Program-made: the position numbers and the translations under genes | The notes under the pieces: model-generated | The model's input: only the letters and a program-made list of their open reading frames with translations | Databases searched by the model: none | Told to the model about the DNA's origin: nothing | Source of the DNA: Mycolicibacterium aubagnense | GTDB taxonomy: Bacteria; Actinomycetota; Actinomycetes; Mycobacteriales; Mycobacteriaceae | DNA length: 64,000 nt | Reading direction: 5' to 3' | Assembly: GCF_010730955.1 (NCBI RefSeq) | Contig: NZ_AP022577.1 | Location: 4,154,001 to 4,218,000, forward strand | In this document: positions 1 through 64,000 of the stretch, one piece after another | How the letters are laid out: each line of letters starts with the position of its first letter | Numbering within the stretch: position 1 is the stretch's first letter

Positions 1-8
1 CGGCCGCC

Positions 9-986
9 GTGACGCCGGACGCGTCGACGCCGACCGAGGCGCCGGTCGAGGTGCCGACCCCTGAAGCCGGCGGGGAATCCGCGCAGGCCGTCGCGCCCCC
101 TGCTGAGGCCGCGGAATCCGCCGAGGTCGCGGACGTCGTCGACGAGCCGCAACAGGCCGTCGCCGACGAGTCCCCGGCCCGCGAGGCTCCGGCTGTGGAG
201 ACCGAGGAAGCGCCGGCGACCGAAGCAGCCCCCGAGGCTGAGGCGGTTGTCGAACAGGCCGACCTGCCCGACCTGACCCCGATCCTGATGGGCGCTGTCG
301 ACCAGGCCCGCGCCGCGATCATCGAATTCAGCGGTGAGGGCGTCGTCGGTGATTACCTGGGCGCCAGCTTCGATGATCCGGCTTCGGTGACCCATCGGTT
401 CCTCGCCTCGATGTCCGGCTACCACGGCTGGCAGTGGGCAGTGGTGCTGGCGACCTATCCGGGCGCCGACCACACCACCGTCAGTGAAGTCGTCCTGGTG
501 CCGGGCCCGGACGCGCTGCTGGCCCCGGAGTGGGTGCCGTGGAATGAGCGCGTACAGCCGGGTGACCTGAGCCCGGGTGATCTGCTGGCTCCGCCTCCGA
601 ACGATCCGCGCCTGGTGCCTGGTTACCTGGCATCCGGCGATCCCGAGCTTGACGAGGTTGCTGCTGAGGTCGGCTTCGGGCGCAAGCAGGTGCTCAGCGA
701 CTGGGGCCGGACGGATGCCGCGCAGCGCTGGCAGGACGGCGACTTCGGCCCGAACGCCGCCATGGCTCGCGCCACCCGTCGGACCTGCCGCGGATGTGGT
801 TTCTACGTACCGTTGTCGGGCTCGCTCGGCCTGGTGTTCGGCGTCTGCGCCAACGAGCTGTCCGCCGACGGACGCGTGGTGTCGGCGGAGTACGGCTGTG
901 GCGCCCACTCGGACACGCCGCCGGCGGAGCCCATCGGCTCACCGGCCTTCGAACCCTTCGACGACGGCGTGCTCGACCTCGGCTAA
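9..986 (+). CDS. DUF3027 family protein, 5' end possibly cut by the window
   Basis: The protein is unlike any enzyme I know; it matches the actinobacterial DUF3027 family (Rv0877 of M. tuberculosis holds this place). Residues 1 to about 85 are a low-complexity Ala/Glu/Pro/Val stretch, strongly acidic. The conserved part runs from about residue 88 to the end. It contains a zinc-ribbon-like set of cysteines at 260, 263, 280 and 297. The GTG at 9 is only the first possible start inside the window. The frame stays open to base 3, so the true start may lie upstream. The stop overlaps the stop of the convergent SRPBCC gene by four bases. Function unknown. Confidence 0.8.
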   Translation: MTPDASTPTEAPVEVPTPEAGGESAQAVAPPAEAAESAEVADVVDEPQQAVADESPAREAPAVETEEAPATEAAPEAEAVVEQADLPDLTPILMGAVDQARAAIIEFSGEGVVGDYLGASFDDPASVTHRFLASMSGYHGWQWAVVLATYPGADHTTVSEVVLVPGPDALLAPEWVPWNERVQPGDLSPGDLLAPPPNDPRLVPGYLASGDPELDEVAAEVGFGRKQVLSDWGRTDAAQRWQDGDFGPNAAMARATRRTCRGCGFYVPLSGSLGLVFGVCANELSADGRVVSAEYGCGAHSDTPPAEPIGSPAFEPFDDGVLDLG

Positions 987-1444
987 ACGCCCTCGGCCGC
1001 GGACTTGATCCGGCTGAGCGACGTGTTCATGCCGTCGACCAGCTCCTGCTCGAACGTGGGCACACCACCCATGAAACGGTCGATAAGTGCGCCCGAGATG
1101 GGCTTGACGCCGTTTTCCGCGTGGCGGCTGATGGTCACCTTGGTGCCGGTGCCGGCAGGCTCCAGATCATAGGTCCACTCGGTGTTATTGGAGTTGACCC
1201 GGAACGACAGCTTCTTCTGCGGGTCGAGGGCGGTGATGGTCGCGGTCGTCGGCCAGAACAACGCGCCGCGCCGGTTGAGGTTGACGGTCTTGGTACCGAC
1301 CTTGACGGCACCGAGCGCCTTCATCGCCCGGCACTGCGGGCTCCACTTGGGCATGCTGTCGAGGTCGGAGATCAAGGCCCAGACCTTGGCCGCCGGCGCG
1401 TTGATGGTGATGTCTGCCTGCAGCAGAGGTGCTTCTCCAGCCAT
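983..1444 (-). CDS. SRPBCC (START-like) polyketide cyclase/dehydrase family protein
   Basis: A 153-residue single-domain protein of the SRPBCC fold, which forms a cavity for hydrophobic ligands. The opening pattern (ADITINAPAAKVWALISD) is typical of the Polyketide_cyc2 group, as is the C-terminal helix rich in Leu/Val. I chose the ATG at 1444 because AAGGGAG lies just upstream; a longer frame to 1561 lacks such a site and its extra residues look unrelated. No catalytic residues can be named. It sits tail to tail with the DUF3027 gene. The ligand is unknown. Confidence 0.85.
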   Translation of the reverse strand: MAGEAPLLQADITINAPAAKVWALISDLDSMPKWSPQCRAMKALGAVKVGTKTVNLNRRGALFWPTTATITALDPQKKLSFRVNSNNTEWTYDLEPAGTGTKVTISRHAENGVKPISGALIDRFMGGVPTFEQELVDGMNTSLSRIKSAAEGV

Positions 1445-1472
1445 CGGACTCTCCCTTGTGAGACGTTCTAGG

Positions 1473-1739
1473 TCAGCGCAGGCCGCGTTGGGCACCTCGA
1501 GCGCCGCGACGGGCTGCGCTGCGTTGCCACAGAAATATAGATGTGCCGAGTACTCCGACACCCAGGCCAGCGACGGTCACCGGCCGCCAGGTGTGCAGAG
1601 CGGCGACAGTGAAGGCCAACAACACCGCTAGCAGCCAGCCGATTGCGATGACCACGATCACGGGAACCGGGTCGAGCAGGCGGTCGGGGAGAGCCGGCGG
1701 CTCGGGGGCCGCCGGTTGTTCGTGCGTAGGCGTGGCCAT
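1473..1739 (-). CDS. DUF2530 small membrane protein
   Basis: An 88-residue protein with a Pro/Ala-rich N-terminus, then two hydrophobic segments (about residues 27-47 and 52-71) and a short basic Arg-rich tail, so both ends probably face the cytoplasm. It matches the DUF2530 family (Rv0879c position). The ATG at 1739 directly abuts GAGGAG with almost no spacer, so a leaderless transcript is possible. No other start codon fits nearby. It is divergent from the marR gene. Function unknown. Confidence 0.75.
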
Positions 1740-1780
1740 CTCCTCTAACGCTAGTCGATCGATCGGTACGCTATCTGCTC

Positions 1781-2212
1781 GTGACGGACGCCGATGACCG
1801 CTTGGCCAATGACCTGTCGCTGGCCGTCGTGCGGCTGGCCCGGCAGTTGCGGTTCCGTCGTCCTGATTCCCCGGTGTCCCTGACGCAGTTGTCGGCACTG
1901 GCCACGCTCGCCAAGGAGGGCCCGATGACGCCGGGCGCGCTGGCCACCCGGGAGCGGGTACGGCCGCCGTCGATGACGCGCGTCATCGCATCACTGGTCG
2001 AACTGGGCCTGGTGGAACGCAGTTCGCATCCTGACGACCGGCGCCAGGTGCTGGTCGCGGTGTCCCCGGCCGGCGAGGAGCTGTTCGAAGCGGAGCGCCG
2101 GGCGGGCATGGAATGGCTGCAGGGCCGGCTCGAGAAGCTGCAGCCACAGGACCGCGCGACCTTGCTCGCCGCAGCGGACCTGATGTTCGCGATCATCGAC
2201 GAAGCCCGGTGA
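1781..2212 (+). CDS. MarR family transcriptional regulator
   Basis: A 143-residue winged-helix regulator of the MarR family (Rv0880 position). The DNA-binding part lies around residues 30-95: a Leu-rich helix with [16 protein letters not shown], the recognition helix near [18 protein letters not shown], and the wing with the family hallmark DDRRQVLV. Start is GTG at 1781. TACGCT lies eight bases upstream, so a leaderless transcript is plausible. The stop overlaps the start of the methyltransferase gene by four bases (GTGA), so the two are probably one operon. Target genes and ligand are not evident. Confidence 0.9.
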
Positions 2213-3060
2213 GCGCCGTAACGGAGGTCGACGACGTGGCGGGCGAGGTGATCGTCGAAGACGTCACCGACCCCGCCGATCCCCGGCTCGACGATTTCCG
2301 TGACCTCAACAGCGTCGACCGCCGTCCCGACCTGCCGTCCGGCAAGGGCCTGGTGATCGCCGAAGGCGTGCTGGTGGCGCAGCGCATGCTGGCCTCTCGG
2401 TTCAGCCCGCGCGCGTTCCTCGGCACCGACCGCCGGCTCCGCGAGCTGTCAGACGACCTGGCCGGCTGCGGCGTGCCGTACTACCGCGCCAGTGCCGAGG
2501 TGATGGCCGAGGTCGTCGGCTTCCATCTCAACCGGGGCGTGCTGGCGGCGGCGCCACGGCCTGGCGAACTGTCGGTATCCGAGGTACTGCAGGGTGCACG
2601 GACCGTCGCGGTACTCGAGGGTGTCAACGACCACGAGAACCTGGGCTCGATCTTCCGCAACGCCGCGGGGCTCGACGTCGACGCGGTGGTGTTCGGCGCC
2701 GGCTGCGCGGACCCGTTGTATCGGCGCGCGGTCCGGGTATCGATGGGCCACGCCCTCCTGGTGCCCTATGCCCGCGCGCAGTCGTGGCCGGGCGATCTGA
2801 AGTTGATGCAGGACAACGGCTTTCACCTGATCGCGATGACGCCCGGGGAAGGGTCCGTGCCGTTGGCCGACGCCCTCGGGCCGCTGGCGGGACAGAAAGT
2901 CGGGGTGCTGGTCGGCGCAGAAGGCCCGGGGCTGACCGAACACACCATGCGGGCCTGCGAGGTGCGGGCACGCATTCCGATGTCGCGGGGCACCGACTCG
3001 CTGAACGTCGCCACGGCCGCCGCGCTGGCGTTCTACGAACGTGCCAGGGCGGCGGGCTAA
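2209..3060 (+). CDS. TrmH/SpoU family RNA 2'-O-methyltransferase
   Basis: A 283-residue protein that should transfer a methyl group from S-adenosylmethionine to a ribose 2'-hydroxyl of tRNA or rRNA. All three SPOUT knot motifs are present: motif 1 with [10 protein letters not shown], motif 2 with [10 protein letters not shown], and motif 3 with [14 protein letters not shown]. The N-terminal third resembles an SpoU substrate-binding domain. The GTG start at 2209 overlaps the marR stop, which suggests translational coupling. It holds the Rv0881 position. The exact RNA target cannot be told from sequence. Confidence 0.9.
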
Positions 3061-3070
3061 GTTGGCTCAG

Positions 3071-3346
3071 ATGACTATGCCGTCACAGACGCCCTGGGGC
3101 ACCGGACTGACGGTGTCGGCATTCGTGGCCGCGCTGACCGCGGCGGCCATCATCGTCCTGTCCCTCGGGCTGCTCCGGGTGCATCCGCTGCTGGCCGTGG
3201 GCTTGAACGCGGTGGCAGTCGGTGGCCTGGCGCCGACAGTGTGGAGCTGGCGCGTCCGCCCCGTATGGCGTTGGTTCGTCTGGGGCGCCGCGGTGGGCGT
3301 GGCGCTCGGCTGGATCGCGACGGCGGCCATCGCGCTAGGCCGCTAG
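3071..3346 (+). CDS. Small two- to three-helix membrane protein (Rv0882-like, possibly DUF2537)
   Basis: A 91-residue hydrophobic protein with segments near residues 15-35, 40-58 and 68-88, the last two separated by a Trp/Arg-rich loop (WSWRVRPVWRWF). It follows the methyltransferase by ten bases and is likely in the same operon. ATG at 3071 is chosen; a TTG at 3062 is in frame and cannot be excluded. The gene position equals Rv0882. The DUF2537 assignment is from memory. No function can be inferred. Confidence 0.75.
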   Translation: MTMPSQTPWGTGLTVSAFVAALTAAAIIVLSLGLLRVHPLLAVGLNAVAVGGLAPTVWSWRVRPVWRWFVWGAAVGVALGWIATAAIALGR

Positions 3347-3460
3347 CCCCAGCTGCCGCTGATTCTGTAGCTACGGCGCATAAGTGTGAGTGGCGAAGAC
3401 CCTGGACTCAGGATCAACCCCAAAGTGGGCGTTCGTACGCTCGAGGGGTAAAGAACCAGG

Positions 3461-4408
3461 TCAGCGCTGGCCGTTGGCTCGGACGCCGAGCAGGACGTCT
3501 TCCCATGCGGGAATCTCGGGCTTCTTCTTGCGCGGACGCGGCGCGGGCGCGGCCGGCTCGGGAGTCTCGGCGACGGCCGCGGGCTCGGGAACGGAGATCG
3601 GCTCAGGTGCCGGCGGGGCAACAGGCGCCGCGGGTGCCGGGGGAGTGACGGGCGCCGCGGGTGCCGCGGGTGCCGGCGTCATGACGACCACCGGGGCAGG
3701 TGCGGGTTCCGGCGCGGGCTTGGGCTCGGGCTTCGGAACGAAGGCCGGCATCGGGATCTCGGCGACCGATTCCTCGAAGTGCAGCTGCGGGAGCGGCGCG
3801 ACCGACCGTAGGGCCGGGCGGGTGTAGTTCGGATCGATCAGCTCGGTGGCGGCGTCGTCGAAAGCGGTGGTGGTGCCGCCGTGGGCGCCCGGGCTGAACC
3901 GGAAGTGCGCGACGTTGTCCGAGCGTCCGGCCTTCCAGCCGAACTGCACGGTCCAGCGGCTGTCCTCGTTACGCCAGGCGTCCCACTTGGTCGTCTCGGG
4001 ATCGAGTCCGCGGGAGATCAGGGCGCCGGTCACGGTTTCCAGCAGGGTCAGCACCGACGGGCCGTCCGGCAGGATCGGGTGCGACGCGGTGGCCAGCTCG
4101 GCGGCGCGGGACCGCTCCAGCAGCACCGGGTGGGCGAAGCGCATGACGCGCTCGGGACTGACACCCGCTGCTGCGGCGAGCTGCTCGACGGAGGCGCCGG
4201 CGCGGATGCGGGACTGGATGTCACGGGGGCGCAGGGAGTTGGGCACTTCGACCTCGATCTGCGTCTGGTTGCTGACGGCCCGGTCGCCGCGGACGGCGGC
4301 CTTCAGGCGATCGTCGACACGCACCACGAATTTTTCTGCGCTGTCGGCGGTTTCGCAGATGATGCGCTTGCCGTCGGCATCGAGTCCGACGACCTTGAGT
4401 TCCCTCAT
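3461..4408 (-). CDS. sepH: Septation protein SepH (DUF3071)
   Basis: A 315-residue protein of the actinobacterial SepH family, which in Streptomyces and mycobacteria binds FtsZ and promotes division. The N-terminal 160 residues contain the conserved region with a helix-turn-helix-like segment (IRAGASVEQLAAAAGVSPER). Residues about 215-295 are a Pro/Ala/Glu-rich linker of low complexity. The C-terminus ends with the conserved basic and Trp-containing tail (RKKKPEIPAWEDVLLG). The ATG at 4408 has an AGGAGGT ribosome site six bases upstream. It holds the Rv0883c position downstream of serC, separated by a strong hairpin. Confidence 0.92.
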   Translation of the reverse strand: MRELKVVGLDADGKRIICETADSAEKFVVRVDDRLKAAVRGDRAVSNQTQIEVEVPNSLRPRDIQSRIRAGASVEQLAAAAGVSPERVMRFAHPVLLERSRAAELATASHPILPDGPSVLTLLETVTGALISRGLDPETTKWDAWRNEDSRWTVQFGWKAGRSDNVAHFRFSPGAHGGTTTAFDDAATELIDPNYTRPALRSVAPLPQLHFEESVAEIPMPAFVPKPEPKPAPEPAPAPVVVMTPAPAAPAAPVTPPAPAAPVAPPAPEPISVPEPAAVAETPEPAAPAPRPRKKKPEIPAWEDVLLGVRANGQR

Positions 4409-4476
4409 TGGTGACCTCCTAGGACGCGGCTTAACGGCTCACCCTACTGCGTTATCGACTCGTAACCGTGCTGACA

Positions 4477-4517
4477 CACCGAGGCGCGCAGCTCTTGCTG
4501 AACTGCGCGCCTCGGTG
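4477..4517 (-). terminator. Hairpin between serC and sepH
   Basis: Perfect 15-bp arms (CACCGAGGCGCGCAG at 4477-4491 and its complement at 4503-4517) around an 11-base loop. It lies 28 bases after the serC stop. There is no T-tract, so this is the U-less form often seen in mycobacteria; termination is inferred. Confidence 0.7.
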
Positions 4518-4545
4518 TGATGCGGAGTTGTGTCGACAGCCTTGC

Positions 4546-5781
<1,236 letters not shown>

Positions 5782-5859
5782 CTAGGTGGTACCTGCGGTA
5801 CCGTTCGACACAAGGCAGCCGAATGTAAAGCCCACAAATGAAGCCTTGGGAGGCTCGAA

Positions 5860-6876
5860 ATGGCACGTACCCGCATGATCCGTCGCTGGCGTCGGAACAT
5901 GGACGTCCTGGATGACCAGGTCTACGTCGAGAAGCTCGCCACGCTGTCCGAGGGGTCTGTGCGGCGCAACTTCAACCCGTACACGGACATCGCGTGGGAC
6001 TCCCCGGAATTCGCTGTGGTGCCGAACGACCCGCGCTGGATTCTCCCCGACACCGACCCGCTCGGTGGCCACCCGTGGTACCAGGCCCAGTCCCACGAAC
6101 GCCAGATCGAGATCGGCATGTGGCGCCAGGCCAACGTCGCCAAGGTTGGTCTGCACTTCGAGAACATCCTGATCCGCGGCTTGATGGAGTATGCGTTCTG
6201 GGTTCCGAACGGTTCGCCCGAGTTCCGCTACTGCACCCACGAGGCCATCGAAGAGGGCAACCACACCCTGATGTTCCAGGAGATGGTCAATCACATGGGG
6301 GTTGACGTCCCGGGCATGCCCAAGCTGCTCAAGTGGATCCAGCCGCTGATCCCGCTGGCCGCCGGCCCGGCACCCATCCCGTTCTTCTTCGGCGTGCTCG
6401 CCGGCGAGGAGCCCATCGACCACACCCAGAAGAACATCCTGCGTGAAGGCACCGAACTGCATCCGATCATGGAGCGGGTCATGGCTATCCACGTGGCCGA
6501 GGAGGCCCGGCACATCTCGTTCGCGCACGAATATCTGCACAAGCGCGTCCCGGAGCTGAGCCGCTGGAAGAAGTTCTGGCTGTCGCTGTTCGTCCCGGTG
6601 ACCATGCGCATCCTGTGCTCGGCGATCGTGGTGCCGCCGCGCGCTTTCTGGAAGAAGTTCGACATCCCGCAGTCGGTACGCAGCGAGCTCTTCTTCGACG
6701 CTCCCGAGTCCCGCATGTTCCTGCGCAACATGTTCTCCGACGTCCGGATGCTGGCGTACGACACCGGTCTGATGAACCCGCTGGCCAAGATCATGTGGAA
6801 GATCTGCAAGATCGACGGCCCGCCCAGCCGGTACCGCAGCGAGCCGCAGCGCCAGCACGTCGTGGTCGCCGCCTGA
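5860..6876 (+). CDS. AurF-family diiron oxygenase-like protein (Rv0885)
   Basis: A 338-residue protein of the p-aminobenzoate N-oxygenase (AurF) diiron family, whose known members oxidise arylamines on a four-helix bundle. Metal-ligand helices are visible: HFENILIRGLMEYAF, EAIEEGNHTLMFQEM and HVAEEARHISFAHEY, giving the Glu/His pattern of ferritin-like diiron centres. GGGAGG stands upstream of the ATG at 5860. The C-terminal part has a basic, aromatic stretch (RWKKFWLSLFVP) that could lie against the membrane. It precedes fprB by 33 bases, so the ferredoxin reductase may supply electrons to it; that link is inference. The substrate is unknown. Confidence 0.85.
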   Translation: MARTRMIRRWRRNMDVLDDQVYVEKLATLSEGSVRRNFNPYTDIAWDSPEFAVVPNDPRWILPDTDPLGGHPWYQAQSHERQIEIGMWRQANVAKVGLHFENILIRGLMEYAFWVPNGSPEFRYCTHEAIEEGNHTLMFQEMVNHMGVDVPGMPKLLKWIQPLIPLAAGPAPIPFFFGVLAGEEPIDHTQKNILREGTELHPIMERVMAIHVAEEARHISFAHEYLHKRVPELSRWKKFWLSLFVPVTMRILCSAIVVPPRAFWKKFDIPQSVRSELFFDAPESRMFLRNMFSDVRMLAYDTGLMNPLAKIMWKICKIDGPPSRYRSEPQRQHVVVAA

Positions 6877-6909
6877 TTCTGACATTCGGACGACGCGCGG
6901 AGCTTATTA

Positions 6910-8592
6910 GTGCCACATGTAATTACCCAGTCGTGCTGTAGCGATGGTTCATGCGTTTTCGCATGCCCGGTGAACTGTATTCACCCGTCCCCGGACGAGC
7001 CGGGGTTCGCTACCGCCGAAATGCTGTTCATCGACCCCGCCGCCTGTGTGGACTGTGGTGCCTGCATCACTGCCTGCCCGGTCGGCGCGATCAAGCCCGA
7101 TACGAAGCTGACCGAAGCGCAGTTGCCGTTCATCGAGCTCAACGCGTCCTTCTACCCGAAGTACGAGGGCAAGCTGCCGCCGACGTCCAAGCTGGCGCCG
7201 GTGCCCGACGCCCCGGCGGTCGACCAGCGGCCGTACGGTCCGCTGCGGGTCGCCATCGTCGGCTCGGGGCCGGCTGCCATGTACGCCGCTGACGAGTTGC
7301 TGACCCAGCGCGGGGTCCGGGTCAACGTCTTCGAGAAGCTGCCGACGCCCTACGGGCTGGTGCGGGCCGGGGTCGCTCCCGACCACCAGAGCACCAAGGG
7401 CGTGACCCGGTTGTTCGACCAGATCACCCGGCGTCGTGGGCTCGACTTCTACCTCAATGTCGAGGTGGGTCGGGACATCACGCACGCCGAGCTGCTAGAG
7501 CACCACCACGCCGTGCTGTACGCGGTGGGTGCGCCGAACGACAAGCGCCTCGACATCGAGGGCATGGAGCTGCCGGGAACCGGAACCGCCACCGAGGTGG
7601 TGGCCTGGTACAACGGACACCCCGAGTTCTCGCATCTGCCCGTCGACCTGAGCCACGAGCGCGTGGTGATCATCGGTAACGGCAACGTCGCGTTGGACGT
7701 GGCCCGCATTCTGACCACCGATCCGGATGCGCTGGCGCGCACCGACATTTCCGATCACGCCCTGGCCGCGCTGCGCGACTCGAAGGTGCGCGAGGTGGTG
7801 ATCGCGGCCCGGCGTGGCCCGATCCACTCGGCCTTCACCCTGCCGGAGTTGATCGGCCTGACGGCGACGTGCGACGTGGTGCTCGACGCCGCCGACCACG
7901 AGCTCGTCCGTCGGGATCTGGAGACGGTGACCGAAGCACTGACGCGGCACAAGCTCGAGATCCTCGCCAAGCTGGCGGTTGACTCGCCGCCGACGCGCCT
8001 GCCTATTTCGAAGCCGCGGATCCGGTTGGCCTACGAATTGACCCCCACACGGGTGCTCGGCTCGGACAATGTCACCGGTATCGAGTTCACGGTGACCGGG
8101 ACCGACGAGGTCCGTCAGCTCGACGCGGGCCTCGTGCTGACGTCAATCGGCTACCACGGCAAGGCAATTCGTGGTCTGCCGTTCGACGATGCTGCCGGCG
8201 TGGTCCCCAACGACGAGGGCCGCGTCATCGATCCGGCCACCGGCAACCCGGTCCTTGGCAGCTATGTGGCGGGGTGGATCAAGCGGGGCCCGACAGGCTT
8301 CATCGGCACGAACAAGTCGTGCGCCGCGCACACTGTGGACCGACTGGTCACCGACTACAACGCCAGCCGGCTCACCGAGCCGACCGCGAAAGCCGGTGCG
8401 CTGCACCAGCTCATGCGCGACCGGCGGCCGGACGTGGTCGACATGGCAGGCTGGCGGGCCATCGATGCGGCCGAGATTGACCGCGGCGGCGCAGGCCGGC
8501 CACGCGACAAGTTCATCGACGTGTCCGACATGCTGACCGCGGCCGCCGGCGCGCCGAAGCCGACGCTGCGCCAGCGGCTCTTTTCCTGGTGA
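6910..8592 (+). CDS. fprB: Ferredoxin/ferredoxin--NADP reductase FprB
   Basis: A 560-residue fusion of an N-terminal bacterial ferredoxin with an adrenodoxin-reductase-type flavoprotein. Cys 9, 10, 15, 19 and 23 and Cys 46, 49, 52 and 56 give a 7Fe/8Fe ferredoxin pattern. From about residue 110 comes the FAD site (VAIVGSGPAAMYAADEL), then the NADP site (VVIIGNGNVALDVARIL), and near the C-terminus the family mark GWIKRGPTGFIGTNK. It passes electrons between NADPH and an acceptor such as a P450 or the neighbouring diiron protein. Start is GTG at 6910. The stop codon lies within the first bases of a 49-bp palindromic repeat. Confidence 0.95.
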   Translation: MPHVITQSCCSDGSCVFACPVNCIHPSPDEPGFATAEMLFIDPAACVDCGACITACPVGAIKPDTKLTEAQLPFIELNASFYPKYEGKLPPTSKLAPVPDAPAVDQRPYGPLRVAIVGSGPAAMYAADELLTQRGVRVNVFEKLPTPYGLVRAGVAPDHQSTKGVTRLFDQITRRRGLDFYLNVEVGRDITHAELLEHHHAVLYAVGAPNDKRLDIEGMELPGTGTATEVVAWYNGHPEFSHLPVDLSHERVVIIGNGNVALDVARILTTDPDALARTDISDHALAALRDSKVREVVIAARRGPIHSAFTLPELIGLTATCDVVLDAADHELVRRDLETVTEALTRHKLEILAKLAVDSPPTRLPISKPRIRLAYELTPTRVLGSDNVTGIEFTVTGTDEVRQLDAGLVLTSIGYHGKAIRGLPFDDAAGVVPNDEGRVIDPATGNPVLGSYVAGWIKRGPTGFIGTNKSCAAHTVDRLVTDYNASRLTEPTAKAGALHQLMRDRRPDVVDMAGWRAIDAAEIDRGGAGRPRDKFIDVSDMLTAAAGAPKPTLRQRLFSW

Positions 8593-8639
8593 TTTGTGCA
8601 CGATTTTCCGCGCCGGCTGCGGAAAATCGTGCACAAATC
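8591..8639. repeat. 49-bp palindromic repeat, copy A (probable bidirectional terminator)
   Basis: Perfect 21-bp arms (8591-8611 and 8619-8639) with a seven-base GC-rich loop; outer arms are GATTTGTGCACGA and complement. It begins on the fprB stop codon and ends eight bases from the convergent VOC gene stop, so it may terminate both. Two more 49-bp copies lie at 47368 and 50054. Confidence 0.9.
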
Positions 8640-8647
8640 TAGGCTCG

Positions 8648-9103
8648 CTACGCGCCCTGCTGCTGGGCCATCGCGGCTTCGATCTCCTCGGGGCTGACCA
8701 CACGCACGGTCTGTGCCAGCGACCAGTGGTGTCCGAACGGATCCTCGACCTGGCTGTACCGGTCACCCCAGAACATGTCCTGCGGGGCCATGAGTTCACG
8801 CGCGCCGGCATCGATGGCGCGCTGGTACGCCGCGTCGACATCGGGCACCTGCAGGTGGATGGTGACCGGCGTGCCGCCGAAGGCCGTCGGGGTCTGCGAC
8901 TTGCCGCCACACATCTCAGGGAAGTCGTCGTTGAGGTAGACGTTCGACCCGTTGATGGTCAGCGCGGCATGCATGAGCTTGCCATCCGGCCCGGGCACCC
9001 GGCCCAGCTCGGTGGCACCAAAAGCCTTGACGTAGAAGTCGATTGCGGCAGCACCGTCACCGACGACGAGGTGCGGGGCGAGGAAGGTCTGAGATTCGGT
9101 CAT
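8648..9103 (-). CDS. VOC/glyoxalase superfamily protein (PhnB-like)
   Basis: A 151-residue protein of the vicinal oxygen chelate fold, PhnB-like subgroup. It shows the paired beta-alpha-beta repeat: LVVGDGAAAIDFYVKAFGA at the start and the second module from VPDVDAAYQRAIDAGA to the marker DPFGHHWSLA. The ATG at 9103 has AGGAG upstream. It holds the Rv0887c position. Enzymes of this fold include glyoxalases, dioxygenases and antibiotic-binding proteins; which applies here cannot be said. Confidence 0.88.
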   Translation of the reverse strand: MTESQTFLAPHLVVGDGAAAIDFYVKAFGATELGRVPGPDGKLMHAALTINGSNVYLNDDFPEMCGGKSQTPTAFGGTPVTIHLQVPDVDAAYQRAIDAGARELMAPQDMFWGDRYSQVEDPFGHHWSLAQTVRVVSPEEIEAAMAQQQGA

Positions 9104-9203
9104 CGGGGTCTCCTGAAGAGCGGTACGGCGTGGATTGGGGTCAGTCTTTATGACCATCTCCAACGCTACTTCTCATCGGTGACAAGAAACCGAGCCCGAA
9201 GCG

Positions 9204-10346
9204 TCAGCTGTGGGCGATGCTGTCCCAGCCGGCCACGGAGTCCGCACGCCGCGGCTGCGGACCGACGTAGATGGCCGCCGGACGGACCAGCTTGCCCAGC
9301 CGCTTCTGCTCCAGGATGTGGGCGCACCAGCCTGCGGTGCGGCCGCAGGTGAACATCGCCGGCATCATCGCGCTGGGCACCTGGGCGAAGTCCAGGATGA
9401 CCGCGGCCCAGAACTCGACGTTGGTCTCGATGGCCCGGTCCGGCCGGCGCTCGCGCAGTTCGGCCAGCGCGGCCTGCTCCAGTGCGGCGGCGGCCTCGTA
9501 GCGCGGGGCGTCCAGACGCTTGGCCGTGGCGCGCAGTACGCGGGCCCGCGGGTCCTCGGCGCGGTACACGCGGTGCCCGAAGCCCATCAGCTTTTCCTTG
9601 CGGTCCAGGATGCCCTTGACCACGCCCCGGGCGTCGCCGGTGCGCTCGGTCTCCTCGATCATCGGCAACACGCGGGCTGGGGCGCCGCCGTGCAGCGGGC
9701 CGCTCATGGCGCCGATGGCGCCGGACAGCGACGCGGGCACGTCGGCTCCGGTCGAGGCGATGACGCGCGCGGTGAAGGTGGACGCGTTCATGCCGTGCTC
9801 GGCGGCGCTCACCCAGTAGGCGTCGATGGCCGCGATGTGCCGCGGGTCCGGCTCACCCTGCCAGCGGGTCATGAAACGTGCTGTGACAGTTGGGCATTCG
9901 TCGACGATGCGCTGCGGCACCGCGGGCTTGTAGATGCCGCGGGCCGACTGCGCGACGAACGACAGCGCGGTCACGGACGTCTGTGCCAGCTGGTCGCGGG
10001 CGGTGTCGTCGTCGATGTCGAGCAGCGGCTGGAAGCCCCACATCGGTGCCAGCGTGGGCAGCGCGGCCTGGACGTCGACGCGGACGTCGCCCGAGTGCAC
10101 ATGCAGCGGGAAGGGGTCGGCGGCCGGCAGGCCCCGGCCGAACTCGCCGTCCACCAGCAGGGCCCAGACGTCACCGAACGTGACGCGGTGGCTCACCAGG
10201 TCCTCGATGTCGACGCCGCGGTAGCGCAGCGCGCCGCCGTCCTTGTCCGGTTCGGCGATCTCGGTCGTGAAGGCCACGACGCCTTCCAAGCCGGCGACGA
10301 AGTTCTCGGGGATCTGCGGCGTCGACACTGACGTTGCCTCGGTCAT
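9204..10346 (-). CDS. citA: Citrate synthase 2 (CitA)
   Basis: A 380-residue type of short citrate synthase, which condenses oxaloacetate and acetyl-CoA to citrate and CoA. Active-site blocks are present: the [12 protein letters not shown] segment, [13 protein letters not shown] with the substrate His, and [17 protein letters not shown]. Length is close to the 373-residue M. tuberculosis CitA (Rv0889c). The ATG at 10346 starts [17 protein letters not shown] second, longer citrate synthase (gltA2) lies 2.1 kb away on the other strand, as in M. tuberculosis. Some short paralogues act as methylcitrate synthases; sequence alone does not exclude that. Confidence 0.9.
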
Positions 10347-10417
10347 GCCGAAATTGTTCCACTAACCAGTGGGCGGGCAGCTACCGGCCGGTAACCAGCG
10401 GCGTAGCGTCACAGTTT

Positions 10418-11080
10418 ATGGCGTCTGACCACAGTGATCACCTGGCCCGGATGCGGGCAGAATACGGTTCGGTAGAGAAGGACGGCAGCGTCGACCTCGA
10501 CGTCGACTGGCTGGACCGCGGCTGGTTGGCGTTGTTCCGCGACTGGATGGCCGACGCCGTGCAGGCGGGGGTGTCCGAACCCAACGCGATGGTGCTGGGC
10601 ACCGTCGATGCGCAGGGCCATCCCGTCACCCGCTCGGTGCTGTGCAAGTCCATCGAAGAGACCGGCATCTCCTTCTACACCAACTACGACTCCGACAAGG
10701 GCGGCCAGCTCGCCGCCGTGCCCTACGCGTCGGCGACCTTCCCGTGGTACCTGGTGGGCCGGCAGATCCATATCCGCGGCGCGGTGACCAAGGTCGACGC
10801 GGAGCACACCGCCGAGTACTGGTCCAAACGGCCGCGTGGTTCGCAGCTGGGCGCGTGGGCATCACACCAGTCAAAATCGATTGCCTCACGGGCGGCGCTG
10901 CTGGAACAGTTGCGTGCCGTGACCGAGCGATTCGCCGACGTGCCCGAGGTGCCGGTGCCGCCGAACTGGGGCGGGTACCTGCTCGCCCCGGAAGTGATCG
11001 AGTTCTGGCAGGGCCGAGAGAACCGGGTGCACAACCGGATTCGCATCACGGGCGACCGTGTCGAAAGGCTCCAGCCCTGA
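10418..11080 (+). CDS. pdxH: Pyridoxine/pyridoxamine 5'-phosphate oxidase PdxH
   Basis: A 220-residue FMN enzyme that oxidises pyridoxine or pyridoxamine 5'-phosphate to the active cofactor PLP with oxygen. Family marks are [20 protein letters not shown] (FMN site), [13 protein letters not shown], the [11 protein letters not shown] substrate loop and the C-terminal [13 protein letters not shown]. The ATG at 10418 lacks a ribosome site but has TAGCGT eight bases upstream, consistent with a leaderless transcript. The stop overlaps the probable CTG start of the next MFS gene. Confidence 0.95.
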
Positions 11081-12348
11081 AAGGTCTGATCGCCGACACC
11101 ACACCGCTGCGCAACTCGGATTACCGCCGGCTCTGGGGGTCCAGCGTCGTCACGGTCATCGGCGCCAACCTGACCATCTTCGCGGTGCCGGTGCAGCTCT
11201 ATGCGCTGACGCAGAACTCGGCGTACGTCGGTTTGGCGGGCGTGTTCAGCGTCGTACCGCTGATCGTGTTCGGCCTGTGGGGCGGGGCCTGGGCCGACGC
11301 GATGGACCGCCGCCGGCTGCTGATCATCGCGTCCTGCGGGCTGGCGGTGGCGTCGGTGCTGCTGTGGGTGCAGGCCGCCGCCGGCTTCAACAACGTCTGG
11401 CTGGTGCTGTGCCTGCTGTCGGTGCAGCAGGCGTTCTACGCGATCAACTCGCCGACCCGCTCGGCCGCCATCCCGCGGATGCTGCCCGCCGAGCAGCTGC
11501 CCGCCGCCAACTCGCTGAACATGACGGTGTTCCAGGCCGGCGCGATCGTCGGCCCGCTGCTCGCCGGCGTGCTGCTGCGGTGGGTGGACCTGTCGACGCT
11601 GTACTTCATCGACGCCCTCACCACGATCGCGCCGATCTGGGCGACCTTCCGGCTCACCCCGATGCCGCCCGAACATTCGGTCGCTGACGACAGCTCGCGC
11701 TGGGGCTTCGCGGCCGTGCTGGACGGCTTCCGCTACCTCTCGGGCAACCGGGTCGTCCTCATGTCCTTTGTGGTCGACCTCATCGCGATGATCCTCGGCA
11801 TGCCGCGGGCGCTGTTCCCGCAGATGGCCCACGAGAACTTCGGCGGACCGGTCGCGGGCGGTACCGCGATGGCGCTGTTATCGGCAGCCATGGCCTTCGG
11901 CGCGGTGGCCGGCGGGGTGTTCTCGGGGTGGCTGCCCCGGGTCCGCAGGCAGGGTTTGGCGGTGGTGGTCTCGATCGTGGTGTGGGGCGCGGCCATGGCT
12001 GGTTTCGGGCTCGCGGTCGGCCAGGCCACGGGCCGCCCCGACGGATTTCTCTGGACCGCGCTGGTGCTGTTGGCCGTCGGTGGTGCGGCCGACATGGTCT
12101 CGGCGGTGTTCCGGAGCACGATCCTGCAGGAAGCGGCCTCCGACGAGCTACGCGGCCGTTTGCAAGGTGTCTTCACCGTCGTGGTCGCGGGTGGCCCGCG
12201 GATTGCTGACGCGGTGCACGGGGCGGCGGCCGCGGTGGTGGGGACGACCGTGGCCGCGACGGGAGGTGGCGTCCTGGTGGTGGTCGGCGTCATCGTCTCG
12301 GTGCTGGTGGTGCCCGTGTTCGTGCGCTATCAGGTGGTTCGCCGCTGA
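11077..12348 (+). CDS. MFS transporter, EntS-like, with a probable CTG start
   Basis: A roughly 423-residue major facilitator with about twelve hydrophobic segments. It begins [19 protein letters not shown], the usual opening of the EntS-like efflux group, and carries the loop 2-3 signature [14 protein letters not shown]. No ATG, GTG or TTG is in frame between the pdxH region and the conserved N-terminus. The best start is CTG at 11077, whose CTGA overlaps the pdxH stop. A GTG inside the first membrane segment would delete conserved residues. Likely co-transcribed with pdxH. The exported substrate is unknown. Confidence 0.85.
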
Positions 12349-12431
12349 CGCTTGACAGCGGGATTATGACGACCCGAGCAAGCACATAGTTCTCTTAACG
12401 ACTACCGTCTTGTTCCGGACGTTTCACCTGC

Positions 12432-12463
12432 CGACACCGCAAAAGGTCGACACCGCAAAAGGG
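12432..12463 (+). repeat. Tandem 16-bp duplication in the gltA2 leader
   Basis: Two adjacent copies of CGACACCGCAAAAGG(T/G), at 12432-12447 and 12448-12463, differ only in the last base. Each carries AAAAGG, so the ribosome-binding purine run is duplicated. The GTG start of gltA2 is at 12470, after the second copy. Confidence 0.9.
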
Positions 12464-12469
12464 GTTCAA

Positions 12470-13759
12470 GTGGCCGACACCTCCAGCTCTGACGACGTAG
12501 CCAACCTCAGGTATCCAGGGGGCGAGATCGATCTCAAGATCGTGCGCGCCACCGAGGGATCCGACGGCATCGAGCTCGGCTCGCTGCTCGCCAAGACCGG
12601 CTACACCACGTATGACGGTGGTTTCGTCAACACCTCGGCCACCAAGAGCGCCATCACCTACATCGACGGTGACGCCGGCATCCTGCGCTACCGCGGGTAC
12701 CCGATCGAGCAGCTCGCCGAGAAGTCGAACTTCATCGAGGTCAGCTACCTGCTGATCTACGGGGAGCTGCCGACGGCCGCCGAGCTGGAAGCGTTCACCA
12801 ACAAGATTCAGCGGCACACCCTGCTGCACGAGGACCTCAAGCGGTTCTTCGACGGCTTCCCGCGCAACGCGCATCCGATGCCGGTGCTGTCGTCGGCGGC
12901 CAACGCGCTGAGTGCCTACTACCAGGACTCGCTCGATCCCAAGGATCCCGAGCAGGTCGAGCTGTCGACCATCCGCCTGCTGGCCAAGCTGCCGACCATC
13001 GCGGCCTACGCGTACAAGAAGTCGGTCGGTCAGCCATTCCTGTACCCGGACAACTCGCTGAACTTGGTCGAGAACTTCCTGCGGATGACGTTCGGTCTGC
13101 CGGCCGAGCCGTACCAGGTGGATCCGGAGCTGGTCCGCGCCCTGGACATGCTGTTCATCCTGCACGCCGACCATGAGCAGAACTGCTCGACGTCGACGGT
13201 TCGGTTGGTCGGCTCGTCGCAGGCCAACCTGTTCACCTCGATCTCCGGCGGCATCAACGCGCTGTGGGGCCCGCTGCACGGCGGCGCCAACCAGGCCGTG
13301 CTGGAGATGCTGGAGAAGATCCGCACCGAGCACGGCGACGTCCGCGACTTCGTCAAGAAGGTCAAGAACCGCGAAGACGGCGTCAAGCTCATGGGCTTCG
13401 GTCACCGGGTCTACAAGAACTACGACCCGCGGGCGCGCATCGTCAAGGAGCAGGCCGACAAGATCCTCGGCAAGCTCGGCGGCGACGACGAGCTGCTGGA
13501 CATCGCCAAGTCGCTGGAGGAGATCGCCCTCACCGACGACTTCTTCGTCGAGCGCAAGCTGTACCCGAACGTCGACTACTACACCGGCGTGATCTACCGG
13601 GCCATGGGCTTCCCGACCCGCATGTTCACCGTGCTGTTCGCCCTGGGCCGGCTCCCGGGCTGGATCGCGCACTGGCGCGAGATGAGTGCCGACCCGAGCA
13701 CCAAGATCGGCCGCCCGCGCCAGATCTACACCGGCTACACCGAGCGGGACTACCCCTAA
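12470..13759 (+). CDS. gltA2: Type II citrate synthase (GltA2)
   Basis: A 429-residue hexameric-type citrate synthase, the main entry enzyme of the TCA cycle. Catalytic blocks are visible: [22 protein letters not shown] (His near 270), [14 protein letters not shown] (His near 312) and the Asp in YPNVDYYTG. Length matches M. tuberculosis GltA2 (431). GTG at 12470 starts [18 protein letters not shown], with AAAAGGGG upstream. A strong intrinsic terminator follows. Upstream a TTGACA is at 12352 but no well-spaced -10 was found. Confidence 0.96.
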
Positions 13760-13776
13760 AGCCCGTTCACGGACAT

Positions 13777-13821
13777 GGCCCCTCGCGCACTTCGCGCGAG
13801 GGGCCGTCTCTTTCTCTTTTT
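13777..13821 (+). terminator. Intrinsic terminator of gltA2
   Basis: Twelve-bp perfect stem (GGCCCCTCGCGC at 13777-13788, complement at 13794-13805), a five-base loop, then a T-rich run TCTCTTTCTCTTTTT to 13821. It is the clearest Rho-independent terminator in the window, 18 bases after the stop codon. Confidence 0.93.
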
Positions 13822-13973
13822 CCGCCAGCGTGCGTGTTTGTCCGGCGACACGCCGTTTTTGGTGTGCATTTCGCGCTCGCTCGCGGGGCAGTGAGCGGCC
13901 ACGAGCGGACATGAGCGGCCAGTTTCCGCCCATGTCGCCTATGTCACTGCACCCCGACGTTGCGCCGGCAACA

Positions 13974-14006
13974 GTTGTAGTTTCACAATAGTTGTGTGAA
14001 TACAAC
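13974..14006. promoter_or_regulatory. Candidate MarR operator over the exporter start codon
   Basis: An imperfect dyad: GTTGTAGTTTCACAA at 13974-13988, three-base centre TAG, TTGTGTGAATACAAC at 13992-14006. The outer six and inner five bases of each arm pair. It covers the GTG start at 13996. The exporter is followed by its own marR gene, so autoregulation by occlusion is inferred. Confidence 0.6.
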
Positions 14007-15447
14007 CATCGACGCGCTCGACTCACGGCGCAAGACGATCATCCTGATCTCCTGCTGCCTCAGTCTGCTGATCGTGTCGATGGACGCCACCATCGTGAAC
14101 GTCGCGATCCCGTCGATCCGCGCAGACTTCGGTGCGTCACCCGCCCAGATGCAATGGGTCGTCGACGTCTACACCCTGGTGTTGGCCTCGCTGCTGATGC
14201 TTTCCGGTGCGACCGGCGACCGGTTCGGCCGTCGTCGGGTGTTCCAGATCGGCCTGACGGTCTTCGCCTTCGGTTCGCTGATGTGCAGCCTGGCGCCGAC
14301 CGCGGACGCATTGATCGGCGCCCGTCTACTCCAGGGTATCGGCGGCTCGATGTTGAATCCCGTTGCGCTGTCGATCATTTCGCAGGTCTTCACCGGCAGG
14401 GTGGAGCGGGCCCGGGCGCTCGGATTGTGGGGCGCGGTGGTCGGTATCTCGATGGCGCTGGGGCCCACCGTCGGCGGCCTGCTGATCCAGACCGTCGGTT
14501 GGCGTGCGGTGTTCTGGATCAATCTGCCGATCTGTCTGGCGGCTGTCGTGCTGACCGCCATCTTCGTCCCGGAGAGCAAGTCGGCCACCATGCGCAACAT
14601 CGATCCGGTCGGCCAGGGGCTGGCGGTGCTGTTTCTGTTCAGCTTGGTGTTCACCCTGATCGAAGGGCCGGGCATGCGCTGGTCCAGCCCGCGCACCGTG
14701 TCCATCGCGGTTGTGGCGGTAGTGGCGCTCGCGGCCTTCCTGCGCTACGAACGCCGCCGCCACGACCCGTTCATCGACCTGCGTTTCTTCCGCAGCATCC
14801 CATTCGCCTCGGCCACGGTCACCGCGATCCTCGCCTTCACCGCCTGGGGTGCGTTCCTCTTTATGATGTCGTTCTACCTGCAGAACGAACGGCACTACTC
14901 GGCCATCCACACCGGCCTGATCTATCTCCCGATAGCGATTGGCGCCCTGGTCTTTTCGCCGTTGTCCGGACGGATCGTCGGACGTTATGGCGCGCGCCCG
15001 TCCCTGCTGACCGCAGGCGTGCTGACGGCAGCGGCTGCGCTCATGTTGACGACGCTGACCGATCGCACGCCGATGTGGCACGTGGTGCTGATCTTCACGG
15101 TGTACGGCATGGGGTTCGCCATGGTCAACGCGCCCATCACCAACGCGGCGGTCAGCGGTATGCCGGTAGATCGAGCCGGCGCGGCGGCGGCGGTAACGTC
15201 TACCAGCCGGCAAGTGGGCGTGAGTATCGGTGTGGCACTGTGCGGTTCGATTGCCGGCCCGGCGCTGTCCGGTGCCGCGGACTTCGGCATCCAGGCCCGG
15301 CCGCTGTGGTGGATGTGCCTCGGCGCGGGCCTGGCGATCATCGTGCTCGGCCTCGTCTCGACCTCACCGCGGGCCCTGCGCTCCGCGGAGCGGCTGGCTC
15401 CGCTGATCGAAGGTACCCCCAACCTGGAGCCGGCCCATGTCCACTGA
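13996..15447 (+). CDS. MFS drug exporter, DHA2 (EmrB/QacA) family
   Basis: A 483-residue transporter with about fourteen predicted membrane helices, the DHA2 count. Motif A-like [16 protein letters not shown] follows helix 2, and motif C-like residues with [10 protein letters not shown] stand in helix 5. The early [15 protein letters not shown] is the DHA2 opening (motif D1). Such pumps expel lipophilic drugs or dyes by proton antiport. GTG at 13996 lies in a dyad operator. The stop overlaps the following marR start by 11 bases, so the two form an operon and the regulator probably senses an exported compound. Substrate unknown. Confidence 0.9.
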
Positions 15448-15856
15448 TTCGTTGGCCGACGACGTCTGGCAGGCCATGGCCGCGGTGGTGTTCGAGAACC
15501 GGGACAGCTGGAAGCGTGCGGTGGTCGAGCGGTCCGGCCTGCCGTTCAGCCGGGTCCGGATCGTGCGCCGGCTGGCGGCCAAGCCCATGACGGCCAAAGA
15601 ACTCGCCGCCGCGACCGCCATGGACGCCCCCGCCACCACTGTCGCCATCAACGACCTCGAGGAACGTGGATTGGTTGTGCGACAGCCGGATCCGGACAAT
15701 CGGCGGTGCAAACTGGTGTCGCTCACCGAGGCCGGAGCTGCCTTGATGAAGGGCATCAGTCAGATCGATGATCCGGCCCCGCCGGTCTTTGCCACGTTGG
15801 ACGCCGACGAGTTGGCCACGCTGCGTGACCTGTTGAGCCGGCTGCGTCGTCACTAG
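15437..15856 (+). CDS. MarR family regulator of the adjacent exporter
   Basis: A 139-residue winged-helix protein. The recognition region lies near residues 50-80 (MTAKELAAATAMDAPATTVA), followed by the wing with PDPDNRRCKLVSLTEAG, the MarR hallmark. It overlaps the end of the DHA2 exporter gene, so translation is likely coupled. The nearby palindrome over the exporter start is its likely site. Family members release DNA on binding phenolic or drug-like ligands; the ligand here is unknown. Confidence 0.9.
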   Translation: MSTDSLADDVWQAMAAVVFENRDSWKRAVVERSGLPFSRVRIVRRLAAKPMTAKELAAATAMDAPATTVAINDLEERGLVVRQPDPDNRRCKLVSLTEAGAALMKGISQIDDPAPPVFATLDADELATLRDLLSRLRRH

Positions 15857-15906
15857 GGACGCGGTTCCCGTCCACCCGCGGCGAACGCCCGACTACGGTG
15901 GTCCCC

Positions 15907-16272
15907 GTGGCTAACACCAAACCTGAAATCGAATTCCCGGACGGCCCGGCACCTGACTCGCTGGTGATCGAGGACGTCATCGTCGGCGACGGCGCCGAGG
16001 CCGTGCCCGGCGGCAACGTCACGGTCCATTACGTCGGCGTCGAGTACGACACCGGTGAGGAGTTCGACAGCTCCTGGAACCGCGGCGAGACCATCGAATT
16101 CCCCCTGCGTGGCCTGATTCAGGGCTGGCAGGACGGCATCCCCGGGATGCGCGTGGGTGGCCGGCGCAAGCTGACCATCCCGCCCGCGCAGGCCTACGGC
16201 CCCGCCGGTGGTGGGCACCGGCTGTCCGGCAAGACGCTGATCTTCGTCATCGACCTCGTCGGCGTCCGCTGA
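15907..16272 (+). CDS. FKBP-type peptidyl-prolyl cis-trans isomerase
   Basis: A 121-residue single FKBP domain that speeds cis-trans rotation of X-Pro bonds in the cytoplasm (no signal peptide). Conserved pocket residues are visible in VTVHYVGVEYDTGEEFDSSW, then GLIQGWQDGIPGMRVGGRR and the last strands IPPAQAYGPAGGG with LIFVIDLVGV. I chose GTG at 15907 (VANTKPEIEFPDGPAP). A GTG at 15898 is also in frame. It stands alone between marR and arfA. Confidence 0.93.
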   Translation: MANTKPEIEFPDGPAPDSLVIEDVIVGDGAEAVPGGNVTVHYVGVEYDTGEEFDSSWNRGETIEFPLRGLIQGWQDGIPGMRVGGRRKLTIPPAQAYGPAGGGHRLSGKTLIFVIDLVGVR

Positions 16273-16389
16273 CCTGATCGACTTTCTGTCGGGCTTAGGG
16301 TCCGGCGGTTGTGGCGTGTCACGGCGGCAACGTGCCGTCTCCACAGCTGTCGGGCTCTAGGCTCGAACGTGTTTCAGGGAGGGTTGTGC

Positions 16390-17388
16390 ATGACGGACAC
16401 AGCTGACGTCGCCGAGCCGTCCGGCAGCGTTCGTCGTCTCGGCGCGCGCGGCAAGGTGGCTGCGGTGGGTGTCGTGGTCGCTGTCGTCGCGGCAGTCGGC
16501 TGGGTGGTGTTCGGTAGCTCCGATGAGCACCAGGCCCCGAGTTCGATAGCGGCCTCCGCGGCGCCGGTTCCGGCACAGCCCGAGCTGACGTCGGCACCCT
16601 TCGCGCTGATGCGCGACGGCAATACCGTCACCCTGACCGGCAGCGTGGCCAACACCCGGTCGAAGTCCGAACTGGCCGCCGCGGTAAAGGCGCAGTGGCT
16701 CGATGCCACCCTCATCGACAAGACCGCTGTGGTCGACGGCGCCGGGACCCCGGACATGTCGGTTGTCGGCAACGTCCTGTCCGCCGCCGATCACATCTCG
16801 GATTTTGGCTTGTCCATCGACGGCGCCACCATCACGTTGATGGGGACGGCGCCCAACCTAGACGTAGCGGGCGAGGTGCAGAGCGCCGCCGCGCTGTCGT
16901 TCCCCGGCGCGAAGCTGGCCAACAACATTCAGATCCCCGCGCCCGGCGGGCCGGTCGCGCCGACGGCCCCGGCGCCATCGTCGGCACCCGCGCCCGCGCC
17001 GGCACCCACCCCGGCCGGTGGCCCCTGCGCGAAGGTGCAGGCCGACGTCACGGAGCTGTTGCGCAGCCCGATCACTTTCGTCACCGGCGGCTCGCAGATG
17101 ACGGCCGAGTCCCGCCAGGTGCTGGTGCAGGTAGCCGACAAGATCAAGGGCGGCTGCCCGAACGGTGCAGTCACGGTGGTGGGCTACACCGACAATCAGG
17201 GCAGTGACGCCATCAACCTCAAACTGAGCGACACCCGCGCCAAAGCTGTTGCCGCCGCGCTGGTTTCGAACGGCGTCCTAGCGGCGAAGGTGACCGCCCG
17301 CGGTGCCGGCTCGGCCAATCCGGTCGCCGACAACAGCACCGAAGACGGCCGGGCGAAGAATCGCCGGGTCGAGATCACCCTCGGCTGA
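16390..17388 (+). CDS. arfA: OmpA-family protein ArfA (OmpATb)
   Basis: A 332-residue membrane-anchored cell-wall protein. One hydrophobic helix at about residues 20-40 follows a charged N-terminus. Two BON-like modules cover about 70-185, then an Ala/Pro-rich linker, then a C-terminal OmpA peptidoglycan-binding domain from about 215 (TVVGYTDNQGSDAINLKLSDTRAKAV and NRRVEITLG). In M. tuberculosis ArfA supports ammonia release and growth at acid pH together with ArfB and ArfC. Neither partner is next to it here. GAGGG precedes the ATG at 16390. Confidence 0.93.
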   Translation: MTDTADVAEPSGSVRRLGARGKVAAVGVVVAVVAAVGWVVFGSSDEHQAPSSIAASAAPVPAQPELTSAPFALMRDGNTVTLTGSVANTRSKSELAAAVKAQWLDATLIDKTAVVDGAGTPDMSVVGNVLSAADHISDFGLSIDGATITLMGTAPNLDVAGEVQSAAALSFPGAKLANNIQIPAPGGPVAPTAPAPSSAPAPAPAPTPAGGPCAKVQADVTELLRSPITFVTGGSQMTAESRQVLVQVADKIKGGCPNGAVTVVGYTDNQGSDAINLKLSDTRAKAVAAALVSNGVLAAKVTARGAGSANPVADNSTEDGRAKNRRVEITLG

Positions 17389-17424
17389 GCCGGTTTCGCG
17401 GACAGCATCTGCCAGCGGGTCGAC

Positions 17425-18861
17425 TCACGGCGGGGTTATGCGCTCGGTGAAGCTGCCGTGAAAGCCCGGGAATTGGTGACCCGGGAGGGTGGCGATTGCG
17501 TGGGCCGGGTTTTCGATGGCGGCGGCGTCGAGGATGTGCAACTCGGTGCGATGCTCGGCGGCGTTGTACGTGACGACCAGGAGCCAGCCGTCGTCCTCGT
17601 CGGCGTTGTGGGCCTTGGGGACGAAGATCGGCTCACCGGGGAACGTTTCTGTCGAAAAGGCATGCAGGCGTTGGGTATTGGTCTGCCGGTCCAGTTTGAC
17701 GATGGCCGCACTGTCCTGCTCTGCTGAGGCCAGGTAGGTGTAGCGGTGCTCGCGACCGGTGCGGCGTTCGTCGTGGGTGGGAAATTCGGTTGCGGGACTG
17801 GGATAGTCGGTAACGGTAACCGTTCCGCCGGTTGAGATGCGAAGCCTTGCGGGCCAGCCGGCCACGGGAAGGGGCTCGGTGCGGAATCGCTTGGCTGCCT
17901 GGCTGAGGAACGCGAATGACTCGTGGCGCACGAGATCGAGGACGACGTCGCCGCGGTCCTCGTAGGCATTGTCGACGTGCACGTACACCAGCGGATCGCA
18001 CTCGATGATGCGGGGTTTTCCGCCTGCGCGCGGAACGAGAATGACCTTCATTCCTTGCTGCGGGCGATAGTCCGCGCTGTCTCCGAGGGTTCCTTTACCC
18101 AGGGCGGCCAGCGCCGCGGTTACCGGGTCGACGGTGATCGGAGCCAGCGCGAACACCAGGAATTGTGGAGTGATGGCGAAGTCGTGCTGGATGTAGATGT
18201 GCTCGAGCGGCACCGTGGCGAGTTGGCTCAGCCGGCCTGCTGGGTCTACCCGGAAGCATCGAAGGCACGCGACGGTGGGGCCCTCCAGCGACGGGGCGAA
18301 GTCGAACCCGAAATTGAACAGTTCTCCGGTGGCCGGATCGATGCGTGGATGCGGTGAAAAGCGGGAGAACGACGGGAGTTGGCCATCGAACGTGCACGGG
18401 CCGAGTGTCGACAAGTCGTCGAGGTCGACCAGCCAGGGCCGGCCGGCATCGCTGAGTGCGAGCAGCCGGTCGGCGTGGACCACAGCGTGGGTGTTGGCGG
18501 CATCGGCCGGTGGGCGGCCGACGTTGTCGCGGAAACGCCGCGCCTGCGTGTACACACCACGAATGTGGGCGCCTTGACCACGAAGTTCCTTGCGGCGCTT
18601 GGGAGTGTCCACGTACCGCGACCGGAATCGGACCGTCCCGTCGGTGATGGTGAACTTGACCATCAAACCGTCGCCGTCAAACGGGTGCGCTCCGTTGAAC
18701 CCGCCCGATTCCCAGTCGGCTGGGCCATTTCGATAGAGCGTGCCCCTCAACTCTTGTGGCACCGACCCGGTGATCGGCAGTGTGACCTCGTCGGGTTGCT
18801 CCCTGGCTGCACGGTACATGCCCAGAAGGCCGATTGCCTCGTCGTTGCTGGTGATGGTCAT
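17425..18861 (-). CDS. Carotenoid cleavage oxygenase family protein (first copy)
   Basis: A 478-residue seven-bladed propeller protein of the carotenoid/lignostilbene dioxygenase family, which splits alkene bonds with oxygen and non-haem iron. Candidate iron His residues are in SPHPRIDP, YIQHDFAI, YVHVDNAYED and FPGFHGSF, so the four-His site is complete. The opening NGPADWESGGFNGAHPFDGDGL is typical. GGAGG precedes ATG at 18861. It lies 67 bases after a DUF2236 oxygenase gene, likely one operon under the divergent TetR gene. The substrate may be a carotenoid, apocarotenoid or stilbene; unresolved. Confidence 0.92.
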   Translation of the reverse strand: MTITSNDEAIGLLGMYRAAREQPDEVTLPITGSVPQELRGTLYRNGPADWESGGFNGAHPFDGDGLMVKFTITDGTVRFRSRYVDTPKRRKELRGQGAHIRGVYTQARRFRDNVGRPPADAANTHAVVHADRLLALSDAGRPWLVDLDDLSTLGPCTFDGQLPSFSRFSPHPRIDPATGELFNFGFDFAPSLEGPTVACLRCFRVDPAGRLSQLATVPLEHIYIQHDFAITPQFLVFALAPITVDPVTAALAALGKGTLGDSADYRPQQGMKVILVPRAGGKPRIIECDPLVYVHVDNAYEDRGDVVLDLVRHESFAFLSQAAKRFRTEPLPVAGWPARLRISTGGTVTVTDYPSPATEFPTHDERRTGREHRYTYLASAEQDSAAIVKLDRQTNTQRLHAFSTETFPGEPIFVPKAHNADEDDGWLLVVTYNAAEHRTELHILDAAAIENPAHAIATLPGHQFPGFHGSFTERITPP

Positions 18862-18928
18862 GGTTGAACCTCCGAAAGCGGCTGCGTGTGGTCTGGCCGT
18901 GTCGGCGATGCGACGCGGCCGTGGATGT

Positions 18929-19969
18929 CTAGATCGGGCACGTGGCTGCGGATTGATGCTTGTCGTGCGCGGTGAAGTCGGTGAGTTCCCGCTTGCGCAT
19001 GGTGTTGACGATGCGCTGATGCTTGCGCGCGTGATACGCCAGCGGTGCGTAGGTAATTCGTTCGGGCAACGTTCTCAAGAGTCCTCGGTAGACCCGGAAG
19101 GCGGCTTGGAGTTCCAGTTCCTCGGCTCGGCTCCAGGGCACATCGAGTTTTTCTCGGACATTCGGTGGCAGGCACCCGATGAGGGTCAGGCGCAGTATTT
19201 CCGCCGGGATGGCGGCAGCTGACCGCGTCAGCAGTTCGGTCGCCGGCCGCAGCCGCCGCGGTACCCCACGAGGGACCGTGAGCGGTGGGTTCTTGCTGAG
19301 GTTGTGCACGATGTTGTTCGCGACATAGGTGTTCTCGAGCACCTCGTCGACCATCTTGTCGAAGTAGGGCCAGAATTCCGTGCGGCTTTGGGGGAGTTGG
19401 TTCTTCGGAACCTGCGTGATCCGTGCGACCCTGAGCGTGTCTCGGTAGAGCGCGTCTTCCTCGGCGTCGGTGTATTTCCGCCCCAAGATCAGCGGCGCAC
19501 TCCACACAGTGGACGGAAAAGCGGTGGCGATGACCCAGGCATAGGCCTGTGGATGCAATGCACTGATGTGCTGACCGTCAGGGCCGGTCATCTGCAAAGG
19601 CTGGTGCATCGTCCGGAGCCAGTAGCCATGTTCGATGGCGGCTTTGCCGCCGAAGATCCATTGCTGCACCGCATCGAATGATCGAATTGCGCGACCCAAC
19701 GGATCGGTCTCGTACACCGAGTACCTGTCGACGACCGAGCCGATGACCGGGTGCATCGCCTGCAGCAGAAACGCCGCGCCATTGACCGGCAACCCCGCCC
19801 ATTGGCCGAAGACGGTGCCCATCGGCCCGAGCGGGTCGACCAAATCCGGGACCGGTTGCACCCACAGCTCGTCGGAATCCCAACGCGCTTTCCCGCTAGC
19901 TAATAATGGAATGGCGCCGGATTCCTGTGCGGTGTGATCCGCGCCTATCTCGGATTCTATTGCTGTCAT
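18929..19969 (-). CDS. DUF2236 (MpaB/rubber oxygenase Lcp-like) protein
   Basis: A 346-residue protein of the oxygenase MpaB / latex-clearing-protein superfamily, which includes haem b enzymes that cut polyisoprene. Conserved features are PLGPMGTVFGQWAGLPVNG, AFLLQAMHPVIGSVV with a family His, and the SVYETDPLGRAIRSF segment. No signal peptide or clear membrane helix is seen. AGGAGT precedes the ATG at 19969. It heads an operon with a carotenoid cleavage oxygenase, and a TetR gene diverges from it. A joint role in breaking isoprenoid chains is inference. Confidence 0.85.
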   Translation of the reverse strand: MTAIESEIGADHTAQESGAIPLLASGKARWDSDELWVQPVPDLVDPLGPMGTVFGQWAGLPVNGAAFLLQAMHPVIGSVVDRYSVYETDPLGRAIRSFDAVQQWIFGGKAAIEHGYWLRTMHQPLQMTGPDGQHISALHPQAYAWVIATAFPSTVWSAPLILGRKYTDAEEDALYRDTLRVARITQVPKNQLPQSRTEFWPYFDKMVDEVLENTYVANNIVHNLSKNPPLTVPRGVPRRLRPATELLTRSAAAIPAEILRLTLIGCLPPNVREKLDVPWSRAEELELQAAFRVYRGLLRTLPERITYAPLAYHARKHQRIVNTMRKRELTDFTAHDKHQSAATCPI

Positions 19970-20021
19970 TGGCTATGACTCCTGATTGCGGCAGCGCGCC
20001 CAGTGCGCTGGTTCCGGTCAA

Positions 20022-20059
20022 TGGCAAATTCTGATGCATACCGGCACCAGAAATTGGCC
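20022..20059. promoter_or_regulatory. Possible TetR operator between the oxygenase operon and tetR
   Basis: TGGCAAATTCTG at 20022-20033 and CAGAAATTGGCC at 20048-20059 are inverted and match at 9 of 12 bases, with a 14-base spacer. It lies in the divergent intergenic region. The match is imperfect and no second site was found. Confidence 0.35.
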
Positions 20060-20113
20060 TGCGCGTAGTGTGCACCTTGTCATCGTCCGAGTCAACAGAC
20101 AGCGCGCCGAACC

Positions 20114-20737
20114 TTGCCTCCATCACCGCCCGCCCGCCCGTATCGGGGTATCGCCGCGTCGCAGCGCCGTGCTGAGCGCCGTGCGGCATTCATGGAGGCC
20201 GCGTATGAGCTATTGGTCGATGCGGGTCCCGGCGCGGTGTCGAAACGGGCGGTGTGCGCGCGTGCGCAGTTGAACGATCGCTACTTCTACGAGAGTTTCG
20301 CCAACAGCGACGCCCTGCTTCTCGAGCTCGTGCAAGACCGCACCGAACGGGGAATCAGCCTGGTCACCGCCGCTATGGGCGCTGCCGGGCCGGACGTCTC
20401 CGAGCAACTACACGCCGCAGCTCAGGCCGCGGTCGACTTCGCCGTCGAAGACCGCCTCAACGGCCCACTGCTGCTGGCCTCCTACTCACACGAAGTCCTC
20501 CAGCGGGCACGCCAATCGACCATTCACCGTCTGGCGGTGGTGACGACCCGGATGGCGGAAATGGCCAAGGGGCGGCCGGCCGCCGATACCTCCCACCCGG
20601 ACCCCGTCCTGTACGTTTTTGCCAGCGGCTCACTCGAACTCGTCGCTGCCTGGTTACGGGGCGAGTTGCCGGTTACCAAAGAAGAACTAGGCCAGTACGT
20701 CGCATCCGCCTTGGCCGCCGCGACCTCCGTGCGATGA
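20114..20737 (+). CDS. TetR family transcriptional regulator
   Basis: A 207-residue regulator. The N-terminal helix-turn-helix spans about residues 17-65 (RRAAFMEAAYELLVDAGPG, then VSKRAVCARAQLNDRYFYESF), with the family's RYFYESFANSDALLLEL continuation. The C-terminal helical domain is the ligand pocket and dimer interface. TTG at 20114 is the only start that preserves the whole HTH; a stop lies in frame at 20066. It diverges from the DUF2236/carotenoid oxygenase operon, which it probably controls. Ligand unknown. Confidence 0.88.
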   Translation: MPPSPPARPYRGIAASQRRAERRAAFMEAAYELLVDAGPGAVSKRAVCARAQLNDRYFYESFANSDALLLELVQDRTERGISLVTAAMGAAGPDVSEQLHAAAQAAVDFAVEDRLNGPLLLASYSHEVLQRARQSTIHRLAVVTTRMAEMAKGRPAADTSHPDPVLYVFASGSLELVAAWLRGELPVTKEELGQYVASALAAATSVR

Positions 20738-20776
20738 AGCGGCGCCGGGACACCAGAGCCAATCTTCGATGACGAG

Positions 20777-22117
20777 CTAGTGATGCCCGGGCAGCCGCAG
20801 CAGCAGCCGGGTCCCGCCGAGCGGGCTGGTCTCCAATGTCGCGCTACCGCCGTGCAATTCGGCTTGTTGGGCCACCAGAGCCAGCCCCAGACCAGAGCCC
20901 GAGTGCGATGCGGTGGAGCCCCGGCTGAACCGCCCGAACACCTTGAGCCGTTCCTCTTCGGGGATGCCGCAGCCGTCGTCGTCGATGGCGATCTCGACCC
21001 CGGCGCGCGAACTGACCGCCGACAACTGGACTTTCGACGCACCGCCGTGCTTCACCGCGTTGGCGATCGCGTTGTCCACCGAAAGCCTCAGTCCTGCAGG
21101 CAGACCCACGATGATGATGGTCGGCGCGGGGACCAGGGAGACCTCCAGCTCGGGGTAGACGCGCATGGCGTCATGCGCGGCGCGGTCCAGTAGTTCGGTG
21201 ATGTCCACGGGCACATGGTCATCGACGGTGGACAGCTCGCCCTGCGCCAGCTTTTCCAGCGCCCACAGCGTGGTCTCGATGCGCGACTGCGTGCGGACGA
21301 CGTCGCCCAGCACTTCCTTGCGCTGCTCGTCCGGAAGATCCAGAGTGGCCAGGATTTCGACGTTGGTGCGCATCGCGGTGAGCGGGGTGCGCAGCTCGTG
21401 TGCCGACACCGCGGCGAAGTCACGGGCTGACGCGAGCGCGGCCTTGGTCCGGCCCTTCTCCTCCCACACGCGTTCTACCAAACCTTTGACCGCGTCGGCG
21501 ATGTCGACGGCCTCGGTGGCGCCGCGCACGTCGATGTGCGGGGCGTCGCCTTCCGGATCGATGTCGCGCGTCTGTTGCGCGAGCCGCTTGAGCGGACGAA
21601 CCGCGAACGCGGCCAGTGCCCAGCCCGCCACGGCGGCCGCGCCAATGGCGAACGCGCACAACGCGATCACGCGGCGGTGCAGGTTGTTGGTGTCGACGAT
21701 CGTCGCGTCATACGTGGCGCCCACCGCCACCAGCATCGGGTCCGGCAGGTGGATCTGGACCGTGCGCACCCGGTAGCGGACGCCGTTGACGTCGGTATCG
21801 GCATAGCCGACGGGAAGCTCGGGCAGGACGACATTCGAGTTCGAGCTGACCTGGCCGTTCCGGCGGGTGGTGATGACGACGTTCTGGTCGTGCGGCGGCC
21901 GCGGGATCTCGTCGAGCCCGCGGGGCAGGAACGGGATGGCGAAACCGGCCGCTTCGTCGAGCCGCCGGTCGAGGCGCTCCTTGCGGTCGTTGGTGATGCC
22001 GATCCATACGATGGTGCCGACGATCCCGACCACGATGGCCGCGGCGATACCGGTGGCGAACGCGACGCGGGACTGCAGCGACGGAGTGCGGCGGAAGACC
22101 CGGGTCAGCGTGTTCAC
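20777..22117 (-). CDS. prrB: Sensor histidine kinase PrrB
   Basis: A 446-residue membrane sensor kinase, the same length as M. tuberculosis PrrB. Two membrane segments (about residues 20-42 and 150-172) flank an extracytoplasmic sensor region. A HAMP-like linker follows, then the phospho-acceptor His240 in FAAVSAHELRTPLTAMR. The ATPase domain has the N box DNAIANAVKHGG and G box DDDGCGIPEEE, then GSGLGLALV. It phosphorylates PrrA, encoded ten bases upstream; the pair is essential in M. tuberculosis. The start is GTG at 22117. Confidence 0.96.
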   Translation of the reverse strand: MNTLTRVFRRTPSLQSRVAFATGIAAAIVVGIVGTIVWIGITNDRKERLDRRLDEAAGFAIPFLPRGLDEIPRPPHDQNVVITTRRNGQVSSNSNVVLPELPVGYADTDVNGVRYRVRTVQIHLPDPMLVAVGATYDATIVDTNNLHRRVIALCAFAIGAAAVAGWALAAFAVRPLKRLAQQTRDIDPEGDAPHIDVRGATEAVDIADAVKGLVERVWEEKGRTKAALASARDFAAVSAHELRTPLTAMRTNVEILATLDLPDEQRKEVLGDVVRTQSRIETTLWALEKLAQGELSTVDDHVPVDITELLDRAAHDAMRVYPELEVSLVPAPTIIIVGLPAGLRLSVDNAIANAVKHGGASKVQLSAVSSRAGVEIAIDDDGCGIPEEERLKVFGRFSRGSTASHSGSGLGLALVAQQAELHGGSATLETSPLGGTRLLLRLPGHH

Positions 22118-22127
22118 CGTCCGCTGC

Positions 22128-22838
22128 CTATTGCTGCCTGAGCACGAACCCCACGCCGCGGACCGTGTGCAACAGTCGCGGCGCCCCGTTGGCCTCCAGC
22201 TTGCGGCGCAGGTAGCCGATGAATACGTCGACAACGTTGGTGTCGGCGGCGAAGTCGTAGCCCCACACCAGCTCCAGCAGCTGGGCACGGGACAGCACGG
22301 CGGTCTTGTGCTCGGCCAGTACGGCCAGCAGGTCGAATTCGCGCTTGGTCAGGTCGACATCGGCGCCGTTGACGCGGGCCCGCCGGCCGGGGATGTCGAC
22401 TTCGAGCGGCCCGACCGAGATGGTCTCGGATGAGAACGTGGCTGTCGCGCCGCGGCGGCGCAACAGTGCCTTCACACGGGCCACCAGCTCGGCGAGTACG
22501 AACGGCTTCACGAGGTAGTCGTCGGCGCCGGCTTCCAGCCCGGCCACGCGGTCGTCGACCGAACTGCGGGCCGAGAGCACACACACCGGCACGTCGTTGT
22601 CCATGGCGCGCAGCGCGGTGACGACGCTGACGCCGTCCAGCACTGGCATGTTGATGTCCAGAATGATGGCGTCCGGCCGGAATTCGGTGGCGCTGCGCAG
22701 GGCCTCGGCACCGTCGACCGCGGTCGTCACCTCGAACCCGGACAGCCGCAAACCACGCTCCAATGACGCCAGCACGTCCGGGTCGTCGTCGACTACGAGC
22801 AGGCGGGGGGAGGCGCTTCCGCTATCCATGTGCCTCAT
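22128..22838 (-). CDS. prrA: Response regulator PrrA
   Basis: A 236-residue OmpR-type response regulator, equal in length to M. tuberculosis PrrA. The receiver domain has the acid cluster VVDDDPD (17-21), the phospho-acceptor Asp61 in [11 protein letters not shown] and the invariant Lys in YLVKPF. The C-terminal winged helix spans about 135-236, with [16 protein letters not shown] and [13 protein letters not shown]. prrB follows after ten bases. In mycobacteria PrrAB controls respiratory, nitrogen and lipid genes. Confidence 0.97.
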
Positions 22839-22911
22839 CTTGCCTGATGGCCACCTCTTATTGACGGAGGCACGTCTGGCAGCCCCTATTCGGTGCTAGC
22901 ATCCGGCGCTT

Positions 22912-23901
22912 ATGGGGCCTGTGTCGCCGCGAGTCATCGTTGAACCCGATGACGGTGTGCAGCCGGTGCGGGATTTCATCGCATCGGCGCAGAAATCGCT
23001 GCTGATCAAACAATTCACGTTCACCGAGCCGTCCCTCGTGGCGGCGGTGATCGAGCGGCATCAGGCCGGCGTCGCGGTGCGCGTCATGCTGAACCCGGCG
23101 CGCTCCGGCGGGGACCGCGCCAATGACGAGACGTTCGAACAATTCTCGAACGCCGGCGTGAACGTGCAGTGGTCCAACCCGACGTTCTATGTGACGCACG
23201 AGAAGTCGATCGTGGTCGACGACACAGCGGCGCTGGTGGCCACGTTCAACCTGTGCGAGAAGTACTTCACCCTCACCCGCGACTACGGCTTCATCACCAC
23301 CGACGCCGAGCACGTCGCACAGATCGTCGAGGTGTTCGACGCCGACTGGTCCCACACCGATTGGGAGCCGTCGTCCTATCACGGGCTGCTCTGGAGCAAC
23401 TCGAATTCGCGGTACCACATGGCGAAATTCATCGACACGGCCGAACATCAGCTGCGCATCCAGCATCCCAAGTACGTCGACGCCGTCATCCTCGACCACA
23501 TCGCGGCGGCGGTGGGGCGCGGCGTGAATGTCCATGTGCTGTGCGGCGGTCGGCACGGCATCAGCGACTGGGACATCCTCGACACGTTCGCGTCGCTGCG
23601 GACCCTGCGCCGGTTCGGGGCGAAGGTGCGTAAGCAGAAGAACCTGCGGGTGCACGCCAAGCTGGTCATCGTCGACGACCATGAAGCGCTGGTGGGCTCG
23701 ATGAACATCGACCGCAGCGCCTTCGATCTGCGTCGCGAACTGGGCGTGATGGTCGACGATCCGGACGCGGTCGCACAGCTGACGCAGGTGTTCGACGCCG
23801 ACTGGGAGACCTCGCACCACTACGAGCCGCCAGATCCGCTCGACACGTCGCAACATCACGAAGACGACTTCCCGCACGACCCCGATTTGGTCCATGAGTG
23901 A
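22912..23901 (+). CDS. Phospholipase D-like protein with two HKD motifs
   Basis: A 329-residue protein of the PLD/cardiolipin synthase-like superfamily, in which two HKD motifs make one phosphodiester-cleaving site through a phospho-His step. Motif 1 is HEKSIVVDD at 96 with ATFN after it, motif 2 is HAKLVIVDD at 248 followed by GSMN. No signal peptide or membrane helix is seen, so it is probably cytoplasmic. It overlaps the start of the first chromate-transporter gene by eight bases. Substrate (phospholipid or nucleic acid) cannot be told. It opens the accessory block between prrA and accD3. Confidence 0.88.
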   Translation: MGPVSPRVIVEPDDGVQPVRDFIASAQKSLLIKQFTFTEPSLVAAVIERHQAGVAVRVMLNPARSGGDRANDETFEQFSNAGVNVQWSNPTFYVTHEKSIVVDDTAALVATFNLCEKYFTLTRDYGFITTDAEHVAQIVEVFDADWSHTDWEPSSYHGLLWSNSNSRYHMAKFIDTAEHQLRIQHPKYVDAVILDHIAAAVGRGVNVHVLCGGRHGISDWDILDTFASLRTLRRFGAKVRKQKNLRVHAKLVIVDDHEALVGSMNIDRSAFDLRRELGVMVDDPDAVAQLTQVFDADWETSHHYEPPDPLDTSQHHEDDFPHDPDLVHE

Positions 23902-24469
23902 GGAGGTCGACTCGACGGCCCAACGGGTTTCGTTGTTCGAGTTGGTCCTGACGTTCAACCACATCGCGCTGGCGTCGTTCGGTGGCGGGCTGTCGGCCTG
24001 GTCCCGTGAGGTGCTGGTGGTGGAGAAAGGCTGGCTCGGGGACGCCGAGTTTCTCTCGGCCAGCACGATGTGCCGCATCCTGCCGGGTGCCAATCAGGTC
24101 AACATGGCGGTCTTCACCGGCACCAAGATGCGGGGCTTCTTCGGTGCCGCGGCAGCGGTATTCGGATTGTGCGCCATGCCGTTGGTCATCGTGCTGGTGC
24201 TGTCGTTCGCCTACTTCCGGTTCAAGGAGGTACCCGCCGTCAAAGGCGTGCTGCACGGCGCGTCCGCGGCCGCGGTGGCCCTGACCTTGACGATGGTGCT
24301 CAAGACGGGCCAGAAGTGCCTGACGGGCGTCATGCCGGTCCTGCTGTTCGCGGGTGCCTTCGTGCTCAACGGCGTCCTGCGGTTTCCGCTGCTGGGGACG
24401 CTCGCGATCCTGGCGCCGCTCAGCCTGATATGGGCGTGGCCGCGTGAGCGGGCACAAGCCGAAGCATGA
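23894..24469 (+). CDS. Chromate transporter, N-half type (short-chain CHR)
   Basis: A 191-residue single-domain CHR protein with five to six hydrophobic segments. The CHR marks are FGGGLSAWSREVLV after the first helix and CRILPGANQVNMAVFTG. Short-chain CHR proteins act as pairs of oppositely oriented halves that export chromate; the partner is encoded 102 bases downstream. The ATG at 23894 overlaps the PLD gene end. The stop codon is part of an ATGA that starts the first of three coupled micro-ORFs. Real substrate in this host is not shown. Confidence 0.87.
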   Translation: MSEEVDSTAQRVSLFELVLTFNHIALASFGGGLSAWSREVLVVEKGWLGDAEFLSASTMCRILPGANQVNMAVFTGTKMRGFFGAAAAVFGLCAMPLVIVLVLSFAYFRFKEVPAVKGVLHGASAAAVALTLTMVLKTGQKCLTGVMPVLLFAGAFVLNGVLRFPLLGTLAILAPLSLIWAWPRERAQAEA

Positions 24470-24568
24470 GCGTCAGCGAGGAGCCGGAGGCGGATCGGGC
24501 ATGACGGTCAGCGAGGAGCCGGAGGCGGATCGGGCATGAGTGTCAGCGAGGGGCCGGAGGCGGATCGC
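24464..24568 (+). repeat. Three tandem 35-bp repeats between the two chromate-transporter halves
   Basis: Units at 24464-24498, 24499-24533 and 24534-24568. Each begins GCATGA and contains GCGAGGAGCCGGAGGCGGAT, an SD-like purine run; units differ at a few positions only. The array resembles mycobacterial MIRU elements, which also carry ATGA at gene junctions, but the unit is shorter. Copy number may vary between strains. Confidence 0.95.
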
Positions 24569-24574
24569 GCATGA
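24466..24574 (+). other. Chain of three overlapping 12-residue micro-ORFs
   Basis: ATG at 24466, 24501 and 24536 each open a 12-codon frame ending in TGA at 24504, 24539 and 24574. Predicted peptides are MSVSEEPEADRA, MTVSEEPEADRA and MSVSEGPEADRA. Every junction is ATGA, from the stop of the first transporter half to the start of the second, so ribosomes could reinitiate four times in a row. GGAGG lies ten bases before each ATG. Whether the peptides are made is unknown. Confidence 0.7.
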
Positions 24575-25131
24575 GCACGGTGGCGATTTCGACTTACGTT
24601 CAGCTGATCGGGTTGTTCGGCATGCTGTCGCTGCTGTCGATCGGTGGCGGCAACGTGGTCCTGCCGGACATGCACATCAACGCCGTCAACGACAGGCACT
24701 GGCTGACCAACAGCCAGTTCGCCGACCTGTTCTCGATCTCCCAGACCGCGCCGGGGCCGAGCATCCTCATCGTGTCGATGGTCGGGTACGGCGCCGGCCT
24801 GAAAGTCGCCGGGATTCCCGGGGCGATCATCGGCGGCGTCATCTCGATGGTCGCGATGGTGGTGCCGGCCGCGGGTTTCGTGTACGTCATCACGTTGATC
24901 TGGCAGAAGGCCGAACGCTCCAAACTCCGCCGGGCCGTCGAGAAGGGTTTCGCCCCGCTGACCGTGGGCCTGATCCTGGCGGCATCGCTGGTCATGAGCC
25001 GTGCCGCCGACCACGACTGGCGGGCCTATACCGTCACCGCGGTGTGCACAGTGATCTTCATGCGCACCAAGCTCAACCCGCTGATCGTGGTGGCTGCGGC
25101 CGGCCTGGTCGGGTACCTCGGTTTCATCTGA
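24571..25131 (+). CDS. Chromate transporter, C-half type (short-chain CHR)
   Basis: A 186-residue CHR-domain membrane protein, partner of the gene at 23894. It shows SIGGGNVVLPDMH and the PGP motif in SQTAPGPSILIVSMVG, which in the first half reads PGANQVNM. About six hydrophobic segments are seen. The ATG at 24571 forms ATGA with the stop of the last repeat micro-ORF. It shares the operon with the PLD-like gene. The two halves together correspond to one long-chain ChrA. Confidence 0.88.
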   Translation: MSTVAISTYVQLIGLFGMLSLLSIGGGNVVLPDMHINAVNDRHWLTNSQFADLFSISQTAPGPSILIVSMVGYGAGLKVAGIPGAIIGGVISMVAMVVPAAGFVYVITLIWQKAERSKLRRAVEKGFAPLTVGLILAASLVMSRAADHDWRAYTVTAVCTVIFMRTKLNPLIVVAAAGLVGYLGFI

Positions 25132-25158
25132 CCGTCGGAGCAGGTCAACCGCCGTGCC

Positions 25159-27120
25159 GTGGGATTGTCGGTGGCTCATGCGAGCATTGACGTTGTTGTG
25201 TCTGATATAGCCCAGCCCCTGCACTCGGCTCCGGCGATCGCCCCGGTGCCGCAGCGTCGGCGTGCGTCGACCGATCTGCTGCGCCTGCTGCCGTACCTGG
25301 GCCCGTACCGCGGTCGGTGGGGCGCCATGTTGCTCACCGCGTTCGTCGGTCTGGGCGTGACGGTGTCGATCCCGCTGGTGACCAAGGCAGTGATCGACGG
25401 TCCGGTCCGGCACCAGGATCAGCATGGCCTGTGGGTGCTCGGTTCCGCCGCGTTGGCGCTGGGGCTTGTCGAGGCGGTGCTGTGGTTCATCCGGCGCTGG
25501 CTCGGGGCCCGCGCGACCATGGGTGTCGAGGCCGACATCCGCAAGGAGCTCTACGCGCGGCTGCAGATTCTGCCGATGTCGTTCCACCGGCAGTGGCAGT
25601 CGGGCCAATTGCTGTCCCGCGTGATGAATGACCTTGGCACTATTCGACAATTCCTCGGGTTTGGCCTGCTGTTCCTGGTGCTCAACACGATTCAGATCAT
25701 CGTGGTGACGGCCATCCTGCTGGCCATGTACTGGCCGCTGGGTGTGGTGGTGCTGGTCTCGGTGCTGCCGGTGACGGTGACGATCTTCAGATTCGAGCGG
25801 CAGTTCAGCCGGCTGTCCCGGCTGGCGCAGGACCAATCCGGCCATGTCGCAACGCATGTCGAGGAATCCGCGCTGGGCCTGCGGGTGATCAAGTCGTTCG
25901 GCCGCGAGGACTACGTCTACCAGCGGTTCGACGAGCGGGCGACGGCCCTGTACGACGCCGAGGTCGGCAAGGTGGCGGTCTCGGCGCGCTTTTGGACGCT
26001 GCTCGAGGTCATCCCCAACCTCACGCTCATCCTGGTGCTCGGGTTCGGTGCGTACGCCGCCGGCCACGGCCTGGTCACGATGGGCACGCTGGTCGCGTTC
26101 ATCACCATGATGCTGTCTCTGGTCTGGCCCATCGCGTCGCTGGGCTACCTGCTGTCGATGATGCAGGAGTCGATGACCGCGGCCAACCGCGTTGCCGAGA
26201 TCTTCGACGCGCCAGTGGATATCAGTGACGGCCCGGTCCACACAGTGCCCCGCGGCGGTCACCTCGAATTGCGCGACGTGGGATTCCGCTTTCCGGACGC
26301 GGAGCCCGACGACTGGGCCCTGCGCCACGTCTCGGTGACGGTCGAGCCGGGCCAGACGCTGGCGCTGGTCGGTGCGACGGGGTCCGGGAAATCGGTTCTG
26401 GCCGCATTGTTCTCGCGGCTCTATGACGTCACCGAGGGCGCCATCCTGCTCGACGGCCGGGATATCCGTGAGCTGTCGCTGCCCGCCCTGCGCAGCGCGG
26501 TGGCCACCGCCTTCGAGGACCCGACGCTGTTCTCCATGTCTGTCGTTGAGAACCTCACCCTGGGCCGGCCGACTTCAGGACAAGGCGCCGACGATCCCGC
26601 CACCGACGCCGAGATTCGCGCGGCCATCGACATCGCGGCCGCCCAGTTCGTCTACGATCTGCCGTTCGGCCTGGACACCCGCATCGGTGAGCAGGGCATG
26701 AGCCTGTCCGGCGGTCAGCGGCAACGTCTTTCGCTGGCCCGGGCCATCCTCGCCGCGCCGTCGCTGCTGGTGCTCGACGACACCTTGTCGGCCCTGGACA
26801 TGCATACAGAGGCCGAGGTCACCGTCGCGCTGCGGCACGTGCTGAGGGAGGTCACCGGCATCGTGGTGGCGCATCGGGCGTCGACTGTGCTGCTGGCCGA
26901 TCGGGTGGCGCTGCTGCAGGACGGGACCATCACCCGCATCGGTACACACGCTGAATTGCTTTCGCAGGCACCGGAATACCGGTATCTGCTGTCCGCTGAC
27001 GACGAGCTCGACGACGGCACCGAACGCAGCTGTGACTGGGAGCAGGACGCCGAACGCGAACGCCTCGAGCAGCTGTATCTGGAGCAGACGGACGAGGCCG
27101 AAGAGGTGTGCAGGCGATGA
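25159..27120 (+). CDS. ABC exporter half-transporter, degenerate ATP site subunit
   Basis: A 653-residue half-transporter: six-helix membrane domain (about 45-340), then nucleotide-binding domain. Walker A is GATGSGKS near 405, signature LSGGQRQR, and H-loop VVAHRAS. The Walker B end reads LVLDDTLSALD, so the catalytic Glu is Asp541. The Q-loop reads AFEDPTLF, with Glu453 for Gln. This is the pattern of the non-hydrolysing site in heterodimeric exporters. The C-terminus has an extra acidic tail. The partner gene overlaps by ATGA. GTG at 25159 is the likely start. Substrate unknown; lipids or drugs are usual. Confidence 0.93.
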   Translation: MGLSVAHASIDVVVSDIAQPLHSAPAIAPVPQRRRASTDLLRLLPYLGPYRGRWGAMLLTAFVGLGVTVSIPLVTKAVIDGPVRHQDQHGLWVLGSAALALGLVEAVLWFIRRWLGARATMGVEADIRKELYARLQILPMSFHRQWQSGQLLSRVMNDLGTIRQFLGFGLLFLVLNTIQIIVVTAILLAMYWPLGVVVLVSVLPVTVTIFRFERQFSRLSRLAQDQSGHVATHVEESALGLRVIKSFGREDYVYQRFDERATALYDAEVGKVAVSARFWTLLEVIPNLTLILVLGFGAYAAGHGLVTMGTLVAFITMMLSLVWPIASLGYLLSMMQESMTAANRVAEIFDAPVDISDGPVHTVPRGGHLELRDVGFRFPDAEPDDWALRHVSVTVEPGQTLALVGATGSGKSVLAALFSRLYDVTEGAILLDGRDIRELSLPALRSAVATAFEDPTLFSMSVVENLTLGRPTSGQGADDPATDAEIRAAIDIAAAQFVYDLPFGLDTRIGEQGMSLSGGQRQRLSLARAILAAPSLLVLDDTLSALDMHTEAEVTVALRHVLREVTGIVVAHRASTVLLADRVALLQDGTITRIGTHAELLSQAPEYRYLLSADDELDDGTERSCDWEQDAERERLEQLYLEQTDEAEEVCRR

Positions 27121-28934
27121 GTACCGAGAGCTGGCGCGGCCAGACGGTCGAGGCGGTCGAGGACCTGCCCATCGACGAAAGCGTATCGCGGCGCCGCGAG
27201 GCCCGCGCGCTGTTGGGGTCGTTGCTGAGTCCGTACCGCGTCGCGGTCCTGCTGCTGGGGCTGGTCGTGGTCGTGGAAAACGGTGCGCGCCTGTCGGTTC
27301 CGCTGCTGGTGCAGCGCGGCATCGACCGCGGCATCCCGCCGATCCTGCACGGCGGCCCGGCCCGCGAGTTGCTGCAGATCGTGGCGGCCCTCTGCGGCGT
27401 CGTCGTGCTGCAGGCCACCTTCCGGCTGTTCTTCCTGAACCGGTCGGGCCGCATCGGGCAGAAGGTGTTGCTGGAACTGCGCCGCCTGGTGTACCGGCAG
27501 TTCCAGCGCCTCGACGTCGCCTTCCACGACCGCTACACGTCCGGCCGCGTGGTGAGCCGCTCCACCAACGACATCGAAGCCATCCAGACCATGTTGTCGA
27601 CGGGTTTCGACAGCCTCATCACCGCCGTGCTCACCCTCGGCGGCACCGCGGTCCTGCTCGTCTCGCTGGACGTGCCGCTCGGACTGATGTGTCTCGGGGC
27701 ATTCCCGCTGCTGGTGTTGTTGACCGCCTGGTTCCGTCGCGAGTCGTCCCGGACGTACCGCACGGTCCGTGAACGGGCGGCCCTGGTGATTGTCCAGTTC
27801 GTCGAAACCATGACGGGCATCAAGGCGGTGCAGGCCTACCGGCGGGAACCGCGCAACCAACAGATCTTCGACGACGTCGTCGACGACTACCGCGTCATCA
27901 ACGAACGCACCATGACGCTGCTCGCGGTGTTCATGCCCGGGGTCAAGCTCGTCGGCAACGTCACCACCGCCGTGGTGCTGCTGTACGGCGGATACCTGGT
28001 GCTGCACGGCCGGATGACCGTCGGCACGTTGACGGCGTTCCTGCTGTACCTGCGCATGTTCTTCGAACCGATGCAGGAGATTTCGCAGTTCTTCAACACC
28101 TTCCAGTCGGCGGCCTCGGCGCTGGAGAAGCTGGCCGGGGTGCTCGGGCAGCAGCCGGCGATCGTTGATACCTCTGCGCCGGTGGCTTTGACGACGGTCA
28201 AGGGGGACATCGCTTTTCGCGGGGTCAGCTTCGGCTACACCGCGGAACGGCCGGTGCTGCCGGAACTGGATCTGACGGTGCCGGCGGGGCAGACCGTCGC
28301 CCTCGTGGGTGCCACCGGTGCGGGAAAGACGACCATCGCCAAGCTCATCGCCCGCTTCTACGACCCGGTCACCGGCACGGTGACCCTCGACGGCATCGAC
28401 CTGCGGTCCGTCGCCCAAACCGAGTTGCGCCGGCACGTGGTGATGGTGACGCAGGAGAACTTCATGTTCGCCGGCAGCGTCGCCGACAACATCCGCTTCG
28501 GCCGGCCCGACGCCACCGACGCCGAGATTTGCGCGGCCGCGGAAGCTGTTGGCGCCGAACGGTTCATCGATGCACTGCCCGACGGTTACGACACCGACGT
28601 CGCCAACCGGGGTGGACGGCTGTCGGCGGGGCAACGGCAACTGGTGGCCTTCGCCCGCGCGTTCCTGGCGGACCCCAAGGTGCTGATCCTCGATGAGGCG
28701 ACGTCCTCGCTGGACATCCCGACCGAGCGCCTGGTGCAGCGCGCGCTGGCCACCGTGCTGGCCGGCCGGACCGCGCTGGTGATCGCGCACCGACTCTCCA
28801 CCGTGCAGTCCGCGGACCGGGTGCTGGTCCTCGACGGCGGGCGCATCGTCGAGGATGGTGCGCCCGACGATCTGGTCGCACGTAACGGGCGGTATGCCGC
28901 GCTACACCGCGCGTGGATCGACTCGCTGGCCTGA
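27117..28934 (+). CDS. ABC exporter half-transporter, catalytic subunit
   Basis: A 605-residue partner of the preceding gene with six membrane helices (about 40-310) and a nucleotide-binding domain. Walker A GATGAGKT, Q-loop VTQENFMF, Walker B LILDEATSSLD and H-loop IAHRLST are all canonical. Its signature is LSAGQRQ rather than LSGGQ, and this signature completes the degenerate site of the partner. ATG at 27117 overlaps the upstream stop. The gene ends four bases before the convergent LuxR gene. Confidence 0.94.
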   Translation: MSTESWRGQTVEAVEDLPIDESVSRRREARALLGSLLSPYRVAVLLLGLVVVVENGARLSVPLLVQRGIDRGIPPILHGGPARELLQIVAALCGVVVLQATFRLFFLNRSGRIGQKVLLELRRLVYRQFQRLDVAFHDRYTSGRVVSRSTNDIEAIQTMLSTGFDSLITAVLTLGGTAVLLVSLDVPLGLMCLGAFPLLVLLTAWFRRESSRTYRTVRERAALVIVQFVETMTGIKAVQAYRREPRNQQIFDDVVDDYRVINERTMTLLAVFMPGVKLVGNVTTAVVLLYGGYLVLHGRMTVGTLTAFLLYLRMFFEPMQEISQFFNTFQSAASALEKLAGVLGQQPAIVDTSAPVALTTVKGDIAFRGVSFGYTAERPVLPELDLTVPAGQTVALVGATGAGKTTIAKLIARFYDPVTGTVTLDGIDLRSVAQTELRRHVVMVTQENFMFAGSVADNIRFGRPDATDAEICAAAEAVGAERFIDALPDGYDTDVANRGGRLSAGQRQLVAFARAFLADPKVLILDEATSSLDIPTERLVQRALATVLAGRTALVIAHRLSTVQSADRVLVLDGGRIVEDGAPDDLVARNGRYAALHRAWIDSLA

Positions 28935-28938
28935 CAGG

Positions 28939-29778
28939 TCAGGGGATCAGCCGCAGCTGGCGCGCCTTCGATACCGCCTCGTGCCGGGTGTGGGTGCCGA
29001 GTTTCGTTGCGGCGCTGCGCAAATAGCTCTTGACGGTCTCGGGTTTCAGGGATAGCCGCGCCGCGGCTTCGGTATTGGTGCAGCCCAAGGCGATCTGCGC
29101 CAGCACGTCGAGTTCGCGGGGACTCAGCGGGCCGACGGCTGCCGGCCCACCGGCCAGGGCCGCGGCCAGCCGGTCGGCGAGGTCGCCAAGGGCGCCCGGT
29201 GCGACGGGGTCGCCACCGGCCGCCAGCCGCCGCAGCTCGGCATGCACCTGACGGACGTGTTCGGTGTTCACCGCCGTGGCGGCCGCCTGGGCCTGTTGCA
29301 GCCGCAGCCGGCGGTCCACCTCGTCGCGAATGGTCAGCTCGTCGGACAGCCGCCGCGCCGACGTCAGCATCAGGTCGACGGCCCGGCCGCCGAACGGTGC
29401 ACTGGACCGGTAGGCGCCGTAGAGCACGGCCCGGGCCCGGCCATCGACGACGACCGGCACCGCCAGCACCGACCGGATGCCCTCGGACAGCACGGGCATG
29501 TCGTAGTCGTGGGTGATGGACGGTGCGTGCCGGTAGTCGGCCACCGCGAGCGGCTGTCCCGACACCATGCTGGCCCCGCCGAGACCGAACGCCGAGCGCA
29601 CCACCAGGCCGCGGAGCCCGCCGCCCCGGGTGCCGTGGAACTCGGTGAGCAACAGTGCGTCGTCGTGCACCTCGCCGCCGAACATCACGGGTACCGCGCC
29701 CTCGGTGCTGATTCTCCGCAGCTCGGCGCGCACCGCGTCGGTGTCACGCGGGCGCAGCACGGCGGGGCCGGTGGTCAC
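28939..29778 (-). CDS. LuxR-type regulator with N-terminal GAF-like domain
   Basis: A 279-residue regulator. Residues about 20-165 look like a GAF sensor domain (GLRGLVVRSAFGLGGASMVSG, then VLAVPVVVDGRARAVLYGAYR). A helical linker follows. The C-terminal LuxR helix-turn-helix spans about 215-275 (LSPRELDVLAQIALGCTN, then LKPETVKSYLRSAATKLG). GTG at 29778 is preferred, with AGAGGG upstream. It diverges from the acyl-CoA synthetase operon and may regulate it, for example on binding an aromatic acid; that is inference. Confidence 0.88.
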   Translation of the reverse strand: MTTGPAVLRPRDTDAVRAELRRISTEGAVPVMFGGEVHDDALLLTEFHGTRGGGLRGLVVRSAFGLGGASMVSGQPLAVADYRHAPSITHDYDMPVLSEGIRSVLAVPVVVDGRARAVLYGAYRSSAPFGGRAVDLMLTSARRLSDELTIRDEVDRRLRLQQAQAAATAVNTEHVRQVHAELRRLAAGGDPVAPGALGDLADRLAAALAGGPAAVGPLSPRELDVLAQIALGCTNTEAAARLSLKPETVKSYLRSAATKLGTHTRHEAVSKARQLRLIP

Positions 29779-29836
29779 GGTCAGTACCCTCTTTCGGGGG
29801 TAGCGGGTGGGTGGCTGTGACGTAGATCCTACGTTC

Positions 29837-31555
29837 ATGTCGACAGACGCTGGGATCACGACCAACACCGAGCAGTATCGAGCGGCACGGGACCGTCTCG
29901 TGACATCGATCGGTGACTACTCGCAGGCCGTCGATTCGTTCCGCTGGCCGCGGCTGACCGGCGCCTTCAACTGGGCCACCGACTGGTTCGACGTCATCGC
30001 CCGCAGTCCGGAACGGGCCGGGCAGGTGGCGCTGTGGATCACCGAAGAAGGCGGCTACGAGCAGCGGTACACCTTCGCGGAGATGGCCGACCGGTCTGAC
30101 CAGGTGGCGACGTGGCTGCAGGCGCTGGGTGTCGGCAAGGGCGACCGGGTCATCGTCATGCTGGGCAACCAGGTCGAGCTCTGGGAGTCGATGCTGGCGG
30201 TGGCCAAGCTCGGCGCGGTGGTGATGCCGACGACCGGAGCGCTGGGCCCGGCGGACCTGGCCGACCGGATCACCCGCGGCGGGGCGGGCTTCGTGGTGAC
30301 CAATGCCGCGGACGCGGACAAGTTTTCGTCCGTCGACGGGCGGTACACCGGGGTGGTCGTCGGGGCTCCGGTAGCCGGATGGCACCGCTACGCCGATGCG
30401 TACCAGGTGGTTTCGGCGGGGCCGTTCACCGCCGTCACCGAGGTCGACGATCCGCTGTTGGTCTACTTCACCTCGGGCACTACCAGCAAGCCCAAACTTG
30501 TTGAACACTCGCAGATTTCGTATCCCGTCGGTCACCTGACCACGATGGCCTGGATCGGGGTGACGCCCGGCGACGTGCATCTGGCGATCAGCTCGCCGGG
30601 TTGGGCCAAACATGCCTGGAGTTGTGTGTTCGCACCGTGGATCGCCGAGGCGACCATCTTCGTCTACAACTACAGCCGCTTCGACGCCGCCGCGCTGATG
30701 AGGCAGTTGCGCCGCGCCGGTGTCAACACCTTCTGCGCGCCGCCGACCGTGTGGCGGATGCTGATCCAAGCCGACCTCGGCGCCAAACCCCAAGGGCTGC
30801 GCGAGATTCTGGGCGCAGGTGAACCGCTCAACCCCGATGTCATCGCGAAGGTGCAGGACGCCTGGGGGCTGACCATCCGGGACGGCTTCGGCCAGACCGA
30901 GACCACCCTGCTGGTGGGCAACACCCCGGGCCAGCCGGTCAAGGCCGGTTCGATGGGCCGGCCGATGCCGGGTGTGCCGGTGGTGCTGGTGGATCCGCTG
31001 ACCGGCGAGCCGGCCGACGAGGGCGAGCTCTGTCTGGAGCTGAGCGCGCAGCCGCTGAACCTGATGACCGGTTATCTCGGTGACCCGCAACGGCATGCGG
31101 CCGTCATGGCGGGCGGCTACTACCACACCGGTGACGTGGCCTCCCGGGACAGCGACGGCTACATCACCTACATCGGCCGCACCGACGACGTGTTCAAGTC
31201 GTCGGACTACAAGGTGTCACCGTTCGAGCTGGAGAGCGTGCTCATCGAGCACCCCGCGGTGGTGGAAGCCGCGGTGGTGCCGCAGCCAGACGACACCCGG
31301 CTCGCGGTGCCGAAGGCCTACGTCAGCCTGGCCGCGGGCTGGAGTTCCGACGAGGAAACCGCAAGGTCCATCATGGAATTCGCCCGCGACCACTTGGCGC
31401 CGTACCTCAAGGTCCGCCGGGTGGAATTCGGCGATCTGCCCAAGACGATCTCGGGCAAGATCCGGCGCGTCGACCTGCGCCGGCGCGAAGATCAGGCGCA
31501 CGCCGCCGGCACCCCGATCGTATCGGAATACCGTTACGAGGACGTGGTGAAGTGA
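29837..31555 (+). CDS. AMP-forming acyl-CoA synthetase (ACSM/benzoate-CoA ligase type)
   Basis: A 572-residue adenylate-forming enzyme that activates a carboxylic acid with ATP and joins it to CoA. Visible motifs: the phosphate loop YFTSGTTSKPK, GFGQTETT (A5), the hinge YHTGDVASRDSDGYITYIGR and the catalytic Lys in LPKTISGKIRR. The subgroup resembles medium-chain or aromatic-acid synthetases. It shares a TGATG junction with a second synthetase. A GAF-LuxR regulator diverges from it. Substrate is not resolved. Confidence 0.92.
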   Translation: MSTDAGITTNTEQYRAARDRLVTSIGDYSQAVDSFRWPRLTGAFNWATDWFDVIARSPERAGQVALWITEEGGYEQRYTFAEMADRSDQVATWLQALGVGKGDRVIVMLGNQVELWESMLAVAKLGAVVMPTTGALGPADLADRITRGGAGFVVTNAADADKFSSVDGRYTGVVVGAPVAGWHRYADAYQVVSAGPFTAVTEVDDPLLVYFTSGTTSKPKLVEHSQISYPVGHLTTMAWIGVTPGDVHLAISSPGWAKHAWSCVFAPWIAEATIFVYNYSRFDAAALMRQLRRAGVNTFCAPPTVWRMLIQADLGAKPQGLREILGAGEPLNPDVIAKVQDAWGLTIRDGFGQTETTLLVGNTPGQPVKAGSMGRPMPGVPVVLVDPLTGEPADEGELCLELSAQPLNLMTGYLGDPQRHAAVMAGGYYHTGDVASRDSDGYITYIGRTDDVFKSSDYKVSPFELESVLIEHPAVVEAAVVPQPDDTRLAVPKAYVSLAAGWSSDEETARSIMEFARDHLAPYLKVRRVEFGDLPKTISGKIRRVDLRRREDQAHAAGTPIVSEYRYEDVVK

Positions 31556-33171
31556 TGCTGAGCTACGACGCGGGGCCCACCGACACTCCGATCCTGGAAG
31601 AGACCATCGGGGCCAATTTCGAACGCACCACCGCGGCCTATCCCGACACCCTGGCGCTGGTCGACCGCGCTCAGGGACTGCGGTACACGTACGCCGAGTT
31701 GAACGCCGAAGTCGACGTGATCGCCCGTGGATTGCTGGCTCGTGGCATCGAAAAGGGTGACCGCGTGGGCATCTGGTCACCGAACTGTGCACAGTGGATC
31801 GTGACGCAGCTGGCGACGGCCAAGATCGGCGCGATCCTGGTCAACGTCAACCCTGCCTATCGGGTGCATGAATTGGCTTATGCGCTGGGCCAGTCCGGGA
31901 TGCGGATGCTGATCTCGGCAACGTCGTTCAAGACGTCCCACTACGCGGTGATGATCGAGGAAGTTCGCCCGCAGGTATCCGGCCTGCGCGACGTGGTCTT
32001 CCTCGACGGCGCGGATTGGGATCAGCTGCGCGCCGAGAGCGCGGCCGTCGGTGCCGGCGAATTGGCAGCCCGGCAGGCCACGCTATCCAACACCGACCCG
32101 ATCAACATCCAATACACTTCGGGCACAACAGGATTCCCGAAAGGTGCGACGCTGTCGCACCGCAACATCCTGAACAACGGCTTCTTCGTCACCGAGGGCA
32201 TCAAGCTCATGCCGGGCGAGCGCTTGTGCATCCCGGTGCCGTTCTACCACTGCTTCGGCATGGTGATGGGCGTGCTCGGCTGTACGACCCATGGTGCGGC
32301 CGTGGTGATTCCGGCACCAGGCTTCGATCCCGCCGCGACGCTGGATGCCGTCGAATCCGAGCGGTGCACGGGCGTCTACGGCGTGCCCACGATGTTCATC
32401 GCGATGCAGAACCATCCGTCGTTCGGCGGTCGGGACATGTCGAGCCTGCGCACCGGCATCATGGCCGGTTCGGTGTGCCCGGTCGAGGTGATGAAGCGCT
32501 GTGTCTCCGACATGCACATGGCCGAGGTGGCCATCGGGTACGGCATGACCGAGACCTCGCCGGTGTCCTGCCAGACCCTCATCGACGATGACCTGGATCG
32601 TCGCACCGCGACCATCGGCCGGGTGCATCCCCACCTCGAGGTGAAGATCGTCAACCCGGAGACGGGCGAGACGGTGGAACGTGGCGAGCCGGGGGAGTTC
32701 TGCACGCGCGGCTACTCGGTCATGCTCGGTTACTGGAACGACGACCAAAAGACCAGGGAAGCCATCGATTCCGAGGGCTGGATGCACACCGGCGATCTCG
32801 CGGTGATGCGGGACGACGGCTACTGCGCCATCGTCGGCCGCATCAAGGACATGGTGATCCGCGGCGGCGAGAACGTGTACCCGCGCGAGATCGAAGAGTT
32901 CCTGTACACGCACCCGGACATCGAGGACGCCCAGGTGATCGGGGTGCCCGATGCCCGCTACGGCGAGGAAATCTGCGCATGGCTGCGAATGCGTCCCGGT
33001 GCTGCCGCGCTGGATGCCGCGGCCATCCGGGAATTCACCGCAGATCGGCTGGCGCACTTCAAGATTCCGCGCTACGTCCACATCGTCGACGAATTCCCGA
33101 TGACGATCACCGGCAAGGTCCGCAAGGTCGACATGCGTGCCGAGAGTATTCGGATCTTCGGGCTGGAGTGA
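31555..33171 (+). CDS. Acyl-CoA synthetase, FadD35-like
   Basis: A 538-residue AMP-forming ligase. Motifs: YTSGTTGFPKGATLSH, GYGMTETSPVSC, the hinge HTGDLAVMRDDGYCAIVGR and Lys near the end in PMTITGKVRKVDM. The N-terminal half (ETIGANFERTTAAYP and SPNCAQWIVTQLATAKIGA) looks like M. tuberculosis FadD35, from memory. ATG at 31555 overlaps the upstream stop; a GTG at 31552 is equally possible. Two synthetases in tandem suggest stepwise or alternative activation of related fatty or aryl acids. Confidence 0.92.
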   Translation: MLSYDAGPTDTPILEETIGANFERTTAAYPDTLALVDRAQGLRYTYAELNAEVDVIARGLLARGIEKGDRVGIWSPNCAQWIVTQLATAKIGAILVNVNPAYRVHELAYALGQSGMRMLISATSFKTSHYAVMIEEVRPQVSGLRDVVFLDGADWDQLRAESAAVGAGELAARQATLSNTDPINIQYTSGTTGFPKGATLSHRNILNNGFFVTEGIKLMPGERLCIPVPFYHCFGMVMGVLGCTTHGAAVVIPAPGFDPAATLDAVESERCTGVYGVPTMFIAMQNHPSFGGRDMSSLRTGIMAGSVCPVEVMKRCVSDMHMAEVAIGYGMTETSPVSCQTLIDDDLDRRTATIGRVHPHLEVKIVNPETGETVERGEPGEFCTRGYSVMLGYWNDDQKTREAIDSEGWMHTGDLAVMRDDGYCAIVGRIKDMVIRGGENVYPREIEEFLYTHPDIEDAQVIGVPDARYGEEICAWLRMRPGAAALDAAAIREFTADRLAHFKIPRYVHIVDEFPMTITGKVRKVDMRAESIRIFGLE

Positions 33172-33435
33172 GTGCGTTTCCAGCGTCGAGAGTGGGTCTT
33201 GCCGAGGAGAATCGGCGGGCGCTTTCCGCGTCATCCCACACCCTCGGTGATTCGGCGTCCCGCCGATGTCAACGACAACACCCAGGTGAGGGGCGACTGC
33301 CGCCGCCGAATTATTAGCGCGGTCTTGACGGTTACCTCCGGCGCTTGTTGACGTTTACGTGCTGTCATTGATGGGTATGGGTCTGCCCATCGCCCGACCT
33401 TTGGGCCGACGGACAGATGTTGACAGGAGCGCACC

Positions 33436-33588
33436 ATGAATGTCTTTCGCACCGCCGCCGTCCGCTGGGTAGCCAAGCGGGTCCGCGCCCGAGCACACCT
33501 GACCCCGCAGGAGCGACACAACATTCGGCTGTCGTCCACACCGCTGGCCGTCATCTCGGCGTCGATCGGCGCACACCCCTACCGCTGA
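33436..33588 (+). CDS. 50-residue basic protein, paralogue 1, upstream of the M-box
   Basis: A 50-residue basic protein with GACAGGAG upstream of ATG. Residues 1-20 are Arg/Ala-rich and amphipathic; the second half has TPQERHNIRLSSTPLAVISA and ends SIGAHPYR. A second protein at 34124 has the same length and about 60 percent identity, with TPQERHN, TPLAVISAS and GAHP shared exactly. The pair brackets a magnesium riboswitch. I do not recognise the family. The 264 bases upstream hold only weak promoter-like TTGACG copies at 33325 and 33348 and a loose inverted repeat. Confidence 0.75.
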   Translation: MNVFRTAAVRWVAKRVRARAHLTPQERHNIRLSSTPLAVISASIGAHPYR

Positions 33589-33654
33589 CTACTCCGTCAC
33601 GCCCGGCGAGCCGGCTTGGATTCAACTTGACGGGCCACAAACGGCCAGGTTATG

Positions 33655-33830
33655 TTTCCCAGGTCAGCACCTCGCTAGGCGAGGCTCCTGAACGAACACA
33701 AGCCACTGATCCGACGACGTCGAGAGACGCCCAGGGTCAGGACAGGTCTCCCCGGATTAAGGGGTTACCCAAAGTGGCTATCCGCCCCGGTGGATTACGT
33801 CGTTCAGTGCCGAAGCTCTGACGAGAGGGG
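33655..33830 (+). promoter_or_regulatory. M-box (ykoK leader) magnesium riboswitch
   Basis: The segment carries the ordered conserved blocks of the M-box aptamer: GCTAGGCGAGGCTCCTGAAC (33674 on), AGGGTCAGGACAGG, TTAAGGGGTTACCC, AAGTGGCTATCCG and CAGTGCCGAAGCTCTGACGAG (to about 33825). GTCAG at 33663-33667 can pair with CTGAC at 33818-33822 to close P1. The M-box folds on Mg2+ and lowers expression of magnesium uptake genes. Downstream are a short frame at 33836, two small CDSs and a NRAMP-related transporter. Ends are approximate. Confidence 0.9.
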
Positions 33831-33835
33831 TGTAC

Positions 33836-33940
33836 GTGGCGCCGAGATGCACTGGCCCGTTATGGCCGTTGCGGTCGCCGTGTCCTTCCCCTGCGTGTTG
33901 TCGAAGTTATGTGGCACAACTGTCCCCGGTGGGGGCCTGA
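33836..33940 (+). CDS. Possible 34-residue Pro/Cys-rich leader ORF after the M-box
   Basis: GTG at 33836 follows GAGAGGGG, which is the 3' edge of the M-box. The frame encodes 34 residues with seven Pro and four Cys (VAPRCTGPLWPLRSPCPSPA and on) and stops at 33940. An ATG at 33847 opens another frame of 35 codons. Pro-rich leaders sense translation speed in enteric mgtA. That analogy is speculative; the frame could be chance. Confidence 0.3.
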   Translation: MAPRCTGPLWPLRSPCPSPACCRSYVAQLSPVGA

Positions 33941-33960
33941 CGGCGAGGAGGTGAGGACAC

Positions 33961-34071
33961 ATGAAACCTGACGATGGTCCGAGTTCCAGTCCGGAGCGAA
34001 AACCCAACTCCGACAATTTCATTTCTATCCTCCCGCGACCTTGCCGGCTCTTCATCGGCATGGCCGTCTGA
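33961..34071 (+). CDS. Possible 36-residue protein with a near-perfect ribosome site
   Basis: AGGAGGTGA, an exact anti-16S match, sits nine bases before ATG at 33961. The 36-residue product (MKPDDGPSSSPERKPNSDNF, then a hydrophobic ISILPRPCRLFIGMAV) has a polar N-half and a short hydrophobic C-half. It lies between the M-box and the second 50-residue gene. No family is recognised. The strong ribosome site is the main support. Confidence 0.5.
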   Translation: MKPDDGPSSSPERKPNSDNFISILPRPCRLFIGMAV

Positions 34072-34123
34072 TCGACGGTGCCTGACGCAGGCTCGCGGGA
34101 CATATCCCGGTAGGAGACCTGCC

Positions 34124-34276
34124 ATGACCGTATTCCGTAGTGCCGCAGTAAATCGCATTGTTCGTCGGGTGAGCGTTCGCGCTCGGATGACCCCGCAGGA
34201 ACGGCACAACCTTCAGATGTCGCACACACCGCTCGCGGTGATCTCGGCGTCTCTCGGGGCGCACCCCAACTTCTGA
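34124..34276 (+). CDS. 50-residue basic protein, paralogue 2, downstream of the M-box
   Basis: A 50-residue protein with TAGGAGACC before its ATG. It resembles paralogue 1 at 33436 throughout: MTVFRSAAVNRIVRRV at the start, MTPQERHNLQMSHTPLAVIS in the middle, and SLGAHPNF at the end. The N-terminal 22 residues hold seven Arg and could form an amphipathic helix. It lies 81 bases before the transporter start with a strong hairpin between. Co-transcription suggests a role in metal homeostasis, perhaps as a transporter-binding microprotein; no direct evidence. Confidence 0.8.
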   Translation: MTVFRSAAVNRIVRRVSVRARMTPQERHNLQMSHTPLAVISASLGAHPNF

Positions 34277-34291
34277 TCCGTTCGGCCGCAC

Positions 34292-34321
34292 GGTCCGCCC
34301 ACCGATTCCGGTGGGCGGACC
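34292..34321 (+). terminator. Strong hairpin between the small gene and the NRAMP-related gene
   Basis: Perfect 13-bp arms, GGTCCGCCCACCG at 34292-34304 and complement at 34309-34321, around loop ATTC. There is no T-tract. It may be a partial terminator or an mRNA-stability stem that lowers expression of the transporter relative to the small gene. Confidence 0.6.
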
Positions 34322-34357
34322 CCAGCTGTGCTGCCATTTCCCGAGAGGAATCTCGAC

Positions 34358-36118
34358 ATGGCCCTCTTCGCCCGTATCCCGCACCCCTCCGGCGAAACCT
34401 CAGTAACGCAACGTGATTCACCACGCACCGCGGTGCTCGACACCGCGCACGTCGGCGACATCGTCGGCGCGCTGGGCACCATCCGCACCGACGAGACCCG
34501 CACCGGTCGCAGCCGCTGGCAGCGATTGAAGATGCTGCTGGTGGTGATGGGGCCCGGCCTCATCGTCATGGTCGGGGACAACGACGCCGGCGGCGTCGCG
34601 ACCTACGCGCAGGCCGGCCAGAACTACGGCATGGCACTGATGTGGACGCTGGCGCTGCTGATTCCGGTGCTGTACGTCAACCAGGAGATGGTGGTCCGAC
34701 TCGGTGCGGTCGCAGGAGTAGGGCACGCGCGCCTGATCTTCGCCCGCTTCGGCAAGTTCTGGGGCGCGTTCAGCGTCGGTGACCTGCTCATCGTCAACGC
34801 CTTGACCATCGTCACCGAATTCGTCGGGGTAGCCATGGCGCTGAGCTACTTCGGGCTGCCGAAGTCGATCTCGGTGCCGCTCGCCGCGGTGCTGTTGTTC
34901 GCCGTGGTGGCCGGCGGTTCGTTCCGCCGTTGGGAGCGCTTCATTTTCGCGCTGATCGCCATCAACATCGTGATCTTCCCGCTGGCGTTCATCGTGCACC
35001 CGTCGGCGTCGGACACCGCGCGCGGCCTGATCCCGTCATTCCCGGGTGGCCTGAACTCGACGCTGTTGCTGCTGATCGTGGCCATCGTCGGCACCACCGT
35101 CGCGCCGTGGCAATTGTTCTTCCAGCAGTCCAACATCGTCGACAAGCGCTTGACCCCCAAATGGATTCGTTACGAGCGGATCGACCTGTGGATCGGCATC
35201 GTCGTGGTGATGGTGGGTGCGGTGGCGATCATGGCCGCTGCCGCCTTCGGGCTCGGCGGCACCGCCGCGGCCGGGAACTTCACCGATGCGGGTGCCGTGG
35301 CAACCCAGTTGGGCCGGCAGGTGTCGCCCACCGCGGGCGCGCTGTTCGCCATCCTGCTGCTGGACGCATCGCTCATCGGGGCCAACGCCGTCGGGCTCGC
35401 CACCACCTATGCACTGGGTGACACCTTGGGTAGGCGGCACTCGTTGCACTGGAAGGTCGGTGAGGCGCCGGTCTTCTACCTGGGTTATGCCGCGCTGCTC
35501 GCGGTGGCCGCCGCAGTGTCGTTCAGTCCGGATCACGTGCTGGGCCTGCTCACGCAGGGCGTGCAGGCGCTGGCCGGGGTCCTACTGCCGTCGGCGACGG
35601 TGTTCCTGGTGCTGCTGTGCAACGACAAGGCCGTGCTGGGTCCGTGGGTCAACACCATGCGGCAGAACATCATGGCCGGCGTGATCGTCTGGGCGCTGGT
35701 GCTGCTGTCGCTGGCCCTGACAGCCGCGACGTTCTTCCCGAATCTGACTGCCGGACAACTCGAATGGGGATTCGGGGCCGGGGTGGCGGTCGGCGTGCTC
35801 GGTGGTGCCGCCATCGCCGCCGCGACGCTCCGGTCGCAGCACAGGCAACGGCAGCGGGCCGCGGTTGAGGTGGCCGCCGAGTTCGGTGGCCTGGACCCTG
35901 AGCAAGTGGAAGACCTGGACGAGCAACCAAACGACCGCGCCGTCCGGAAAGCCCTGCGGAACCAGGAGCGGGACAGCTTCCGCACGCCCGCTCTGGACAC
36001 CTTGGACCGGCCCGGCTGGTCGCCGCTGCGGGTGGCGGGCATGGTCGCGCTGCGGGGTTACCTGCTGGTGGCTGTGGTGCTGGTCGTGGTCAAGGTTGCC
36101 GAGGCGATCGGCGGTTGA
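34358..36118 (+). CDS. NRAMP-related divalent metal (probable Mg2+) transporter
   Basis: A 586-residue membrane protein of the SLC11/NRAMP fold with about eleven or twelve helices. The two metal-site motifs are changed: helix 1 has DAGG at 76-79 where NRAMPs have DPGN, and helix 6 has APW at 249-251 where they have MPH. Loss of the helix 6 Met fits the NRAMP-related Mg2+ transporters (NRMT), whose Clostridium member is also under an M-box. A charged cytoplasmic insert (about 480-560) precedes the last helix. GAGAGGAA precedes ATG at 34358. Mg2+ rather than Mn2+ is inferred from motif and riboswitch. Confidence 0.88.
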   Translation: MALFARIPHPSGETSVTQRDSPRTAVLDTAHVGDIVGALGTIRTDETRTGRSRWQRLKMLLVVMGPGLIVMVGDNDAGGVATYAQAGQNYGMALMWTLALLIPVLYVNQEMVVRLGAVAGVGHARLIFARFGKFWGAFSVGDLLIVNALTIVTEFVGVAMALSYFGLPKSISVPLAAVLLFAVVAGGSFRRWERFIFALIAINIVIFPLAFIVHPSASDTARGLIPSFPGGLNSTLLLLIVAIVGTTVAPWQLFFQQSNIVDKRLTPKWIRYERIDLWIGIVVVMVGAVAIMAAAAFGLGGTAAAGNFTDAGAVATQLGRQVSPTAGALFAILLLDASLIGANAVGLATTYALGDTLGRRHSLHWKVGEAPVFYLGYAALLAVAAAVSFSPDHVLGLLTQGVQALAGVLLPSATVFLVLLCNDKAVLGPWVNTMRQNIMAGVIVWALVLLSLALTAATFFPNLTAGQLEWGFGAGVAVGVLGGAAIAAATLRSQHRQRQRAAVEVAAEFGGLDPEQVEDLDEQPNDRAVRKALRNQERDSFRTPALDTLDRPGWSPLRVAGMVALRGYLLVAVVLVVVKVAEAIGG

Positions 36119-36130
36119 GAGCTGTCGCGG

Positions 36131-36161
36131 TGGGGTGCGGCGCCTGTGGTGCCGTGCCCCA
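36131..36161. terminator. Possible terminator hairpin after the NRAMP-related gene
   Basis: TGGGGTGCGGC at 36131-36141 and GTGCCGTGCCCCA at 36149-36161 form a stem with one two-base mismatch. It stands between convergent genes. No T-tract. Confidence 0.4.
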
Positions 36162-36181
36162 CCTCGATGACCTCCAGCCGC

Positions 36182-36406
36182 TCAGAGCGAGTCGCGCGCC
36201 GGGCAGTGGGACGTGTCGCCGTCCTTGCAGGTGCAGAGTTCCGAGTGCTGGCGCTCCGGACCGAAGGCAGCAACGTCACCTGCGGCGTCACGGGCAGCCG
36301 TGACGATCGACGCGGTCCCGGCCACCGCGGTCAGCAGCAACTCGATTTGATTTGCCGACTGAAGTAGAACAACCAATTGATGCACTGTAAGCAGTCGAAT
36401 TACCAT
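36182..36406 (-). CDS. Hypothetical 74-residue protein with a Cys-rich C-terminus
   Basis: A 74-residue frame that begins MVIRLLTVHQLVVLLQSANQ, a hydrophobic helix, continues with Ala/Val-rich TAVAGTASIVTAA, and ends in a polar tail with CTCKDGDTSHCPARDSL (CxC and a third Cys). Third-position GC rises in the second half, as expected for real coding DNA here. GGACGG lies upstream of the ATG. TTGACG with a possible -10 (TACGAA) lies about 80 bases upstream. No family is recognised. The remaining 164 bases up to 36570 show nothing else. Confidence 0.45.
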   Translation of the reverse strand: MVIRLLTVHQLVVLLQSANQIELLLTAVAGTASIVTAARDAAGDVAAFGPERQHSELCTCKDGDTSHCPARDSL

Positions 36407-36570
36407 GCTTACCGTCCGATGCGTTGCATTGCTGTGCGTATCTGGATTTGTCGCCGACGACTTTCGTACAGTACCGACGTATGCGTCAATTCCGCAAACA
36501 GGGCACGCCGAGGGATCGCCCGTGTCGCAGCTGATCGGCACGCCGGTAGGCAGGCCGGCATTCGGCCGGG

Positions 36571-37323
36571 TCAGGCCAGTAGCGGCGCCAATTGCGCTGC
36601 ATAGTCCTGCAGTACCGGAATCTGCCGCTGCAGGAGCAGATCCTGCTCGGCCCGGCCGGACATCGCCACCGCAGCGACCAGGGTCGCGGCGGCGGAGCGA
36701 ACCGGAACCGCGACGCAGGCGTAGTCGGCCCGCAGCTCACCGATCTGGACCGCGTATCCATGCGCCCGGATCTCGGTGAGCTGTTCGGCCAGTGCCGATC
36801 TCGACGTGACGGTGCGGTCGGTGAGCGCGGCCGGCGTGAGGCTGAGCAGCGCGGCGGCGTCGTGTTTCTCGGCGAGCAACAACTTGCCGACCGCACTCGC
36901 GTGCAGGTGCCGGTTGAGCACTGATTCGTCTGCGGGCGGTGGGTATTCACCGTCGGGGTCGGCGAGACGCACCGAGGTGTTGGTGAAGTAGAACAGATGC
37001 ACGCCGAAGCGCACCGAGAGTCGCAGCTCGGCCAGCGTCTCGCGGGCCTTGGTGCACACGGTGGGGGAGACCGCGGCGTCGATCAGCAGACCCATGCGCG
37101 GGCCCAGCGCGAACCCCGACAGGTCCGGTAGCCGCACGAGGTAGCCGTCGGCGACAAGGAGATTCAGTAGCCGATACGTGGTGGCCGACGGCATGGACAG
37201 GTGCTCGGCGATGTCTTTCGCGGTGACGCCGGTGCCGGCCACGGCGACCGCCTCGAGCACCTGCAACGCGCTCTGCACCGCTTTGGGCTGGCGGCCGGAT
37301 AGTGCGCCGTCGGCCGGGCTCAT
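36571..37323 (-). CDS. IclR family transcriptional regulator of the amine locus
   Basis: A 250-residue IclR regulator. The N-terminal winged helix (about 15-75) contains ALQVLEAVAVAGTGVTAKDI and the recognition helix MPSATTYRLLNLLVADG. The C-terminal effector domain shows LHASAVGKLLLAEK and YAVQIGELRADYACVAVPV, the IclR ligand pocket. ATG at 37323 overlaps the permease stop (ATGA). It is in one operon with the permease, and opposite the aldehyde dehydrogenase operon. It is the best candidate to bind the repeated TCAAATGAGAAT motif of this locus. Confidence 0.92.
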   Translation of the reverse strand: MSPADGALSGRQPKAVQSALQVLEAVAVAGTGVTAKDIAEHLSMPSATTYRLLNLLVADGYLVRLPDLSGFALGPRMGLLIDAAVSPTVCTKARETLAELRLSVRFGVHLFYFTNTSVRLADPDGEYPPPADESVLNRHLHASAVGKLLLAEKHDAAALLSLTPAALTDRTVTSRSALAEQLTEIRAHGYAVQIGELRADYACVAVPVRSAAATLVAAVAMSGRAEQDLLLQRQIPVLQDYAAQLAPLLA

Positions 37324-38777
37324 CGGCGCACCTCCCACGGGTTGTAGTCGGCGAACACGTCGCCGGCGACGGTCTCGTCGAACACCCCGACGCGTTCGGC
37401 AAGATCGGTAACCGTCCGGCGGCGCACCAGGAAGGCCGCCAGGCCGAATGCCAACAGGACGGAGTAGACCGCGGTGGCGATCCACACCGGTGACGCCACC
37501 GATAGCGCGGCCCAGATGATGATGGCGATCATGGTGGCGGCAGTGGCCAGCCCGACGACCAGCGGGACGGTGGTGAGCTCGCCGATCCGGCGAAGGAATG
37601 CCGGAGTGGCAAGGCACACCAGTAGATACGCGACGATATAGCCGTGCGCGGAGACCGCGAGCAGGCCGACGAGAACGTCGCGACTGGACTCCGCGGCGAA
37701 GAGATAGCCGACCGGCACGGCCACGATCAGCGGCATCGCGATGCTGAGTGCGACGTGCGGGGTGCGGTACCGCCGATGGGCGTGCCCCATGGCGTCCGGC
37801 AGCAGGCCCTCGCGCCCCATCGCGAACAGGGTCCGGGACAACGCCGTGGTGGAACCGATCACGCACGCGATCCAGGAGGCGGTGATGCCGAACTCCATCG
37901 CCACGGACAGCGCGCCGGCCAAGGTGTCGGCCGAGTCGGGCAGGGACAGCACGATGGGCGTCGACCCGGTCCGGGTGCGGATGGTGCCGGTGGTCTGCAG
38001 GACAGCGGCAAAGGTGTAGAGCGCCCCGAGGGCCAGTGGCGTCCAGCGGATGGCCCGGGTCACGGTGACGAACGGGCGCTGCGCCTCGCGGGCCACGGTG
38101 CTGGCGCTCTCGAAGCCCACGTATGAGGTGATGGCGAGCAGGAGGGCGAAGCCCAAGGCTGAATGTGGCGCATCGGCAATCGTTTTCGAGGGCGGCGCGG
38201 CGCCCGTGACCGCTCCGCCGAAGGCGATCATCAGCACTATGCCTGCCACCACGATGGCAAACAGTTCGACGGCCAGTGAGATGCGCGCCGACAACCTGAT
38301 TCCCCGGACCATGAGGATCAGTGCGGTGCCGCCGACCAGAACGGTCAGACCGGCGATGACGGGCTTACCGTCCGGCACCCCGATCCGGCCCAGCAGGGCG
38401 GCGATGTAGCTGGCCGCGCCGAGCGCACTGGCCATCGCGGCGGCGGCATAGCCGATCACCAGTGACCAGCCGGCCGCGACACCGGGCACCGCGCCCAAAC
38501 CCTTGACGGTGTAGCTGTACAGCCCGCTCACCGCGACCATCCGGGTGGAGAACTGCGTGATGCAGTACCCGACCGCGGTCATCATCAGGGCCGTCAGGAT
38601 GAACACCGCGATCGTGGTGTGGCCGGCGGCCGGCAGCACCAGCGCCGGGAGGGTGACCATCACCGCCGACGGGGCCACCGCCGAGACCGACTGCCCCAGA
38701 ACCTGAGTGAACGTCAGCTGTCCGCGCTGAAGCCCGGCGACCGGCGAGCGGCTCCGGATGGTTCGGGTGGGGCCCAT
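37320..38777 (-). CDS. APC family amino acid/amine permease
   Basis: A 485-residue permease with about twelve membrane helices. The opening QLTFTQVLGQSVSAVAPSAV and the helix 6 region SYVGFESASTVAREAQRP are typical of the APC superfamily. It likely imports an amine or amino acid used by the oxidase across the intergenic region. I chose ATG at 38777; an in-frame ATG at 38831 adds an Arg-rich 18-residue start and would suit a leaderless transcript just after an operator motif. The regulator gene overlaps its stop. Confidence 0.88.
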   Translation of the reverse strand: MGPTRTIRSRSPVAGLQRGQLTFTQVLGQSVSAVAPSAVMVTLPALVLPAAGHTTIAVFILTALMMTAVGYCITQFSTRMVAVSGLYSYTVKGLGAVPGVAAGWSLVIGYAAAAMASALGAASYIAALLGRIGVPDGKPVIAGLTVLVGGTALILMVRGIRLSARISLAVELFAIVVAGIVLMIAFGGAVTGAAPPSKTIADAPHSALGFALLLAITSYVGFESASTVAREAQRPFVTVTRAIRWTPLALGALYTFAAVLQTTGTIRTRTGSTPIVLSLPDSADTLAGALSVAMEFGITASWIACVIGSTTALSRTLFAMGREGLLPDAMGHAHRRYRTPHVALSIAMPLIVAVPVGYLFAAESSRDVLVGLLAVSAHGYIVAYLLVCLATPAFLRRIGELTTVPLVVGLATAATMIAIIIWAALSVASPVWIATAVYSVLLAFGLAAFLVRRRTVTDLAERVGVFDETVAGDVFADYNPWEVRR

Positions 38778-38840
38778 TCGTCGGAAGGTAGCCGATCGCC
38801 GCCGGCCCGGACAGCGTTGTCGGGTAAACATCCAAAATCT

Positions 38841-38852
38841 TCAAATGAGAAT
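38841..38852 (+). promoter_or_regulatory. TCAAATGAGAAT motif, site 1 (permease side)
   Basis: Exact TCAAATGAGAAT, followed by CGGAGCGG. It lies just upstream of the permease/iclR operon in the divergent intergenic region. A weaker copy (AATGAGAAT) is at 38930-38938. Proposed IclR operator. Confidence 0.6.
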
Positions 38853-38950
38853 CGGAGCGGGAGGCGGCCGCCAGTCATAGCCCGCGGATGTCCGCTGATC
38901 GACACGAGCTGCGATTATCGGGCGGCCCGAATGAGAATGGCGAAGCCATG

Positions 38951-38962
38951 TCAAATGAGAAT
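38951..38962 (+). promoter_or_regulatory. TCAAATGAGAAT motif, site 2 (dehydrogenase side)
   Basis: Exact TCAAATGAGAAT followed by CCGAATTCGG, 62 bases upstream of the aldehyde dehydrogenase start. Same orientation as site 1 and 110 bases from it. Proposed IclR operator. Confidence 0.6.
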
Positions 38963-39023
38963 CCGAATTCGGCGAATACCCATTCGGAATTGGTGGTGAC
39001 CCGCACCACATCAAGGCGTAAAC

Positions 39024-40532
39024 ATGATTTCCATGACAGCCACGCTCGGTACCGATCTGGACCCGCGAACCACCGATTTCCTTTCCCGTCCGCAACAGAT
39101 GTACGTGGACGGTCAGTGGGTCGAGTCGGTCTCCGGCCGGCGGTTCGACACCGTCGACCCGGCCACCGAGCAGGTCATCACGACGGTCCCGCACAGCGAC
39201 GCCGAAGACGTCGAGCGTGCGGTGCGGGCGGCGCGCCGGGCGTTCGAGCACGGCCCGTGGCCGACGATGACGCCGGCCGAGCGGCAGCGGATGATCTGGC
39301 GCATCGCCGAGGGCATCACCGCCCGGGCCGATCAGTTCGCCGAGCTGGAGAGCATCGACAACGGCAAGTCTGTCGCCGTCGCCAAGGCCGTCGATGTCAC
39401 CTGGGCTGCGGAAATCTTCTACTACTACGCCGGCTGGGCCACCAAGATCGAGGGCCGCACCGTCCCGGTGTCGGTGCCGTGGGCGCCGGGTGGCAAGTTC
39501 CACGCCTTCACGCTGCGTGAGCCCGTGGGCGTCTGCGCCCAGATCACCCCGTGGAACTTCCCGCTGGTCATGGCCGCGTTCAAAGTCGGACCGGCCCTGG
39601 CCTGCGGGAACACCATCATCCTCAAGCCCGCCGAGCAGACGCCGCTGACCGCGGTGCTGCTGGCCGAGGTGATCGCCGAGGCCGGAGTCCCGGCCGGGGT
39701 GTTCAACCTGCTGACGGGTTTCGGTGACGTCGGCGCCGCGCTGTCCGCACACGACGGCGTCGACAAGGTCGCCTTCACCGGATCGACCGAGGTGGGCAAG
39801 AAGATCGTCAACGCCGCGTCGGGCAACCTCAAGAAGGTCTCGCTGGAACTGGGCGGCAAGAGCCCGCAGGTGGTGTTCGCCGACGCCGACCTCGAGGCCG
39901 CGATCCCGGGCGTGGCCGGCGGATTCCTGTTCAACCACGGCCAGACCTGCACCGCGGGCACCCGCCTGCTGGTCGAGGACACCATCTTCGACGAGTTCAC
40001 CCAGGGGGTCGCCGAGCACGCCGCCGGCCTGCGGATCGGCCCCGGCCTGGACCCCACCAACGACATCGGCCCGCTCGTCTCGCGCGAGCAGCTCACCAAG
40101 GTCACGGGCTACCTCGACGACGGCATCGCGCAGGGCGCCCGTGCCCTGTCCGGTGGCGGCCGCCATGGCGATACCGGCTTCTACGTGCAGCCCACGCTGC
40201 TGGTCGACGTGCACCGCGACTTCAACGTCTACCAGGAGGAGATCTTCGGCCCGGTCGCTGTGGCCGTGCCGTTCAACCGCGACCGCGGCGTGCGGGAAGC
40301 GGCGAACGACACCCCCTACGGCCTGGCCGCCAGCATCTGGACCCGCGACGTCTCGACCGCGCACCGCGTGGCCCAACAGATCAAGGCCGGCACGGTCTGG
40401 GTCAACTGCCATAACGCGTTCGATACCGCGCTGCCGTTCGGCGGCTACAAGCAATCGGGCTGGGGCCGCGAACTCGGCGAGGGCGCCATTGCCGAATACA
40501 CCCAGACAAAAGCCATCAACATCGCGCTGTGA
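39024..40532 (+). CDS. NAD-dependent aldehyde dehydrogenase (phenylacetaldehyde dehydrogenase-like)
   Basis: A 502-residue aldehyde dehydrogenase that oxidises an aldehyde to the acid with NAD. Catalytic Cys309 is in GQTCTAGTR, the general base Glu275 in LELGGKSP, the cofactor loop is FTGSTEVGK, and ITPWNFPLVM holds the Asn that stabilises the intermediate. Its similarity to phenylacetaldehyde dehydrogenases and the nearby amine oxidase suggest it clears the aldehyde made by that enzyme. AAGG precedes ATG at 39024; ATG at 39033 is the alternative. A TCAAATGAGAAT motif lies upstream. Confidence 0.93.
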   Translation: MISMTATLGTDLDPRTTDFLSRPQQMYVDGQWVESVSGRRFDTVDPATEQVITTVPHSDAEDVERAVRAARRAFEHGPWPTMTPAERQRMIWRIAEGITARADQFAELESIDNGKSVAVAKAVDVTWAAEIFYYYAGWATKIEGRTVPVSVPWAPGGKFHAFTLREPVGVCAQITPWNFPLVMAAFKVGPALACGNTIILKPAEQTPLTAVLLAEVIAEAGVPAGVFNLLTGFGDVGAALSAHDGVDKVAFTGSTEVGKKIVNAASGNLKKVSLELGGKSPQVVFADADLEAAIPGVAGGFLFNHGQTCTAGTRLLVEDTIFDEFTQGVAEHAAGLRIGPGLDPTNDIGPLVSREQLTKVTGYLDDGIAQGARALSGGGRHGDTGFYVQPTLLVDVHRDFNVYQEEIFGPVAVAVPFNRDRGVREAANDTPYGLAASIWTRDVSTAHRVAQQIKAGTVWVNCHNAFDTALPFGGYKQSGWGRELGEGAIAEYTQTKAINIAL

Positions 40533-40541
40533 ATTTCGCCG

Positions 40542-40579
40542 TCAAATGAGAATTCGCCGCTCCGGCAATTCTCATTTGA
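40542..40579. promoter_or_regulatory. Inverted pair of TCAAATGAGAAT motifs
   Basis: TCAAATGAGAAT at 40542-40553 and its complement ATTCTCATTTGA at 40568-40579 face each other; with the inner TCGCCG and CGGCA bases the arms extend to 17-18. The pair sits between the dehydrogenase stop and the second permease start, so it may be both operator and attenuating hairpin. Confidence 0.65.
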
Positions 40580-40640
40580 ACTCACCGAAGTCTTACCTTG
40601 CCGCAACCAATTCACATTCAATTCCAGTGAAGGTACTGCC

Positions 40641-42107
40641 ATGACAACTGACGCAGTTCTCGATGCCGGTCGAAGCACCGGCGCTGAGCCGAATCGATTG
40701 ACGGGCCGTCTCGGCCCGGTGGCGATCGTGTTCATGGTCGTCGCCGCCGCCGCGCCGCTGACCGTCGTCGCCGGTACCTTTCCCATCGGTATCTCCGCCG
40801 GCAACGGCGCGGCATATCCGGCGTCGTACGTCGTCTGCACCGCGGTCCTGCTGCTGTTCGCGGTCGGCTTCACCGCGATGGCGCGGCACATCACCGGGGC
40901 CGGCGCGTTCTACACCTACATCGCCAATGGCTTCGGCCGTCATGCCGGACTCGGCGCCGCATTCCTGGCCCTGCTGTCCTACACCGCGGTGCAGGTCGGT
41001 GTGTACGGCTACATCGGCGCGTCCATCAACGAGCTCATCACGGCGCACGGCGGGCCGTCGGTGCCCTGGTATCTCTATGCCCTGGTGATGATGGCGGTCA
41101 CCGGCTTCCTGGGCTACCGGCACATCGAGCTTTCGGGCAAGGTCCTGGGTGTTCTGCTGGTCTGCGAGGTCGGCATCGTGCTGGTGATCAACGCCGCCGT
41201 CATCGGACATGTTGGTGCACAGGGACTTTCGACCGCAGTGCTGCACTCGGACAACTTCTTCTCCGGGGCTCCGGGTATCGCGCTGATCTTCGCGCTGGCC
41301 GGCTACATCGGCTTCGAGGCCACCGCGGTGTTCCGCGACGAGGCACGTGATCCGGCGCGCACCATCCCGCGGGCGACGTATGCCGCGCTGCTGCTCATCG
41401 GGGGCTTCTACGCGCTCAGCAGCTGGGCGCTGGTCAGCGCCTGGGGTGATGCCGGCGCGGTCGACGAGGCGACGAAGAATCCCGCGACGATGCTGACCGA
41501 GACCGCCACCCACTACGTCGGTACGGTCGCCGGTGACCTGGTCCAGATCTTTTTGATCACAAGTCTTTTCGCCGCGCTGCTGTCGTTCCACAACGTGCTG
41601 GCCCGCTACATCTTCTCGCTGGGTAACACCCGGGCGCTGCCCGAGCGCTATGGTCGGTCGCACCCGCGGCACGACTCCCCGCACATCGCCTCGTTCGCGC
41701 AGACCCTCTCGGCGCTGGTGCTCGTCGGGGCGTCCGTGGTGGCCGGACTCGACCCGGTGACGCAGGTGTTCACCTGGTTCGTCGGCGCGGCGTCGGTCGG
41801 CATCGTGGTGCTGATGACGCTGACCTCGGCGGCCGTCATCGTCTTCTTCCGCCGCACTCGCCTCGACACCCGCCGGTGGCACACCATGGTGGCTCCGCTG
41901 CTCGGCTTCATCGGCCTGGCCGTCCTGTCGGTGATGACCGCGGTCAACCTGCCGCTGCTGGTCGGCGGCTCCAGCACCATGGCCGCGATCCTCGGCGTCC
42001 TGCTGGTAGGCGCCTTCGCCGGCGGCATCGTGGTCGCGGTCGCGCGGCCGCACGCCGGAACTCAACAGAACGAAAACCCTGATATCGCAAAGGAGATCGC
42101 ACGATGA
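40641..42107 (+). CDS. APC family amine/amino acid permease
   Basis: A 488-residue permease with about twelve to fourteen helices. It begins GRLGPVAIVFMVVAAAAPLT, and helix 6 reads GYIGFEATAVFRDEARDPART, a pattern found in permeases linked to amine oxidase and ethanolamine loci. GAAGG precedes ATG at 40641. The stop overlaps the start of the copper amine oxidase (ATGA), so transport and oxidation are coupled in expression. Exact substrate (tyramine, phenethylamine or histamine) is not resolved. Confidence 0.9.
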   Translation: MTTDAVLDAGRSTGAEPNRLTGRLGPVAIVFMVVAAAAPLTVVAGTFPIGISAGNGAAYPASYVVCTAVLLLFAVGFTAMARHITGAGAFYTYIANGFGRHAGLGAAFLALLSYTAVQVGVYGYIGASINELITAHGGPSVPWYLYALVMMAVTGFLGYRHIELSGKVLGVLLVCEVGIVLVINAAVIGHVGAQGLSTAVLHSDNFFSGAPGIALIFALAGYIGFEATAVFRDEARDPARTIPRATYAALLLIGGFYALSSWALVSAWGDAGAVDEATKNPATMLTETATHYVGTVAGDLVQIFLITSLFAALLSFHNVLARYIFSLGNTRALPERYGRSHPRHDSPHIASFAQTLSALVLVGASVVAGLDPVTQVFTWFVGAASVGIVVLMTLTSAAVIVFFRRTRLDTRRWHTMVAPLLGFIGLAVLSVMTAVNLPLLVGGSSTMAAILGVLLVGAFAGGIVVAVARPHAGTQQNENPDIAKEIAR

Positions 42108-44041
42108 CTGCAACCGTGGAGAGGGCCGGCGCCGATTCTGCTGTTACCGTCCCGGACCACCCGCTCACTCCGCTGAGCGCCGAGGAAATCCGCGCGGTAC
42201 GCCGTATCGCCGACGCGCATGGACTGCTCGGCGAGAGCGTCCGCTTCGTGTTCGTCGCACTGGAGGAGCCGCACAAGAGCGAGGTACTGGCCTTCCGCCC
42301 CGGCGACGCCATGGACCGGCGGGCGCGGGTGCTGCTGCTGGACCGGGAGACGGGACAGGGCTCCGATCTGGTCGTGTCGGTGACCGAGGGCCGCGTGGTC
42401 AGCGAGGTGGCGATCGACAGCACCCGCGACGGCCACGTACCGATCCTGGACCAGGAGTTCGAGGACATCGAAGCGTTCCTTCTCGACTGCCCCGAGTGGA
42501 TCGAGGCCATGACCAAGCGCAACCTGAATCCGGCTGACGTGCGGGCAGTCCCGCTGTCGGCCGGCGTGTTCGGTCACGAAGACGAGGTAGGCCGGCGCAT
42601 CGTCCGGGTGCTGGCGTTCTACCAGTACGACGCGGCGGACCTGCCGTGGGCCCACCCGATCGACGGTGTGGTCGCCTACGTCGACCTCACGGGCCGCACG
42701 GTTGTCAAGGTGATCGACGAGGTCGAGCTGCCGTTGCCCACCGAACGCGGCGAGTGGGATGCCGCGCCGCATGCGGTTCCGGCCCGCACCGATCTCAAAC
42801 CCATCGAGATCACGCAGCCCGAAGGCGCGAGCTTCTCCGTCGAGGGCAACCAGATCACCTGGGCCGATTGGTCTTTCCGCTTCGGCTTCGACGTTCGCGA
42901 GGGCCTGACCCTGCATCAGCTGTCGATCGATGGCCGGCCGGTGGTGTACCGCGCGTCGATCGCCGAGATGGTGGTGCCCTACGCCGATCCCTCGCCGGTC
43001 CGCTACTGGCAGAACTACTTCGACCAGGGGGAGTACCTGTTCGGCCGGTACACCAACGCCCTCGAACTGGGTTGTGACTGCCTCGGTGAGATCAAGTATT
43101 TCGACGTCACCATCGCCGACGAGAACGGCGAGCCCAAACTCATGAAGAACGCAATCTGCTTGCACGAGGAGGACTTCGGGGTGCTGTGGAAGCACACCGA
43201 CATGTTCAACGGCATGGCCGAGGTGCGCCGTTCCCGTCGTCTGGTGATCTCCTTCTTCCTCACCATCGGCAACTACGACTACGGCTTCTACTGGTACCTC
43301 TACCTCGACGGCACCATCGAGCTGGAGGCCAAGGCCACCGGCATCGTGTTCGCGTCGGCTTACCGTGGCCCGGAAGGCTTTTCCACCGAGATGGCGCCGG
43401 GCCTGGGCGCGCCGTTCCACCAGCACATGTTCTCGGCGCGACTGGACATGGCGGTCGACGGGCTCACCAACACTGTCGAAGAAGTGGACGCTGTCGGTGT
43501 CCCGATGGGCCCGGAGAACCCGTGGGGCAACGCATTCCGGCCGCAGAAGACCAAGCTGACCCACGAGCTCGAAGCCATGCGCACCGCCGACAACCTCAAG
43601 GCCCGGGTGTGGCACATCACCAACCCGACCAAGCAGAACCGGCTGGGCCAGAACGTCGGCTATGCGCTGCACCCCGAGGGGCAGCCGACGCTGCTGGCCG
43701 ACCCGTCGAGCTCCATCGCCAAGCGGGCCGCCTTCGCGACCAAGCACCTATGGGTGACGAAATACGATCCGGCCGAACGCTATCCGGCCGGTCAGTTCGT
43801 CAACCAGCACCCCGGTGACGGCGGCCTGCCGTCCTATGTCGCGCAAGACCGCAACATCGAGGGCGAGGACATCGTGGTCTGGCACACCTTCGGGCTGACC
43901 CACTTCCCACGGCCTGAGGACTGGCCGGTGATGCCGGTCGACTACGCCGGATTCAAGCTCAAGCCGGTCAGCTTCTTTGATCGCAACCCGGCGCTGAATG
44001 TGCCGCCGTCGCCGAAGAAGTCGCACTGCTGCAACGGCTGA
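42104..44041 (+). CDS. Copper-containing primary amine oxidase (tyramine/phenethylamine type)
   Basis: A 645-residue quinoenzyme: primary amine, water and O2 give aldehyde, ammonia and H2O2. The tyrosine that becomes topaquinone is Tyr391 in GNYDYG. Copper ligands are His439 and His441 (FHQHMFSARLD) and His600 (LTHFPRPEDW). The catalytic base is Asp307 in NYFDQGEYLFG. Length fits the Arthrobacter phenylethylamine oxidase class. No signal peptide is seen, so it is cytoplasmic. It overlaps the permease gene and is followed by a strong terminator. Confidence 0.96.
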   Translation: MTATVERAGADSAVTVPDHPLTPLSAEEIRAVRRIADAHGLLGESVRFVFVALEEPHKSEVLAFRPGDAMDRRARVLLLDRETGQGSDLVVSVTEGRVVSEVAIDSTRDGHVPILDQEFEDIEAFLLDCPEWIEAMTKRNLNPADVRAVPLSAGVFGHEDEVGRRIVRVLAFYQYDAADLPWAHPIDGVVAYVDLTGRTVVKVIDEVELPLPTERGEWDAAPHAVPARTDLKPIEITQPEGASFSVEGNQITWADWSFRFGFDVREGLTLHQLSIDGRPVVYRASIAEMVVPYADPSPVRYWQNYFDQGEYLFGRYTNALELGCDCLGEIKYFDVTIADENGEPKLMKNAICLHEEDFGVLWKHTDMFNGMAEVRRSRRLVISFFLTIGNYDYGFYWYLYLDGTIELEAKATGIVFASAYRGPEGFSTEMAPGLGAPFHQHMFSARLDMAVDGLTNTVEEVDAVGVPMGPENPWGNAFRPQKTKLTHELEAMRTADNLKARVWHITNPTKQNRLGQNVGYALHPEGQPTLLADPSSSIAKRAAFATKHLWVTKYDPAERYPAGQFVNQHPGDGGLPSYVAQDRNIEGEDIVVWHTFGLTHFPRPEDWPVMPVDYAGFKLKPVSFFDRNPALNVPPSPKKSHCCNG

Positions 44042-44055
44042 GCGGAATATGAGCT

Positions 44056-44093
44056 GCCGGGCCTGGTCACCCCCGAAGACCAGGCCCGGCTTT
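44056..44093. terminator. Terminator between amine oxidase and monooxygenase genes
   Basis: Perfect 13-bp stem, GCCGGGCCTGGTC at 44056-44068 and complement at 44078-44090, nine-base loop, then TTT. It lies between convergent stop codons and may serve both. Confidence 0.85.
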
Positions 44094-44099
44094 CCGCTT

Positions 44100-45239
44100 C
44101 TACCGGTTGGCCAACCCGGACAACCGCCAGGCCAGCTGGTGCTGCAGGGCCGGAGCCTTGCCCGCCAATCCGACCGCCAGGTTGCGGATCGGGCGCACCG
44201 GTGCGGGCAGCGTGGCCAGCCGGGTCAGCCGGTCGGTGAGGGTGATGACCTGTTGGGCCAGGGGACGCCGGGCTGCGCTGTATTCGTCGAGCACAGCATC
44301 GCGCCCGGTCTCCAAAACTGTTGTCAGGGCGGCGCTCAGCGCGATCGCGTCCTGGATACCGAGGTTCATGCCCTGGCCACCGGCCGGGCTGTGCACGTGT
44401 GCGGAGTCTCCGGCGAGCAGCACTCGGCCGGCCCGGTAGCTGTCGGCGACCCGGTGGTGCACCCGGAACCGGGAGCCCCAGGTGGTTTCGGTGACGGTGA
44501 CGCGGCCGGGACCGAAGCCGCGGGCGTCGAGCATCTCCTGGATGAACGCGGCGGACGGTTGTTCGGGCGCGGAGTCGACGGGCGCCACGATCCGGTAGGT
44601 GCCGCCGGGGAGCGGGGCGACCACCGTCATCCCGTTGGAGGCCCAGAACAGGACTACTTCGTCGTCGGTCACGTCGCCGGTGAGGCGGACGTCGGCGAGC
44701 GCAAAAGATTGGGCGTACTGGCCACCGGTGAACCCGATTCCGGCCTGCTCCCGGACCGCGCTGTGCATGCCGTCGGCTCCGACGACATACCGCGCTCGCA
44801 CCTCGTCGCCGTCATCGAAACGCGCGGTGACGCCGGTGTCGTCCTGCCTCACTCCGGTCAGGGTCTTGGGCCGGATCACCTGGCCGCCGAGTTCGTTGAG
44901 GCGCTCCAGTAGCAGGCGTTCGGTCGTCGACTGGGGCGCCATCAGGATGAACGGGTACTTCGTGGGCAGCCAGCTGAAGTCGACCGGGACCAGGATGCGT
45001 GCGCCATCGCGGATGGTGAACCGGGGCGCCGTAATGCCCTCTTTGAGCAGGCGGCGCGATACGTCGAGGCTTTCCAGCACTTCGAGGGTCCGGGCGCTGA
45101 CCGCCGCTGCGCGCGAGGTGTTGGCGCCGGCCGCCAGGCGGTCGACGACGGTGGCGTGGATATTGCGGGCCTGCAGGGCGACGGCCAGGGCCAGTCCGGT
45201 GGGGCCGGCTCCGACGATCAGTACATCGGTGTCAGTCAT
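44100..45239 (-). CDS. FAD-dependent aromatic monooxygenase-like protein
   Basis: A 379-residue flavoprotein of the PheA/TfdB/rifampicin-monooxygenase-like group A hydroxylases. FAD sites: GxGxxG in VLIVGAGPTGLALAVAL, the DG motif in RYVVGADGMHSAVREQAG and the GD motif in GRVLLAGDSAHVHSPAGGQG. It lacks the thioredoxin-like C-terminal domain of larger phenol hydroxylases. It would hydroxylate an aromatic substrate with NAD(P)H and O2. A TetR gene diverges from it with two dyad operators between, so it is probably an inducible detoxification enzyme. Substrate unknown. Confidence 0.92.
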   Translation of the reverse strand: MTDTDVLIVGAGPTGLALAVALQARNIHATVVDRLAAGANTSRAAAVSARTLEVLESLDVSRRLLKEGITAPRFTIRDGARILVPVDFSWLPTKYPFILMAPQSTTERLLLERLNELGGQVIRPKTLTGVRQDDTGVTARFDDGDEVRARYVVGADGMHSAVREQAGIGFTGGQYAQSFALADVRLTGDVTDDEVVLFWASNGMTVVAPLPGGTYRIVAPVDSAPEQPSAAFIQEMLDARGFGPGRVTVTETTWGSRFRVHHRVADSYRAGRVLLAGDSAHVHSPAGGQGMNLGIQDAIALSAALTTVLETGRDAVLDEYSAARRPLAQQVITLTDRLTRLATLPAPVRPIRNLAVGLAGKAPALQHQLAWRLSGLANR

Positions 45240-45257
45240 CTGCGTCTCTTTTCGTCA

Positions 45258-45277
45258 ATGTCAACGCTTGTTGGCAT
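45258..45277. promoter_or_regulatory. TetR operator 1
   Basis: ATGTCAACGCTTGTTGGCAT, a 20-base dyad with seven of eight outer pairs, 18 bases upstream of the monooxygenase start. It shares TTGTTGGCAT with operator 2. Confidence 0.7.
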
Positions 45278-45303
45278 AACTATGTTTGCGCGTCGTGATC
45301 TCA

Positions 45304-45337
45304 AAGTCAACAGTTGTTGGCATACACTTGTTGGCAT
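45304..45337. promoter_or_regulatory. TetR operator 2 with an extra half-site over the tetR start
   Basis: AAGTCAACAGTTGTTGGCAT at 45304-45323 repeats operator 1. A third TTGTTGGCAT at 45328-45337 runs into the tetR ATG at 45336. Together they suggest control of both divergent genes. Confidence 0.7.
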
Positions 45338-45878
45338 GCGCAGATCGTCAGAAGAGACCAAGGCTGTGATCCTCGCGGCGGCCCGGGAACGGTTCGCGAC
45401 GAGCGGCTATCAGGCGGCCACGATCAGGGCCATCGCCGCGGATGCGCGCATCGACCCATCGATGGTCATGCGGTATTTCGGTAGCAAGGACCAGCTCTTT
45501 GCGGCCGCGGCCGAGTTCGATCTGGAGTTCCCGGACCTGTCGCACCTACCCAGAGCCGAGTTGGGTGCGGCCCTGGTGGCGGCTTTCCTGAATCGATGGA
45601 CCCGGGACGAGGGCCTGATCGTGCTGTTGCGGTCGGCGACCACCAACGAGGAGGCCGCCGAACGTATGCGTGGCCTGTTCGCTCAGCAATTGCTGCCGGC
45701 AGTCGCTCGCCTGAGGCCGGTCGGCGCTGAGCGGTGCGCCGGCTTGATCGGGACCCAGGTACTCGGAATGGCTCTGTGCCGGTTCGTACTGAAAATCCCA
45801 CCGGTCGTCACGATGACCGACGAGGAGCTGGTGCACTGGCTCGCGCCGACGCTGCAGCGCTACCTCGACGAAGCCTGA
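45336..45878 (+). CDS. TetR family regulator of the monooxygenase
   Basis: A 180-residue regulator with the N-terminal HTH at about residues 5-50 (TKAVILAAARERFATSGYQA, then IAADARIDPSMVMRYFGSKD). The C-terminal part resembles TetR_C_17-like domains with FPDLSHLPRAELG. ATG at 45336 gives a normal N-terminus and overlaps a repeat of the operator half-site. It most likely represses itself and the divergent flavin monooxygenase. Ligand unknown. Confidence 0.92.
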   Translation: MRRSSEETKAVILAAARERFATSGYQAATIRAIAADARIDPSMVMRYFGSKDQLFAAAAEFDLEFPDLSHLPRAELGAALVAAFLNRWTRDEGLIVLLRSATTNEEAAERMRGLFAQQLLPAVARLRPVGAERCAGLIGTQVLGMALCRFVLKIPPVVTMTDEELVHWLAPTLQRYLDEA

Positions 45879-45892
45879 GACAGGCGGGAGGA

Positions 45893-46567
45893 TCAGGCCT
45901 CGATCTCGCCCGCGATCCGGCGTTCGATCGCCGCGCGCGTTACCGCGGGCAACGCGATGAGCCCGTCGAGTTCCCGCCGGGCCCTGCTGTAGGCATTGTG
46001 CCGCTCGCTCGGGGTGGCCGCCGGGTCGGCCGCGACCCGCAGCAGGTGCTGAGCCCGGGCCAACCGCTCTTGGTCGTCTGCGGAGAAGTCGCTGCGCCGG
46101 CGGCGGATCGCCTCGGTCTCGGCGACGTCGAACGCGGACACGTATTCGTGTACGGCGTCACGGTATTCGATCTGGGCGTCGCGATCGCCGACCAGATCGT
46201 CGGGAGCCGACGGGCGGAGCAGGTCGGCGCGGCTCTTGGCCTTGTGGAAGCCGACGGTCAACGGGTCACGCAGATCGGTCATCACCGGGAAGTCCAGCAG
46301 CTTGGCGACGTCCAGTTCGTAGCTCAGCCACCGGCCGTCGGTGTCGTCGTGCTGGGCCAGCACCTTGGTGACGGTGCGACGTTCGGCGTTGGGGTCGACG
46401 CGGTCGCGTCGAGCCGCTTCGGCGACGGCGATCTTCGTCTGCTGTTTGATGCGATACCGCTCGAGCCGGCGCTCGGCGCGCCGATCGTTCGCCACTGCGA
46501 CGGCCCGGACGGCGCCGCCGATCACCCCGCTCAGCGGAAAGATCAGCCACCAGAAGTGCATCGCCAT
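45893..46567 (-). CDS. Hypothetical protein with one N-terminal membrane helix
   Basis: A 224-residue protein with an N-terminal hydrophobic segment (FWWLIFPLSGVIGGAVRAVA) followed by a long charged helical region rich in Arg, Ala and Asp (RRAERRLERYRIKQQTKIA). The bulk is probably cytoplasmic and partly coiled. GGACAGGG precedes ATG at 46567; an ATG at 46585 is in frame. It lies 32 bases downstream of accD3 on the same strand, so it may share its transcript. No family recognised. Confidence 0.75.
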   Translation of the reverse strand: MAMHFWWLIFPLSGVIGGAVRAVAVANDRRAERRLERYRIKQQTKIAVAEAARRDRVDPNAERRTVTKVLAQHDDTDGRWLSYELDVAKLLDFPVMTDLRDPLTVGFHKAKSRADLLRPSAPDDLVGDRDAQIEYRDAVHEYVSAFDVAETEAIRRRRSDFSADDQERLARAQHLLRVAADPAATPSERHNAYSRARRELDGLIALPAVTRAAIERRIAGEIEA

Positions 46568-46599
46568 TTGCACCCTGTCCAGCATGCCATCGCTTCGGC

Positions 46600-48099
46600 T
46601 CAGCTGTCGGGGACGCCGATCCGCCGATAGCGCTGCAGTCGCACCCCGAGCCGCTCGGCGGCGGGCACGGTGTGCAGCGCGTGCAGCTCGGCGGCGATGG
46701 TGGCCGCCAGCCGCTCGGTGAACCCCGCCGGATTGTCGGCGGCGTCGGGATTCTCGGGCACGATCACGTCGACGATGCCGGCCTTCAACAGATCCGCAGA
46801 CCGAACACCTTGGGCGGCGGCAAGTTCGGGGGCATGGTCGGTGTCGCGGTAGACGATGGCGCTGGCGCCTTCCGGCGGCAGCGGGGCCAGCCAGCCGTTC
46901 TGCGCGGCGAGCACCCGGTCAGCCGGGACCATCGCCAGCGCCGGACCGCCGCTGCCCTGACCCAGGAGCACAGACACCGTCGGGGTGTCGAGCGTGACGA
47001 GTTCGGCGAGGCACAGCGCGATTTGCCCAGCCAGGCCGTCCTCTTCGGCCTGGCGCGACAGCGCGGGCCCAGCGGTGTCGATCACCAGCACCAGCGGCAG
47101 CTGCAACCCGGCCGCCAGCGCCATGCCGCGGCGGGCCTCCCGGAGCGCGCGTGGCCCGACGAGGCCGCCGATCACCCGGCGCTGACCGACCACGACCGCG
47201 GGCTGCCCGCCGAACCGGGCCAGTGCCAGCAGCGTCGTCCCCGATTCGCCGCGCCCGGTCCCCGACAGCAGCACCCGGTCGGTCGCTCCGTGCGTCAACA
47301 GGTAGTCCACCCCCGGCCGGTCTGCCCGCCGCGACGCCTCCACGGATTCCCACGCCGTGGGCTCCGTGATTTGTGCACGATAGTCCGCGCTTGCCGCGGA
47401 TTTTCGTGCACAAATCCCCGGTTCGGGCGGGTCGGTGACCACCGTCAGTACCCGATCGATGACGCCACGCAGCCCGTCCAGCGGCACCACGCTGTCGATC
47501 ACCCCATGGGCGAACAGGTGCTCGGCCGTCTGCACGCCGTCAGGAAACGGCTCGCCGTAGAGCTGTTCGTAGACGCGCGGCCCGAGGAAGCCGATCAGGG
47601 CGCCCGGCTCGGCGGCCGTGAGGTGCCCCAGCGATCCCCAGGAGGCGAACACTCCGCCGGTTGTGGGGTGCCGCAGATACACGAGGTACGGCAGGTGCGC
47701 TTTCTTGTGCAGCTCGACGGCGGCCGCGATCTTCACCATCTGCAGGAACGCCACGGTGCCCTCCTGCATGCGGGTGCCGCCCGACGATGGCGAGGCGATC
47801 AGCGGCAATCCGAGCGCGGTCGCGCGTTGGACCGATGCCGTGATCCGCTCTGCCGCGGCCACCCCGATCGACCCGGCCAGGAAGTCGAATTCACAGGCCA
47901 GCACGGCTACGCGTCGGCCGGAGACGGTGCCCTCGCCGGTCAGGACCGACTCGTCCAGCCCCGTGCGCAGCGTCGCGTCGGCCAACTCGGAGCGGTAGGC
48001 ATCGCTGACCGCGACGTCAAGGGGCGGTTCGTCCCAGCTGCGGAACGATCCGTCGTCGAGGATGGCGTCGAAGAACTGACGTGCTCCGGTCCGGCTCAC
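46600..48099 (-). CDS. accD3: Acyl-CoA carboxylase beta subunit AccD3, with a repeat-encoded linker
   Basis: A 499-residue carboxyltransferase, close to the 495 of M. tuberculosis AccD3. The N-lobe (about 55-222) resembles acetyl-CoA carboxylase beta (SPSSGGTRMQEG, and PTTGGVFASWGSLG); the C-lobe (about 265-495) resembles alpha (VIDTAGPALSRQAEEDG, and LLGQGSGGPALAM). Residues 229-244 (ICARKSAASADYRAQI) between the lobes are encoded by a 49-bp palindromic repeat that exists elsewhere in the window outside genes. The reading frame is intact. Start is GTG at 48099, divergent from echA6. Confidence 0.92.
   Translation of the reverse strand: MSRTGARQFFDAILDDGSFRSWDEPPLDVAVSDAYRSELADATLRTGLDESVLTGEGTVSGRRVAVLACEFDFLAGSIGVAAAERITASVQRATALGLPLIASPSSGGTRMQEGTVAFLQMVKIAAAVELHKKAHLPYLVYLRHPTTGGVFASWGSLGHLTAAEPGALIGFLGPRVYEQLYGEPFPDGVQTAEHLFAHGVIDSVVPLDGLRGVIDRVLTVVTDPPEPGICARKSAASADYRAQITEPTAWESVEASRRADRPGVDYLLTHGATDRVLLSGTGRGESGTTLLALARFGGQPAVVVGQRRVIGGLVGPRALREARRGMALAAGLQLPLVLVIDTAGPALSRQAEEDGLAGQIALCLAELVTLDTPTVSVLLGQGSGGPALAMVPADRVLAAQNGWLAPLPPEGASAIVYRDTDHAPELAAAQGVRSADLLKAGIVDVIVPENPDAADNPAGFTERLAATIAAELHALHTVPAAERLGVRLQRYRRIGVPDS
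47368..47416. repeat. 49-bp palindromic repeat, copy B, inside accD3
   Basis: Arms GATTTGTGCACGA (47368-47380) and complement (47404-47416) are perfect; the inner bases pair less well than in copies A and C. Total length is again exactly 49 bases. It is read in the accD3 frame. Since 49 is not a multiple of three, its arrival needed compensating bases at the edges. Confidence 0.9.
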
Positions 48100-48204
48100 C
48101 CGGTCAGGCTAATCGGCTGCCAGCCGGCCCCGGTCCACACTTCGTCGTTTCGCACCCGGCGCCTGGCCTCGCCGAGTGATCGCCGTACCGCTTAGGCTGG
48201 CCGA

Positions 48205-48939
48205 ATGATCGGAGTGACCCGGGACGGCAATGTCCTGACCCTGGAAATGCAACGACCCGAGCGACGCAACGCGCTCAACGGCGCGCTCGTCGACGGCGTG
48301 CGTGAAGAGATCGAGAAGGCCTCACCGGCCGATACCCGCGCGATCGTGCTGACCGGGCAGGGCACGGTGTTCAGCGCGGGCGCCGACCTGTCCGACGCCG
48401 AGGGCGTGGCCAAGGAACTGCCGGACAAGGCGCTGGCCCTGAACCTGGCCATCGATGCCAGCCCGATTCCGATCATCGCGGCGCTCAACGGCCCGGCGAT
48501 CGGCGCCGGCGTCATCCTGGCCATGATCTGCGACCTGCGGGTTGCGGCGCCGGGCGTGTTCTTCCAGTTCCCCATCGCCAAGTACGGTCTGGCGCTGGAC
48601 AACTGGAGCATCCGCCGGCTGACCTCGCTGGTCGGGCACGGCCGGGCTCGGGCCATGCTGCTCGCCGCTGAGCGCCTCGACTTCGACACCGCACTGCAGA
48701 CGGGCATGATCAACCGGACCGGCACCCTGGCCGACGCCCAGGCCTGGGCGGCCGAGATCGCCGGGTACGCCCCGCTGTCGTTGGCGCACTCCAAGCGCGT
48801 GCTCAATGACGACGGCGCGTACGACACCGTCCGCGGCGAACACACCCGCATGTTCAACAAGGCCTGGGCCAGCCCGGACGTGATCGAAGCCCAGGTGGCC
48901 CGGTTCGAGAAGCGGGCGCCGAGGTTCCAGGGCGCCTGA
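48205..48939 (+). CDS. echA6: Enoyl-CoA hydratase-like protein EchA6
   Basis: A 244-residue crotonase-fold protein, the same size as M. tuberculosis EchA6 (243). It shows [18 protein letters not shown], the oxyanion-hole region [10 protein letters not shown] and [20 protein letters not shown]. In M. tuberculosis EchA6 binds acyl-CoA, lacks hydratase activity and passes fatty acids to FAS-II for mycolate synthesis; the same role is inferred here. Its ATG diverges from accD3. The stop overlaps the next gene (TGATG). Confidence 0.93.
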
Positions 48940-50048
48940 TGCTGCGACGGGCACTGCGGCTGATGTGGGGAACGGCGGCGCTGGTAGCCGGTGGCTGGGT
49001 GGTGCGGGCGCTCAATGGCGCGCCCGCCGCACTCGGTGCCGGACCCGTGGACATCAACGCGGTGGCCGCTGACTCGCCCAACTATCGCGACGGGGTGTTC
49101 GTCAACCTCGAGCCGCCGTCGGGCACGGAGCTGAGCCGCGAACAGCAGGCCGGGCTGGTGCGTGAGCTGCTGACCAGCAGCGCGCTGCAGCGCCCGCCCG
49201 CGCCCATCCCGTTGGTGGTACCCGATCCCGGGATCCCTGCCGGGGACCTGGCGGTCACTTGGTTCGGCCACTCCTCGGCGCTGATCGAGATCGACGGTTA
49301 CCGCGTGCTCGCCGATCCGGTGTGGAGCCGACGGTGCTCCCCGTCCCGGACGGTCGGTCCGCAGCGGCTCCACGAGGTGCCCGCGCCGCTGGAGGCACTC
49401 CCGGCCGTCGACGCGGTGATCATCAGCCACGATCACTACGACCACCTCGACATCGACACCATCACGCAGCTGGCCGGCATGCAGCGCGCCAAGTTCTTCG
49501 TGCCGCTCGGCATCGGCGCACACTTGCGGTCGTGGGGTATCCCGGCCGAGCGCATCGTCGAGCTCGACTGGAACCAGAGCGCGAAGCTCGGCGAGCTGAC
49601 CCTGGTGTGCACACCGGCCCGGCACTTCTCCGGACGGTTCCTCACCCGCAACACCACCCTGTGGGCGTCGTGGGCGTTGATCGGCCCTCAGCACCGGGCG
49701 TTCTTCGGCGGCGACACCGGCTACACCAAGAGCTTCGGCGACATCGGCGCCGACTATGGCCCATTCGACCTGACCCTGATGCCCATCGGCGCGTACCACC
49801 CGGGCTGGCCGGACATCCACATGAATCCGGAGTTCGCGGTGCGGGCGCACCGCGATGTCACCGACAGCGGCCTGCTGGTGCCGATCCACTGGGCGACGTT
49901 CCGGCTGGCGCCGCACCCCTGGTCCGAGCCGGTCGAGCGGATGATCATCGCGGCGCGCGACGAATCGGTGGACGTCGCGGTGCCCATGCCGGGGCAACGA
50001 GTGGAACCGGCGCGGCTGCCGGGGCTGGATGAGTGGTGGCGGCCGTAA
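48939..50048 (+). CDS. Metallo-beta-lactamase fold hydrolase (NAPE-PLD-like, Rv0906)
   Basis: A 369-residue enzyme of the metallo-beta-lactamase fold with an uncleaved-looking N-terminal hydrophobic segment (about residues 8-25), so probably membrane-tethered. Metal ligands lie in SHDHYDHLD, in CTPARHFSGR and in FFGGDTGYT, with a late His in PIHWATFRL. The closest known type is N-acylphosphatidylethanolamine phospholipase D, as for Rv0906. It overlaps echA6 and precedes a palindromic repeat and ctpE. True substrate is unproven. Confidence 0.9.
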   Translation: MLRRALRLMWGTAALVAGGWVVRALNGAPAALGAGPVDINAVAADSPNYRDGVFVNLEPPSGTELSREQQAGLVRELLTSSALQRPPAPIPLVVPDPGIPAGDLAVTWFGHSSALIEIDGYRVLADPVWSRRCSPSRTVGPQRLHEVPAPLEALPAVDAVIISHDHYDHLDIDTITQLAGMQRAKFFVPLGIGAHLRSWGIPAERIVELDWNQSAKLGELTLVCTPARHFSGRFLTRNTTLWASWALIGPQHRAFFGGDTGYTKSFGDIGADYGPFDLTLMPIGAYHPGWPDIHMNPEFAVRAHRDVTDSGLLVPIHWATFRLAPHPWSEPVERMIIAARDESVDVAVPMPGQRVEPARLPGLDEWWRP

Positions 50049-50053
50049 CCAGC

Positions 50054-50102
50054 GATTTGTGCACGATTTTCCGCGCCTCCCGCGGATTCTCGTGCACAAA
50101 TC
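50054..50102. repeat. 49-bp palindromic repeat, copy C
   Basis: GATTTGTGCACGATTTTCCGCG arm begins at 50054 and the complementary arm ends at 50102, with one mismatch pair in the stem. It starts five bases after the hydrolase stop and ends 22 bases before ctpE, so it could act as a terminator or mRNA stem there. Confidence 0.9.
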
Positions 50103-50124
50103 CCGACTTCGTGGGGGATGAAGG

Positions 50125-52539
50125 GTGACTGTCGAGGACCCGGAACGCAGTGTCACGACGGACCTCACCGGCCTGTCGGACGCCGACGTCGCACAGCGAG
50201 TCGCCGCCGGCCAGACCAACGACGTCCCGACACGGGCGGCCCGCAGTGTCTCGGAGATCGTCCGCGCCAACGTCTTCACGCGCATCAACGCGATCCTCGG
50301 GACGCTGTTCCTGATCGTGCTGACGACGGGCTCGGTGATCAACGGACTGTTCGGGCTGCTGATCGTCGCCAACAGCGCCATCGGCATCATCCAGGAATTG
50401 CGGGCCAAGCAGACTCTGGACCGGCTGGCCATCGTGGGGCAGGCAAAACCGCTGGTGCGCAGGCAGTCCGGGACGCAGGAACGGTCTCCGGCCGAGGTGG
50501 TGCTGGACGATGTCATCGAACTCGGTGCGGGCGATCAGATCGTGGTCGACGGAATTGTCGTAGAAGCCGCCAACCTCGAAGTCGACGAGTCGCTGCTCAC
50601 CGGTGAGGCCGACGCCATCGACAAGAACTCGGGCGACACCGTCATGTCGGGCAGCTTCGTGGTGGCCGGCAGCGGGTCCTACCGCGCCACCAAGGTCGGC
50701 CGCGAGGCCTACGCGGCCCAATTGGCCGACGAGGCAAGCAAATTCACCCTCGTCAAGTCCGAGCTGCGCAGCGGCATCAACACCATCCTGCGATTCATCA
50801 CCTACCTACTCTGGCCGGCCGGCGCGCTGATCATCTACACCCAGCTGTTCACCGTCACCGGCGTGGGCTGGAAAGAGTCGGTGTTGCGAACCGTCGGCGC
50901 GCTCGTGCCGATGGTGCCCGAAGGCCTGGTGCTGATGACGTCGCTGGCGTTCGCCGTCGGCGTGGTTCGGCTGGGCCGGCGCCAATGCCTGGTACAGGAG
51001 CTGCCGGCCATCGAGGGGCTGGCCCGGGTCGACGTGGTGTGCGCCGACAAGACCGGCACGCTGACCGAAAACGGCATGCGGGTCAGCGATCTGAGCACTT
51101 TCACGACGGACGACGCGGCTTCTGTGCTGGCCCAGATGGCGGCCGACGATGTGCGGCCCAACGCCAGCATGGCCGCCATCGCCGAGGCCTACAAGCTGCC
51201 GCCGGGCTGGACGCAGACCGGGAACGCGCCGTTCAAATCTGCGACCAAGTGGAGCGGAGTGTCCTACGGCGAGCACGGCAACTGGGTGCTCGGCGCACCT
51301 GACGTCTTGCTCGCCGCTGGTTCACCCGAAGCCGAGCAAGCCGAACGGATTGGTGCACAAGGCCTGCGGGTGCTGCTGCTGGGTTCCTCGGACCGCTCGG
51401 TGGACGCTCCCGACGCGCCCGGTGAGGTAACCCCCGCGGCGCTGGTGACCCTGGAGCAGCGCGTCCGCCCCGATGCCGGCGAGACGCTGGAGTACTTTGC
51501 GCAGCAACATGTCTCGGTGAAGGTGATCTCCGGCGACAACGCGGTGTCGGTGGGCGCGGTGGCCGGGTCGCTCGGCCTGCACGGTGAGACGCTCGATGCC
51601 CGGCACCTCCCGGACGATCCGGAGCAGTTGGCCGACACCGTCAGCGAGTACACCACTTTCGGCCGCGTCCGGCCGGACCAGAAGCGCGCCATGGTGCATG
51701 CCCTGCAGTCGCGCGGCCACACCGTCGCGATGACGGGCGACGGCGTCAACGACGTCCTGGCCCTCAAGGACGCCGACATCGGCGTCGCGATGGGCTCGGG
51801 CAGTTCTGCGACCCGCGCCGTCGCGCAGATCGTCTTGCTGGACAACAAGTTTGCCACCCTGCCGTATGTGGTGGGCGAGGGTCGCCGGGTCATCGGCAAC
51901 ATCGAGAGGGTCTCGAATCTGTTCTTGACCAAGACGGTCTACTCGGTGCTGTTGGCCGTGCTCGTGGGGCTGGCCGGCTTGTCGGCCAGGTTCTTCGGTA
52001 CCGAGCCCGTGCTGTATCCGTTCCAGCCCATCCACGTCACCATCGCGGCCTGGTTCACCATCGGCATTCCGGCGTTCGTCCTGTCATTGGCGCCGAACAA
52101 TGAACGGGCACACCATGGTTTTGTGCGCCGGGTGATGACGGCCGCGCTGCCGTCGGGCCTGGTGGTCGGTGCCGCCACGTTCACCTCGTACCTGCTGGCC
52201 TATCACGGGAAATACGCCGACGAGGTCCAGCAGAACCAGGCGTCCACCGCCGCCCTGATCACGCTGCTGGTGTCCGCGGTGTGGGTGCTGGCGGTGGTGG
52301 CCCGGCCGTACCAGTGGTGGCGCGTGGCTCTGGTCGCCGCGTCGGCGTTGGCGTACGTGGTGATTTTTTCGATTCCCTGGGCGCAGCAACAGTTCATGCT
52401 CGATCCGTCGAACCTGGCGCTGACCTCGGCGGCCGTCGGAATCGGCCTGGTCGGGGCCGGTGCGATCGAGGTGCTGTGGTGGCTGCAGGGCCGCTGGCTG
52501 GGCGAAACGCGCCGGTTGTGGCGAACCGACGAGCAATGA
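50125..52539 (+). CDS. ctpE: P-type ATPase CtpE (calcium-type cation pump)
   Basis: An 804-residue P-type ATPase, near the 797 of M. tuberculosis CtpE. Phosphorylated Asp308 is in [12 protein letters not shown], the actuator motif is LLTGEADAI, and the hinge is [16 protein letters not shown]. About ten membrane helices are seen, with [17 protein letters not shown] in helix 4 of the ion path. In mycobacteria CtpE takes up calcium and affects cell-wall integrity. GTG at 50125 starts [10 protein letters not shown] after GATGAAGG. Rv0907, which precedes ctpE in M. tuberculosis, is absent here. Confidence 0.95.
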
Positions 52540-52588
52540 ACAATGAGGACGTTCACCGGACAATCCGGCAATAGATAGGGTGGGAATC

Positions 52589-52807
52589 ATGGGATTTCTG
52601 GACAAGGTGAAGGACCTGGCGGCGCAGAACGCCGACAAGGTCGAGGCCGCTATCGAGAAGGTCGGCGACATCGTCGACGAGAAGACCGACGGCAAGTTCA
52701 AGAGCGTCGTCGACAGCGCGCAGGAAGCCGCCAAGAAGGCTGTGGCCGGCGAGCAGCCTGCTGAGGCTCCCGCGCCGCCGGCCGAGGGGACGCAAGAACA
52801 ACAGTAG
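52589..52807 (+). CDS. MT0933-like antitoxin (Rv0909 family)
   Basis: A 72-residue helical, charged protein that begins MGFLDKVKDLAAQNADKVEA and contains ADKVEAAIEKVGDIVDEKTD, the mark of the MT0933-type antitoxin family. The C-terminus is a disordered Ala/Pro/Glu tail. AGGGTGGGA precedes ATG at 52589. Two bases separate it from the partner gene, the antitoxin-first order of type II pairs. The M. tuberculosis pair is Rv0909-Rv0910. Toxin neutralisation here is inferred from family. Confidence 0.9.
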   Translation: MGFLDKVKDLAAQNADKVEAAIEKVGDIVDEKTDGKFKSVVDSAQEAAKKAVAGEQPAEAPAPPAEGTQEQQ

Positions 52808-52809
52808 TC

Positions 52810-53247
52810 ATGGCAAAGCTCGCAAGTTCTATCGAAGTGCCCCTGTCCCCTGAAAAGGCATGGGAGGCAGCGTCGGACCTCTCCCGGTACGACGACTGGC
52901 TGTCCATCCACCGGATGTGGCGGAGCACGTTGCCCGAGACCTTGGGGAAGGGCACCCAGATCTCGTCCGTCGTCGAGGTCAAGGGCATGCTGAACCGGGT
53001 CGACTGGACCATCGTGCACTACAACCCGCCGGGATCGTTGACCCTCAACGGTGTCGGCAAGGGCGGCGTCCGGGTCAAGTTGATGGCCAAGATCACGCCG
53101 GCCGAAGCCGGTTCGAACGTGGCGTTCGACGTCCACCTGGGTGGTCCGGCCCTGTTCGGCCCCATCGGCATGGTGGTGGCGGCCGCGCTGCGGTCCGACA
53201 TCCACCACTCGCTGGAGAAATTCAAGGCGCTGTTCGCGTCGGTGTAG
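52810..53247 (+). CDS. SRPBCC-fold toxin-like protein (Rv0910 family)
   Basis: A 145-residue SRPBCC protein: SSIEVPLSPEKAWEAASDLS at the start and a C-terminal helix HHSLEKFKALFASV. The M. tuberculosis homologue Rv0910 is reported as the toxin of the Rv0909-Rv0910 pair. It follows the antitoxin by two bases. No RNase or kinase motif is present, so if it is toxic the mechanism is not that of MazF or VapC. A hairpin ends the unit. Confidence 0.9.
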   Translation: MAKLASSIEVPLSPEKAWEAASDLSRYDDWLSIHRMWRSTLPETLGKGTQISSVVEVKGMLNRVDWTIVHYNPPGSLTLNGVGKGGVRVKLMAKITPAEAGSNVAFDVHLGGPALFGPIGMVVAAALRSDIHHSLEKFKALFASV

Positions 53248-53265
53248 ACCCCGTCCAAGCGGATG

Positions 53266-53300
53266 AAGGTGGCGAGAACTTTCGAGATTCTCGCCACCTT
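53266..53300 (+). terminator. Hairpin after the toxin gene
   Basis: Perfect 13-bp stem AAGGTGGCGAGAA at 53266-53278 and complement at 53288-53300, nine-base loop, followed by CTTCCGTT. It shares GAAGGTGGCG...TTCTCGCCA with the hairpin at 54163. Confidence 0.8.
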
Positions 53301-53387
53301 CTTCCGTTGACGCCCCCGCGATGAGTTTTCGGCGGGGTGCTTGTCTGTACCGATGACCACCCCGTCACTCGTCTAGGGAGAAACATC

Positions 53388-54158
53388 ATGGCTACTCGTA
53401 CTGCAACCCCGCTGGGCGCGCCCGTCTGGATCGACCTCGCCACCTCTGATGTGGCCGGCGCCCAGGCGTTCTACCGCACCGTGATGGGTTGGGACTACGA
53501 AAACCCGGGAGCCGACTACGGCGGCTACATCAACGCGCGGCGCGACGGCCGCTACGTCGGCGGCATGATGGCCAGCGATCCGGCGTGGAACGCCCCCGAT
53601 GCCTGGACCGTGTACCTGCACACCGCCGACATCCAGGCCACGATCGACGCTGCCGTCGCCGCGGGCGCCACCACCTGCATCCCGGCCATGGAGGTGCCGG
53701 AGAAGGGCTGGATGGCCATGCTCACCGACCCGACGGGCGCCTTCTTCGGACTGTGGCAGCCGACTGGGCACCAGGGCTTCGAGGCGTACGACGAAGCCGG
53801 CGCCCCGGTGTGGTTCCAGCTCACCACCACGGACTTCGCCAAGGCCGGCGCGTTCTACACGGCGGTCTTCGGCTGGCAGCTGCAGGTCGAGGCCGACACC
53901 GACGAATTCCGGTACAGCACAGCCAGCTTCGACGGCACCCCGCTGATCGGTGTGATGGACGCCTCGGTGATCCCGGGGCTGGACCGTTCCACGTGGAACT
54001 TCTTCCTCGGCAGCGACGACGTCGACAAGACCGTCGAATTGGTGACCGCCAACGGCGGCTCCGTGGTGCGCGCCGCCGAGGACACCCCGTATGGACGGCT
54101 GGCGGCGGTCACCGACGCGACGGGCGCTGCGTTCAACCTGTCCTCGTTGAAGGGCTGA
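53388..54158 (+). CDS. Two-domain VOC family protein (Rv0911-like)
   Basis: A 256-residue protein with two VOC modules in tandem: module 1 from APVWIDLATSDVAGAQAFYR to DPTGAFFGLWQP, module 2 from APVWFQLTTTDFAKAGAFYT to DATGAAFNLSSL. Such pairs make one complete metal or ligand site. M. tuberculosis Rv0911 is the same size and place; related CFP-30B is a methylglyoxal-linked stress protein. GGGAGAA precedes ATG at 53388. It stands between two related hairpins. Substrate not known. Confidence 0.92.
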   Translation: MATRTATPLGAPVWIDLATSDVAGAQAFYRTVMGWDYENPGADYGGYINARRDGRYVGGMMASDPAWNAPDAWTVYLHTADIQATIDAAVAAGATTCIPAMEVPEKGWMAMLTDPTGAFFGLWQPTGHQGFEAYDEAGAPVWFQLTTTDFAKAGAFYTAVFGWQLQVEADTDEFRYSTASFDGTPLIGVMDASVIPGLDRSTWNFFLGSDDVDKTVELVTANGGSVVRAAEDTPYGRLAAVTDATGAAFNLSSLKG

Positions 54159-54162
54159 TACC

Positions 54163-54217
54163 CAGCGTGAAGAAGGTGGCGGGAATCGTCGCGATTCTCG
54201 CCATCTCCTTCACGCTG
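54163..54217. terminator. Long imperfect hairpin between VOC and HxlR genes
   Basis: CAGCGTGAAGAAGGTGGCG with GGAATC pairs to GATTCTCGCCATCTCCTTCACGCTG with a few mismatches. It begins four bases after the VOC stop and covers the HxlR stop at 54210, so it may end both transcripts. Core similar to the hairpin at 53266. Confidence 0.7.
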
Positions 54218-55100
54218 GACGTTGTTCGATCTCAGACCCGCGTAGCGATTCCCGGCACTGGTCACACGCCAGTTCTGCGTGGAACTCATGCGTGCACCGC
54301 GAGTGGGTGAGGATCACCGCTGGGCCTTCCGGCGTGGCGAACCACCGCTGTGCCCAGTCGAGCGCGGTGACGATGATCGGCAGCGCCCCTCGCCCCTTCT
54401 CGGTGAGCCGGTATCGGCCGTCGCCGGCCGCCATCACGTCATTGGCCACCAGGATCTGCAGCCGGTCGGCCAATGATCCCGGTGGGGCTCCGAGCTGTTC
54501 GGCGAAATCGGTGAACCGGGTGGTCCCCACGAACGCGGCCACCATCATCGCGAACGACCACCGATTGCCGAGAATGTTCATGGTCTGCGGGAACAGGTCA
54601 GCCTGGGCGCTGCGATCACCGTGCGAGCGTCGTCGCGTAGCTGACACCGGCATAGAGCGGGGCCACGAGCCGCTCGGGCCCCATTGCGCGACAAGACTTT
54701 TCTCGTCGGTCAGGCTGCCGCACGCGCGGCAGGTCAGGGTCGGGGAGAACTCCCGGCCGCACAGTCCGTGCCGCATCGCAGGAAGGTCGTGCTCGGGTAC
54801 CCACCGACTTTCCCACGCCCAGATCGACACCAGCACCGGCCAGAGCGATCTGCCGCGTCCGGTGAGCCGATACTCATGGCGCGGCGGATTCGACTGGTAA
54901 TCAATGCGATTCAGCAGCTCAGCTTCGGTCATCATGGTGAGCCGCCGGGTCAGCACTGAGTTCGAGATCGGCAGCCGGTCGGCGAACTCCGCATAGCGGG
55001 TGGCGCCCAACTGAGCCTGCTGGGCGATCAGCAGGGTCCACTCGTCGCCGAGCAGTCCGAGCATCCGGCCCACGGCATTGACATCCGGGCGGGGCTCCAT
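54210..55100 (-). CDS. Tandem HxlR-type winged-helix regulator
   Basis: A 296-residue protein with two HxlR DNA-binding domains in one chain. Domain 1 (about 8-100) has GLLGDEWTLLIAQQAQLGATRYAEF, and domain 2 (about 165-255) has NILGNRWSFAMMVAAFVGTT. Each domain is followed by a short Cys-containing segment (LTCRACG; LACDQCRE). HxlR proteins normally act as dimers of single-domain chains, so the fusion may be a built-in dimer. ATG at 55100 overlaps the stop of the carotenoid oxygenase (TGATG), so it belongs to that operon. Ligand unknown. Confidence 0.88.
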   Translation of the reverse strand: MEPRPDVNAVGRMLGLLGDEWTLLIAQQAQLGATRYAEFADRLPISNSVLTRRLTMMTEAELLNRIDYQSNPPRHEYRLTGRGRSLWPVLVSIWAWESRWVPEHDLPAMRHGLCGREFSPTLTCRACGSLTDEKSLVAQWGPSGSWPRSMPVSATRRRSHGDRSAQADLFPQTMNILGNRWSFAMMVAAFVGTTRFTDFAEQLGAPPGSLADRLQILVANDVMAAGDGRYRLTEKGRGALPIIVTALDWAQRWFATPEGPAVILTHSRCTHEFHAELACDQCRESLRGSEIEQRPA

Positions 55101-56596
55101 CACTCGCGCCAGCGCCGCAGCTCCGCGCCGGCGGCCCAGGTGGAATGTGTGCCACTCGAGACGCGTTCCGGCAGACAAAGTTTGCACACCGGCCCGTCGG
55201 AGACCCGCGCCGCGTCGAATACCAGGCAATAGGATTCATCGGCGTTCATGTCAGTGGTGATGGTGACCAGGTAGCCGTCGTCCTCGCCGGCGCTGCCGAC
55301 CCGCGGTGCCATGGCCGTCTCGCTGCCGAACACCCCGTCCTCGAACGTGAACCGCTGTTCGGATCCGGTGTGCAGGTCGTGCCGGACCAGTCCGTCGAAC
55401 AGGAACCACCCGGATTTCCCGGTTGCGGCGTAGGTGTAACGGTAGTCGCGGCCGGCATTGGCGGAGTTGATCATCCCGAATTCGGTGATGCTGTCGGACA
55501 ATTGCTCCTCACGAGTCTGCCCAGTGGTCAGGTTGAACCGCCAGCGGTGCAGCCGGGTCTGCATTCCATCGAGGGACAGCCCGCGAAAGACGCGCTGCCA
55601 CTTGGGATCCATGCCGTTATCGATGCCCTCGCTCGGTGCGGGCTCACCCTGGAAGAACCCGTCGAGCACTATCTCGTCGCCGTCCTCGTAGGCATTGGTG
55701 AAGTGTAGGACGTAGGTGCTGTCTGCTTCGAACCAGCGCACCTGCTCCGCGGTCCCGCGGCGGGGCAGAACGGCGAACCGCGATGGGAGGTCGCGGTGCA
55801 GGCGTGGGATGTGGGCGTTGTGCTTCAGCAACTCGGCATCCCAGAACAACGGAAAGTCGTTGAGAATCACATAGTTTTCGGTGAACGCCATATCGTGGGG
55901 CAGCCGCGGCCCTGGTAGCTCGACATCGACGTAGTGCACCAGCGCGTTGTTCTCATCGACCACGCCGTAGTGCAGGTACGGCGCCTGCTTGCCGTAGTTG
56001 AAGAACAGCAGTTCGCCGGTGCGATCATCGGACTTCGGGTGCGCTGATACCCCGAGGCCGGTCGGGAAGCCGCCGCGCCAGTCCTCCTTGCCTAGGTTGT
56101 CTCCGGTGTACGGATCGATGCGGTACAGGTCGCCGCACTGGTAGAAGCTGGTGAGCGCCACGCCGCGGTGCACCGTCACGTCGGTGCTCGAGGCATCCTT
56201 CATGAAGGTGCGTGCACCCCAACCGTGTTCGCGTTGAGCCAGTTCGATCGGTTCGGCGATGCCCGGCCACAGTGGGCCGCCCGCTTCGATCTCGGCGAGC
56301 AAACCATCGGTGCGCACAAATCGGTTCCGGTAGAAGGCTTTTCCGTCCCGGAACCCCACGATGTGCAGCATGCCGTCGCCGTCGAACGGATGGTAGAACT
56401 TGAACGCCGGGTGCAGGGGGTTCTCGGTGTTGCGCAAGTACACCCCGTCCAGGTCGGCGGGAATCTCGCCGTCGACGGCCGGCAGGTCGTCCGCGTCCCA
56501 CTCGGTGGTCTGCGGTCGCCAGGCTCCGGTCCGGTAGGGATGGTCGTCATCTTCCGGCAGTGTGGACAGGTACTTGGCGACGACGTCGGTGTTCAT
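55100..56596 (-). CDS. Carotenoid cleavage oxygenase family protein (Rv0913c-like, second copy)
   Basis: A 498-residue propeller oxygenase; M. tuberculosis Rv0913c has 501 residues. Candidate iron His residues are in VSAHPKSDD, RLPHDMAFT, LHFTNAYEDGD and SSGTHSTW. The opening AFKFYHPFDGDGMLHIVGF is typical. ATG at 56596 overlaps the thiolase stop (ATGA), and the HxlR regulator overlaps its own stop, so thiolase, oxygenase and regulator form one operon. The known mycobacterial homologue acts on carotenoids and related isoprenoid chains, as far as I recall; here unproven. Confidence 0.93.
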   Translation of the reverse strand: MNTDVVAKYLSTLPEDDDHPYRTGAWRPQTTEWDADDLPAVDGEIPADLDGVYLRNTENPLHPAFKFYHPFDGDGMLHIVGFRDGKAFYRNRFVRTDGLLAEIEAGGPLWPGIAEPIELAQREHGWGARTFMKDASSTDVTVHRGVALTSFYQCGDLYRIDPYTGDNLGKEDWRGGFPTGLGVSAHPKSDDRTGELLFFNYGKQAPYLHYGVVDENNALVHYVDVELPGPRLPHDMAFTENYVILNDFPLFWDAELLKHNAHIPRLHRDLPSRFAVLPRRGTAEQVRWFEADSTYVLHFTNAYEDGDEIVLDGFFQGEPAPSEGIDNGMDPKWQRVFRGLSLDGMQTRLHRWRFNLTTGQTREEQLSDSITEFGMINSANAGRDYRYTYAATGKSGWFLFDGLVRHDLHTGSEQRFTFEDGVFGSETAMAPRVGSAGEDDGYLVTITTDMNADESYCLVFDAARVSDGPVCKLCLPERVSSGTHSTWAAGAELRRWRE

Positions 56597-57792
56597 GAGA
56601 CCTCCTGGGCAGACGCGATGACGAAGCTGACAGTGGTGGTGGTGCTGCCGCCGAAGTTCAAGGTGCCGAAGGTTTTTGCGCCTTCGACCTGGTACGCGCC
56701 GGCGGTGCCGCTGACTTGTTTGGCTGCGTCGAGCAGCATCCGGACTCCTGACGCACCGACCGGATGGCCGCCGCCGATCAGCCCGCCACTGGGATTGACC
56801 GGCAGCCGTCCGCCGATCTCGATGTCGCCGTTCTCGATGGCTTTCCATGATTCGCCGGGCCCCGTCAGACCGAGGTGGTCGATCGCCAGATACTCACTGG
56901 GCGTGAAGCAGTCGTGCACCTCGACACCGTCGAGGTCGTCAAGGTCGATCCGCGCCCGTTCGAATGCGTCGAGGGCGGCGCGGCGCACGTGCGGCAGGAC
57001 GTAGGGGTCATCGGCGGAGCGGGTGAGCTTCTGCTGCAATCCCAGTCCGACGGTGCGGTGGCCCCAGCCGGCGATGCGGGCGATGGGCCGGACTGTGGGG
57101 TGATTGCGCCGGTAGGTGTCGTTGACCAGGACGACCGCGGCACCGCCGTCGGTCATCTGGCTGCAGTCCAATCGCCGGATGCGGCCCTCGACAGGCGGAT
57201 TGGACCGTGGATCGACCGACCAAGACCGGGTCTGGGCATTGGGGTTGGCCTTGGCGTTGGTGTAGTTCAGCGCGGAGATGGCGTCGAGGTGGGTGTCGTC
57301 GAGACCGTACCGGCGGTCGTATTCGTCGGCCACGAGGCTGAACATGTACGGCCACATGAATGTGGCGTCTGTGCCCTCGTGGCCGGCCCAGGCCGCGGCG
57401 CCGAGATGCTGCGCGGCGGTGTCCCCGGGCACCGTCTTCTCCAGCTCGACACCGAGGACCAGCGCGCTGTCATAGGCACCGGAACGCAGATCGGCCATCG
57501 CCGCGAGGGTCGCGACGCTGCCGGATGCGCACGCTGCCTCATGCCGGGTTGCGGGAGTGTCCCAGAAGCCCTCGTCGACGGTGGCGGGCATGGCGCCCAG
57601 GTGACCTTGCGCGGTGAACATCTCGCCGAATGCGTTGGCGACGTGGACGACGCCGATGTCGGCGGCCCGCATCGCGGCCGCGGTCAGGGTTTCGCGGACC
57701 ACCTCAGCGGTCAGATCGGCGAAATCCAGGCCCTCCCGGTGCACGTTGCGGGCGAAATCACTCTGGTAACCGCCCAGGATCCAGACGTCCAT
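56593..57792 (-). CDS. Thiolase family protein (lipid-transfer/acetyl-CoA acetyltransferase-like, Rv0914c)
   Basis: A 399-residue protein of the thiolase fold in the SCP-x-like branch. The nucleophile Cys is in HEAACASGSVATLAAM, the His of the second half in VEVHDCFTPSEYLAIDHLG and the end motif in GGLIGGGHPVGASG. It would cleave or transfer acyl groups on CoA, for instance in sterol or isoprenoid degradation. The ATG at 57792 has TATCGT seven bases upstream, a good leaderless promoter. It heads the operon with the carotenoid oxygenase and tandem HxlR regulator. Confidence 0.92.
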   Translation of the reverse strand: MDVWILGGYQSDFARNVHREGLDFADLTAEVVRETLTAAAMRAADIGVVHVANAFGEMFTAQGHLGAMPATVDEGFWDTPATRHEAACASGSVATLAAMADLRSGAYDSALVLGVELEKTVPGDTAAQHLGAAAWAGHEGTDATFMWPYMFSLVADEYDRRYGLDDTHLDAISALNYTNAKANPNAQTRSWSVDPRSNPPVEGRIRRLDCSQMTDGGAAVVLVNDTYRRNHPTVRPIARIAGWGHRTVGLGLQQKLTRSADDPYVLPHVRRAALDAFERARIDLDDLDGVEVHDCFTPSEYLAIDHLGLTGPGESWKAIENGDIEIGGRLPVNPSGGLIGGGHPVGASGVRMLLDAAKQVSGTAGAYQVEGAKTFGTLNFGGSTTTTVSFVIASAQEVS

Positions 57793-57902
57793 TGCCGGCA
57801 CGATACTACAACTAAGAGAGTGACTGAATACTTCGACGAGATGGACTCCAAAAACTCCCGGGAAAAGTGTCGTCATTCCGGGCGCTCGGTGCTCCTACCG
57901 AT

Positions 57903-58151
57903 ATGAACATCCATTGGCGGCACCAGCACCGGGCAGCGACGACCTACGAGATCGTCGACCAGCTCCACGATCGCCACGCTGTGGGCGTCCCCGCAGACCG
58001 GGTCGCAGCCACTGTGGCCGGCTGGCTCGCCGAACTCGATGTGCACAGCCCGTTGACCGACGACCTCGCCCGCGCGACGCAGCGCGGTGACTGGCCCACC
58101 ACTCACACCATCTGCGACCAGCTATCCATCGACGTGATGATCGCAGCCTGA
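57903..58151 (+). CDS. Small conserved-looking hypothetical protein
   Basis: An 82-residue protein, rich in His at the start (MNIHWRHQHRAATTYEIVDQ) and helical later, with no membrane segment. Codon use fits the host. ATG at 57903 is preferred. It ends eight bases before the convergent potassium channel stop. I recall similar mycobacterial hypothetical proteins but no function. Confidence 0.65.
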   Translation: MNIHWRHQHRAATTYEIVDQLHDRHAVGVPADRVAATVAGWLAELDVHSPLTDDLARATQRGDWPTTHTICDQLSIDVMIAA

Positions 58152-58159
58152 GCGTGTCG

Positions 58160-59839
58160 CTACGTGGCCCGCTGGCCGGTCAGCAGCGTATCGATCAGTT
58201 CGCGATACGGGCCGACCAGATATGCGGTGTCGCCCGCACACAGCTGGGTGTCGCGACGCGGCCGCCGATGCGTGGTGCCCGCTCGGGTGATGGCGATGAC
58301 CCGGATCTGCGTCGGCACCTCCGCCATCCGCATGCCATCGAGCGCGCTGCCGGCGTCGACGTGGACGCCGCCGACGGTGAACGACTGCTGGCCCACCGAG
58401 AACGTGCCCAGCACCTGTAATCCCATCGCCGCACCGACGAACCACGGGGCCGCGAGCTCGACCGTCGAACGGACATGGCCGAAGCCGAAACGCTGGGCTA
58501 CCGCGGCCCCCAGCGCGCGGTCGTAAATCCGCAGCACCAGCGGGACATCGGGGCGGTCGACCTCTGGCAGCACGCGCGGGCTCAGCATCTCCCGCAACAC
58601 GATGCCGGTCTCGATGTTGACCATGTCGTCCTTGGTCAGCACCGCCACGGCGCGGGCCCGGTCCAGCCGGGCCAGCTCCAGAGTCCGCCGCAAGGTGGCG
58701 TCGCCGAAGATCACCGGCACGTCCAGTTGTTCGGCCTGTGCCAGAAACCGGTTGGACTCGTCGCGTTCGATGACGGCGACGTCGTAGCCGGCTGCGGTCA
58801 GGTCGCTGACGACGCGGATACCGAACGAACCGAGCCCCACCACGACGACATGGTTGCGCAGGTGCTGGATCCGTCGGCGTCCGGATGAATTGACGAGCCG
58901 ACGGGACAGCAGCGCGTCGGCGACGAACGCGACGAGGATCGCCGTGGTGGTGACGCCCGCGAACATGAGCCCAATGCCCCACAGCCGCAGCCAGGTTGGC
59001 TGGTGCAGGAAGCTGAAGTCGCCGTAGCCGACGGTGGCGATGGTCTCGGTCGAGAAGTACAGCGCATCGATCCAGCTCATGCCGACCGGATTGCGGTAGG
59101 CGAAGCGCAGTAGCACTGTCGACCCGAGCAGCAGGCTGATTGATGCCCCGAGTGCCCGCCAGAAGAGAGGGTTGATGTCGTCGCGGATGATCCGCAGCGT
59201 GTCGATCACCTGGCGCGGCCACGGCCGGTGCGTCCGGCTGGTCAATGGGCGAGGCACCGTGATCCCTGCCTCCGCCAACTCGTCGGCGGTGCCGATCATG
59301 GCGGTCCAGTCGCCAACGCGGACCTCGAAATCCCTACCGGGACAAGGTATCACCTCGCCGGGCGAGTCCGCGTTCTCACCGCGGACCACGGCGACCGGGG
59401 CCAGGTCGCCGAACATCTCCCGCAAGGTGGCGTCGCGCGGGGCCTCGGTGCCGGAGATGACGAGATCGATGCCGGCCACCGAGATGGTGTGCGTGGTGCG
59501 TGCCAGACAGGCCTCCACGACTGAAGGCGCGGCCAGGTCGGCGACGTCGAGGACCGCGCCGGGGCCGTTGTCCTGGGCGACCGCGGCGCGCAGCACGCTG
59601 TTGGCCAGCCGGGTCACCACCCGGACGGTGGGGTTGACTTGCCTTGCCAACAGCGCGATTTCGAGGTTGATGGCGTCGTCGTCGCCCGCGCACACGATGG
59701 CGGCGGCGCTGGTGACGATGGCCTGCTCGAGGCGGGCAGGTTCATGGATCGTCACCACCGTCGCACCTGCCGCCTGCAGGCCCTCGGCGATCCGGTTGGC
59801 CAGTGCGTCGGTACCGCAGACGATGACGTGCCCCTCCAT
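58160..59839 (-). CDS. Potassium channel with two TrkA/RCK domains
   Basis: A 559-residue protein: an N-terminal TrkA-N domain (about 1-130, VIVCGTDALANRIAEGLQ), a two-helix pore with the K+ selectivity filter TVGYGDFS at about 267-274, and a second TrkA-N domain (VVVGLGSFGIRVVSDL) with C-terminal TrkA-C part. The N-terminal RCK before the pore is an uncommon order. It should gate K+ flux at the membrane in response to nucleotide or ions. It follows the cupin gene by four bases. Confidence 0.9.
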   Translation of the reverse strand: MEGHVIVCGTDALANRIAEGLQAAGATVVTIHEPARLEQAIVTSAAAIVCAGDDDAINLEIALLARQVNPTVRVVTRLANSVLRAAVAQDNGPGAVLDVADLAAPSVVEACLARTTHTISVAGIDLVISGTEAPRDATLREMFGDLAPVAVVRGENADSPGEVIPCPGRDFEVRVGDWTAMIGTADELAEAGITVPRPLTSRTHRPWPRQVIDTLRIIRDDINPLFWRALGASISLLLGSTVLLRFAYRNPVGMSWIDALYFSTETIATVGYGDFSFLHQPTWLRLWGIGLMFAGVTTTAILVAFVADALLSRRLVNSSGRRRIQHLRNHVVVVGLGSFGIRVVSDLTAAGYDVAVIERDESNRFLAQAEQLDVPVIFGDATLRRTLELARLDRARAVAVLTKDDMVNIETGIVLREMLSPRVLPEVDRPDVPLVLRIYDRALGAAVAQRFGFGHVRSTVELAAPWFVGAAMGLQVLGTFSVGQQSFTVGGVHVDAGSALDGMRMAEVPTQIRVIAITRAGTTHRRPRRDTQLCAGDTAYLVGPYRELIDTLLTGQRAT

Positions 59840-59843
59840 GCGG

Positions 59844-60323
59844 TTACTGACCTGCCGGAGCCAGTGCGAAGTCGGCGAAGTCGAATCCGGGTACCACGAC
59901 ACAGCTGACGAGAGTCGGCTCGTCGACTGCGCTGTTTCCCCGTCGCTCCGCTCGCCCGGGCCGGGCCAGGGCGCGCTGCCAGTGGCCGGGTGGTACCAAG
60001 GCCTGCGGCCGCTCGCCCGCCGCGATGTCCGCGCCGAGCAGCACGGTGTCTGCGGTGGCCTGGTCGGCCCCGACCTCCAGCAGCAGCGGACTGCCGCGGT
60101 GGAACAGCCACAGTTCGGCGCTGTGCACGGTGTGCCAGGCGGACTGCTGGCCGGGCATCAGCAGGAACAGGATCGCCGTCCCGGCGCTGCGCGGGCCGGA
60201 GTACTGCGCAGGCAGCACGGACTGTGGGACGGTCAGCTCGCTGCGCCAGGTCTCGCGGTACCAGCCGCCTTCCGGATGCGGCGACAGGTCCAGCTGCCGC
60301 GCCCAATCGGGGAGATCGGTCAT
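59844..60323 (-). CDS. Cupin family protein (DUF985/Cupin_5)
   Basis: A 159-residue single cupin barrel of the DUF985 type. It starts LDLSPHPEGGWYRETWRS, the family opening, with FLLMPGQQSAWHTVHSAELW and HRGSPLLLEV in the barrel and PGFDFADFALA at the end. Metal binding through the His residues is likely; enzyme activity is unknown. ATG at 60323 diverges from a membrane protein gene. It is the first gene of an operon with the potassium channel. Confidence 0.9.
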   Translation of the reverse strand: MTDLPDWARQLDLSPHPEGGWYRETWRSELTVPQSVLPAQYSGPRSAGTAILFLLMPGQQSAWHTVHSAELWLFHRGSPLLLEVGADQATADTVLLGADIAAGERPQALVPPGHWQRALARPGRAERRGNSAVDEPTLVSCVVVPGFDFADFALAPAGQ

Positions 60324-60377
60324 GGCACTTGAGGCTACGGCTCAATGGCGATGTCGGCTGATCGATACGCTCATGGC

Positions 60378-60788
60378 ATGGAACGGTTGCGGCCCGCCTG
60401 GATCGTGGCACTGTGCGCGGTGGTGCTGTTGGTCAGTGCCTGGCTGCCCTGGCTGTCGAGCCCAGTAGGGCACGCGAACGCCATCGGCGGCAAGGTCGGG
60501 CACATCACCGTCCCGCCGCCGGGTTTCGGGGTCGGCCAGCTGATGGTCCTGCTGTCGTCGTGCCTGCTGGTGGCGGCCGCGATGGCCGCGCGCAAGCTCT
60601 CTGCACGCGTCGCTTCTCTTGTGGCCCTGGTGCTTTCGGCGGGGTTGGCCGCGCTGGGCATCTGGTACCACGTGCTGTACGTGCACCGCCCGGTGGTCGC
60701 GTCGTACGGGTTGTACGTCGGTTTGGTGGCGGCTGTGCTCGCGATCGCACTCTCGGTACTGGCCTCGGTCGTCGCCTGGCGTTCGTGA
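60378..60788 (+). CDS. Small four-helix membrane protein
   Basis: A 136-residue protein with four hydrophobic segments (about residues 7-25, 52-70, 78-98, 108-130) and a short outer loop between the first two containing GHITVPPPGFGVG. No family is recognised. ATG at 60378 gives a proper positively charged N-terminus (MERLRPAW). Its TGA overlaps the acetyltransferase ATG (TGATG), so the two genes are co-translated. Confidence 0.8.
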   Translation: MERLRPAWIVALCAVVLLVSAWLPWLSSPVGHANAIGGKVGHITVPPPGFGVGQLMVLLSSCLLVAAAMAARKLSARVASLVALVLSAGLAALGIWYHVLYVHRPVVASYGLYVGLVAAVLAIALSVLASVVAWRS

Positions 60789-61375
60789 TGGGGTTCATCG
60801 AGCCGGTGGTGCTGACGGGGCGGCGCTGGGTCTCGTTGGAGCCGCTGACCGAGGACCACGTGCCGGAGATCGCCGAGGCCTCCGCAGACGGGGACCCGGG
60901 CCGGTTGTGGTTCACGTCTGCGCCGTCCCCGACGACGGCGGGGGAGTGGGTACGCACCCGCTTGGCCGCGCAGGATCCCGATACCGGCCTGACGTTCGTC
61001 GTGCGCTCGCTCGACGGCCGGCTCATCGGGTCGTCCAGCTACCTGAATGTGGACGGTCCCAACCGGCGTCTGGAGATCGGCGCCACCTGGTATGTGGAGT
61101 CGGTTCGGCGGACCGGGGTGAACACCGAGGCCAAGCTGCTGCTGCTCGGGCACGCTTTTGAAGCGCTCGACTGTATAGCAGTGGAGCTGCGGACCCACTT
61201 CTTCAACTCGGCGAGTCGCGCCGCAATTGAGCGGCTCGGCGCCAAGCTCGATGGGGTGTTGCGGTCGCATCAGTTGCTCAGTGACGGCTCCCGGCGGGAC
61301 ACCGTCGTGTATTCGATCCTCGATATCGAATGGCCCGCGGTGCGGAACAACCTGCAATTCCGGTTGAATCGGTAG
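60788..61375 (+). CDS. GNAT family N-acetyltransferase (RimJ/RimL-like)
   Basis: A 195-residue acetyltransferase of the GNAT fold. Features: TGRRWVSLEPLTEDHVPEIA at the start, the acceptor strand GRLIGSSSYLNVD, RRLEIGATWYV, and the later strand ELRTHFFNSASRAAIERLGA, typical of the RimJ/RimL type that acetylates protein N-termini or small amines. ATG at 60788 overlaps the membrane protein stop; a GTG three bases earlier is in frame. Target unknown. Confidence 0.9.
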   Translation: MGFIEPVVLTGRRWVSLEPLTEDHVPEIAEASADGDPGRLWFTSAPSPTTAGEWVRTRLAAQDPDTGLTFVVRSLDGRLIGSSSYLNVDGPNRRLEIGATWYVESVRRTGVNTEAKLLLLGHAFEALDCIAVELRTHFFNSASRAAIERLGAKLDGVLRSHQLLSDGSRRDTVVYSILDIEWPAVRNNLQFRLNR

Positions 61376-61513
61376 CGAGCCCCAAGCCGGTGATCAGCAT
61401 CTCTTGAGCAAAAGTTGACAGTTTGCCAAGTGATGTTTTTGAATTCGTGTCTAATCGTGACCGAATTGTGATTTGATCCAAGCATCGGTTCGTTCGCTTG
61501 ATCGGGGGGACGG

Positions 61514-62059
61514 ATGTACGCCATGAGCTTCAGGTCGTATGCGGGTGGCATGCTCGCGGCCGCTTTGATCGCCGGCGCGGGGGTGGTGTCGGCGCCGCTG
61601 AGCAACGCCGATTCGCCGGTCTACGTCGACCCGACGGGTTACGGACAGCAGACCGGCCAATCCGCCGGCCAGCCGTCCTCCCTCCCCGGCCGAACCATGG
61701 GTGCGGTGCAGGCCTCGAACTCCGGGGGGCCGGGTCAGTGCACCTGGGGTGCATTGCAAAAGGCCTTCGAGAACGTGGGCTACTACCCGGACATCCACGG
61801 CAACGCGAAGCTCTGGGCCGACTCCGCCCGGTCTCGTGGCTGGACGGTCGTGGACGAACCGCAGGCCCGGTCCATCGCGGTGTATCCGTCCGAGCTGCCG
61901 GGCGTCAGTGAGTACGGGCACGTGGCGTGGGTGAATTCGGTGTCCGGCCGCTGGATCAACATCACCGAGATGAACAACGAGTCGCACGGTGGCCCGTTCG
62001 CCTGGTGGACCCGCGACACCCAGCACATCCCGGGGATGAGCTACATCCTGCTGCCGTGA
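61514..62059 (+). CDS. Secreted CHAP-domain amidase/peptidase-like protein
   Basis: A 181-residue exported protein. The N-terminus has a signal peptide (basic start, hydrophobic GGMLAAALIAGAGVVSAPLS, then a likely cut near residue 32). The CHAP domain follows a Gln/Ser-rich linker: catalytic Cys76 in PGQCTWGA, His136 in YGHVAWVN, then a polar residue in ITEMNNES. CHAP enzymes cut peptidoglycan peptides. GGGGGGA stands before ATG at 61514; ATG at 61523 is the alternative. It stands alone. Confidence 0.9.
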   Translation: MYAMSFRSYAGGMLAAALIAGAGVVSAPLSNADSPVYVDPTGYGQQTGQSAGQPSSLPGRTMGAVQASNSGGPGQCTWGALQKAFENVGYYPDIHGNAKLWADSARSRGWTVVDEPQARSIAVYPSELPGVSEYGHVAWVNSVSGRWINITEMNNESHGGPFAWWTRDTQHIPGMSYILLP

Positions 62060-62097
62060 ATCGTCATCGGGTCAGGGTCGCGGAGTAGAACTGATAC

Positions 62098-62268
62098 ATG
62101 GGCAAACCCGTATTGCTCGCAGCGTATGCGCTGGCGATGATTTCGATCATCGTCGGTGTTGACGTTCTGCTGTTTCGCCACCAGTTCATGCCCCGTCTGA
62201 TGGCCAATGTCGGGATCGTACTGATCTTCGGGGCGTGCTATCTGCGATTCATGACCTCAACCGACTGA
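62098..62268 (+). CDS. 56-residue two-helix membrane protein
   Basis: A short frame with two hydrophobic segments: residues 5-25 (VLLAAYALAMISIIVGVDVL) and 36-52 (MANVGIVLIFGACYLRF), joined by a short basic loop. AGTAGAACTGATAC precedes the ATG at 62098, with no strong ribosome site. Length and hydrophobicity are consistent with a true small membrane protein. No family recognised. Confidence 0.6.
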   Translation: MGKPVLLAAYALAMISIIVGVDVLLFRHQFMPRLMANVGIVLIFGACYLRFMTSTD

Positions 62269-62307
62269 CGGTCCTGTCGTCCGCTCCCTTGGCAGTTGGT
62301 GTCCTCG

Positions 62308-62907
62308 ATGAACAGTTCGTCGCGAATATCGAAGTCGACATGCTTTGCGGCATCACTGATGCTGGTCGGCGCGGTCACCAGCATCCCCACATTCGCGTCC
62401 GCCGCTCGCGCCGACGATCAGGCCTCGGCCTGCCCGGCAACTGGTCCCGGGCGGGGCGCCTTCCCCTTCCCGGTAGGGCAGGAATCACTGATGGTGGCGG
62501 GTACGCCGATCTCGGCCCTCGTGTGTCGCTATGCGGCGGATAATGTGGCCGACCAGGACCGACACCTGGTTGGGGCCGCGGTGATCGATGGCGGCCGGTT
62601 GTCCGCACTGGTCGCGGATCTGAACGCGGTGGGGCCCAACATCGTCGTCGGGCGGATGAGCTGTCCCTACGACGACGGGCAGCAGGAGCTGCTCATCATC
62701 GACCGGGCCGACGATGATCCGGCATACGTCACCGTTGACCTACTGGGTTGCTCGGTAGCGTCGAACGGGACATTGCGGTCCATGTTGCGCGGAACCGCCG
62801 ATAGCCCAGGCGAGCGCGTCCGCGCCGTACTCGCCGCGGCTGTCGGTCCGCCCGCCCCACCTCGGCCGTCAACCTCGTCGACGACACGCCCGAGTCCGGC
62901 CCGGTAG
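62308..62907 (+). CDS. Hypothetical secreted protein with paired cysteines
   Basis: A 199-residue protein with a signal peptide (residues about 1-35, hydrophobic CFAASLMLVGAVTSIPTFAS, cut near ARADDQ). The mature part has four Cys (in ASACPAT, ALVCRYA, RMSCPYD and LLGCSVA) that could make two disulfides, and a Pro/Ser/Thr-rich end. No family recognised. ATG at 62308 is chosen; TTG at 62296 and GTG at 62299 are also in frame. It follows the small membrane gene by 39 bases. Confidence 0.65.
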   Translation: MNSSSRISKSTCFAASLMLVGAVTSIPTFASAARADDQASACPATGPGRGAFPFPVGQESLMVAGTPISALVCRYAADNVADQDRHLVGAAVIDGGRLSALVADLNAVGPNIVVGRMSCPYDDGQQELLIIDRADDDPAYVTVDLLGCSVASNGTLRSMLRGTADSPGERVRAVLAAAVGPPAPPRPSTSSTTRPSPAR

Positions 62908-63196
62908 GTTTCCCGCTGCCCGGTTCCCTTCTCGAAAGTCATTGGAAGAGTTCGACTTCGATCGTTCGAAGGACTCAAAAGCGACACCATCGCGCACTTT
63001 GCCTTCGGACACAGCCAAATTCGTGCTGTCATCTGTCTCAGAACGGCTACGATTCAGGTGGGAGAGGGGATCGCGCGAGGTTCGGCCGCAGTCGCTCATT
63101 CCGGCCTCGTCCCTGCACGCTGACGCAGTGTTGTCAACGCCTGCAGGCGAACACGACGCCCTCAAGCGCTAACGCGCCGTAGTCAGGGGAAGCCGT

Positions 63197-64000
63197 GTGA
63201 GCAAATTTACCGAGACGATGTTCGCAAACGCACAGTGCAGCCTCAAGGGCATGGTCACGGGTGAGCCCGACTCGCCAGTGCGGCGTACCTGGATCGAGGT
63301 ACATCACCGGGCGAGGCACGTCGCGGGTGGGCTGGCGGCGGCCGGGGTCGGACATGGCGATGCGGTCGCGGTGCTGGCCGGCGCCCCAGTCGACATCGCT
63401 CCGACCGCACAGGGAGTGTGGATGCGCGGCGCGAGCCTGACGATGCTGCATCAACCCACCCCGCGCACCGATCTGCCGCGCTGGGTCCAGGAAACCGCCG
63501 CCGTCGTCAACATGATCGCTGCGAAGGCGGTGATCGTGTCCGACCCGTTCATGCCCGCCGCGCCGTTGCTGTCGCAATTGGGCATGCAGGTGGTAACCGT
63601 CGAGCAGCTGCTCGACGGTCCGTCGATCGATCCGCTGGATACCACCGACGACGACGTCGCGTTCCTGCAGTTGACGTCGGGATCCACCGGACCGCCCAAG
63701 GCGGTTCGGATCACGCACGCGAATTTCGTCGCCAATGCCGAGGCGATGTTCGCGGGCGCCAAAGTCGACACGGATTCCGATGTGATCGTGAGCTGGCTGC
63801 CCTGCTTCCATGACATGGGTATGACCGGCTATCTCGCCGTGCCGATGTACTACGGCGTGGAACTGATCAAGATAACTCCGATGGATTTTCTGCGCGATAC
63901 GTTGTTGTGGGCCAAGCTCATTGACAAGTACAGGGGCACGATGACCGCCGCCCCGAACTTCGCTTACAAGTTGTTCGCCAAGCGGTTGCGTAGGCAGGCC
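63197..64000 (+). CDS. Fatty acyl-AMP ligase (FAAL), 3' part outside the window
   Basis: The first 268 residues of an adenylate-forming enzyme; the frame is open to the last base. The phosphate-binding loop [16 protein letters not shown] lies at about 161, and [20 protein letters not shown] plus [19 protein letters not shown] are typical of mycobacterial FAAL proteins that load fatty acids as AMP esters onto polyketide or peptide synthases. GTG at 63197 starts [13 protein letters not shown]. What follows outside should be a PKS, NRPS or carrier gene. The 289 bases upstream show no other gene I can support. Confidence 0.88.

Follow-up and report, generated by a model that had tools for sequence, protein, structure and literature searches.

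The window, the whole 64,000-nucleotide stretch of Mycolicibacterium aubagnense DNA that was analysed, contains an M-box locus on its plus strand. A promoter-like pair, the riboswitch aptamer, a leader ORF (uORF2), a microprotein, a hairpin and a transporter with NRMT site residues follow each other in this order in the window and in four close relatives (L191–L194), and the order is found, less strictly, across Mycobacteriaceae. The features are:

33436–33588, plus strand: microprotein 1, 50 residues, 32 of 50 identical to microprotein 2; hmmsearch match
33627–33656, plus strand: predicted sigma-70-type promoter TTGACG-18-TATGTT of the M-box transcript, 9 of 12 consensus positions
33664–33836, plus strand: M-box (ykoK) Mg2+ riboswitch aptamer, RF00380, 143.9 bits
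33880–33892, plus strand: weak candidate anti-Shine–Dalgarno pyrimidine tract, pairing with the uORF2 start region
33946–33954, plus strand: full-length Shine–Dalgarno sequence AGGAGGTGA of uORF2, without any change between the window and four relatives
33961–34071, plus strand: leader ORF uORF2, 36 codons, MKPDDGPSSSPERK..., led by a Shine–Dalgarno sequence and with a conserved start
34124–34276, plus strand: microprotein 2, 50 residues, between riboswitch and transporter, identified by the family HMM
34292–34321, plus strand: 13-bp perfect hairpin between microprotein 2 and the transporter, from folding of the region
34342–34355, plus strand: transporter Shine–Dalgarno sequence in the small inverted repeat CGAGA-GGAA-TCTCG, read from the sequence
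34358–36118, plus strand: NRMT-type SLC11 transporter, 586 residues, nearest solved relative EleNRMT, with DAGG and TTVAPW

The promoter-like pair, uORF2 and the hairpin were missed in an earlier note on this DNA.

The Rfam model RF00380 matches the aptamer over its full length (model positions 1–169, E = 1.5e-32 in cmscan), far above the curated cut-off of 44 bits. The aptamer precedes a Mg2+-type transporter gene on the same strand, which starts 522 nucleotides after it. Pairs as good as the promoter-like one are expected 0.2 times in shuffled sequences, and TTGACG-18-TAYSTT or TATGGT stands at the equivalent place in L191–L194 (read by eye). Because this pair, kept in the four relatives, separates microprotein 1 from the aptamer, microprotein 1 probably lies outside the riboswitch transcript, and control of both microproteins by the M-box is unlikely. 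The duplex between the pyrimidine tract and the uORF2 start has an energy z-score of −1.8 in the window; however, the mean over 92 loci is −0.18, with 10 of the 92 below −1.64, which does not support, as a general feature, the anti-Shine–Dalgarno platform pairing with SD2 that the pe20 paper (PMC12810186) models. A GTGTCC/GGACAC pairing of the window is not kept in the four relatives.

The transporter ORF ends at 36118, and its start preceded by a Shine–Dalgarno sequence (CGAGAGGA, identical in the window and the four relatives) is the ATG at 34358. The product matches the Pfam Nramp family with 242.9 bits. Its nearest solved chain is EleNRMT of Eggerthella lenta (PDB 7qia; E = 8.2e-54, 186.4 bits), with which it has the fold family and binding-site residues in common, and the next chain follows at 1e-13 and 54.0 bits; about 125 C-terminal residues of the window transporter extend beyond the part aligned to EleNRMT. 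According to the accessible part of PMC8806188, the NRMT signature is DxxG with TxxA/T, and the canonical NRAMP site has A/CxxM. The window transporter has DAGG (DxxG) in helix 1 and TTVAPW (TxxA) in helix 6, where TTVA aligns with TTIA of 7qia and the methionine is lost. The canonical MntH/NRAMP site (DPGN, A/CxxM) was sought in the transporter and not found, and the NCBIfam MntH model scores 100 bits, below its cut-off of 430. Judged by these matches, the transporter resembles EleNRMT more closely than MntH, belongs to the NRMT branch of SLC11 and very likely imports Mg2+. The same site is common downstream of M-boxes: 25 of 27 NRMT-like ORFs have DAGG/TTVAPW, one has DAGS/AVVMPW, and the last is a fragment that lacks the site. 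A mycobacterial M-box class with 'manganese transporter-type' genes downstream was reported in 2026 (PMC12810186), and this name implies that the transporter carries Mn2+ and that the aptamer serves Mn2+. EleNRMT moves Mn2+ as well in proteoliposomes, as stated in the accessible part of PMC8806188; nevertheless, the DxxG/TxxA residues without methionine and the 132-bit lower score of the best chain other than EleNRMT make an Mn2+ system highly improbable.

A search of 401 genomes yielded 42 NRMT matches (E up to 1e-100). The 21 closest homologues all have an M-box within 900 nucleotides upstream, with a microprotein in between in 19, and among the 21 more distant ones a listed M-box lies within 4.5 kb in seven and a microprotein within 400 nucleotides in none. 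M-box control of genes for the Nramp-related Mg2+ transporter NrmT has been described in Clostridium acetobutylicum (Shin et al. 2014, PMC4072509). As presented in the accessible part of that report, the aptamer lies ahead of an Nramp-related Mg2+ transporter as in the window, but the leader has an intrinsic terminator, whereas a leader ORF, a microprotein and the hairpin intervene in the window. Since the Clostridium case and the mycobacterial class have been published, the pairing of M-box and NRMT is not wholly uncharacterised. The earlier note had placed an M-box aptamer at 33655–33830 ahead of an SLC11-fold transporter of Mg2+ type with DAGG and APW, and had proposed one uncharacterised magnesium system. 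The aptamer, the fold with its motifs and the Mg2+ type are borne out by the RF00380, Pfam, EleNRMT and MntH comparisons; the M-box and its Mg2+-type carrier stand as a unit, but one that was in part published in 2014 and 2026.

uORF2 starts 124 nucleotides after the aptamer, between it and the first gene, behind its strong Shine–Dalgarno sequence. It begins with MKPDDGP, which places a proline at position 7. By sequence, it is a member of the 'uORF2/Rv1805A' class of M. tuberculosis, an assignment made through comparison with loci of other genomes that are followed by PE/PPE-like ORFs (recognised by eye). The M. tuberculosis pe20 and rv1535 leaders (uORF2 = Rv1805A) share with the window the aptamer, the strong SD2 and a uORF2 with Pro7 followed by an operon, but PE/PPE genes lie downstream in place of NRMT (PMC12810186). 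D'Halluin et al. 2026 (PMC12810186) called uORF2 mycobacteria-specific and a probable protein. By contrast, the present survey finds it in further genera, with mainly the start conserved. The survey covered 104 M-box loci from 62 genomes and 16 genera: 100 chosen among the M-box matches listed (all listed loci of the same genus and a selection of the rest), three of the window's own genome, and the window. The class was found by its Shine–Dalgarno sequence alone at 92 of the 104 loci, 84 of them with 8–9 Shine–Dalgarno bases, and reaches well beyond mycobacteria into Nocardia, Tsukamurella, Prescottella and Speluncibacter. A strong-Shine–Dalgarno ORF was absent at 12 surveyed loci (L065, L075, L086, L094, L096, L111, L112, L126, L127, L128, L133 and L134), which were left out.

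An acidic residue at positions 2–7 together with a proline at positions 3–9 occurs in 80 of 91 uORF2 sequences, compared with 79 of 422 other Shine–Dalgarno-led ORFs and with 6 and 9 of 91 in the two shifted frames of uORF2; this criterion was chosen after the sequences had been inspected, and the Fisher p-values for 80/91 versus 79/422 ignore relatedness among the loci. The pattern D-x-P, which was written after viewing the sequences and not used as a test, is present in 68 of 91 uORF2 and one of 422 controls. Pro7 is found in 60 of 92; the window uORF2 has DDGPSSSP instead of the common DSPYP core. Leaving out 16 more sequences that could not be anchored, and duplicates, gave a set of 66 for codon and entropy analysis. 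In 59 of these, a serine follows the conserved aspartate, and its codon is AGT in 59 of 59, spanning genera g1, g10, g13, g23, g26, g27 and g30; five genes of the window use AGT for 5.4% of their 129 serine codons. Such invariance of AGT indicates a constraint on the codon or the RNA. Column entropy is 0.55–0.65 bits at D-S-P but lies between 1.97 and 3.35 bits at offsets 5–17 from the aspartate. Relatives differ by 2–3 nucleotides in codons 1–14 and by 4–19 in codons 15–36, which are replaced in L193. The start has so few changes that constraints on peptide and on nucleotides are inseparable there. Beyond codon 14, dN/dS is 0.57–1.12 in six pairs and below 1 in four of them, which suggests a C-terminus that is weakly constrained, not fully neutral (down to 0.57).

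The published suggestion for Rv1805A, a functional small protein acting in trans as a regulator or part of a transporter, agrees with the conserved N-terminus, with dN/dS below 1 in four of the six pairs, with the expression of the homologue Rv0115A outside an M-box context in M. tuberculosis (PMC12810186), and with a uORF2-like frame ahead of M-box-free microprotein copies at three of 20 loci (L181, L182 and L190). It is nevertheless unlikely, given the variable codons 15–36 with their replacement in L193, the high entropy after the D-S-P core, and an N-terminus that is itself partly conserved at the codon level. Because the start is conserved (acidic residues, prolines and the rare AGT) and the C-terminus weakly constrained, a cis-acting leader like Salmonella MgtL fits better than a protein. 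In MgtL (mgtA of E. coli and Salmonella) and MgtQ (mgtB), early Asp or Glu residues abort translation and thereby gate Mg2+ importers. As in the window, these are short ORFs with early acidic residues ahead of an importer gene; MgtL also has prolines, and both leaders are coupled to Rho or to a stem that masks the start. The likeness is one of arrangement, and no sequence homology is claimed. To our knowledge, the MgtL and MgtQ leaders have no M-box. For the pe20 leader of M. tuberculosis, PMC12810186 places the main termination site ahead of uORF2 and reports good expression of a uORF2-lacZ fusion, which is not what a strongly abortive peptide would predict. That uORF2 is a cis-acting, ribosome-based second Mg2+ sensor falls just short of an even chance, judged by analogy with MgtL.

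The two microproteins of the window are not chance ORFs, because they are identical at 32 of 50 residues with a dN of 0.25 and a dS of 1.10; the family HMM and the dN/dS values rule this out as well. Microprotein 1 and the copy at the same place in L194 have a dN of 0.068 and a dS of 0.358, and all 10 ortholog pairs of microprotein 2 have a dN/dS of 0.2–0.53. By these rates, both are paralogues under purifying selection. The microprotein is basic, with a net charge of about +7 and the conserved family motif LTPQERxNL...AVxxASLGxH; no Pfam or NCBIfam family matches it up to E = 0.1, and an AlphaFold model of three short helices (pLDDT 62.8) was set aside. In four of the 19 NRMT operons with the microprotein (G322, G267, G085 and G354), its C-terminal motif is missing or behind a stop. 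Second copies adjoin the same locus in three of the four close relatives, and microprotein 1 is probably a local duplicate freed from the riboswitch. Simple co-transcription of the second copy with NRMT in the relatives is unsupported, as L192 has a hairpin and six T's between them; in L191, a decayed-looking leader without an aptamer (by eye) precedes the second copy.

The microprotein family is not confined to M-box loci. Among the 76 best matches of the family search (E up to 3.2e-9; 24 weaker ones were not counted), 34 have no M-box 0–700 nucleotides upstream among the matches listed. The genomes of two further draws overlap with those of the family search. An Rfam rescan of 20 loci without a listed M-box found one in none, and one further locus has an M-box cut by the contig end. 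NRMT is missing at E = 1e-100 (at most three candidates scored per genome) from 36 of 61 carrier genomes, and was not found in 21 loci around copies away from listed M-boxes. The neighbours of M-box-free copies, read by eye, vary from locus to locus; therefore, no function can be assigned by neighbourhood. Since copies also occur without an M-box or a close NRMT, the microprotein probably acts in trans, and since the riboswitch transcript probably does not include one of the window's copies and 36 of 61 carriers are NRMT-free, the microproteins are unlikely to be a component reserved for NRMT. The NRMT-free carriers, the 21 loci without NRMT, the absence of a copy within 400 nucleotides upstream of all 21 more distant NRMT genes and the weak structural model make it rather unlikely that the microprotein specifically regulates NRMT or assists its assembly, even though it turns up somewhere in each of the 21 genomes that carry one of the 21 closest NRMT genes and second copies adjoin the locus in relatives.

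The region 34274–34400 folds at z = −4.6, and the 13-bp stem is kept with G–U changes in the four relatives (by eye). That the microprotein gene itself attenuates NRMT in cis as a leader, with its end tied to this hairpin, agrees with its place directly upstream of 19 of the 21 closest NRMT genes, with the conserved C-terminal motif near its stop, and with stems after M-box copies that average 7.1 bp compared with 4.9 bp in shuffles. However, stems of at least 9 bp follow only eight of 33 M-box copies and five of 20 free copies, so the hairpin is not a family-wide element. The M-box-free copies, the NRMT-free carriers, and purifying selection on microprotein 1 upstream of the likely promoter also count against an attenuator, which is improbable. 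In the earlier note, paralogous short genes between riboswitch and transporter were assigned to the magnesium system; the paralogy holds, as does the position for microprotein 2, but not for microprotein 1, and the family reaches beyond NRMT.

Together, the M-box, uORF2, the basic 50-residue microprotein and the NRMT-type transporter probably form a unit that switches on Mg2+ import in response to a drop in cellular Mg2+, as far as sequence comparison can tell. The Mg2+-bound M-box would keep the leader in an early-transcription-end state, as measured for the Rho-dependent M. tuberculosis pe20 leader. uORF2 would act in cis: at low Mg2+, its D/P-rich start with a rare codon may cause ribosome drop-off or pausing, as in MgtL, and thus gate Rho or the downstream start, so that the operon would have two Mg2+ sensors in series, one based on the aptamer and one on the ribosome. 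NRMT would then bring Mg2+ into the cell. The microprotein would serve the low-Mg2+ response in trans; that it does so by charge-based binding of RNA, ribosomes or membrane, and not as a transporter subunit, is a tentative proposal. More speculative is the general view that Mg2+ starvation is read twice on one mRNA across Mycobacteriaceae, by the M-box and then by ribosomes on uORF2 aborting at low Mg2+. uORF2 would then have arisen within riboswitch leaders as the actinobacterial equivalent of MgtL, and the new basic microprotein family of the gated operon would act in trans for the Mg2+-starved cell, including in genomes that lack the transporter. If so, what was reported as a 'highly conserved uORF' in the M-box leaders of M. 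tuberculosis would be a cis sensor and not a protein, the 'Mn2+-type' M-box class should be renamed for Mg2+ import, and the microprotein family would gain a Mg2+-starvation context, a conserved motif, and a record of which carriers have the transporter and which do not.

The window's own genome has apparently four M-boxes, two of which, close to opposite ends of one contig, have flanks that are 99.3% identical and are most likely a single locus counted twice. One of these two was left out of the stem-length and acidic/proline counts, and both are included in the counts of 104, 92, 27 and 76.

The M-box locus of the window carries, in this order, an Mg2+ riboswitch, a leader ORF, a microprotein gene, and a transporter gene.

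Features of the M-box locus
33436-33588, (+), microprotein 1 (upstream copy)
Ending 7 nt 5' of the aptamer, promoter-like pair TTGACG-18-TATGTT (0.2 expected in shuffles)
33664-33836, M-box aptamer, RF00380 match over the whole model length, 143.9 bits
33946-33954, full-length Shine-Dalgarno (SD) sequence AGGAGGTGA of the leader ORF (SD2)
33961-34071, leader ORF uORF2 (Rv1805A class), 36 codons
34124-34276, (+), microprotein 2 (M-box copy)
34292-34321, 13-bp hairpin between microprotein 2 and the transporter
34342-34355, small inverted repeat containing the transporter SD, 3' of the hairpin
34358-36118, (+), NRMT-type SLC11 transporter

The covariance match confirms the aptamer recognized in the earlier note, which missed the promoter-like pair, uORF2 between the aptamer and microprotein 2, and the 13-bp hairpin. 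The promoter-like pair just 5' of the aptamer suggests that the M-box transcript probably starts at about 33660 and that microprotein 1 probably lies outside it. A similar pair was seen by eye at the same place in four close relatives (L191-L194).

uORF2 was described in both M-box leaders of M. tuberculosis, in which it has a strong SD2 and Pro7 and is translated, and in which termination is Rho-dependent; its role was termed unclear and its occurrence mycobacteria-specific (D'Halluin et al. 2026, PMC12810186). We picked leader ORFs by SD strength alone at 104 M-box loci from 62 genomes and 16 genera. An ORF led by at least five SD bases is present at 92 of the 104 loci, with 8-9 SD bases in 84, and is positioned 53-159 nt 3' of the aptamer. 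Common starts are MSPSDSPYP, MSSSDSPDR, MPSGDSPYS, and MKSGDSPYP, and a D-S-P-Y-like core occurs in 70 of the 92 uORF2, from eight genera. An acidic residue at positions 2-7 together with a proline at 3-9 characterizes 80 of 91 uORF2, compared with 79 of 422 other SD-led ORFs from the same loci, and with 6 and 9 of 91 when uORF2 is read in its two other frames. The class was found in the surveyed genera Nocardia, Tsukamurella, Prescottella, Speluncibacter, Rhodococcus, and Gordonia, and is therefore not confined to mycobacteria. At seven loci of Rhodococcus (g22) and genus g24 (L101, L103-L106, L115, and L140), the leader ORF reads VD(D/E)PPSR and is followed by large genes, some of which, judging by their first residues, we take to resemble Mg2+ P-type ATPase or MgtC. 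At L041-L049, L051, L052, L054, L055, L057, and similar loci, uORF2 is followed by other small ORFs of 64-85 aa (MTAVLxDEVVT... or MVAIAYTDI...), presumably of the rv1535 type.

Action in cis as a leader explains the sequence of uORF2 better than action in trans as a protein: its start is conserved, and the later codons are variable or replaced. In an alignment of unique sequences, conservation drops 3' of the start motif. Among close relatives, codons 1-14 contain 2-3 nucleotide differences and the codons past 14 contain 4-19, with dN/dS of 0.57-1.12; in L193 the C-terminus is wholly different. The C-terminus may be under weak constraint. As far as we searched, the occurrence of uORF2 in genera other than mycobacteria is new, and so is evidence pointing to its action in cis. 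The serine three codons before the aspartate (usually codon 2) is encoded by AGT in 47 of 48 unique uORF2, and that after the aspartate in 59 of 59; across five genes of the window, AGT makes up 5.4% of the 129 serine codons. These invariant rare codons (for example at L041-L100) span seven genera. Slow decoding and an RNA element are candidate causes; the AGT segment does not pair with the leader more than expected by chance (92 loci; mean z 0.19, 5 of 92 below -1.64).

The closest working precedent for the uORF2 leader is MgtL, for which PMC11282234 describes ribosome drop-off at EPDP in low Mg2+, followed by RNA refolding that hides a Rho-dependent terminator, so that mgtA is transcribed. 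In MgtQ, Asp2 and Glu5 are required for opening the mgtB start (PMC8092293). uORF2 resembles MgtL in its early D and P and in the Rho-dependent ends, measured in M. tuberculosis homologues; however, it sits inside an M-box leader. By analogy, the locus could contain two Mg2+ sensors in series, the M-box aptamer and then the ribosome-translated uORF2. The good expression of uORF2-lacZ and the termination 5' of uORF2 in the pe20 study (PMC12810186) count against such serial sensing, as does a pairing test that gave no general support for anti-SD pairing with SD2. The terms 'nascent' and 'leader peptide' are absent from that paper, and our literature search returned no paper linking M-box uORF2 to MgtL-type sensing, the papers listed being on Salmonella mgtQ and on Sec/YidC arrest peptides.

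The ORF ending at 36118 encodes a Nramp-fold protein according to a Pfam search. Its best solved relative is the Eggerthella lenta Mg2+ transporter EleNRMT (PDB 7qia), with 186.4 bits compared with 54.0 for the best other chain. The DAGG and APW motifs claimed in the earlier note are present, helix 1 containing DAGG and helix 6 TTVAPW, both aligned with the corresponding columns of EleNRMT, and they fit the NRMT signature DxxG/TxxA(T) (PMC8806188). NRMT site residues occur in 25 of 27 M-box-linked SLC11 ORFs from mycobacteria and relatives, which is new as far as we searched; the M-box before NRMT (2014, PMC4072509) and NRMT biochemistry (2022) were already known. We take these genes to be the 'Mn2+-type' class of PMC12810186. 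At L117, an SLC11 protein at 693-1962 after its M-box has DAGS and AVVMPW in place of DAGG and TTVAPW, and may be an intermediate or transport a different metal. The 13-bp hairpin is kept in L191-L194 through G-U changes (compared by eye). The inverted repeat CGAGA-GGAN-TCTCG around the transporter SD is shared by the window, L191, L192, and L194, and may provide extra translational control.

The two microproteins, 50 aa each and 64% identical, are paralogous as claimed; however, only microprotein 2 lies between riboswitch and transporter. Both are under purifying selection (microprotein 2, dN/dS 0.2-0.53 in 10 ortholog pairs; microprotein 1, dN 0.068 and dS 0.358). Within the stretches examined, the second copy lies upstream in the window and L194 and behind NRMT in L191 and L192; in L193 no second copy was detected. 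The best named matches, L191-L194, come from two mycobacterial records and Mycolicibacterium sp. CBMA 234 and CBMA 226. Of 401 Mycobacteriaceae genomes, 83 match, at E 1e-3, a profile model built from 32 members of this basic family (mean net charge of the members +7); at E 1e-6, the 20 carriers among 298 genomes drawn from the order and the three among 296 drawn from the phylum are all Mycobacteriaceae. For 42 of the 76 best copies, the M-box matches listed include one located 208-316 nt upstream in the same orientation, and for the other 34 they include none; a rescan of 21 of the latter loci found none in 20 and an M-box cut by the contig end in one, and these 21 contain no NRMT. The same genomes yielded 42 NRMT genes. 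An M-box among the matches listed precedes each of the 21 closest, with the microprotein in between in 19 (four of which have lost its C-terminal motif); for the 21 more distant genes, no microprotein was found within 400 nt. NRMT at E 1e-100 is absent from 36 of 61 microprotein-carrying genomes.

The family and its M-box association are new as far as we searched. Pfam and NCBIfam gave no match for the two window microproteins, and a literature search combining mycobacteria with small proteins, Nramp, and Mg2+ listed no paper that treats them, judging by titles and the first lines of abstracts. The predicted structure is of poor model quality. Our best guess is a trans-acting low-Mg2+ small protein. 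In genome G312, a copy (L190) lies behind a uORF2-like frame with the M-box absent; from its position, we presume that this pair may be Rv0115A-Rv0115B. That pair is mentioned in PMC12810186, the sole paper among those searched in which the name Rv0115B was found.

The genome containing the window comprises 6.3 Mb in two contigs. Two of its M-box loci (L008 and L009), one close to each end of the 6.06-Mb contig C1, share 8.7 kb with 99.3% identity and 55 gap positions, and their NRMT frame is split or shortened. The duplication is probably an overlap of the circular chromosome, which would give this genome three M-box loci, not four.
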